From Flavobacteriales bacterium (GTDB lineage: Bacteria > Bacteroidota > Bacteroidia > Flavobacteriales_D > Sanyastnellaceae): 36,485 nt of DNA. Positions 1 through 36,485 of the stretch are shown in pieces (position 1 is the stretch's first letter; each line of letters begins with the position of its first letter). A program made the translations under genes and the position numbers. The notes beneath the pieces are model-generated. The model saw only the letters and a list, made by a program, of their open reading frames with translations. It was not told the origin of the DNA and searched no databases. The stretch covers positions 1 through 36,485 of the forward strand of contig CANHWU010000009.1 in the NCBI GenBank assembly GCA_947464415.1, given 5' to 3'.

Positions 1-246
1 ATTGTGCTCAAGGTTCCTTCCTTGTCTGAACGATTAGAGGATATCCCATTGCTGGCAGATTATTTTTTAGGAAGAATTTGTGAAGATTACGGCAGAGTCA
101 AAAAGAAGTTGGCTTCAGAGGCCATCAAGCAATTGCAAAAACACTCTTGGACGGGAAATATCCGTGAGTTCAGAAATGTAATAGAACGCCTAGTGATTCT
201 CGGTGGGGAGACCATCAGTGTTGAGGACGTCAAGAAATATCTTTGA
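1..246 (+). CDS. C-terminal end of sigma-54-dependent transcriptional regulator (AAA+), truncated by window start
   Basis: Frame open from the window edge; motif LSERLEDIPLLADYFL...LQKHSWTGNIREFRNVIERLVIL typical of the sigma-54 activator AAA+ C-terminal lid; stop TGA at 244-246. Confidence 0.88.
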   Translation: MVLKVPSLSERLEDIPLLADYFLGRICEDYGRVKKKLASEAIKQLQKHSWTGNIREFRNVIERLVILGGETISVEDVKKYL

Positions 247-1482
247 TCACGCCGCGTGAAGCGTGTTTATAGACGATTTGTCAAACTGCTTCTTCGCCAT
301 CTCCAATGTGATTTTCAACTCTTTGTCTTCTGGAACATGAGATGGGGTGGTGAACATAATATCGGTCATGATGGCCTCACAAATAGAACGAAGTCCTCTG
401 GCCCCTAGTTTGTACTCCATGGCTTTGGAGACGATGAAATCCAATACCTTTTTATCAAAACTGAGCTTGATGCCATCCAACTCAAACAACTTTACATATT
501 GTTTGATGAGTGCGTTTTTAGGTTCGGTAAGAATTCTTCTCAGGGCACTTTCATCCAAAGGGTTTAAATAACTGAGTACTGGAAAGCGTCCAATTAATTC
601 CGGAATCAAACCAAAACGCTTAAGGTCTAAAGGAGAAATGAATTGGAGGATAGATTGTGCTCCGAGATCGTCTTGATTTTTGGTGGAGAAACCAATAGCC
701 GTGGTATTGATTCTTCGGGCTATGATTTTATCCATTCCATCAAAAGCGCCTCCGCAAATGAAGAGGATATTTTTTGTGTCAATCTGTATCAATTTTTGCT
801 CAGGATGCTTCCTTCCTCCTTGAGGGGGTACTCCCACAACGGACCCTTCAAGCAATTTCAATAAACCTTGCTGGACGCCTTCTCCGCTCACATCGCGAGT
901 GATACTCGGATTATCACTTTTTCTGGCAATTTTATCAATTTCATCAATAAAAACAATTCCCTTTTCTGCACGTGCAGCATCAAAATCGGCGTTTTGCAAA
1001 AGCTTGGATAAAATGCTCTCTACATCTTCTCCTACATAACCCGCTTCTGTCAATACGGTGGCATCTGCGATGGCAAAAGGAACATTGATAATTTTAGCAA
1101 TGGTTTTAGCCAATAAGGTTTTTCCTGTACCTGTTTCTCCCACTAAAATGACATTTGATTTTTCAATTTCGATGTCATCTTGTTTAGATTTTGTTGTTTT
1201 TTGAGACAACCTTTTGTAATGATTATAAACAGCAACGCTCAATACTTTTTTAGCATCTTCTTGACCAATGATGAAATCATCTAACTGTTTTTTTATTTCA
1301 AGAGGTTTGAAATTTTTAAAGTTTTGGTGCTTCTCTACCTTTTCCTCCTTTGGACTTTCTTCATTGAGAATCCTATAGGCTTGTGTAGAGCAATCATTGC
1401 AAATGTGTCCGTGAATACCCGCAATGAGCATCTTCACTTCGTCTTTTTTTCTACCGCAAAAGGAACATTGTATATCTTTCAT
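247..1482 (-). CDS. clpX: ATP-dependent Clp protease ATP-binding subunit ClpX
   Basis: N-terminal zinc-binding CSFCG...CNDC, Walker [31 protein letters not shown]. Confidence 0.97.
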
Positions 1483-1504
1483 GAGTCACTTTAAAAAATT
1501 TTGG

Positions 1505-1512
1505 CAAAGATA
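1505..1512 (-). promoter_or_regulatory. Putative Bacteroidota -7 element (TATCTTTG on minus strand) for clpX
   Basis: CAAAGATA on +, reverse complement TATCTTTG fits TAnnTTTG; lies in the priA-clpX gap 23 bp upstream of the clpX ATG. Confidence 0.5.
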
Positions 1513-1516
1513 GGAT

Positions 1517-3973
1517 TTATTGAGGGTCCACATCAATATTGATGCGTGTTTTGTGATGAGGGGGATGTAGTTTTAAACCATCGATGATTTTTTTAATTTT
1601 TGTTTTATCTGCTGCTAGATTTTTACCGTTGGCGATTTTAATGGTAATGATCCGTATGTGATATAGGTTGATTTTAGAAACGAAAGGTTTTTCAGGGCCC
1701 AATATCCCTTCTGCAAAAGATTGTCTCAGTAACTGAGTAGTAAATTTTGCAGTTTCTTCTAGTTCGAATTCATTTTTATTTTTCAATGTCAGTTGCACCA
1801 TTCGAATGAAGGGGGGATAGGCATATTGGTAACGTTCTTGAATTTCTTTCTCATAAAAGGTGGCGTAATCATGTTTTTGAACCAGAGGATAGATCCAGTG
1901 TTCTGGTTGAGTGGTTTGGATAATAACCAATCCTTTGTGCTCACCCCTTCCGGCTCTTCCGGCCACTTGTACCATGATTTGAAAACTTCTTTCTATAGCC
2001 CTGAAATCAGGAAAAGCCAAAAGTCGATCAGCGTGCATGATTCCTACTAGCGTGACATTGCCAAAATCCAATCCTTTTGTCACCATCTGTGTACCAACCA
2101 ATACTTGAATTTCTCCCGATTGAAAACGTTCTAAAATTTCGCTATGACTATTTTTATTTTTAGTGGTATCTCCATCCATACGTTGTATACTGAGATTTGG
2201 AAATAACCCTTGGATTTCTTCTTCAATCTTCTCTGTTCCAGCGCCAAGCATTTTGAGATCCGAAGATTTACATACATCGCATTGTTTTGGGGGTTGTATT
2301 TTATAACCACAGTAATGACAGTTCAGTTGGTGGTTGTATTTATGATAAGTTAAGCTTACATCACATCGAGTGCATTTTGGAATCCAACCACAAGTTTGAC
2401 ATTGCCATTGCGGCGTATATCCTCGTCTATTTTGAAAAAGAATGATTTGCTGATGTAATTGCGTGGCCACATCAATCTGAGAGGCCAGTCTTTCAGAAAA
2501 AGTGTGATTGTTTTTTTTCTCTTTTCGTTCTTTGATCAAATCCACCAGCTCAATGATGGGCATGGGTTTATTGCCAAAGCGCTCTAGAATTTCTACCAAT
2601 CCATATCGATTGGTTTTGGCATTTCTGTAGGATTCAATGGAGGGAGTAGCGCTTCCCAATAAGACTTTCGCCTCGTGTAAATGAGCGAGTACAATAGCGG
2701 CATCTCGGCCATGGTATCGAGGGGCTGGATCTTGTTGCTTGTAGCTACTGTCATGTTCTTCATCTACGATGATGAGGCCTACTCTTTCAAATGGAAGAAG
2801 AAGCGAGCTCCTGGCTCCAATGATGATATCGTACTCTCCTGGCTCATGAGAGATAACTTTGCTCCAAGTTTCAGTTCTTTCATTTCCATTGTATCCGCTA
2901 TGATAAACCCCTGCACGCGCTCCGAAGTACTGTTTTAATCTTTGCACTATTTGGGTAGTAAGGGCAATTTCTGGCACAAGAAACAACACTTGTTTTCCTT
3001 GAAGGATTTGCTCCTCAATCAAATGTGCATAGATGGCGGTTTTTCCGCTACCGGTGGATCCGTGCAACAATACTGTGGACATCTCTTTCCAAGCGTTTTG
3101 AATAGACTTTAATGCCTCATTTTGAGCATCGCTTAGGTCAGGAATTTTGATTTCAGGTAATAAAGGTTCAATCAATCTGTCCACTGTTCTTTTTTCTTCC
3201 TGGAGCCAGTTTTTCTTGAGTAAGGTGTTGAGAACTGAGGAGCTCTGAGAGGCGCTTTCGAGCAATTTATTTTTAGGAATGCTTTCTTTGCCGTTTTGAG
3301 AGAGATCAAGAAAGCTTTGAGCCAATTGAAATTGTTTGGGAAATTTATGTTCAATATTGCTCAGATGTTCCTTCCACTCTTCGATGGTAAGTGGAGAATG
3401 GATGAAAAATTGCGTTTTGGGTTTGAAGCGTTGTTTAATGGCATCCATCGGGAAAATGGCCTCTTTATCCATCAATTGTTTCACTAGGTTAAAAATGACT
3501 TTGGATTTTATTTTCTTTTGAATTTCTTCCAATGTCATTTGCCCATTCATCGCGATTTCATACAAGATGGCCTTTTCCTCTGTTGAATATTGGGGGTTAT
3601 CCGGTTGGATGTGATCATATAGCGCATACTGTATCTCACTGTCAAATTTTAATCCGGGTGGCAGGGCCGAGAGCATTACCTCCCCTATCGAGCATAAGTA
3701 GTAATCAGCAATCCAACTCCAAAATTGAATTTGTTTCTCGGTAACGATGGGTATTTCGTCAATTACAGATTCGATTTCTTTAGCTTCATACTCCTCTGGA
3801 ATATGATCATGGATACCAATAATGATGGCGGCATATTTTTTCTTGGCTCCCAAGGGAACCACCACTCGAATACCACTTTGAATAAGAGATTGGAAATGTT
3901 CTGGGACGCAATACGTGAGAGGCCTTGGCAGCGCCAAAGGCAGAATCACGTCAACAAATATCTGTTTTTCCAT
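1517..3973 (-). CDS. priA: Primosomal protein N' (replication restart helicase PriA)
   Basis: Walker A HGSTGSGKTAIY, DEEHDSSYKQ, cysteine zinc-binding cluster CQTCGWIPKCTRCD...CHYCG...CDVC, QVAGRAGRG. Confidence 0.97.
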   Translation of the reverse strand: MEKQIFVDVILPLALPRPLTYCVPEHFQSLIQSGIRVVVPLGAKKKYAAIIIGIHDHIPEEYEAKEIESVIDEIPIVTEKQIQFWSWIADYYLCSIGEVMLSALPPGLKFDSEIQYALYDHIQPDNPQYSTEEKAILYEIAMNGQMTLEEIQKKIKSKVIFNLVKQLMDKEAIFPMDAIKQRFKPKTQFFIHSPLTIEEWKEHLSNIEHKFPKQFQLAQSFLDLSQNGKESIPKNKLLESASQSSSVLNTLLKKNWLQEEKRTVDRLIEPLLPEIKIPDLSDAQNEALKSIQNAWKEMSTVLLHGSTGSGKTAIYAHLIEEQILQGKQVLFLVPEIALTTQIVQRLKQYFGARAGVYHSGYNGNERTETWSKVISHEPGEYDIIIGARSSLLLPFERVGLIIVDEEHDSSYKQQDPAPRYHGRDAAIVLAHLHEAKVLLGSATPSIESYRNAKTNRYGLVEILERFGNKPMPIIELVDLIKERKEKKNNHTFSERLASQIDVATQLHQQIILFQNRRGYTPQWQCQTCGWIPKCTRCDVSLTYHKYNHQLNCHYCGYKIQPPKQCDVCKSSDLKMLGAGTEKIEEEIQGLFPNLSIQRMDGDTTKNKNSHSEILERFQSGEIQVLVGTQMVTKGLDFGNVTLVGIMHADRLLAFPDFRAIERSFQIMVQVAGRAGRGEHKGLVIIQTTQPEHWIYPLVQKHDYATFYEKEIQERYQYAYPPFIRMVQLTLKNKNEFELEETAKFTTQLLRQSFAEGILGPEKPFVSKINLYHIRIITIKIANGKNLAADKTKIKKIIDGLKLHPPHHKTRINIDVDPQ

Positions 3974-3977
3974 TACT

Positions 3978-4003
3978 AAAAAAGGCCGCCCATGGCGGCC
4001 TTT
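3978..4003 (-). terminator. Rho-independent terminator downstream of clpP
   Basis: Arms AAAGGCCGCC (3981-3990) and GGCGGCCTTT (3994-4003), 3-nt loop; on the minus strand followed by a T tract (TTTTTTAGTAATG). Confidence 0.85.
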
Positions 4004-4020
4004 GATCTCTTGCTTATTTT

Positions 4021-4698
4021 TTATCTTTTTCTTTCTAGGACTTCATCGATCATGCCGTACTCTTTGGCTTCTGAGGCAATCATCCAATAATCACGATCAC
4101 TGTCTTCCCATACTTGTTCGTAGGGTTTTCCCGAATGAGAGGAAATGATTTCGTATAATTCTTTTTTCAATTTTTGAATCTCACGAGCGGTGATTTCGAT
4201 ATCTGATGCTTGACCTCTCGCACCTCCTAAAGGCTGATGGATCATCACACGGCTATGCTTTAAACCGGTTCTTTTTCCCGCATGCCCTGCGCACAATAAG
4301 ACAGCTCCCATTGAGGCAGCCATTCCTGTACAAATGGTGGCAACATCTGGATTGATGTATTGCATAGTGTCATAAATTCCCAAACCTGCGTAAACACTAC
4401 CTCCAGGTGAGTTGATATAAATTTGGATGTCTTTGCTGGAGTCCGTGTTTTCCAAAAACAATAGTTGGGCCTGAATGATGTTGGCTATATAATCGTCAAT
4501 TTCTGTTCCCAGGAAAATAATCCTGTCTGCCATCAACCTGGAAAAGACATCCACCTCTCTAAAAGGCATATTTCTTTCTTCAATGACGGTTCTGGTCATC
4601 ATTTCGGGACCATACATGTGAGAGACTACATCGTCAACTGTAGTTCCGCTAATTCCTCTGTTGTGGATGGCATAATGCCTAAATTCTTTTCTATTCAT
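4021..4698 (-). CDS. clpP: ATP-dependent Clp protease proteolytic subunit ClpP
   Basis: [19 protein letters not shown], catalytic Ser in [11 protein letters not shown], catalytic His in [15 protein letters not shown]. Confidence 0.97.
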
Positions 4699-4709
4699 TC
4701 GTATTCAAA

Positions 4710-7112
4710 TTAATCTTTATTTTTTTCAGTGTACTCGCTATATCCGTAACGATATCCCTCTCCATATCCATATCCATATCCATACACATATCCGTATCCG
4801 TATTTATAGGCGTATTTGGAATAATAGTATCTCCATCTATTTTGTTTAATATTATTGAGCAACAAAGTAACGTGATTTATTTCATTTTGAATCATTACTT
4901 CTTCTAAAAATTTAACCCCTTGCTTGGTGGCTTTTAAAGTATTCAATACGAAAACACTAAGTTGAACTTTGTTTAAAAGCACCAATGCGTCACTGATCAA
5001 TGCAAGTGGAGGGGTATCGATAATGATGACATCATAAATTTCTTCCATCTCATTGATCAACTCATCCACTTTTTTGGACAGCACTAATTCCGAGGCATTG
5101 GGGGGAACAGGGCCAGCAAGAATCAAATCGAGTCCGGAAATTTGGGTATTCGTAATCGCATCTTTTGCCGCTATTTGACCAACAATGATGCTCGAAACAC
5201 CTTTGGTATTTTGCAATTTGAAAACTTTATGAATTTTCGGTTTATGCATATCAAAGTCGAGCACGATTACCTTTTTGCCTGCTTTTGCGAGCGTAGCTCC
5301 TAAATTTACAGCTGTAAATGTTTTTCCTTCACCCGGATGCAGTGATGAAACCAACATTCTTTTCTTCCCTTCCTCGGGGAGTAAATATTGCAGGTTGGTT
5401 CTGATAGATCTAAATGATTCGCTGATGTTACTTCTCGGAGCATGATCGATAGCAATAGGAAAGCTTTCGGCCTCCTCATAGTGAGGAATACCTCCAATTG
5501 TAGGGATGGTGGAGATGGATTTTAATTCTCTTAGGGTTTCTATTCGCTCAAACAAAACGCTTCTCACAAATCCGACCAAAAGAGCCAAAACAAATCCAAT
5601 TCCAATGGAGAGAAAAGTATATTGATTCCTGTCCGGGCCCACTACCCCGAGAGATCTTGCTTTTTCTACAATTGAAGTTTCTGGGATAATCCCCGCCCTT
5701 GCGATGATGGTGTTAGCTCTTTTCTCGAGGAGGTAATTGTATAGACCTTCGTTGATAGTTAATTTTCTTTCAATTCCGAACAATTCTCTTTTATCTTCCG
5801 GAATATCCTTTAGTTTCAGTTCTATGAATTTTTGACTTTCCTCAAGTTGGTCTATCCTCTTTTGAAAGTTGTTGGCACTGTTTTCAAGATATGCGGTGAT
5901 CGTCTTTAAAATGGTTGTAATCTCTTTGTCAATTCGAACAATCCTCGAGTCTGCTGGCTTTATGTCAATCAAAAGATTGGTTCTTCTTTGTTTTAATTCA
6001 AACAATTTATTGATATAACTATTGATTTGAGGGTCATCAGTATTTGTTGTTTGTGGTATATCTTCATCAATTGAAATCTCCTTGAAGAAGTTTTTGAGAT
6101 CTTTATAGGCAATGATTTTTTGTTTGATTTTTTCAATTTCTTGTATGTTCTCATTCAATTGACTGAAAGCACTTTTTTGTTCCGCGGTCAAATCGATGTA
6201 TCCATTTTCTTGACTGTATTGATCGTATTTATTTCCCAAGGAATCAATTATTGTGGTGATTTCAGAAATTTGTTTGTCAATGTATTTTAAAGTCTTTTCA
6301 TTTACTTCAACTTGATTGTAAATGGTTTGTTCGATGTATTCTTTAGTCAGGGTGTCAAGGAACTGCTGGGCATTTTGAGCAAGTCCATCGTTGATTGATA
6401 AGGTAAGAATACTTGAGTTATTGCTGTTGCCAATTTTAATGGCGGAGGCATATTTGTTGATGAGATAGTCTCGTTTATGAACAATGAATTTAAATGTTTG
6501 CTCCTTGATGGTTTCCATTTCCTCAGCGGAAATTCCAGAAGCAAGATTTATTTTTAGTGTATACCAGTTTTCTTCATACTCTTTGTTGAATTCATACTCC
6601 TTGAAGTATTTAACGCCGCCTAATTCAAATGAGAGTTGATACTTTGTCTCATCAATAAGTTTTACAAAAAATGGAACATTGTATAAACGAGGCATAATTT
6701 GCTTCCAATCGAGCTGCAAGTCAAGTGCCCCAAAATTCTCTACTTGCGCGGTTTTAATTCTACCTACGATGAAATAACTAATATTGAATTTTAATTTATC
6801 AATTACTCTTCCAACTAGATCTTTTGACGTAATTACTCTTTTTTGGTTAGTTAAATCCTGAACGACGTCATAATATCCGACACTATTGAGAATTTTACTC
6901 TGATAGTCATGGGTTTGATTGGTTTTTAAAAGTATCTCGGCTTGTGCTCCATAAATATCTGCTAATCTATGGCTATAGAAATAAGCAAAAACAAAGGAGA
7001 TGCTGCAAAAAATGGGTAAAAATATCCAGTTTTTACTAAGAAATTTGATGACCGGTAGGAAATCGGTAATATCAAATAGGCCTGTCTTTTTTGGCTTTAT
7101 ACTTTTATCCAC
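4710..7112 (-). CDS. Polysaccharide co-polymerase / BY-type tyrosine kinase (Wzc-like)
   Basis: Wzz/GumC-like N-terminal TM and coiled-coil region, Walker A SSLHPGEGKTFTAVN, Walker A' VIVLDFDMHKPK, Walker B VIIIDTPP, C-terminal Tyr/Gly-rich tail. Confidence 0.93.
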   Translation of the reverse strand: MDKSIKPKKTGLFDITDFLPVIKFLSKNWIFLPIFCSISFVFAYFYSHRLADIYGAQAEILLKTNQTHDYQSKILNSVGYYDVVQDLTNQKRVITSKDLVGRVIDKLKFNISYFIVGRIKTAQVENFGALDLQLDWKQIMPRLYNVPFFVKLIDETKYQLSFELGGVKYFKEYEFNKEYEENWYTLKINLASGISAEEMETIKEQTFKFIVHKRDYLINKYASAIKIGNSNNSSILTLSINDGLAQNAQQFLDTLTKEYIEQTIYNQVEVNEKTLKYIDKQISEITTIIDSLGNKYDQYSQENGYIDLTAEQKSAFSQLNENIQEIEKIKQKIIAYKDLKNFFKEISIDEDIPQTTNTDDPQINSYINKLFELKQRRTNLLIDIKPADSRIVRIDKEITTILKTITAYLENSANNFQKRIDQLEESQKFIELKLKDIPEDKRELFGIERKLTINEGLYNYLLEKRANTIIARAGIIPETSIVEKARSLGVVGPDRNQYTFLSIGIGFVLALLVGFVRSVLFERIETLRELKSISTIPTIGGIPHYEEAESFPIAIDHAPRSNISESFRSIRTNLQYLLPEEGKKRMLVSSLHPGEGKTFTAVNLGATLAKAGKKVIVLDFDMHKPKIHKVFKLQNTKGVSSIIVGQIAAKDAITNTQISGLDLILAGPVPPNASELVLSKKVDELINEMEEIYDVIIIDTPPLALISDALVLLNKVQLSVFVLNTLKATKQGVKFLEEVMIQNEINHVTLLLNNIKQNRWRYYYSKYAYKYGYGYVYGYGYGYGEGYRYGYSEYTEKNKD
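4752..4801. repeat. Imperfect hexanucleotide tandem repeat (CCATAT/CCGTAT) coding the YG tail of the kinase
   Basis: tatccctctccatatccatatccatatccatacacatatccgtatccg; encodes YGYGYVYGYGYGYGEGY on the minus strand. Confidence 0.85.
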
Positions 7113-7195
7113 ATTGACTTTTCTTAGAACAAAGAACGATTAAAAAAAATAACAGATCATCTCGACATGGGTTCAATAACCAACAAAAATTTGTT

Positions 7196-7203
7196 TATAT
7201 TTG
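7196..7203 (+). promoter_or_regulatory. Putative -7 element TATATTTG for the exosortase operon
   Basis: Matches TAnnTTTG, 16 bp upstream of the first ATG (7220); the -33 element is not clear. Confidence 0.5.
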
Positions 7204-7219
7204 TCATTAATTAGCACTG

Positions 7220-7495
7220 ATGATGAGTAAGAGAATTGCCCTTGTACTTTTAGTTACATTCTCCTTTTTTCGGTTCGTTTCTGCTCAAGATGGGACCAAT
7301 CCCGATCCTGGTGGAGGAGAGAGTCCAACTGGTTTTGCTTGTGACCCACCTTGTCCGGTCAACTATGAGTGTGTTGATGGTCAGTGTATTTGTAACAATT
7401 GTAATATTCCAATTGATGGTGATATTTACATTCTTATTTTTTCAGGACTTGCAATTGGAGGTTTCCGGTGGATGAGGCACCAGCAACGTGCTTAA
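7220..7495 (+). CDS. Small secreted Cys-rich protein with PID-like C-terminal sorting signal (candidate exosortase substrate)
   Basis: N-terminal signal peptide (..LVTFSFFRFVSA|QDG), six-Cys segment CDPPCPVNYECVDGQCICNNC, C-terminus NIPIDGDIYILIFSGLAIGGFRWMRHQQRA = short motif + hydrophobic helix + basic tail. Confidence 0.8.
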   Translation: MMSKRIALVLLVTFSFFRFVSAQDGTNPDPGGGESPTGFACDPPCPVNYECVDGQCICNNCNIPIDGDIYILIFSGLAIGGFRWMRHQQRA

Positions 7496-8018
7496 CACAT
7501 TATTCAGAAAATCGGAGCTTTCTAGATTTCTTTTTTTTGTTGTGGGAGGTTATTTTATTTGGCTGTTACTGTATGAATTAGTCATTTTACCCTTCACCAA
7601 AATTGACGAGTATCTGATTCATTTTTTGGTGCAGCTGAGTGCGAAAATCCTCTGTTTCTTCGGTAATGTTATTACACTCAATGAAGGGAGTTTTTCACAT
7701 ACTATCGTCATGGATGGCAGGTATAGTGTATTCGTAAGTCCAAATTGCGATGCTCTTTCTGTGGTGGCCGTTTTCATCATTGTTACTTTGTCCTTTTCTG
7801 GCCGTAAGAAGGCGCTATTGTATTTCATTCCATTTGGTGCGATGGTCATTGAAACTATTAATCTATTGAGGATCGTTGGCTTATCTCTCATTCATCGCTT
7901 TTATCCCGGCTGGTTGAAATTTAATCATGATTATACATTTACAATCGTAGTCTATGCAGTGGTTATTTTGTTGTGGTGGTGGTGGTTTCAAAAAATGAAT
8001 GTGAAGCTAAAGCCATGA
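7488..8018 (+). CDS. Exosortase/archaeosortase-family transpeptidase
   Basis: GTG start overlapping the previous stop by 8 bp; multi-TM; Cys in SPNCDALS, Arg in NLLRIVGLSLIH, His in FNHDYTFTIVVYAVV, in the order expected for the Cys-Arg-His triad. Confidence 0.85.
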   Translation: MLNTLFRKSELSRFLFFVVGGYFIWLLLYELVILPFTKIDEYLIHFLVQLSAKILCFFGNVITLNEGSFSHTIVMDGRYSVFVSPNCDALSVVAVFIIVTLSFSGRKKALLYFIPFGAMVIETINLLRIVGLSLIHRFYPGWLKFNHDYTFTIVVYAVVILLWWWWFQKMNVKLKP

Positions 8019-8530
8019 AGTCATTATTCCTATTTATTCCGATGTGTATCGTGTTTGGATTTTTAAATGAATGGGGAAAACTAAATGTGAATTTTTATTT
8101 AAGGATCACTGCTGAGGATCATTGGAATGATTATTCTTTGGATCAAAAGAAGTTGATTGTATCAGAGGAAATGGCTAAGCTGAAAACGGCTTATTATTTT
8201 CAATTAGTTGAAAAGGAAAGTTTCATTTCTATGACAAGATCAGATTGGATGTATTGGAAGTGGATAGTTCCCATAACAGGCACGATTATTTTTTTCATTT
8301 TAGAGTGGTTTTTTCTGCCTTTGATTTTTTCGGGAAATGGGATATCAAGAGTTTATATTATATACTATTACTCGTTTGTTTTTTTTCTAGTAGGGATGAT
8401 GTTTATGTTGTTCAAGGTCACGGATCATCATTCATGTTTGACGCTGGCGAGAAGAATATGGCTAATTTTGCAAAGTCCCTCTTTGTTCGTGTTATTGTGG
8501 TGTTACCAATTAATTAAGCGTAATGAATGA
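8015..8530 (+). CDS. Exosortase-associated multi-pass membrane protein (hypothetical)
   Basis: ATGA overlap with the exosortase stop; several predicted TM segments. The ORF-track start (7973) lies upstream inside the exosortase gene; ATG at 8015 preferred. Confidence 0.7.
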   Translation: MKSLFLFIPMCIVFGFLNEWGKLNVNFYLRITAEDHWNDYSLDQKKLIVSEEMAKLKTAYYFQLVEKESFISMTRSDWMYWKWIVPITGTIIFFILEWFFLPLIFSGNGISRVYIIYYYSFVFFLVGMMFMLFKVTDHHSCLTLARRIWLILQSPSLFVLLWCYQLIKRNE

Positions 8531-9014
8531 TGTTATAATTGAATCTTCGTTTTCTGATAAAGCTCATGTGTGGTTTTATTTTGCACCTGGCACTTTATCG
8601 AATATTCAAATTGACCAATTTGAATTCCAAAGAAATGAATTTCTTCGCTCTTGGAATACACATGGAAAACCGAATGCAGGTGATGTTTTTTTGTTAGAAA
8701 GAAGACTCATCATCATTGTTGGGGAGAACGGAGTGGAGGGTATTTCTGGTTGCAGTATCGACAAGAGCGTAGCTTGGATCAAATCTTTGTCTTTGGAATG
8801 GGGCATGGATTTAATGGATCGCAATTGGGTGATGTTTGAGAAATTACCAGGGGTGATTGAGTTTTCTCGTCTGAATTTATTCTGGGCCTTGAGGAAAGCT
8901 CATGAAGTTACCGATGACTCCTTAATCTTTGATACCTCTTTGCAAACATTGGGTCAATTGAGGAGAGAGTTTAAAAAGCCTTTCAGTCAATCTTGGCATG
9001 CACGAATGTGGTAA
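8523..9014 (+). CDS. Conserved Bacteroidota protein commonly labelled 'ABC transporter ATPase'
   Basis: HVWFYFAPG..., NEFLRSWNTHGKP, SGCSIDKSVAWIKSL, GMDLMDRNWVMF, C-terminal SWHARMW; recalled family pattern. No Walker A motif visible. Confidence 0.78.
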   Translation: MNDVIIESSFSDKAHVWFYFAPGTLSNIQIDQFEFQRNEFLRSWNTHGKPNAGDVFLLERRLIIIVGENGVEGISGCSIDKSVAWIKSLSLEWGMDLMDRNWVMFEKLPGVIEFSRLNLFWALRKAHEVTDDSLIFDTSLQTLGQLRREFKKPFSQSWHARMW

Positions 9015-10382
9015 TCATGGGAGGGGAGAGTAGTGTTGATCAATTAGATATACGAGTGAAGTCATAGCAGCGGCTCCTAGTTGCAATTCTCTTTTGTTGA
9101 CGTTTTCAAATACATCATTATGAGTGTGATGGTAGTCGAAATATCTTTGGTTATCCACTGTTAATGCAAATAAGGCGACTTCATCGTTTTTGAGGGGTGC
9201 AATATCTACACCGCTCCAACCTCTCTTAAAAGAATGGAGTTGATAGGGTTCAAAAAGAGATGTCCATGTCATGAATTCATTAAATCTGTTATCTGGAGAT
9301 TGGCTGCTGAATCCACGTGGAGTGAATCCACCGCCGTCGCTTTCAATGGCAGCCAAGTGTCGCTCTCCTTTTTCAACTGTTTTTTTGGCATAGATGATAC
9401 CACCATCGTTTCCAAATTCCTCATTGATGAAAAGCACCACTCTGATGGTGCGTTTCGGTTTATATCCCATAGCCACCAGGGTGCGAAGCACTTCTATCGA
9501 TTGAACACATCCCGTTCCGTCATCGTGTGCACCCTCTCCCACATCCCAAGAATCCAAATGGCCGCCGATGGTAATGATTTCGTTGGGAAAGTCCCTGCCT
9601 TTAATCTCTCCAATCACATTGGCTTGCATTACTCTTGCGCTGTTTACACAATCCAATTGAATCTCGATTTGGACATCATTGTTTTGTGTTAAGAGCTTAG
9701 AAAGATTTTTAGAATGAAAACTACTCAACGCGGCACTGGGAATACCTGCGGGGTCCATGGCGCCGGTGTGTGGAAATTGATCATCTGCCAGTGTTAACGA
9801 ACGAATGATGCATCCAATGGCGCCTAATTTTTCTGCCTCAGCAGGGCCTCTTCTTCTGATTTCCCCGCCACCGCCATAGGCTGCGCCTGTATTGATCAAT
9901 GCAGCATCGAGTGGTTTATTGATAAAGACAATTTTCCCTCTCACCTGCTCTGAATTTAATGCTGAAAGCTCTTGCATCGACTTAACTTCAATAATGGCTC
10001 CCTTGATATGACCTCCAACAGAACCACCCAGTGCCACAACGGGAATATCCTCAGTTTTTCCATTCGAGATGATTTTCCCCCACTCATTTTTCCCCCTACT
10101 CCAATGCGGTACTTCTACGGGCATTAAATAAGCGTTATCTGCTCCAAGCTTTTCAAGTCTTTCTTTTCCCCAATCTATGGCTTTATCTGCTGAAGGTGAA
10201 CCTGCTACTCGATGTCCAATGTTTTTACACAAATATCTTAGCTCTTCATAGCATGTACTATTCAACAGAATTTCGTTATATATTTTACTAATAAAAGCCG
10301 AATCCTCCTTGATTGTTTGGCCTAAACAAATGTTGTGGTAAAATACAATTATTGAGATGGAAAATATCTTTATATACTTCAT
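9015..10382 (-). CDS. M28 family metallopeptidase (carboxypeptidase Q-like)
   Basis: GGHLDSWDVGEGAHDDGTG, FINEEFGNDGG, AIESDGGG, YHHTHNDVFENV give a complete set of M28 metal ligands; PA-like insert; signal peptide. Confidence 0.93.
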   Translation of the reverse strand: MKYIKIFSISIIVFYHNICLGQTIKEDSAFISKIYNEILLNSTCYEELRYLCKNIGHRVAGSPSADKAIDWGKERLEKLGADNAYLMPVEVPHWSRGKNEWGKIISNGKTEDIPVVALGGSVGGHIKGAIIEVKSMQELSALNSEQVRGKIVFINKPLDAALINTGAAYGGGGEIRRRGPAEAEKLGAIGCIIRSLTLADDQFPHTGAMDPAGIPSAALSSFHSKNLSKLLTQNNDVQIEIQLDCVNSARVMQANVIGEIKGRDFPNEIITIGGHLDSWDVGEGAHDDGTGCVQSIEVLRTLVAMGYKPKRTIRVVLFINEEFGNDGGIIYAKKTVEKGERHLAAIESDGGGFTPRGFSSQSPDNRFNEFMTWTSLFEPYQLHSFKRGWSGVDIAPLKNDEVALFALTVDNQRYFDYHHTHNDVFENVNKRELQLGAAAMTSLVYLIDQHYSPLP

Positions 10383-11137
10383 ATCATAAATGAACCATTG
10401 TTGATATCAATTGCCTGTCCAGTCATACTGGTTTGTTTTTCACTCATTAAAAATTCAACCCATTGTGCGATTTCCATTGGTTGAGAAAACTTATTGAGGG
10501 GAACGAATGATTTTTGTTGAATGATTTCCTCTTCCAATGCTTTTTCACTTTTGTCCGCAAGGAGTTGAATTCCAGCCATAGCCATATCAGTTTCTACCCA
10601 CCCTGGACAAATGGCATTCACAAGGATTTTTTCTTCTGCCAATTCTACCGCAAGTGATCGCGTCAAACCTAATAGACCTGTCTTGGCTGTGCAGTAGGCA
10701 GTGTATCTTGGAACGCCAAACCTTGCGAGACACGATGAAGTAATAACAATGTTTTTATAGTTTTGGGGGCTATTTCTTAGTAAGGGCAGTAAGTATTCTA
10801 TGGTGAGGTAAGTGCCAGTTAAATTAGTACTGATGATTTCTTCCCAACGATCATTTTCTCCAAAGTGATTTTCTCCCCCTACTCCGGCATTGGCGAAAAT
10901 GGCATTGAGTTCAGTAATCTGGCTTTGCTTCAAATGACTTTGCCAGGCGGCATGATTTCGAATGTCCATATTCCAATACTCATGCGTTTGGTGGTGAGCC
11001 ATCAATTTTTTAGTTTTTTCAAGTTTGTTCTGATCACGGCCAATGCAGATGATTTTATTTTCCGATGTTTGAGAAAGTAAAACAGCCGTTACCTGTCCCA
11101 TTCCTGATCCCGCTCCAGTGATAACAATGTTTTTCAT
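10379..11137 (-). CDS. SDR family NAD(P)-dependent oxidoreductase
   Basis: TGAGSGMG, NAG, YTAYCTAKTGLLG (YxxxK), PGWVETDM. Confidence 0.93.
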   Translation of the reverse strand: MKNIVITGAGSGMGQVTAVLLSQTSENKIICIGRDQNKLEKTKKLMAHHQTHEYWNMDIRNHAAWQSHLKQSQITELNAIFANAGVGGENHFGENDRWEEIISTNLTGTYLTIEYLLPLLRNSPQNYKNIVITSSCLARFGVPRYTAYCTAKTGLLGLTRSLAVELAEEKILVNAICPGWVETDMAMAGIQLLADKSEKALEEEIIQQKSFVPLNKFSQPMEIAQWVEFLMSEKQTSMTGQAIDINNGSFMI

Positions 11138-11150
11138 AAATAGTAATGTT

Positions 11151-11158
11151 CAAAGGTA
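11151..11158 (-). promoter_or_regulatory. Putative -7 element TACCTTTG (minus) for the SDR/M28 operon
   Basis: CAAAGGTA on +, 13 bp upstream of the SDR ATG; fits TAnnTTTG. Confidence 0.45.
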
Positions 11159-11178
11159 ATATATGTGTGATTTCGATT

Positions 11179-11186
11179 TAGTTTTG
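11179..11186 (+). promoter_or_regulatory. Putative -7 element TAGTTTTG for the nitroreductase operon
   Basis: TAnnTTTG match 10 bp upstream of ATG 11197. Confidence 0.45.
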
Positions 11187-11196
11187 AAGGCAAGAT

Positions 11197-11787
11197 ATGC
11201 AATTTAATTTAAGTGAAATTACAGAACTGATTCGCAGCAGACGGTCTGTTGCTCCTGAATTTTTTACCTCTAGAAAAGTGCACAAGGAGCAAGTGGAGCT
11301 TTTGCTGAATAATGCCATTTGGGCACCTACACATGGAATGACGCAACCTTGGAGGTTTATTGTCATCAATGGTGAGGAGAAGGAATCTTTGGCTAAGATT
11401 GCCCAATACGCTATGGTAGAGGGAAAGTCAGCGGATTTGATAAATCCAATGAAGGTGGAACGAATGGTGAGTAGAATAATAACGGCTAGTGTCGTCATTG
11501 CGATTATTCTGAACAGAGAAAAGACAGCAAAAGTGCCTGAATGGGAAGAGGTGGCGGCTATCGGCGCTGCGGTGCAAAATTTACATCTCTCCGCACATGC
11601 TTATGGTCTTGCTGGATTTTGGGCTACACCAGGGATTTTAAAGCATCCAGCGGTAGTAGATTTTCTTTCCTTGGAGGAAGGCCAAACTTGTCTTGGTTTT
11701 TTTTATTTAGGGTATCCTCAAACTCTTGATTTGAAAAGTCATAGAAAACCCATTGAGTATGTGGTGAAATGGAAGTGGAATGAGTAA
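11197..11787 (+). CDS. Nitroreductase family protein
   Basis: IRSRRSVAPEFF, NNAIWAPTHGMTQPWRFIVI, AAIGAAVQNLHLSAHAYGLAGFWATPG, LGFFYLGYP. Confidence 0.92.
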   Translation: MQFNLSEITELIRSRRSVAPEFFTSRKVHKEQVELLLNNAIWAPTHGMTQPWRFIVINGEEKESLAKIAQYAMVEGKSADLINPMKVERMVSRIITASVVIAIILNREKTAKVPEWEEVAAIGAAVQNLHLSAHAYGLAGFWATPGILKHPAVVDFLSLEEGQTCLGFFYLGYPQTLDLKSHRKPIEYVVKWKWNE

Positions 11788-12529
11788 ATATTTTCTTTTT
11801 TTTGGTTGTTTTTTAAGTCAATATTTGTTTGCTCAAGAGCGTATAACTGCTCTGGGAATTCAAGTCAAGCCTATGGTGCCATCTCATTTTTTTGGTACAG
11901 GCCCGTTGACTCTTGAGGGTGATTCATTGCGTGCTACTTTTACCCATAAGACAGGTTGGAGCGGTGGTATGGTAATACGGAAAGGATTGAATAAAATGTG
12001 GAGTATTGAGTCTGGAATTTCCATGATGCAGCGCAACTACCAGTTAGACTTTTACAGTAAGAGATTTGGTCAAGGCGGCAAAACACAATATCGTTTTATT
12101 GGATATGAAATTCCTTTCCAGGCTTTGGTGTATGTTCAACTGGGAAAGCAGGTTTACATGAATGCAAGTGCAGGTGTTAGTTGCAATTTTTATCCAAGCA
12201 ATTTATTGAAACAGGGATTTGTTCAAAAGGATACAACTGTAGTAGATTATTCTGTAAAGACATATAGGGCTAGGTGGAATCAAGTGAGCATTATACTCAA
12301 TTATGGGTTTGAATTTCGATCTAAGAAAAATGGGTACTACTATTTAGGGGCCTCCTATAATCGTCCTTTGAGCATCATTGGGATTTCAGATCTGAGAATG
12401 GAGCAAAATGGCGCTGGTAATAATTTACAGATTCCGATCAATGGAAGTTACTTAACCGTAGATGTAAGGTATTTTTTCCATGAGGATGAAGAGACTTTAA
12501 GAAAAAGAATAAAAAAAGAGGGACAGTAG
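11780..12529 (+). CDS. Outer-membrane beta-barrel protein (hypothetical)
   Basis: Overlaps the nitroreductase stop; signal peptide (..FLSQYLFAQ), alternating amphipathic strands, terminal YLTVDVRYFF. Confidence 0.75.
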   Translation: MSKYFLFFGCFLSQYLFAQERITALGIQVKPMVPSHFFGTGPLTLEGDSLRATFTHKTGWSGGMVIRKGLNKMWSIESGISMMQRNYQLDFYSKRFGQGGKTQYRFIGYEIPFQALVYVQLGKQVYMNASAGVSCNFYPSNLLKQGFVQKDTTVVDYSVKTYRARWNQVSIILNYGFEFRSKKNGYYYLGASYNRPLSIIGISDLRMEQNGAGNNLQIPINGSYLTVDVRYFFHEDEETLRKRIKKEGQ

Positions 12530-12537
12530 TCCCTCTT
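12511..12537 (-). terminator. Rho-independent terminator for the marR-yceI operon, overlapping the 3' end of the convergent gene
   Basis: AAGAGGGAC/GTCCCTCTT arms with AGTA loop; A7 tract on + gives a T tract on the minus strand. Confidence 0.85.
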
Positions 12538-12558
12538 AAACGTGCTTGTAATCGAGAA

Positions 12559-13140
12559 TTAAATCTTTGCTTTTAAGTCAAACTTCATTTTGACTTCATT
12601 TTTGGCCGCGTATTCGCCCGCGCTTGGGTATTTTACATTGAACAATGATCGGTCAAATGTCAAGTCGCCAACGACATGGATGCTTCCCCCGTCACTGTCA
12701 ATTTTTACTGGAAATGCAATTTCTTGGCTAATGCCTTTAACCGTTAATTTCCCTTTGATTTGGTGGGTGGTACCATTATTCCCCTTTGCGGGTGAGCAAT
12801 TGGTGATCTCAAAGCTGGCGTCTGGATATTGAGCGGTATTAAAGAAATCTTCGGCCTTTAAATGGTTGATCAACTTCGAATTCGTACCTGGATCTTTAAT
12901 ATCTGTGCATGTCATCTCATTCATGTTAATCTTCACCCTTCCTGAGGCGATATTGTTTTTCATAACCACAACATTACCACTGGAGATGGCTACCGTACCG
13001 TCATGGCCACCACCTGTTAAATTTTCTCCTCTCCAATTCACCACCGATCCTTTGTAATCTACGATGTACTTTCCATCTTTCATTTGTGCAAACCCAGTGG
13101 TTGCTAGCGCAGTGAGCGCAATCATCATGATTTTTTTCAT
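12559..13140 (-). CDS. YceI family protein
   Basis: Signal peptide, VVNWRGENLTGGGHDGTV, KLINHLKAEDFFNTAQYPDASFEI, LTVKGISQEIAFPV, LTFDRSLFNVKYPS. Confidence 0.93.
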   Translation of the reverse strand: MKKIMMIALTALATTGFAQMKDGKYIVDYKGSVVNWRGENLTGGGHDGTVAISSGNVVVMKNNIASGRVKINMNEMTCTDIKDPGTNSKLINHLKAEDFFNTAQYPDASFEITNCSPAKGNNGTTHQIKGKLTVKGISQEIAFPVKIDSDGGSIHVVGDLTFDRSLFNVKYPSAGEYAAKNEVKMKFDLKAKI

Positions 13141-13637
13141 TTTTTTGATTTTATTGGTTTATGATTTTTGTGATTATTTGATTCATTGTAATCTCTAAGC
13201 TCATCTAATAGTGAATTAAACAGCTTCGCCTCTTTAACATCGATTTGAAGAAAAGGTTCAGTAGCCCTTTCAATGGGTTCCTTCAATTTATCCAATAGTG
13301 CTAGTCCAGTAGTGGTGATCTTAATATCCATTTGTCTTCTATCCGAACTGTTGATTTTTCTCGTTACCAAATCTTTCCCCACCAATTTATCGATCAGTCG
13401 AGAGGTATTAGAAGACCGATCGATCATTCTGCCACTAATTTCCCCGAGATTCATATAACGGTCTTTACTTCCTCGGAGAATTCTTAAAATGTTGTACTGA
13501 GGTGGTGTAATTCCTTCCTCTCGTAGGTGGTAAAGCTGCATTCTATTGAGCCAGGACGATGTGAAAAGAATATTGAGCATGAGCTTGTGTTGCTCGCTCT
13601 GAAATTGTACTTGCTGTAGTTCTAATTCTAATTTCAC
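13137..13637 (-). CDS. MarR family transcriptional regulator
   Basis: GITPPQYNILRILRGS, DRSSNTSRLIDKLVGKDLVTRKINSSDRRQMDIKITTTG wHTH; 4-bp overlap with yceI. Confidence 0.93.
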   Translation of the reverse strand: MKLELELQQVQFQSEQHKLMLNILFTSSWLNRMQLYHLREEGITPPQYNILRILRGSKDRYMNLGEISGRMIDRSSNTSRLIDKLVGKDLVTRKINSSDRRQMDIKITTTGLALLDKLKEPIERATEPFLQIDVKEAKLFNSLLDELRDYNESNNHKNHKPIKSKK

Positions 13638-13641
13638 CTGA

Positions 13642-13649
13642 CAAAAGTA
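13642..13649 (-). promoter_or_regulatory. Putative -7 element TACTTTTG (minus) for marR
   Basis: CAAAAGTA on +, 4 bp from the marR ATG; CAAA at 13673-13676 could be the -33 TTTG. Confidence 0.5.
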
Positions 13650-13699
13650 TGTTGAAACATTAAATGTAGGTACAAATAAATGTTAAAAAAGATATTTAG

Positions 13700-13707
13700 T
13701 ATATTTG
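13700..13707 (+). promoter_or_regulatory. Putative -7 element TATATTTG for the 13712 operon
   Basis: TAnnTTTG match 4 bp upstream of the ATG at 13712. Confidence 0.5.
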
Positions 13708-13711
13708 ACCT

Positions 13712-14242
13712 ATGAGGAAATTTAGTCTCTTACTTCTTTTTGTTGCTTTGAGTTCGCAATTTTTGTTGGCCCAAGGGGATCCTAAAACAGCAAAAAAAAT
13801 GATTCAACTTTCAGGAAAAATCACTTCTGCCATTTGGCCAGATACTTTGGGTAAAGGCATAAAACGCGGATTAGTTGAAGCGTATGCTGATGGAAAGAAA
13901 ATCGCTATGGATAGCGCTAGTTCCAGCGGTCAGTACAAATTTAAGAAATTGCCTTATTATCCGACTATTCAGCTTGTGTACAAAGGCGATGGTCATTTGC
14001 AAAAAATCATTGATGTTGACATGACAGAGTTTGGTGAGGACAATGCTCAACAATTACAATTGGAATTGGATGTAGTGTTGTATCGAGATAACCAATATTT
14101 GGGAGTTAATTTTTTGAAAACGATGCCCTTTGGTCGGGGCCGATATATGATTAAAAAGAAGCAGTGGAATTGGGACAAAAAATACAAAGAAGAAATGCGA
14201 ATTAGGTTGGATGAAGTATTGAGGGCTTATCATGAGGAATAA
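13712..14242 (+). CDS. Secreted hypothetical protein (carboxypeptidase-regulatory-like beta domain possible)
   Basis: Signal peptide MRKFSLLLLFVALSSQFLLAQ, LSGKITSAIWPDTLGKGIKRGLVEAYADGKKI...GQYKFKKLP. Confidence 0.7.
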   Translation: MRKFSLLLLFVALSSQFLLAQGDPKTAKKMIQLSGKITSAIWPDTLGKGIKRGLVEAYADGKKIAMDSASSSGQYKFKKLPYYPTIQLVYKGDGHLQKIIDVDMTEFGEDNAQQLQLELDVVLYRDNQYLGVNFLKTMPFGRGRYMIKKKQWNWDKKYKEEMRIRLDEVLRAYHEE

Positions 14243-16085
14243 AGAGAGCGAGGAGAAGAAACAGAGGATTTCAAAGCAAGGATTAAAAAATTCTTTACGA
14301 GTTTTTCGATATATACAACCCTACGGTGGGTCGTTTTTTTTCGGCATTATTTTACTCTCCTTGTCTGGAATATTGGTCATTACGATCACGGCTCTTTTGG
14401 GGTTACTCATGACACCAGGGGACATACTTACTGTGCCAGGAGGGGGCATTACGCAAAAATCTCTGAGTATTTTCATCGGGGGGCTAGACTTTTCTTCTAG
14501 TCAAGGGGTATTGGCCGCATTGGTGTTTTTGTTGCTTATCCAAGGTGTTTTTTCTTTTATCAGGGTATACCTTTTTGCCTATGTAACTGAGAATGCAATG
14601 CTCGAATTGAGAAGTGATGCGTTTAAGAAAATGATCGCAAAGTCAATGGATTTCTATCACACATCGCGAGTTGGAGATTTGGTGACTCGTATTTCCAGTG
14701 ACATCACTTCCGTTCAAGAGACCCTAACTATTACATTGGCGGAGTTTATCAGACAAACGGTCATTATTGTTTTTGGTGTCGGTTGTTTAGTGGCTTTTTC
14801 TTTAGAGCTAACCTTAGTGATGCTTTGTTCTTTACCAGTTATTATCGTGGTAATGGTATTTTTTGGGAAATTTATCCGAAAATTAGGCAAGGAGACTCAA
14901 GATAAAGTGGCCGATAGTGGGAATATAGTGAATGAAGCCTTAATGGGAATTGTTAATGTAAAAAGTTATGCCAACGAGTGGTGGGAATGGAGGAGATTCC
15001 GAAGCAGTGTGGAAAAGGTGAAGTCTTTTGGTATGCGAGGCGCTATTTGGAGAGGAATGTTCGGTACCTTTATCATCATTTTTTTGTTCGGTGCTTTAGG
15101 TTTGGTCATTGGATATGGTGCACATTTGAATCAGAAGGGCGAACTCCCCAAAGAAGTGTTACCTCAATTTATTATGCTTACCGGTTTGGTGGCAGGATCA
15201 ATCGGTGGACTTGCCAGTCAATTGGGAAGTTTACAAAGGGGAATTGGGGTGATTGAAACCATTATGGAGCTCATAGACTCTTCCGATGAAGGGGTGGAGT
15301 TTGAGCCCATGACAGATCAAGGCGAAATCAAGCCTAACATCGTTTTTAGCAATGTTTCATTTTCTTATCCCACAAGACCAGATATTGTGGTTCTGAATGA
15401 CATTAGTTTTGAAATTCCTGAAGGAACCAAATTGGCCATCGTAGGACAAAGCGGTTCAGGGAAGTCTACCATTGCCTCTTTGGTTTTAAGATTCTTTGAA
15501 CCCACGAGCGGTGCCATTTTTTGGTCAGGTCAAAATGCCCTTCAATTTTCTAAGAGTCAGATCAGAAATCAGATTGCTTTTGTTCCCCAAGAAGTTATTT
15601 TATTTGGCGGGACCATCAAGGAGAATATTCTGTATGGAAATCCATCAGCAGATGAAGATGCTATACAAAAAGTAGTGAAAGATGCCAATATTGCGGAGTT
15701 TGCGAATTCCTTTCCTGAGGGATTGGAAACCCTTGTCGGGGAGAGGGGGGTTCAACTTTCTGGTGGGCAACGTCAAAGGATTGCCATTGCAAGGGCCATG
15801 ATCAGAAATCCAAAATTGTTGATACTAGATGAGGCGACGAGTGCCTTGGATTCCAACAGCGAAAGACAAGTGCAGGAGGCCCTTAATAAATTGATGGCGG
15901 GAAGAACCAGTATAGTTATTGCACATCGACTTTCTACAATCCAAGATTGTGATCAAATTTTGGTTGTAGAAAAGGGAAAAATACTGGAAATCGGAACCCA
16001 CGAGGCTCTCCTATCAAAGGAAAAGAGTGTCTATGCAGAGATGCTTAAGATGCAAAATTTTATTCAAACGAATGAGCAAGGTTAA
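14232..16085 (+). CDS. ABC transporter ATP-binding protein/permease (MsbA-like exporter)
   Basis: Six-TM domain, Walker A GQSGSGKST, signature LSGGQRQR, LLILDEATSALD, IVIAHRLST. Confidence 0.95.
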   Translation: MRNKESEEKKQRISKQGLKNSLRVFRYIQPYGGSFFFGIILLSLSGILVITITALLGLLMTPGDILTVPGGGITQKSLSIFIGGLDFSSSQGVLAALVFLLLIQGVFSFIRVYLFAYVTENAMLELRSDAFKKMIAKSMDFYHTSRVGDLVTRISSDITSVQETLTITLAEFIRQTVIIVFGVGCLVAFSLELTLVMLCSLPVIIVVMVFFGKFIRKLGKETQDKVADSGNIVNEALMGIVNVKSYANEWWEWRRFRSSVEKVKSFGMRGAIWRGMFGTFIIIFLFGALGLVIGYGAHLNQKGELPKEVLPQFIMLTGLVAGSIGGLASQLGSLQRGIGVIETIMELIDSSDEGVEFEPMTDQGEIKPNIVFSNVSFSYPTRPDIVVLNDISFEIPEGTKLAIVGQSGSGKSTIASLVLRFFEPTSGAIFWSGQNALQFSKSQIRNQIAFVPQEVILFGGTIKENILYGNPSADEDAIQKVVKDANIAEFANSFPEGLETLVGERGVQLSGGQRQRIAIARAMIRNPKLLILDEATSALDSNSERQVQEALNKLMAGRTSIVIAHRLSTIQDCDQILVVEKGKILEIGTHEALLSKEKSVYAEMLKMQNFIQTNEQG

Positions 16086-17388
16086 TTCTTCTTTTTTATT
16101 TCCTACCAAAACTACTTCGTGGCTTTACTCTGTGCTTTATCCATGGGTAGCAAAAGGGATTGATTTATTCGTAGATGATTTGGAAGTAGATGGTCTGCAA
16201 AATATTCCAAAAGAAGGACCATTAATGTTGGTGGCTAATCATCAGAATGCTATGTTTGATCCTCTCATTTGTTGTCGAGTATTCCCAAGACAATTGCATT
16301 GGCTGACCCGTTCAGATGTATTCAAAAATAAGAAAATAGCCTCTTTTTTACACGCTATTCATATGTTGCCCATTTATCGGGAAAAAGACAATGTGGCCGA
16401 TCAAATGGAAAGGAATGAAGAGGTTTTTAAAGTTTGTAGAGAGAGGTTATCGAAGGGGGCTGTAATTGCGATGTTTCCAGAAGGTTCACATAGAGGTAAA
16501 AAACAACTCATGACGCCACTGAAAAAGGGATTCGCGAGATTGGCGTTTAGTTCGATAGAGAAAGATTCAAGGTTGATGAATCTGAAAGTTTTACCGATGG
16601 CATTGGATTATAGCAGTTTTGTGGAATACCAGCCGAAGATATTACTCAAAATTGGTCGACCGATTCCGGTGAGAAATTTTTGGGATCAGTATTTGGAAGA
16701 TCAGAGCAAGGCGATTAATCTCTTGGTGAAGGAAACCTCGGAATCTCTCTCTTCTCTGATGATTGATATCAGAGATAATGAGCATTATGATGACTTGATG
16801 CTGTTGTCTCCACTATTTAGCATGCCTCGCTCTGAAAAGGCGATACTAGGATTTACAAGGTATCAGAAATTCATCCAAGAATGGCCGAGCATGAGTGAAT
16901 CTGCTAAGAGCAATTGTATGCGCTATCTTGAAATAGCCCATGAAATGGAAATACATCCCCAATCCATGGTTCTTTATTCATCTCGGAATTGGAAGATTCA
17001 AATTGCTTATTTCGTGGAATGGTTTCCTGCCGCATTGGGAAGGTTGATTTTTGGTCCTTTGTATTTTCTAACTGAAAAATTTATTCGAAAGAAAGTGAAA
17101 GATGAGTTGTTTTATAATTCAATTCGTTTGGCTTTTTTCACCTTTTTGACTCCTTTTTATTGCTTATTGATAATGGGAGTGATAATGAGTATACTACCCT
17201 TCAGGAACTCCCTAGAAGTAATGGTCGGTTTCTTGTTTTTAGTAGCCATCGGTTTGTTCAGTATTTCTTGGAATAAAACAAGAAGAGTCAGAAGAGAAAT
17301 TAATAAGGCGAAGAGAGCCCAATTACAATTTCCGCAATTATGGCAGGAGGCCATGGAATTACAAAGTAAAATTATATCCCATGATTAA
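16072..17388 (+). CDS. 1-acyl-glycerol-3-phosphate-type acyltransferase (PlsC family)
   Basis: VANHQNAMFDPL (HX4D), MFPEGSHRGKK; ORF extended to 16027, but ATG 16072 overlapping the ABC stop is the likely start; C-terminal TM segments. Confidence 0.9.
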   Translation: MSKVNSSFLFPTKTTSWLYSVLYPWVAKGIDLFVDDLEVDGLQNIPKEGPLMLVANHQNAMFDPLICCRVFPRQLHWLTRSDVFKNKKIASFLHAIHMLPIYREKDNVADQMERNEEVFKVCRERLSKGAVIAMFPEGSHRGKKQLMTPLKKGFARLAFSSIEKDSRLMNLKVLPMALDYSSFVEYQPKILLKIGRPIPVRNFWDQYLEDQSKAINLLVKETSESLSSLMIDIRDNEHYDDLMLLSPLFSMPRSEKAILGFTRYQKFIQEWPSMSESAKSNCMRYLEIAHEMEIHPQSMVLYSSRNWKIQIAYFVEWFPAALGRLIFGPLYFLTEKFIRKKVKDELFYNSIRLAFFTFLTPFYCLLIMGVIMSILPFRNSLEVMVGFLFLVAIGLFSISWNKTRRVRREINKAKRAQLQFPQLWQEAMELQSKIISHD

Positions 17389-18445
17389 AAAGGTTGCAAG
17401 AGTCAATGGTATGCAGCATATCGGAATAGCGGTTAGTGATATGGACGTTATGTTGCCGCTATACAGAAAATTGTTTGGTCTGGATATTCCTTTTTTCGAT
17501 TCGGTTCAACCTGCGCCGCTCATGGATGTTTATACGAGGAATCAAACCATTACGAAAAGAGCGTCGATGGTGATTAATTTACAAGGAGGGTGTGCCATGG
17601 AGGTGATTCAGCCTACTTCTTTTGTACCCACCGCCAATAAGCAAGTATTTCAATGGGGCGACGTGGGTATCAATGCTGTAGTGATGAAGTCAAGGGATGT
17701 CCATAGAAGTCACGAGGTTGTATGCGGTGTTGTGGAGAGTTGTTATCCAGTGGAAGAACGTCCGGATGGAAGGGCGGTGTTCAGTTTAAAAGATCCTGAT
17801 GGAAATATCTTTCAGTTTACAGCGGATGAAAATTGGTATACGAATAATGGACATCACTCTGGAGGCGTACTTGGTTGTGTAATGGGCGTCAGTGATATAG
17901 AGAAATCTTTGCGCTTGTACTCGGATTTGTTGGGTTTTGATCAAAAAGTGTGGGATGAAACAGGGGTGTTTTCGGATTGGCAACATTTACCGGGAGGAAA
18001 TCAAAAATATAGGAGGGTATTGCTAACGGCATCCAAACCGACAGGTGGTGGATTTGCTCGGGTAACTGGGAGAAACTATATTGAATTGGTGCAGGCTTTG
18101 GATAGAACGCCCAATAAGATTTTTAAAGGGAGAATCTGGGGTGATTTGGGCTTTGTGCATCTTGGTTTGGACGTTAAGGGAATGTCAGAGTTGGGTCAAA
18201 ATTTAGCCGAAAAAGGTTTTCCATTCACTTGTGATAGCAACGCTGCACTGAGCATGGGGAAAACAAAAGTGCATTGTGTTTATATAGACGATCCCGATGG
18301 TATCTTGATTGAACTGATTGAAGTATATAAGGTTCCTATTGTGGAGAAATGGGGTATTTTCTTAAATGTAGAAAAACGCGATCCTCTTCAACCGCTTCCT
18401 GATTTCATGCTCAAAGCATTGCGCTTTAGCAGAATCAAGGATTGA
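17381..18445 (+). CDS. VOC family protein (tandem glyoxalase/dioxygenase-like modules)
   Basis: MQHIGIAVSDMDVMLPLYRKLFGLD; FSLKDPDGNIFQF; VLGCVMGVSDIEKSLRLYSDLLGFD; IDDPDGILIELIEV. Confidence 0.88.
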   Translation: MIKKVARVNGMQHIGIAVSDMDVMLPLYRKLFGLDIPFFDSVQPAPLMDVYTRNQTITKRASMVINLQGGCAMEVIQPTSFVPTANKQVFQWGDVGINAVVMKSRDVHRSHEVVCGVVESCYPVEERPDGRAVFSLKDPDGNIFQFTADENWYTNNGHHSGGVLGCVMGVSDIEKSLRLYSDLLGFDQKVWDETGVFSDWQHLPGGNQKYRRVLLTASKPTGGGFARVTGRNYIELVQALDRTPNKIFKGRIWGDLGFVHLGLDVKGMSELGQNLAEKGFPFTCDSNAALSMGKTKVHCVYIDDPDGILIELIEVYKVPIVEKWGIFLNVEKRDPLQPLPDFMLKALRFSRIKD

Positions 18446-19234
18446 TTATCGAGCGCTTTGCCTTTTTAATATTTTTCTGAATAAATGAGGGAAGTATTGG
18501 TGCAAAAACAGACTGAACAACTCCTTCCCTCCCACTCCGAATTCAATTTTATTTTGTTCCACTCCTTTAATGATTTGTTCAGCACAGTCTTTGGCACTAA
18601 TTCCTTGAGCTTGATGAGAATCCATGGCACCATCAGCTTCTCCATTGGAGTTGAGCGCGTGTTTTGAAATGTCGGTGGCAATGAATCCTGGAGTTACCAT
18701 ATGTACTTGAACATTGTCTTTTTCTACCTCCATTCTCACGCTATCATAATATCCATGCAAAGCATGTTTGGAGGCGGCATATGAAGATCTGAGGTAAAAT
18801 CCCCATTTTCCAGTGAGACTGGATATTACAATGATTTTCCCTGATTTTTTTTGGACCATTCCAGGAAGTACTGATTGCGTGAGTCTGATATGACCGAAAA
18901 AGTTACTTTCAAATATTTTCCTAGTTACTTCTATACTGGTCTCAACGGACAAAGCTCTTTGGCTAATGCCCCCACAATGGATCACGATATCGCATTGTGA
19001 ATGCTGAGAATTGAAAAGTTGTATGCCCTCTTGGATACTGCTTTCATTGGTCAGGTCGATGGGAATAATACTCGATCTTTTTGGGTTCGATAATGTACTT
19101 TGAATTTCTGATAAGCTTTTTTGATCACGAGAAGATAGGACAACAAAAGCTCCCTTTTGATGGAGCATTTGAGCCAATGCAGCTCCTATTCCTCGGCTGG
19201 CACCGATAATCCAAATTGTTTTATTGTTCCACAT
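18446..19234 (-). CDS. SDR family NAD(P)-dependent oxidoreductase
   Basis: IIGASRGIGAALA, HCGGISQRA, SSLTGKWGFYLRSSYAASKHALHGYYDS, TPGFIATDI. Confidence 0.93.
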   Translation of the reverse strand: MWNNKTIWIIGASRGIGAALAQMLHQKGAFVVLSSRDQKSLSEIQSTLSNPKRSSIIPIDLTNESSIQEGIQLFNSQHSQCDIVIHCGGISQRALSVETSIEVTRKIFESNFFGHIRLTQSVLPGMVQKKSGKIIVISSLTGKWGFYLRSSYAASKHALHGYYDSVRMEVEKDNVQVHMVTPGFIATDISKHALNSNGEADGAMDSHQAQGISAKDCAEQIIKGVEQNKIEFGVGGKELFSLFLHQYFPHLFRKILKRQSAR

Positions 19235-19268
19235 GTCGCAAAGCTAATTAGATTTGAACCTTGAATCG

Positions 19269-19296
19269 TTAACCATTGCTTAACCTCTATTTAACT
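19269..19296 (+). promoter_or_regulatory. Pho-box-like triple direct repeat TTAACC-N5-TTAACC-N5-TTAACT
   Basis: Hexamers start at 19269, 19280 and 19291 (exact 11-bp period), ending 10 bp before the TAATTTTG -7 element. Confidence 0.65.
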
Positions 19297-19306
19297 TTTT
19301 CTCCGC

Positions 19307-19314
19307 TAATTTTG
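19307..19314 (+). promoter_or_regulatory. Putative -7 element TAATTTTG for the response regulator operon
   Basis: TAnnTTTG match 19 bp upstream of ATG 19334. Confidence 0.55.
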
Positions 19315-19333
19315 AAACGAAAATAATGGGATT

Positions 19334-20014
19334 ATGGCGCAACGTATTTTGTTAGTAGATGATGAGCAGGATTTGATAGATCTTCTCAAATACAATTTGG
19401 AAAAGGAAGGATTTGAAATTTATTCCGCGCTGAATGGTCGTGAAGCGGTGGCAAAGGCAAAGGAAATTGTCCCTGCGCTTATTCTCATGGATGTGATGAT
19501 GCCGGAGATGGATGGGATGGAGGCGTGCAGAGAAATAAGAGAAATCCCGGAATGTGCGAATACTATCATTGCTTTTTTGACAGCAAGAAATGAAGATTAC
19601 AGTCAGTTGGCGGGTTTTGATTCTGGAGGAGATGATTATATTCCCAAGCCGATTAAACCAAGAATTCTGATTTCGAAAGTAAAGGCTTGGTTAAAGAGAA
19701 CCGAGATTGCAGGCGTAATGCCATCTTCAGAGGTGCTATCCAATGGAGGTATTGTGATTGATAAAGATAAGTACTTGGTGACAAAGGGAACAGAAGTTTT
19801 TCAATTGCCTAAAAAAGAGTTTGAACTATTGGCCTTGCTGGTTTCTGCCCCCGGTAGGGTTTTCACCCGAGATTATATTTTGAATTATGTATGGGGAAAT
19901 GATGTTATAGTAGGCGATCGCACCATCGATGTTCATATCCGAAAATTGCGTGAAAAATTGGGAGACGAATTATTTAAAACAATTAAGGGAGTAGGCTATA
20001 AATTTGAGCCTTGA
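19334..20014 (+). CDS. OmpR/PhoB-type response regulator
   Basis: Receiver VDDEQDLIDLL, LILMDVMMPEMDG, K in PKPIKP; wHTH LPKKEFELLALL...RTIDVHIRKLREKLG...IKGVGYKFEP. Confidence 0.95.
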   Translation: MAQRILLVDDEQDLIDLLKYNLEKEGFEIYSALNGREAVAKAKEIVPALILMDVMMPEMDGMEACREIREIPECANTIIAFLTARNEDYSQLAGFDSGGDDYIPKPIKPRILISKVKAWLKRTEIAGVMPSSEVLSNGGIVIDKDKYLVTKGTEVFQLPKKEFELLALLVSAPGRVFTRDYILNYVWGNDVIVGDRTIDVHIRKLREKLGDELFKTIKGVGYKFEP

Positions 20015-21060
20015 TGAAACCTAGATCTCCCCGCGCTATTGCATTTTGGATTGCAGCAGTCATTGCCTTATTCGTATCGATTTTTTCATTTCTTTTTTTT
20101 CTTTACTTACACCAACCTTTTAAGCATTTAATTTTTATCTTGATTTTGGGTGGGTTGAGTGGTGGTGTCTCTTATTGGCTAACCAGCCAATTTATTGAAA
20201 AGTTTCTTTATCAAAAGATCAAAATCATTTACAAGAATATCCACACTTTTAAAAGTCAAACAGAGAAAAAACCAAGTATTGTGATGAGTGAGGATATTCT
20301 TCATGATATCGAATCGGAAGTTTCGCAGTGGGTAGAGGACAAAATAAAGGAGGTGAAACAACTTAAGGAGACGGATTCTTTTCGAAAGGAGTATATTGGA
20401 AACTTGGCCCATGAGCTAAAAACTCCATTGTTTGGAATACAAGGGTACTTGGAAACTTTGATGGATGATGATTTGGAAGATAAGGAACGAATCAAACTTT
20501 TTGTTTCAAAAGCCAATCGACAGGCAGATCGATTGTCAGAGCTCATTATCGATTTGGATTTGATAACGAAACTGGAAAGTGGAGCCATGCCACTCAATCA
20601 AGATAAGTTTGATTTGATTGCGTTGGTGCACAAGGTGATGATGGATTTAGAGGATTACGCGGCTACTAAGGGCATTCGATTGTTTGTAAAGGAGGGTTCT
20701 CCCAAGCAGTTGATGGTATTTGGTGATGCTTCAAAGATTGAGCAAGTGCTTACCAATTTGATTTCGAACTCTATCCATTATGGTCAAGAGAATGGAGAGG
20801 TGAAGTTTCGGTTTTATGATATGGAAGAACATATCTTATGTGAGGTTGCGGATGATGGGATTGGGATTGCAAAGGAACATTTACCTAGAATTTTTGAGCG
20901 TTTTTATCGCGTCGATAAAAGTAGATCGAGACATGATGGAGGTTCGGGTTTAGGCTTGGCCATTTGCAAGCACATTATTGAAGCGCATCAAGAAACACTC
21001 ACTGTTAGAAGCACAGAGGGAATAGGAAGCACCTTTGCTTTTACCCTGAGAAAGGTTTAA
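20014..21060 (+). CDS. PhoR-like sensor histidine kinase
   Basis: Two N-terminal TM helices, HELKTPLFGIQGYLE (H box), NLISNSIHYG (N), DDGIGI, FYRVDKSRSR, GGSGLGLAI. Likely start is ATG 20014 (TGATG overlap), not TTG 20011. Confidence 0.94.
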   Translation: MKPRSPRAIAFWIAAVIALFVSIFSFLFFLYLHQPFKHLIFILILGGLSGGVSYWLTSQFIEKFLYQKIKIIYKNIHTFKSQTEKKPSIVMSEDILHDIESEVSQWVEDKIKEVKQLKETDSFRKEYIGNLAHELKTPLFGIQGYLETLMDDDLEDKERIKLFVSKANRQADRLSELIIDLDLITKLESGAMPLNQDKFDLIALVHKVMMDLEDYAATKGIRLFVKEGSPKQLMVFGDASKIEQVLTNLISNSIHYGQENGEVKFRFYDMEEHILCEVADDGIGIAKEHLPRIFERFYRVDKSRSRHDGGSGLGLAICKHIIEAHQETLTVRSTEGIGSTFAFTLRKV

Positions 21061-21737
21061 GGAGCAGGAAAAAAGGGATTGTGTTTTTTCTCATGTCCAA
21101 TGGTGGTGGCAGGTCCATGTCCACTGAAAACGACATAGTCATCCGGGAATTCATACAATCGATAAATGGACATTTGAATTTCCTCTATGCTCCCCCCGGG
21201 AAGATCTGTTCTTCCAATGCTTTCTCGAAATAATACATCCCCGCTGAGAATAGTGCTAGAGGCGTGATGAATAAAGGCCAAGTGACCTGTACAATGGCCA
21301 GGAACAAAAATGGTGGTTAAGACTTCGGTTCCTATTTCCAAGGCTGTTCCTTCCACAAGATCATTTCCCTTATCAATAGGCGCAGAGAAGGGAATGTTCC
21401 ATAGTGTACTCATTTGCTCTGATCGGACAATATTATTTTCTTCTAAAGGATGATGGTAAAATGGAACATGGAATTGACCCTGTAGAAAAGCCACACCTAG
21501 GATATGATCGATGTGACAATGGGTGTTGTAAATGGCGGTGAGCTTTAGTTGATAATCATGTAAAGCTTGTAAAAAAATTCTTTCTTCTTGTGAGTTCGAC
21601 ATTCCAGGATCAATGGCAACGGCATTCTGATTTCCCTCTTCCCAAATGATATAGGTGTTTTCTTGAAAGGGTCCAAAAACAAATTGAATCAGATTAATTT
21701 TATTTCTTTTAAGAAAGTTGTAGTGTTGGTCAGCCAT
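21057..21737 (-). CDS. MBL fold metallo-hydrolase (glyoxalase II-like)
   Basis: NTHCHIDHILG, VPGHCTGHLAF, ILSGDVLFRESIGRTDLPGG, FSGHGPATTIGHEK. Confidence 0.94.
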   Translation of the reverse strand: MADQHYNFLKRNKINLIQFVFGPFQENTYIIWEEGNQNAVAIDPGMSNSQEERIFLQALHDYQLKLTAIYNTHCHIDHILGVAFLQGQFHVPFYHHPLEENNIVRSEQMSTLWNIPFSAPIDKGNDLVEGTALEIGTEVLTTIFVPGHCTGHLAFIHHASSTILSGDVLFRESIGRTDLPGGSIEEIQMSIYRLYEFPDDYVVFSGHGPATTIGHEKKHNPFFPAP

Positions 21738-21759
21738 ATATGGATTATTTTAGCGAGCA

Positions 21760-24700
21760 ATGTTAAGGCATATAGCGGTCGGTTGGTTGATTTTTTGTTT
21801 TTCTTTCGAGAATCCTCTTTTTGCGCAGTTTTACCAGGGAAGTAACCTCGAGTTTGGCAAGAGTAGGGTGCAATATCGGGATTTTGAATGGTCTTACTAT
21901 AAAGCAAAATATGCGGATGTTTACTTCTATCAAGGAGGTGAGAAATTAGCCCTTCAAACCGCAGAAAAAAGCGATAAATTTTTTGAAGAGCTAATCGCGT
22001 TTTTGGGATTTGAGCCAAGAGAGAGATTGTATATCATGGCTTACCTCAGTCAATCCGATATGCGCCAGACCAATGTAGGCTCAACCCCCAATGAGAACAA
22101 TCAAATTATTGGAACATCAGCGATCATTCAGAACAAACTTTTTGTTTATTTCGAGGGGGATCACGATGTTTATTTTCGGCAGTTACAAGAGGGATTGGCC
22201 CAAATTGCGGTGAATCAAGTACTTTATGGCGGCTCATGGAAGGACGCCCTCAAGGAGGCCGCGTTTTCTGCATTTCCAGAATGGTATATGAAAGGACTGG
22301 GTCTTTGGATGGCGAAACCGGAGAGTGCAGATTTAGATCTTTTCATGATCAAAGAGCTTCAACAGAAAAATCCGCAAATTAACTTTTGGAGTAATGATGA
22401 GGCGAGGTTGGGAGGGGCGGCATTTTGGAGTTTTATAGCCGATCGGTACGGATACCAGGTAATTCCTAATATTATTCAAATGTCCAAATTCGCTAGGGGA
22501 ATTGATTTGGGATTTGAATTGATTGTAGGTAAGAGTATTGATGTTATTGTGGAGGAATTTTATCAGTTTTACGCCACTAAACTGCAACGAATTGTTCAAC
22601 CAACCGATATCCCCAATGACCCGAAGCTCAGAAAAACTTTGGGTGAGATAGCGTTGAAGTATAGAAAGAAATTTATTTATCGCGATTTTCATGAAAGTCC
22701 TGATGGCGCCTATTGGTCATTTGTCACACATGAGAAGGGGCAGTACAGATTGTGGTTGTACAATAAGATAACACAAAAAGCAAAGTGCATTGTAAAGAGA
22801 GAGCCAAAGTTGGACAGGATGGAAGATCTAACATTTCCCTCCACTTGTTGGCACCCTACCTCAGAAACTTTCTGTTATTTCTATGAGAAAAAAGGATTTT
22901 TGAGACTTGCACAGTATTCTATTTCAGAGAAAAAATGGAATGAGAAGCAAATATTCTCCATCGATAAAGTGCTGTATCCAAGATTCAGTGCTGATGGTAA
23001 GAATATTGTTTTTATTGGTGTCTCTGCGGGTAAAAGTGATGTTTTTGTTCTGCCCGCTATAGGCAATTCTCCCAAACCTTTAACCAGGACGGAGGAGGAT
23101 GATTTTAGTCCGGTGTTACTTCCCAATAGAAAGGTGGTGTACTTGTCTAAATCAAAGGATGAAAAGTCTATAAAGCCATATACACTGTCTCAAGTGGATG
23201 TGACAGGCAATGGAAAGTCGGAGTTGATTTATTCTTCTCAGCATCCATTGCGATTTGCTTTTGGATTGGGCTCTGAGGAGATGGGATGTGTGGAGGAAAG
23301 ATCTTCGGGAATGAAATTTCTTCGCATTCGATGGGACTCTGTAATCGCAAGTATTGATACCACCATTCATTATCGAAAGGCACCAATGGTGAATGAGATC
23401 GCTGAATTGCCTTTCAAAGCAAAAGTTTTGGAGGGTCCCACTTCTGATAGTAGTTGGAATTACCTGCATTATTACTCCGGTCATGTTAGGTTATCCAAAA
23501 AAAAGAACAAAGGTTGGAGTGGTTCAATTTTAACAGGGGATGATGATTTGGAACTATTGCCGCTGGATACGCTCGATTTTGTTGTTAAGCCCCCTCTCAT
23601 GGATCAAATTGATTTAAATCATTTTCTTTTTTCGGAGGAGAGATTATTGTATTCAAAAGAAAAGGCCAGTTTAATATTAGCGGACAGTACCAGCAATAAA
23701 AAGAAGAGGGAGAAATCGGAATTGAAGAGGAGTAATTATGAATTGAATTTCGCTACCGATTTTGCCTCAACCAAATTAGACAACACCTTTGCCAGTTCTT
23801 TTTATCAAAATGCGAGTTCAGGGCCAACGAGTATTTTTCCGGGAATGAGTGGATTGGTCAAGGTGTCAATATCCGACTTATTGGAGGATTATCGCATGTA
23901 TGCAGCTGTGCGGATTGCGGCAGATATCCGCAATAGTGATTTCGGATTGGCCTTCGAGAATAATAAGCATCAATTGGATAAGAAAATTACTTTTCAAAGG
24001 AGGTCACAACGTTGGGGGAATATTTTTAGCGCATACAGATTGGAGACTTATATGGTTACTCAACAATGGAAGTATCCTTTCAATGAGTTTCATTGCATTC
24101 GTTTGAATTTGATTTATCGTTGGGATAGGAGGATAAACTTGTCCGTGGATCCTGTGAGCTTGGCAGACCCTAATGAAAATGAGAATAACGCTGGTTTATT
24201 ACTCGAGTACAATTTAGATAATACCAGAAGTTTGGGGATGAATTTGTTGGAGGGAACCAGAGGAAAAATGTGGTATGAATTTTATCAACAGCCTGACAAT
24301 TGGAAGGAAAAAACGGACATGCATATTTTGGGTGGTGATTTTAGACATTATAAGAAATTACATCGCTCTATTATAGCGGCTTTCAGGGTGGCTGGTGCAA
24401 CTTCCTTGGGCGCTAGGCGTGTCGTCCACTATTTAGGGGGAGTAGATAACTGGTTATTTCAACGCGTTGATCAAAGTACTGAGGTGTCTACACAAATGAA
24501 TTATCGATTTGCCTCTTTCTGCGGGCCGATGAGAGGTTTCTATATCAATGCGCGCAATGGTAATAGCTTCATTGCTGCAAATACGGAGATCAGAGTCCCC
24601 GTTTTTAGCTATCTATCCAAAACGCCTATTCGAAGTGATTTTATTCGACACTTTCAGGTAATTGGATTTGGAGATGTGGGTAGTGCTTGGACAGGTAAAT

Positions 24701-24921
24701 CTCCTTACGATGTTTCCAATGGTTTTAATACCAATACGGTGACATTGCGTCCGGTGAGTGTTACGGTAAACAGCAATCGCGAACCCATTATTTATGGTTA
24801 TGGATTTGGATTAAGATCTAAAGTGCTCGGTTACTTTTTGCGAGCTGACTGGGCATGGGGAATTGACGATGGACAAATTTTACCGAGAGTGTTTTACCTC
24901 TCTCTGAATATGGATTTCTAG
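21760..24921 (+). CDS. Large outer-membrane-associated protein: degenerate peptidase MA-like N-domain, PD40/TolB-like propeller, C-terminal beta-barrel
   Basis: Signal peptide; EGLAQIAVNQ...FPEWYMKGLGLWMA; DGAYWSF, SADGKNIVFIGVSAGKSDVFVLP, DDFSPVLLPNRKVVYLSKS propeller-like blades; C-terminal alternating strands ending RVFYLSLNMDF. Confidence 0.75.
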   Translation: MLRHIAVGWLIFCFSFENPLFAQFYQGSNLEFGKSRVQYRDFEWSYYKAKYADVYFYQGGEKLALQTAEKSDKFFEELIAFLGFEPRERLYIMAYLSQSDMRQTNVGSTPNENNQIIGTSAIIQNKLFVYFEGDHDVYFRQLQEGLAQIAVNQVLYGGSWKDALKEAAFSAFPEWYMKGLGLWMAKPESADLDLFMIKELQQKNPQINFWSNDEARLGGAAFWSFIADRYGYQVIPNIIQMSKFARGIDLGFELIVGKSIDVIVEEFYQFYATKLQRIVQPTDIPNDPKLRKTLGEIALKYRKKFIYRDFHESPDGAYWSFVTHEKGQYRLWLYNKITQKAKCIVKREPKLDRMEDLTFPSTCWHPTSETFCYFYEKKGFLRLAQYSISEKKWNEKQIFSIDKVLYPRFSADGKNIVFIGVSAGKSDVFVLPAIGNSPKPLTRTEEDDFSPVLLPNRKVVYLSKSKDEKSIKPYTLSQVDVTGNGKSELIYSSQHPLRFAFGLGSEEMGCVEERSSGMKFLRIRWDSVIASIDTTIHYRKAPMVNEIAELPFKAKVLEGPTSDSSWNYLHYYSGHVRLSKKKNKGWSGSILTGDDDLELLPLDTLDFVVKPPLMDQIDLNHFLFSEERLLYSKEKASLILADSTSNKKKREKSELKRSNYELNFATDFASTKLDNTFASSFYQNASSGPTSIFPGMSGLVKVSISDLLEDYRMYAAVRIAADIRNSDFGLAFENNKHQLDKKITFQRRSQRWGNIFSAYRLETYMVTQQWKYPFNEFHCIRLNLIYRWDRRINLSVDPVSLADPNENENNAGLLLEYNLDNTRSLGMNLLEGTRGKMWYEFYQQPDNWKEKTDMHILGGDFRHYKKLHRSIIAAFRVAGATSLGARRVVHYLGGVDNWLFQRVDQSTEVSTQMNYRFASFCGPMRGFYINARNGNSFIAANTEIRVPVFSYLSKTPIRSDFIRHFQVIGFGDVGSAWTGKSPYDVSNGFNTNTVTLRPVSVTVNSNREPIIYGYGFGLRSKVLGYFLRADWAWGIDDGQILPRVFYLSLNMDF

Positions 24922-24924
24922 GTA

Positions 24925-25935
24925 TTAGAATTTAATAACCCCCTTTCTCGCCCCGCCTCTTCCTTTGCTGGTCATCCAATTGTATTTTGATTTGTAAAAA
25001 TTAGATTTGGTTTTGACAATTTTGCTAACATAAAATTGGAAGGTCATATAATTATCATTATTCAAATTGTTACCACGGGGACTACCCGCTGAATAGAAGT
25101 TAGTACTTGGAATCCCTTCGTCAATGGAGCGATCATTCACAAATAGATCGTCGTCAAAGCTATGGAAAACATACCCTTTGGCGATAGTGGCATCCGATCC
25201 AGCAGAGGCCTCAATCTTCGCCTCTGTGGGATACTGTGTTGAAATATCATCTAAATAGTCAGTGAAGGTAATTCTCCAAGAATATTCCATTCCGAATCTC
25301 CATTTTTTCTGATACGTAAAATACATTCCAATACCTGTGGGTATGGCAAAGGTGACAGGAGAATAAGTATTGTCTTGACCTTCTGTTTTCCATGGACGAA
25401 CTTTTTCCCATCTTCCGTAATAATCCTGAATGGAACCACCTTGTTCTCTGGAAATATAGTCTGCTGCGAATTCGTTAATAAATCCTTTTGGATTGGAATA
25501 CAGGCCTGCTAAACCTCCAAAAACATAGATTTTCATATCAGGACTGAAGTATCCCTGATTGGTTAAGTCGCTATCATAATAGAGGGTAAATTCACCTCTA
25601 GCAGAAAGTTCAACCATATCATTTTTAAATCTCAAGTTACGAGCACGTCTGGGAAAGTAAGTAGTCAGTTCATCTCGTCCCTCAATTCTGATATAATCCA
25701 TGGTGGCGGACCATGCTAGTTTTTTATTTTTTCTTTTTCGGTAAAAAGCGCCAACCGCCCATCGAGTGGAGGGTAGATGCATGTCTACTATGAAATCTCG
25801 CCTGGGATCACTTTTTCCACCAATATCTCCGAGATAATTGGCAGCTCCTGCTCGAATGCCATAATCAATTTTGTATTGACCAAAAGCAGGCACCAAAAAT
25901 AAAGTGGCGAAAAAAGGAAGTAAGTATTTTTTCAT
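24925..25935 (-). CDS. DUF6089-like outer-membrane beta-barrel protein
   Basis: Signal peptide MKKYLLPFFATLFLVPAFGQ, YGIRAGAANYLGDIGG, FGMEYSWRITFTDYLDDIST. ORF-track start 25995 rejected in favour of ATG 25935. Confidence 0.85.
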   Translation of the reverse strand: MKKYLLPFFATLFLVPAFGQYKIDYGIRAGAANYLGDIGGKSDPRRDFIVDMHLPSTRWAVGAFYRKRKNKKLAWSATMDYIRIEGRDELTTYFPRRARNLRFKNDMVELSARGEFTLYYDSDLTNQGYFSPDMKIYVFGGLAGLYSNPKGFINEFAADYISREQGGSIQDYYGRWEKVRPWKTEGQDNTYSPVTFAIPTGIGMYFTYQKKWRFGMEYSWRITFTDYLDDISTQYPTEAKIEASAGSDATIAKGYVFHSFDDDLFVNDRSIDEGIPSTNFYSAGSPRGNNLNNDNYMTFQFYVSKIVKTKSNFYKSKYNWMTSKGRGGARKGVIKF

Positions 25936-25947
25936 AATGTCTAATAG

Positions 25948-25955
25948 CAAATATA
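25948..25955 (-). promoter_or_regulatory. Putative -7 element TATATTTG (minus) for the DUF6089-like gene
   Basis: CAAATATA on +, 12 bp upstream of the ATG; CAA (TTG on minus) at 25975-25977 at about 19-bp spacing. Confidence 0.55.
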
Positions 25956-25968
25956 CAAAAAAATCGAA

Positions 25969-25996
25969 TGTGTTCAATATTAAGAAATTGAACACA
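25969..25996. repeat. Perfect 10-bp inverted repeat TGTGTTCAAT-N8-ATTGAACACA (candidate operator)
   Basis: Direct reading: tgtgttcaat attaagaa attgaacaca. Confidence 0.9.
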
Positions 25997-26017
25997 AAGT
26001 TTTCTTAATTTTAGGAC

Positions 26018-26971
26018 GTGAATCAAGTGAGGGAACTATTGAAAATTCGGTATCCGATTATCCAGGGTGGTATGATTTGGTGCTCTGGCTGGCGATTGGC
26101 AAGTGCTGTGAGCAATGCGGGTGGATTGGGAACTATTGGTGCGGGGTCTATGTATCCTGATGTTTTGAAGGAGCACATTATGAAATGTAAGCTGGCCACT
26201 TCGCAAACTTTTGCAGTAAATCTGCCCTTGATCTATCCTCAAGTATCGGATCATATTGATATTATTATTGAAAACAAGGTGCCGGTGGTGATTACTTCTG
26301 CTGGTAATCCCTCTTTGTTTACTTCGAGATTTCAAGAAGCTGGAATCAAAGTGTTACATGTAGTTTCGAGCGCGAAATTTGCAGTGAAAGCTCAAAAGGC
26401 GGGATGTGATGCTGTGATTGCAGAGGGATTTGAGGCTGGCGGACACAATGGACGCGAGGAAACTACTACCATGTGCCTCATTCCAAAAGTCCGTGATGCT
26501 ATTTCCATACCTTTAATTGCAGCAGGGGGTATTGCTGATGGAAGGTCCATGATGGCGGCATTTGCTTTGGGGGCAGAAGGTGTTCAAATGGGATCTCGTT
26601 TTGTAGCCACAATAGAATCATCCGCTCATGAGTCTTTTAAGCAAGCGGTAATCAATGCAGATGAGGGCGATACGCAACTTACATTGAAGGAGATCACGCC
26701 TGTAAGATTACTGACTAATCCATTTGCCGAACAGGTAAAATTGGCCTATCAGAACGGAGCAACCATTGAGGAGCTCAAAGCGTTGTTGGGTAGGGCAAGG
26801 GCCAAAAAAGGAATGTTTGAAGGCAATATGATAGATGGAGAGTTGGAGATCGGTCAAGTTTCTTCAAGGTTGGACAATCTAAAACCGGCAAAGGACGTTA
26901 TCGTTGAAACAATGAGGGAGTTCAATAGTTTGAGATCACAGTTATTCAATGAATTGGCTTACATTGATTAG
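26018..26971 (+). CDS. Nitronate monooxygenase / 2-nitropropane dioxygenase family
   Basis: YPIIQGGMIWCSGWRLASAVSNAGGLGTIGAG, AEGFEAGGHNGREE, IPLIAAGGIADG, GAEGVQMGSRFVAT; GTG start. Confidence 0.92.
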   Translation: MNQVRELLKIRYPIIQGGMIWCSGWRLASAVSNAGGLGTIGAGSMYPDVLKEHIMKCKLATSQTFAVNLPLIYPQVSDHIDIIIENKVPVVITSAGNPSLFTSRFQEAGIKVLHVVSSAKFAVKAQKAGCDAVIAEGFEAGGHNGREETTTMCLIPKVRDAISIPLIAAGGIADGRSMMAAFALGAEGVQMGSRFVATIESSAHESFKQAVINADEGDTQLTLKEITPVRLLTNPFAEQVKLAYQNGATIEELKALLGRARAKKGMFEGNMIDGELEIGQVSSRLDNLKPAKDVIVETMREFNSLRSQLFNELAYID

Positions 26972-29024
26972 ATTTTGTATCATAGCATTTTTTGTAAGTT
27001 TCAATTCATTGGGCTTTTATGCGCAGTTGATTTCTCCTGATATTGAATGTACACAGGTTGATGCTGCAGGAGGTACTACTATCAATTGGACTTCTGTTAG
27101 CGACCCCAATGGTGATTTTGTAGCTTACCATCTTTTCGCCTCCAATGGAGGCCCTTTCATTGAGATTGCTGCGCTATTCGACCCCACTATCAGCAGCTTT
27201 GTGGATCTTGCGAATGATGCTTCTGCTTTCGATATGTGTTACTATCTTGTAGTGGAATACTCCACCTCTGCGGGCAATGTAATGGCACCACCGAGCACTA
27301 CGATGTGCAACGTGACACTCTCCTTGTCCACTTCTGCCTCTAATCCGGGTATGTTAGAGGTAAGTTGGAGCGGGCAAAATGCGATCAATGGCTACCTATT
27401 AATGTGGGATGATCCATTCACCAATTGGAGCAACTCTGTTACGCTGCCCTCAACAGAGAATAATTATTTACTTGAAATTGCTACTTGCGGAGATTTACTG
27501 AGCTTTTTAATTTTTTCAAATCAAACGACATGCCCTAGTATCAGTCCTGTTGAAGAAGGTTTTTTCTACGATCAAACCCCACCATTGGTTCCTGAAATTA
27601 CCTCAGTTTCAGTGAGCAATGGGCACCCACTTGTTAATTGGAACGTAAGTGCCTCAGAGGATGTGGCAGGTTATATTTTGTATGGTTGTAACAGTGCGGG
27701 CGAGTTTATCGTCGATACCATTTTTGGTGGTAATGTGACTTCTTATGCAGACCTCAGTATTCAATCAGCCAATCAATCAGCATGTTACACCCTTGCTGCC
27801 TTTGATGACTGTCCGAGCGGAAATCCACCTAGTCCCAATACCAGTGAAGCGAGTGCGAGCTGCAACTGTTCTGTTTTGTTAGCTCCTTTGCAACAAACTT
27901 TTTGCACGGATAATATCAGTTTGTCTTGGACACCTTATCAAGGTTGGGCGGATGGAGTAGCCGCTTACATCATTTATCACGCGGAGGGCAATGGTTTGTA
28001 CAGTATTGTTGACACTGTTGATGGGGGATCATTGCAGTATGTCCATGAGTTACAAGGATTTTTAGATCTAAATCACTCCTATTATGTGCTAGCTATTGGT
28101 AATAATGGAAGATTCAGCATTAGCAATGTCAGAAATATAACACTGAATTATCCATCACCGCCGGCAGAGTTTTATATTTCAAATGTGGATGTTGAATTGG
28201 ATTCATCCATTTCTGTTCATTGTTTTGTTGAAACAACGGCAACTGTGCATCAAGTGATATTGCAACAATATGATGATTTTTTCGAGGAATGGTCAAATAT
28301 TCAGTATTTGGATAATGGTGTTAGTAATATTGTATTTTCAGTAAGTGGTTTAGTACCTGCCTATTTTTCTTATCGTTTTAGGTTTGCCTTAGTCAATGAA
28401 TGTGGCGACACTACAGCTTACTCTAATGTCGGAAAAACCATTTTGCTTGAGGGCCTATTGAATGATGAGCGTGATGAAAATTCACTGAAGTGGAGTGGTT
28501 ATGAAAATTGGCCGAGTGATGTTTATGAATACCAATTGTATCGAAAGTTGGGAAAGAATGGTTTCTATTCCAAATTGCTTACGCTGAATGGCCTTTCTCA
28601 ATATCATAATGATGATGTGGATTCTTTGTTTCAAGAAGATGGCCTATTTTATTATCGAATTAAGGCGGTGGGGCATTTGGGTGATTTAGCGGTGGATACG
28701 GCTTTTGAAGCATGGTCAAATGAAATTGTGATGCTGCAAACTCCAAAAGTATACATACCTAATTGTATCGTAATCAATGGAGTCAATAATACTTTTGGAC
28801 CTGTGGTATCCTTTTCTCCTCTGACAGGTTTTGAGATGATCGTCTATTCAAAATGGGGGGATGTTTTATTCCAAACCGATGATTATGCTGTTCGGTGGGA
28901 TGGGCGTGATGAAGGAGAAGATTTTGTTCCTCAAGGAGTTTATGTTTACTATATCAGGTGCGCCAATGGCGCGGATGAGTTATTTTCCAAGAAAGGAACA
29001 GTAACTGTTTTGTATGGAGAATAG
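26949..29024 (+). CDS. Secreted fibronectin type III-like repeat protein with T9SS type B (CHU_C) C-terminal sorting domain
   Basis: Signal peptide; repeated VSWSG/LSWTPYQGW/LKWSGYENWP beta modules; C-terminus VYIPNCIVINGVNNTFGPV...FEMIVYSKWGDVLFQTDDYAVRWDGRDEGEDFVPQGVYVYYIRC. Confidence 0.88.
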   Translation: MNWLTLIRFCIIAFFVSFNSLGFYAQLISPDIECTQVDAAGGTTINWTSVSDPNGDFVAYHLFASNGGPFIEIAALFDPTISSFVDLANDASAFDMCYYLVVEYSTSAGNVMAPPSTTMCNVTLSLSTSASNPGMLEVSWSGQNAINGYLLMWDDPFTNWSNSVTLPSTENNYLLEIATCGDLLSFLIFSNQTTCPSISPVEEGFFYDQTPPLVPEITSVSVSNGHPLVNWNVSASEDVAGYILYGCNSAGEFIVDTIFGGNVTSYADLSIQSANQSACYTLAAFDDCPSGNPPSPNTSEASASCNCSVLLAPLQQTFCTDNISLSWTPYQGWADGVAAYIIYHAEGNGLYSIVDTVDGGSLQYVHELQGFLDLNHSYYVLAIGNNGRFSISNVRNITLNYPSPPAEFYISNVDVELDSSISVHCFVETTATVHQVILQQYDDFFEEWSNIQYLDNGVSNIVFSVSGLVPAYFSYRFRFALVNECGDTTAYSNVGKTILLEGLLNDERDENSLKWSGYENWPSDVYEYQLYRKLGKNGFYSKLLTLNGLSQYHNDDVDSLFQEDGLFYYRIKAVGHLGDLAVDTAFEAWSNEIVMLQTPKVYIPNCIVINGVNNTFGPVVSFSPLTGFEMIVYSKWGDVLFQTDDYAVRWDGRDEGEDFVPQGVYVYYIRCANGADELFSKKGTVTVLYGE

Positions 29025-29730
29025 TAAAGGGGATTTCCGTCTGGTCATAGACATAGGAAATACATCTGTAAAATGGGCTGTGTTTGATTTCGAAACCCTT
29101 GTTGAGGGGGGGAAGTGTCGACATGAACAATGCGCGCCACTCATTCAATCGCTGGAATTACGATTTCATTTTTTATCCAAGGCAATTTGTAATGTTTCGA
29201 ATGTGCAAATAGACATCAGCGACGATTGGCGAAAGTTTTCAGGCGAATTGTTATCACCATATCGAATTCATTACCTTCCCCCGGAAAGTCTTGGAGCGGA
29301 TCGAGTGGCGGCCATATGGGGAGGTTTGAGTGTATCGGCCTCTAATCAAATACTAGTGGTTGATTTAGGAACTTGTGTTACCTACACTTGCGCCAAAGAA
29401 AATGAAATTATGGGGCTTTGTATTGCTCCGGGTCGTGAATTGAGGTGGAAGGCAATGCATCATTTTACGGCAAAATTGCCATTGATTACTCCTGACTTGG
29501 AGATTCCGGGTGGATATTCAACTCAGCAAAATCTTTGGGAGGGGGGGCATGAAGCTTGGTTGCAGGAGGTATTGGCCATGAGCCAGCACTATGCAAGGAG
29601 CCATAACCTCAGTGAAATCTTATTCACCGGTTCAGATGCCGTATATTTGACAGATTTTTTACCGAGAGGTGCAAGAATAATAGAAAGATTGAATTTGATA
29701 GGATTGAATGTTTGGTTACATGAGCAATAA
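29014..29730 (+). CDS. coaX: Type III pantothenate kinase
   Basis: LVIDIGNTSVKWAVFD, ESLGADRVAAIWGG, ILVVDLGTCVTYT, ILFTGSDAVYL. Confidence 0.93.
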   Translation: MENSKGDFRLVIDIGNTSVKWAVFDFETLVEGGKCRHEQCAPLIQSLELRFHFLSKAICNVSNVQIDISDDWRKFSGELLSPYRIHYLPPESLGADRVAAIWGGLSVSASNQILVVDLGTCVTYTCAKENEIMGLCIAPGRELRWKAMHHFTAKLPLITPDLEIPGGYSTQQNLWEGGHEAWLQEVLAMSQHYARSHNLSEILFTGSDAVYLTDFLPRGARIIERLNLIGLNVWLHEQ

Positions 29731-31078
29731 AGGATTAGGATTCGTAATTTTTTGGTTTTGGTCTGTCACATTGATGGCCCAATACACTTTGAGTGATCCG
29801 CTTACAAGATTGGGAATAGGAGAAAGGATCATCAACGGAAATGCGGGCCTATTATCAATGGGAGGCCCATCATTTGTTGCTGTGGATCCTCAGGTATTTC
29901 AAATGAATAACCCCGCTACCTATGCTTGGGTGAAAGAGACTGCTTTTCAAACTTCCGTATCGGCACTCAGCAGTAAAGTAATGCAAACAGAATCCTCAGG
30001 TAATTTTTATGGAGGTAACATTGGGGAGATCGCGATGGGTTTTAGAAAGACTGGAAATCCATGGGGTTTTGCTTTAGGTCTATCGGATTACAGTCGTGTG
30101 GGCTATGCTGTGGATATGCCCTTCGCCATCAATGATAGTATTTCGGGAATCAAACACCAATATGGAAACGGCGGGTTCCACCAGCTTGGGGTTGGTGCAG
30201 CTAGAAAATTTGTATTATTAAAGGATTCCTCAAAGGTGGTCGGACATCAGGTTTCGCTGGGATTGAACCTTCAGTATATGTTTGGTATGGTGAGCCATAG
30301 CCGTGATTTGGAGTTTTTAAACACCAATGTGTATAATAGCCGTTTTGCTCATGAATTGCGCATCAATGATGTTCGCTGGGATTTTGGGGCCTGGTATCAA
30401 TTTCCTCTTTTTGGAAATAACAAATCAGGGAATAAGAGAGGATTGGCAGTGGGCAATGTAGGAGCCACTTTTTCTCCGCAGTCCAGTATTCGTTCATTTA
30501 GTAATGAGTTTGGTATAAATTATTACAATTACGGGGGGGTACCCGTTACCATCGATACAGGATTTTCCAATATGGAAGTCCCGATGCAGCTGAAAATTCC
30601 TATGCAATGGACGGTTTCCGCAGGCCTCTCGTATTGGATGAAAAACGGGGGATATTGGTCATTCGCATATTCTCAAACTCAACAAGATTGGACCCGAGTT
30701 GACAACCTCTCCATAGGCTGGGAAGAATTGGGTGCTTTGAGAAATTATAGGGCACAAACTTTTTCTTTTGAGTGGATGCCTCAGTCTCCAGATAGGAGTC
30801 AATCTTTTTTCGGTTTAATGCGATATCGTATGGGTTGGACAGCGATTCAGGATTACATCATCACCCATGACCAACAAGCCACGAAGACCATCTACAGTGC
30901 AGGTGTGAGTATGCCCATACGCTCGTCTAAGTCCAATACCACCATACAATTGGGTTATCAATGGAGGGAAAGGAGTATAAGTAACAATACTCCCATCAGG
31001 GTGCAGTCTCATGCTGTTTTGTTGGGTGTTCAATTGCATCCTTTTGAGCGCTGGTTTATTCAAAGAAAATATGATTAG
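29720..31078 (+). CDS. Outer-membrane protein (FadL/PorV-like barrel, hypothetical)
   Basis: Signal peptide ..FWSVTLMAQYTLSDPLTRLGIGERI..., NNPATYAWVKETAFQTSVS, barrel-like strands; start at 29708 or 29720, overlapping the coaX end. Confidence 0.78.
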   Translation: MSNKGLGFVIFWFWSVTLMAQYTLSDPLTRLGIGERIINGNAGLLSMGGPSFVAVDPQVFQMNNPATYAWVKETAFQTSVSALSSKVMQTESSGNFYGGNIGEIAMGFRKTGNPWGFALGLSDYSRVGYAVDMPFAINDSISGIKHQYGNGGFHQLGVGAARKFVLLKDSSKVVGHQVSLGLNLQYMFGMVSHSRDLEFLNTNVYNSRFAHELRINDVRWDFGAWYQFPLFGNNKSGNKRGLAVGNVGATFSPQSSIRSFSNEFGINYYNYGGVPVTIDTGFSNMEVPMQLKIPMQWTVSAGLSYWMKNGGYWSFAYSQTQQDWTRVDNLSIGWEELGALRNYRAQTFSFEWMPQSPDRSQSFFGLMRYRMGWTAIQDYIITHDQQATKTIYSAGVSMPIRSSKSNTTIQLGYQWRERSISNNTPIRVQSHAVLLGVQLHPFERWFIQRKYD

Positions 31079-31610
31079 GTGTGTACTCATATTGCTATTG
31101 ATTCAATGCATTTCTTGCCAGAATGAAATGACAGACATCAAAGCAGTTACCGATGAATTTAATTACCCTATTCAGACCACTGTTAACGCCAATTATCTTT
31201 ATACAGAAAGAGGCATTAAGGCCACGAGATTAGAGGCCCCATTATTAGAGAGATTTCAGAACCAGCAGTCAAAAATCATTGCCTCTAAGGGTTTTAAAAT
31301 GACTTTTTATCAATCGAATGGACTAGAGGAAGAGGCTTGGTTAACTGCCAACAGTGGAGATTATCTGGAGAAGGAGGCCGTTTTCAATGCTTATGGAAAA
31401 GTAAAATTGATCAATATTGATCAAGAATATTTGTTGACAGAAAAGCTTACTTTTTATCAAGATAGTGATCTAATTATCACTGATGATTGGGTTACTATCT
31501 CCACTAAGAATGGCATGCTTTACGGAAGAGGTCTTGAGAGCAACAGTGCTTTCACAAGTTATCATATATTACAACCCACAGGAAAGTTCACCTTAAATTC
31601 GGATGAGTAA
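31071..31610 (+). CDS. lptC: LPS export ABC transporter periplasmic protein LptC
   Basis: Lipoprotein-like N-terminus; LYTERGIKATRLEAPLLERF...MTFYQSNGLEEEAWLTANSGDYLEKEAVFNAYGKVKLIN...LLTEKLTFYQDSDLIITDDWVTIS. Confidence 0.85.
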   Translation: MIRCVLILLLIQCISCQNEMTDIKAVTDEFNYPIQTTVNANYLYTERGIKATRLEAPLLERFQNQQSKIIASKGFKMTFYQSNGLEEEAWLTANSGDYLEKEAVFNAYGKVKLINIDQEYLLTEKLTFYQDSDLIITDDWVTISTKNGMLYGRGLESNSAFTSYHILQPTGKFTLNSDE

Positions 31611-31813
31611 TGGAAAGAATGAGTCGATTTTTAATTCACTTTTGGTTTGCTGTGGGTTGCGCCACTTTGATTTATGCTGTTTTTCGTATGGTGGTGAATG
31701 GATGGGAAAAGGAAGCTCAAAATTTGGTAATTCCTTCTATATCATTCGTGATGTGGTATTTTAGAAGGAAATTGTATCAACGAATGCAGCAGCGACAGCA
31801 AGAGAACAAGTAA
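31610..31813 (+). CDS. Small two-TM membrane protein (hypothetical)
   Basis: 67 aa, ATG overlaps the lptC stop; flanked tightly by lptC and the hemolysin-like gene; two hydrophobic segments, basic tail. Confidence 0.7.
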   Translation: MERMSRFLIHFWFAVGCATLIYAVFRMVVNGWEKEAQNLVIPSISFVMWYFRRKLYQRMQQRQQENK

Positions 31814-31814
31814 T

Positions 31815-33092
31815 ATGACAGAGAGTTGGATTTTTTGGGTATTGGTCTCTATGTTGGGATGTGCGTTTTCTAGCAGTATGGAAATGGCGTTTATTTCTGC
31901 CAGTCATTTGAAAATAGAATTGGATAAGAAACAAGGACTTTGGTCAGCCAAAGTGGTTTCTTATTGGATGGGCAAGCCCAAGCATTTTTTATCGGCTATG
32001 CTGATAGGCAATAATATTGGTTTAGTCATTTTTGGAATCAAATTGGGTGATCAAATTGTTTTGTTGCTGGAGACCTATTTTCCGTTTTTGTCCGCAGCCA
32101 TTGGTTCAGGGGGAGTGGTGCTTACCCAGACCATTCTTTCCACTATTGTGATACTTTTATTTGGCGAATTTTTACCTAAAATGTTGGTTACCGCTAATCC
32201 CAATAGATGGTTGAATATTTTGGCTTTGCCACTTTTAATTTGGTATGTTGTGTTGTGGCCCTTTGCTCAATTGGTAAATGGTATAGCGAGCATATTCATA
32301 CGCAGAGGAAATCAAGATGAGATCACGGAAAAGCGTGTTTTTGGAAGAGTGGATTTAGATGATTATTTGGAAAAGGTAACTGGCCAGCCTGAAGCCATAA
32401 ATAACATGGATCATGAGATTGAAATTTTTCAAAAGGCATTGGATTTTTCTAAAGTGAAAGCCAGAGATTGTATGATTCCGCGGAATGAGATTGTGGCGGT
32501 TTCTAAACAAAGCACTATTGATCAAATCAAGCAGAAGTTTATCGAAACTCATTTTTCTAAGATATTGGTCTTTGGGGAGAACATAGATGACATCATTGGG
32601 TATGTTCATTCCTTTGATCTATTTCAATCTCCAGCTACTTTGGTGGAGGTATTAAGGCCGGTATGCATAGTGCCAGAGGCGATGCCAGCGCAGGAAATAT
32701 TGAGTCTTAATATTCGAGAGAAAAGGCATGTTTTTATTGTAGTAGATGAGTTCGGAGGAACGGCTGGGATGGCCACTCTAGAAGATGTAATCGAGGAGAT
32801 TGTGGGCGAGATACAAGACGAGCATGATACAGATCCTGATGTGCAAAATCCTCAACCTGACGGCTCTTATATTTTCAATGGTCGAGAAGAGGTAAAATTT
32901 ATCAATGATTCTTTTCATTTGGATTTACCCGAAGACGAGGAGAGCTACGATACTTTGGGCGGATTGATTCTTCAAGAGCTAGAAAGTTTACCTGAGCCTG
33001 GGGATAGACTTTCCATTGGCGCATTCAATTGCACTATTTTGGAGGTTTCGGATCAGAAAATTGAAAAAATTCGTCTTCAAAAGGCGGAGTAA
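31815..33092 (+). CDS. Hemolysin/CorC-like CNNM transmembrane + CBS domain protein
   Basis: CNNM TM domain (SSSMEMAFISAS, NNIGLVIFG), CBS region ARDCMIPRNEIVAVS, VVDEFGGTAGMATLEDVIEEIVGEI, CorC_HlyC domain. Confidence 0.93.
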   Translation: MTESWIFWVLVSMLGCAFSSSMEMAFISASHLKIELDKKQGLWSAKVVSYWMGKPKHFLSAMLIGNNIGLVIFGIKLGDQIVLLLETYFPFLSAAIGSGGVVLTQTILSTIVILLFGEFLPKMLVTANPNRWLNILALPLLIWYVVLWPFAQLVNGIASIFIRRGNQDEITEKRVFGRVDLDDYLEKVTGQPEAINNMDHEIEIFQKALDFSKVKARDCMIPRNEIVAVSKQSTIDQIKQKFIETHFSKILVFGENIDDIIGYVHSFDLFQSPATLVEVLRPVCIVPEAMPAQEILSLNIREKRHVFIVVDEFGGTAGMATLEDVIEEIVGEIQDEHDTDPDVQNPQPDGSYIFNGREEVKFINDSFHLDLPEDEESYDTLGGLILQELESLPEPGDRLSIGAFNCTILEVSDQKIEKIRLQKAE

Positions 33093-33178
33093 GGGATTGA
33101 CTTTCAAAATTTAGGACTCGATTGTAAAAGAACGCGTTTTTTTTACGATATTCGCAGACCTTCTAAAAAGATGAAATT

Positions 33179-35188
33179 ATGGCAATGATTGAGAAAATCA
33201 GAAGGCAAGGGTGGTTAGCACTCGTTCTAGTAGGTGGAGCCCTCTTGTTATTTATTATTCAAAACGCTTTAGATTCAGGTATGGGCAGTGGTCCTGATGC
33301 CCTTGGTGATATCGATGGTTCAGAGGTCAGCTATGAGGAATGGCAGAGAGCCATAGCCAAGCAACGCGCTGTGTTTGATTATTCAAAGAATGAGTCGGGG
33401 TTGAGTAATGACACTTGGAATCAACTTGTGGAGGAGCGCCTTTATGCTGATGATTTAGAGGCTTTGGGCATCGAGGTTTCTGACAATGAGTATGAGGAAA
33501 TGATGTTTGGTAAATATCTTTCTCCCTACATCAAACAAACCATTTATCAAGGTGTAGACTCAATGTCATATCGTGACCGTGTGAGAAAGTACTTTGACTC
33601 TCAAGATCCTGCTAAAGTAGATTTGATGAAATCTTTCTTCATTTTCAAAAGAAAGAGGGAGAAGTATGATAACCTTGTGAAGTGGGGAGCTTATACTAAC
33701 ACCATTGATGCAAAATGGGCCTTCAAAGCCAACAATAATAGAGTGTCAGTGGATTTCGTTGCGAAATCTTTTGCTGAGATTCCTGATACTGATGTTAATG
33801 TTTCTGAGGACGATATCAAGTCTTATTATAATAAGCACAAGGCGGATAGAGAATATAAGCAAGAAAGGAGTAGAAGTGTGGATTACGTGATGATGAATGT
33901 GGTTCCCTCTTCTGAAGATACAGCCATGATCAAAAGCAATTTGAGCGCCGCTATTAAAGAATTTTCTAGCGCTAGTGCAGGAGCAAGTACAAGATATAAG
34001 TCGGGTAGTGTCAGCGAACCTTTTAATTCAATGATTCTGTCTGCCCCAGTTGATTCGGTTGTGGGTCCTGTGGTAGAAGGAGGAATGGTGAAGTTGATGA
34101 AAATCGCTAAGCGAGTTTCAGAGGTGGATAGTGTTAGAGCAAGACACATTTTGATCAAGGACTCTTCTCCAAAAGGGAAAATGAAAGCAGACTCTATCGC
34201 TAGTGTGGTGAAAGTGAAAAAGAATTTTGCAGAAATGGCCAAGTTGTTTGGAACAGATGGAACGAAGGATGAGGGCGGAGATCTAAAAATGTTTGGAAGG
34301 GGCGCGATGGTTCCTGAATTTGAAAAAGCTTGTTTTGATGGAAAGGTGGGAGAAATACAAGTAATATCTACTCAATTTGGCTATCATGTGGTAGAGGTGA
34401 CGCAGAAAAAGGCTCCTCAGATGAACACCTATGTAGCTGCATTGGAGCAACCGATCGAAGCAAGTCCAAGAACTCAGGATGTGGCTATTAGGAAATTAAA
34501 AGAGATTACGATCAATTCAAAAGATACAGCCTCTTTTAGAAGCAATGCAAAGGCTATGGATGCTAATCAGCGAGTGGTATCTGCAAAAATGATCACACCT
34601 AACGCTAGCAATGTAATGGGAATCAATGGCAATGCACAAGCTTTGGTCAATTGGGCCTACAAAGCAGAGATCAATGATGTATCATCTCCAATGGTGTTAG
34701 ACAATAGCATCGTGGTGGCGGTTCTTACAGAAATCAGAGAGCGTGGCGTTCCATCTTTTGAGAATGTAAAAGATCAGATGAAAATAAAGGTCATCAAGGA
34801 GAAAAAGGGAGAGCTTTGGGCCACTAAATTGAAAGGTGCTAGTCTTCAAGAAATTGCAGGGTCAAATGGTTTAACCGTTAAGCGTTCTGAAAATGTTTCT
34901 TTACGCAATGTGAATATTCCTGAGGCAGGCATTAGTGAGCAGGAGTTTGCTTTGGTTGGTACTTGCATAGGTATCCCCAAGGATAAGGTTTCTGAACCGA
35001 TTGTTGGTGAAGGGGGGGTGTATGTAATTCAAAGATTAACAGATGTTGTTGAAGCACAATCTTTGGATAATTATGCTACTGAGAAGAAGAGTGTATCCTT
35101 GGGAGCTAAATCCTCTTTGGCACAAAGAATTTTCGGTGCGTACAGAGAGTCAGCGGATATCGATGATAGAAGATTTGTTCAGGAATAG
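33179..35188 (+). CDS. Peptidylprolyl isomerase, SurA/PpiD type
   Basis: N-terminal TM anchor, SurA_N-like region, rotamase VRARHILIKDSSPKGK...FAEMAKLFGTDGTKDEGGDLKMFGRGAMVPEFEKACFDGKVGEI..TQFGYHVVEV. Confidence 0.93.
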   Translation: MAMIEKIRRQGWLALVLVGGALLLFIIQNALDSGMGSGPDALGDIDGSEVSYEEWQRAIAKQRAVFDYSKNESGLSNDTWNQLVEERLYADDLEALGIEVSDNEYEEMMFGKYLSPYIKQTIYQGVDSMSYRDRVRKYFDSQDPAKVDLMKSFFIFKRKREKYDNLVKWGAYTNTIDAKWAFKANNNRVSVDFVAKSFAEIPDTDVNVSEDDIKSYYNKHKADREYKQERSRSVDYVMMNVVPSSEDTAMIKSNLSAAIKEFSSASAGASTRYKSGSVSEPFNSMILSAPVDSVVGPVVEGGMVKLMKIAKRVSEVDSVRARHILIKDSSPKGKMKADSIASVVKVKKNFAEMAKLFGTDGTKDEGGDLKMFGRGAMVPEFEKACFDGKVGEIQVISTQFGYHVVEVTQKKAPQMNTYVAALEQPIEASPRTQDVAIRKLKEITINSKDTASFRSNAKAMDANQRVVSAKMITPNASNVMGINGNAQALVNWAYKAEINDVSSPMVLDNSIVVAVLTEIRERGVPSFENVKDQMKIKVIKEKKGELWATKLKGASLQEIAGSNGLTVKRSENVSLRNVNIPEAGISEQEFALVGTCIGIPKDKVSEPIVGEGGVYVIQRLTDVVEAQSLDNYATEKKSVSLGAKSSLAQRIFGAYRESADIDDRRFVQE

Positions 35189-35204
35189 TAGAGATAAAAA
35201 AAAT

Positions 35205-35232
35205 AAAAAGGCCTCACATTGAGGCCTTTTTT
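35205..35232. terminator. Bidirectional rho-independent terminator between the PPIase gene and queA
   Basis: AAAAAGGCCTCA-CAT-TGAGGCCTTTTT: perfect 12-bp stem, 3-nt loop, A/T tracts on both sides. Confidence 0.92.
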
Positions 35233-36440
35233 GTTTGTAGCCAAGAGCTATCACCATAACTCAAAAATCGATACGGATAGTTCAAGGCCTCATGGTATAT
35301 CTTTTTCCAATCTTCCCCTACCACAGCATGCACCAATAAAAGAAGCGTGCTTTTGGGTTGATGAAAATTGGTCACCAGGGCATCGGCCGATTTTATTTCA
35401 TAGCCAGGACCGATGATGATTTGGGTGGTACCCGCGATTGAGCTGAGACCCATGCTCGTTGCTTTTTGGTACAACCATTCAATGTTTTCTAATAATGAGT
35501 TTTCAGGTTGATTTTCATAGGGCACCCATTGGCCAAGATGAAAGAGCTGTTGAGTATCGGGTTGACACTTCTGATTGCCCAACCAATACAAGGTTTCTAA
35601 AGTTCTGAGGGCCGTTGTTCCCACAACGATGGTGCGTTGATTATTTTTTAATTTCTCAATCCAGCCGGCCATAAAGGGAAGGGATACTTCAAAGTACTCT
35701 GCGTGCATTTCATGTCCTCCAATCTGAGCAGCACTTACAGGCTTGAAGGTGCCGGCGCCCACATGTAGCGTTAAGGTGGCTTGCTGCACGTTTTTTTCTT
35801 GAATTTTTTGGATGATGCTTTCATCAAAATGAAGTGAGGCCGTGGGAGCGGCTACTGACCCCGCTAGTTTTGCAAACAGAGTTTGGTAGCGTTCATAGTC
35901 CTCGGGTTCTGTATCTCTGTTTAAATAGGGTGGGATCGGCAGTTCACCGCAAGCATCCAGCATTTCACTGAATTGTCCGACGCTCCATTTCCAATCAATG
36001 ATAAAGCCATCTTCCCTTTTCTCCAGGCAAGTAACCTCCACTACTCCGTCCTCTCCATTCAAAGAATAGGGTTTTGAAAGTGTACCTTCCTTCCATTTCT
36101 TTGCACCCCCCACAAAGCATAGCCATTGATTATTTGTTTTTGCAGTTAAGGCGGTGGTGTAGTCCATTCCAAGGGGCTCTAAACAAAAGACTTCTATTTG
36201 TGCACCGGTATTTTTTTGGAAGTGAATTCGCGCAGGAATCACTTTGGTATTGTTGACTACCCATAGATCTCCTGGGGAGAATAAATTGATGATGTCTTTG
36301 AATTTTTTATGTTCAATTTTTCCTTCATGATAATACAAAAGTTGGCTATCACTTCTGTTGGCCAGTGGATACTTAGCAATATGATTTTCCGTCAATGGAT
36401 AATCAAAATCATCAATGGATATATTTTGGATGTTCTTCAC
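35214..36440 (-). CDS. queA: S-adenosylmethionine:tRNA ribosyltransferase-isomerase
   Basis: IDDFDYPLTENHIAKYPLANRSDSQLLYY, GELPIPPYLNRDTEPEDYERYQTLFAKLAGSVAAPTASLHF, LHVGAGTFKPV, TNFHQPKSTLLLLVHA; GTG start. Confidence 0.96.
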   Translation of the reverse strand: MKNIQNISIDDFDYPLTENHIAKYPLANRSDSQLLYYHEGKIEHKKFKDIINLFSPGDLWVVNNTKVIPARIHFQKNTGAQIEVFCLEPLGMDYTTALTAKTNNQWLCFVGGAKKWKEGTLSKPYSLNGEDGVVEVTCLEKREDGFIIDWKWSVGQFSEMLDACGELPIPPYLNRDTEPEDYERYQTLFAKLAGSVAAPTASLHFDESIIQKIQEKNVQQATLTLHVGAGTFKPVSAAQIGGHEMHAEYFEVSLPFMAGWIEKLKNNQRTIVVGTTALRTLETLYWLGNQKCQPDTQQLFHLGQWVPYENQPENSLLENIEWLYQKATSMGLSSIAGTTQIIIGPGYEIKSADALVTNFHQPKSTLLLLVHAVVGEDWKKIYHEALNYPYRFLSYGDSSWLQTKKASM

Positions 36441-36444
36441 TTTG

Positions 36445-36452
36445 CAAATTTA
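36445..36452 (-). promoter_or_regulatory. Putative -7 element TAAATTTG (minus) for queA
   Basis: CAAATTTA on +, only 4 bp from the GTG start. Confidence 0.45.
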
Positions 36453-36485
36453 CGCGATGAAAAGTGCATCTTTGTCAAATGAAAA

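Follow-up and report, generated by a model that had tools for sequence, protein, structure and literature searches.

A phased TTAAC repeat upstream of a PhoB/PhoR-like gene pair in a Flavobacteriales bacterium as a candidate Pho box

In the 36,485-nucleotide stretch of Flavobacteriales DNA analyzed here (hereafter, the window), three TTAAC words placed at 11-bp intervals precede the promoter of a PhoB/PhoR-like regulator-kinase operon. Sequence comparison across relatives gives us good confidence that these words form a Pho box, to which the regulator encoded downstream would bind to activate its own operon and a small Pho regulon. The box is very probably a docking site for switching on the regulator's own gene and phosphate-scavenging genes; its architecture and predicted targets mark it as a Pho box that has a half-site word and a promoter type of its own. 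Defined Pho boxes exist for Proteobacteria, Bacillota, and cyanobacteria, and the Pho-type autoregulatory sites of Escherichia coli and Bacillus are textbook examples. A defined Bacteroidota Pho box was not found in our search of the literature accessible without subscription, where PhoB-dependent genes of this phylum are reported without a box (PMC3547664 and PMC8115612).

Results

Structure of the repeat and its promoter

The source stretch read directly over the box is cgTTAACcattgcTTAACctctatTTAACtttttctccgcTAATTTTG. All elements lie on the forward strand. The distal half-site, the third unit of the tandem, occupies 19269..19273, a position conserved in relatives; the middle half-site is at 19280..19284 and the promoter-proximal one at 19291..19295, in the would-be -33 position, both likewise read directly and conserved in upstream regions of relatives. 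Downstream, TAATTTTG at 19307..19314 matches the Bacteroidota -7 element TAnnTTTG, and its spacing is also conserved. The direct read confirmed what the first-pass annotation had described, namely three TTAAC starts exactly 11 bp apart, followed by TAATTTTG. The distance to the -7 element, given there as 10 bp, is 10 bp with the unit counted as a hexamer and 11 bp when measured from 19295, where the third TTAAC ends. The annotation had seen no clear -33 TTTG, and none is present at the -33 position of the window promoter. The intergenic region containing the box is 99 bp long and separates the regulator gene from a divergent short-chain dehydrogenase/reductase gene (18446..19234, reverse strand; annotation of window genes), which is not claimed as a target of the box.

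The site has direct repeats with an 11-bp period and at least two half-sites, occupies the place of a -35/-33 element roughly 10 bp above the core promoter element, and stands upstream of the regulator's own operon; boxes of this kind also stand upstream of phosphate acquisition and storage genes, as described below.

The 2.49-Mb genome contains a single exact TTAAC triple and no instance of the reversed-pattern control. Within the window, this triple is the sole match with fewer than two mismatches, the match with two mismatches being its own reverse reading. The two-copy word was not enriched genome-wide, with 6 exact matches compared to 20 for the reversed control, and 90 compared to 601 when up to one mismatch was allowed. 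The significance of the site therefore rests on its position and conservation and not on counts, and counting alone would have wrongly rejected the Pho-box idea.

Conservation of the 11-bp phase and of the spacing to the -7 element

Upstream of the orthologous regulator, TTAAC-n6-TTAAC was found exactly in 16 of 50 regions and with at most one mismatch in 35 of 50, compared to 0.05 and 0.8, respectively, in dinucleotide shuffles; these regions come from relatives drawn from 40 genera and are not statistically independent. When the gap was changed to 5 or 7 bp, the corresponding counts at up to one mismatch fell to 1 and 0, respectively. The box was present at the regulator in all six congeners and, in exact 11-bp phase, in most of the family, so that the repeats are conserved in close relatives. 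A third half-site with at most one mismatch, 11 bp above the core pair, was observed in 19 of the 35 regions, compared to 0–2 of 35 at the other offsets tested.

The spacing to the promoter was also conserved. In 25 of 35 regions, the last half-site was followed by TAnnTTYG at a distance of 10, 11, 21, or 22 bp; shuffled tails gave a mean of 0.10 and three sets of control offsets gave 0. Common descent by itself does not account for the discrete 10/11 and 21/22 spacing classes. The word has become TTAAA-n6-TTAAC in Flavobacterium-type relatives, where it was found in 27 of 78 regions at a gap of 6; the other gaps tested, between 0 and 24, gave 3 at most. Reverse-strand matches were also present at regulator promoters and are a by-product of the nearly palindromic CTTAAC word.

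Of 41 regulators, 28 had a box with at most one mismatch within 150 bp, as did 6 of 8 DUF47 genes. The same was true of 17 of 261 other genes (about 6%), several of which are themselves phosphate genes or unflagged regulators.

Identity of the regulator and kinase

The gene downstream of the box (19334..20014, forward strand) encodes a 226-aa OmpR/PhoB-type response regulator with a receiver and a winged helix, assigned by profile and identity searches. The next gene (20011..21060, forward strand), which overlaps it by 4 bp, was found by profile searches to encode a PhoR-like sensor histidine kinase, a short protein of 349 aa whose Pfam matches are limited to HisKA and HATPase_c. The best NCBI family of the regulator was PhoB TIGR02154 (198.8 bits, below the cut-off of 296.2), and its score against the Bacteroidales PhoB family NF053854 was 198.4 bits, below the cut-off of 270. 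The best families of the kinase were PnpS/PhoR, with every score below its cut-off: 242.1 bits against 334.2 for PhoR TIGR02966, 186.1 against 500 for PhoR NF053855, and 252.8 against 400 for PnpS NF046044. The Flavobacterium orthologue of the regulator also falls below the PhoB cut-offs, with 218.6 (TIGR02154) and 209.3 (NF053854) bits. Since the F. limicola kinase misses the NCBI cut-offs as its regulator does, these cut-offs are no argument against the PhoB/PhoR assignment.

Each of the 60 relatives searched had a match to the regulator, as an orthologue or homologue, and the F. limicola copy is about 64% identical to that of the window. In the F. limicola locus (L230), a TonB receptor gene is divergent from the regulator gene, which is followed by genes for the kinase and an OprP-type (Porin_O_P) porin 46% identical to the porin on contig C21 of the window genome. 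This order is that reported for F. johnsoniae Fjoh_0545-0542 (PMC8115612). By identity and locus content, the regulator is apparently the orthologue of PhoB in the Flavobacterium phoBR-oprP locus, and the initial PhoB/PhoR-like call holds on this basis despite the scores below the cut-offs.

Gene neighborhoods varied among relatives. In an order-level relative (G045), the regulator gene is divergent from a TonB-receptor-like gene and lies about 8 kb from PiT, and in another relative at the order level (G055, L037), a DUF47-like gene lies downstream of the regulator. The neighbors of the locus in the window are the dehydrogenase and a metallo-hydrolase. A glyoxalase-like gene and the dehydrogenase gene (17381-19234) are neighbors of the regulator gene, and the same neighborhood was observed in a Bacteroidetes metagenome-assembled genome (L288 919-2807) whose regulator is 61% identical; this arrangement seems to be old.

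Boxes at phosphate genes

The first-pass annotation had proposed scanning the genome for the repeat upstream of pst, phosphatase, and porin genes. Boxes were found at PiT, at a ppk1-ppx-olsF-like operon, at an OprP-type porin gene, and at a TonB receptor gene, and pairs were not enriched genome-wide. The pst part of the check was inapplicable because PstC was not detected in the search of the congeners of this genus. Four further exact pairs occur in the genome, one of them directly upstream of the DUF47-PiT phosphate transporter operon on contig C21. The half-site words of the PiT sites are TTAAC/TAACAT. At the PiT loci of all seven congeners, the box is placed 10 bp above a -7-like nnnnTTTG element.

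We combined box and promoter into the composite pattern TTAACn7TAAC-n10-11-nnnnTTTG. Across 7 congeneric genomes, this pattern gave 9 matches, all at the regulator or DUF47-PiT, compared to 1 for the control. In the wider family, there were 27 matches; the remainder were mostly at the regulator, at TonB receptor genes homologous to that on C21 (four sites), and at an ArsR-like gene homologous to that on C21. Over all 60 genomes, the pattern showed no excess (35 compared to 41 for the reversed control).

Mismatch scanning revealed degenerate triples before the TonB receptor gene (C21 9193-9219) and the ppk1-ppx-olsF-like operon (C21 20481-20507), and a further copy precedes the porin gene on C21. 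The ppk box is degenerate in most relatives, with at most one mismatch in 5 of 27, and the porin and secreted-protein boxes do not have the 10/21-bp spacing to a -7 element. C21, which makes up 1% of the genome, contains 11 of the 90 matches with at most one mismatch (about 12%); these include overlapping readings of one site and correspond to about 7 separate places.

Contig C21 (L127 1-13000 and L128 1-12512) has the appearance of a phosphate island, with a TTAAC box upstream of most of its genes or operons. It carries DUF47-PiT, the OprP-type porin, an ArsR-like regulator, the TonB receptor, a secreted protein, and the ppk1-ppx-OlsF-like operon. The small ArsR-like regulator recurs in the island setting (L127:8884-9207 and L226:1906-2241) and has its own composite box in the relative G030. 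The third gene behind ppk1-ppx (L128:2691-4436) encodes a protein that matches the bifunctional ornithine-lipid synthase OlsF over its length, with 441 bits compared to a cut-off of 620, and may make a different aminolipid. Aminolipids of the OlsF kind are phosphorus-free membrane lipids.

Two candidate sites were rejected. A PstS-like gene (L083, G000:C158:886-1650; L077-L088) has no box and is apparently located inside an operon. The 3′ end of PiT carries an exact TTAACn6TTAAC (C21:5095; L127:5095-5110, reverse strand), which was judged probably coincidental as a promoter, because it is directly followed by an inverted repeat and a T-run.

Discussion

The conserved 11-bp phase, the spacing to the -7 element, and the phosphate-gene targets lend good support to the Pho-box and autoregulation reading that the first-pass annotation had put forward. 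In the mechanism that we propose, low phosphate would be the signal, and the phosphorylated regulator would bind the 11-bp half-sites side by side in a head-to-tail array. The bound regulator would most likely contact RNA polymerase and replace the -33 contact, since the -7 element (TAnnTTTG) has no -33 partner and stands one helical turn below the last half-site, and it would most likely activate transcription of its own regulator-kinase operon. In the genus, the same box would serve phosphate uptake through DUF47-PiT and the ppk1/ppx genes together with the OlsF-like aminolipid synthase, and probably also the OprP-type porin and the TonB receptor.

That autoregulation is positive rather than negative is suggested by this geometry and by Flavobacterium expression data (PMC8115612). 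The opposite possibility, that the bound regulator represses its own operon or that the box mainly serves the divergent dehydrogenase gene, appears improbable to us. Some OmpR-family regulators do repress themselves, only 35 bp separate the box from the start of the dehydrogenase gene downstream of it on the other strand, and this gene is divergent in several relatives; however, the direct repeats are oriented toward the -7 element of the regulator itself and phase-locked to it (25/35), the box persists in G045 (L034), where the divergent neighbor is the TonB-receptor-like gene and not a dehydrogenase, and the PiT box has no divergent dehydrogenase neighbor. Flavobacterium phoB is, moreover, induced on phosphate depletion (PMC8115612). 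Somewhat less improbable, though still unlikely, is that the regulator acts as a general envelope or redox regulator whose broad regulon includes the phosphate genes. The model for this is Riemerella PhoP, for which the published study describes 583 peaks, the core motif TTTAACA, and effects on Bat, cytochrome, and TonB genes (PMC9603813). Expression effects were, however, described there for 50 of 764 DAP-seq target genes, most showing none; the strict box-plus-promoter pattern in the genus matched the regulator and PiT only, and the Flavobacterium orthologue lies inside a phosphate-responsive locus (PMC8115612).

Two further alternatives carry still less weight. Besides this regulator, the PhoB profile found a single full-length OmpR-type match in the genome, encoded on contig C6, but its best family is RprY and its gene has no box, whereas the box accompanies the PhoB-like gene in different families; we rejected this regulator as the binder, and recognition of the box by another regulator of this type is very improbable. 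A chance AT-rich repeat or ordinary promoter composition would agree with the lack of genome-wide enrichment of the two-copy word. Such an origin, to which we give almost no weight, is refuted by an 11-bp phase and a -7 spacing conserved in relatives far beyond shuffles, and by the frequency of the box at regulators compared to that upstream of other genes. We therefore retain the reading of the repeat as a Pho box for the PhoB-like regulator.

A more general model can be offered tentatively, and we hold it to be a little short of an even chance. The Bacteroidota Pho box may consist of half-sites repeated every 11 bp, like the rungs of a ladder, in fixed phase with the -7 element, with the recognizable pair 10/11, 21/22, or perhaps 32/33 bp above TAnnTTTG, and the regulator would fill the half-sites down to RNA polymerase on a promoter lacking a -33 element. 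A lineage without Pst would then run its response to phosphate starvation through PiT, polyphosphate, and aminolipids. A fixed distance between box and -7 element makes the Pho regulon predictable in Bacteroidota, which play an important part in soil, sea, and gut. The box also provides a testable model of an OmpR-family activator working with the unusual sigma factor of this phylum.

The candidate box resembles the E. coli Pho box and PhoB in its tandem direct repeats with an 11-bp period, its OmpR-family regulator, its substitution for the upstream promoter element at some 10 bp from the core element (the -10 in E. coli), its proposed autoregulation, and its phosphate-gene targets. It differs in that the half-site is TTAAC and not CTGTCAT, the promoter is of the Bacteroidota -7 (TAnnTTTG) type, and the targets are PiT and ppk-ppx-olsF-like genes instead of pst. 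The B. subtilis PhoP box (TTAACA-like) shares the 11-bp period and is almost identical in its word, but belongs to another phylum with another sigma factor, and the kinase here is short and has HisKA and HATPase_c as its only Pfam matches.

Within Bacteroidota, the closest counterpart is the F. johnsoniae phoBR operon (Fjoh_0541-0549), in which phoB was up by 3.06 log2 on phosphate depletion; the main text of that paper gives no Pho box (PMC8115612). The two systems are alike in having apparently orthologous regulators, as judged from locus content and from the 64% identity with the F. limicola copy, and in the TTAAA-n6-TTAAC pair upstream of Flavobacterium-type copies (27/78), whereas the porin and TonB receptor genes of the window genome lie on another contig (C21), together with PiT and ppk. 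The R. anatipestifer PhoPR system, compared by its description, is similar in that a Bacteroidota regulator with a TTTAACA core motif in DAP-seq binds its own upstream region; it differs in that the reported targets are related to oxygen and virulence and are not phosphate genes, and the sections consulted describe neither a repeat architecture nor a phasing relative to the -7 element (PMC9603813). In Bacteroides fragilis, the pst promoter is bound by PhoB, and ppk, ppx, a permease gene, and porin genes depend on this regulator; the main text defines no box sequence (PMC3547664). This organism shares ppk, ppx, and porin genes with the set predicted here, but it possesses pst and has a separate NCBI family (NF053854), the cut-off of which the window's regulator misses.
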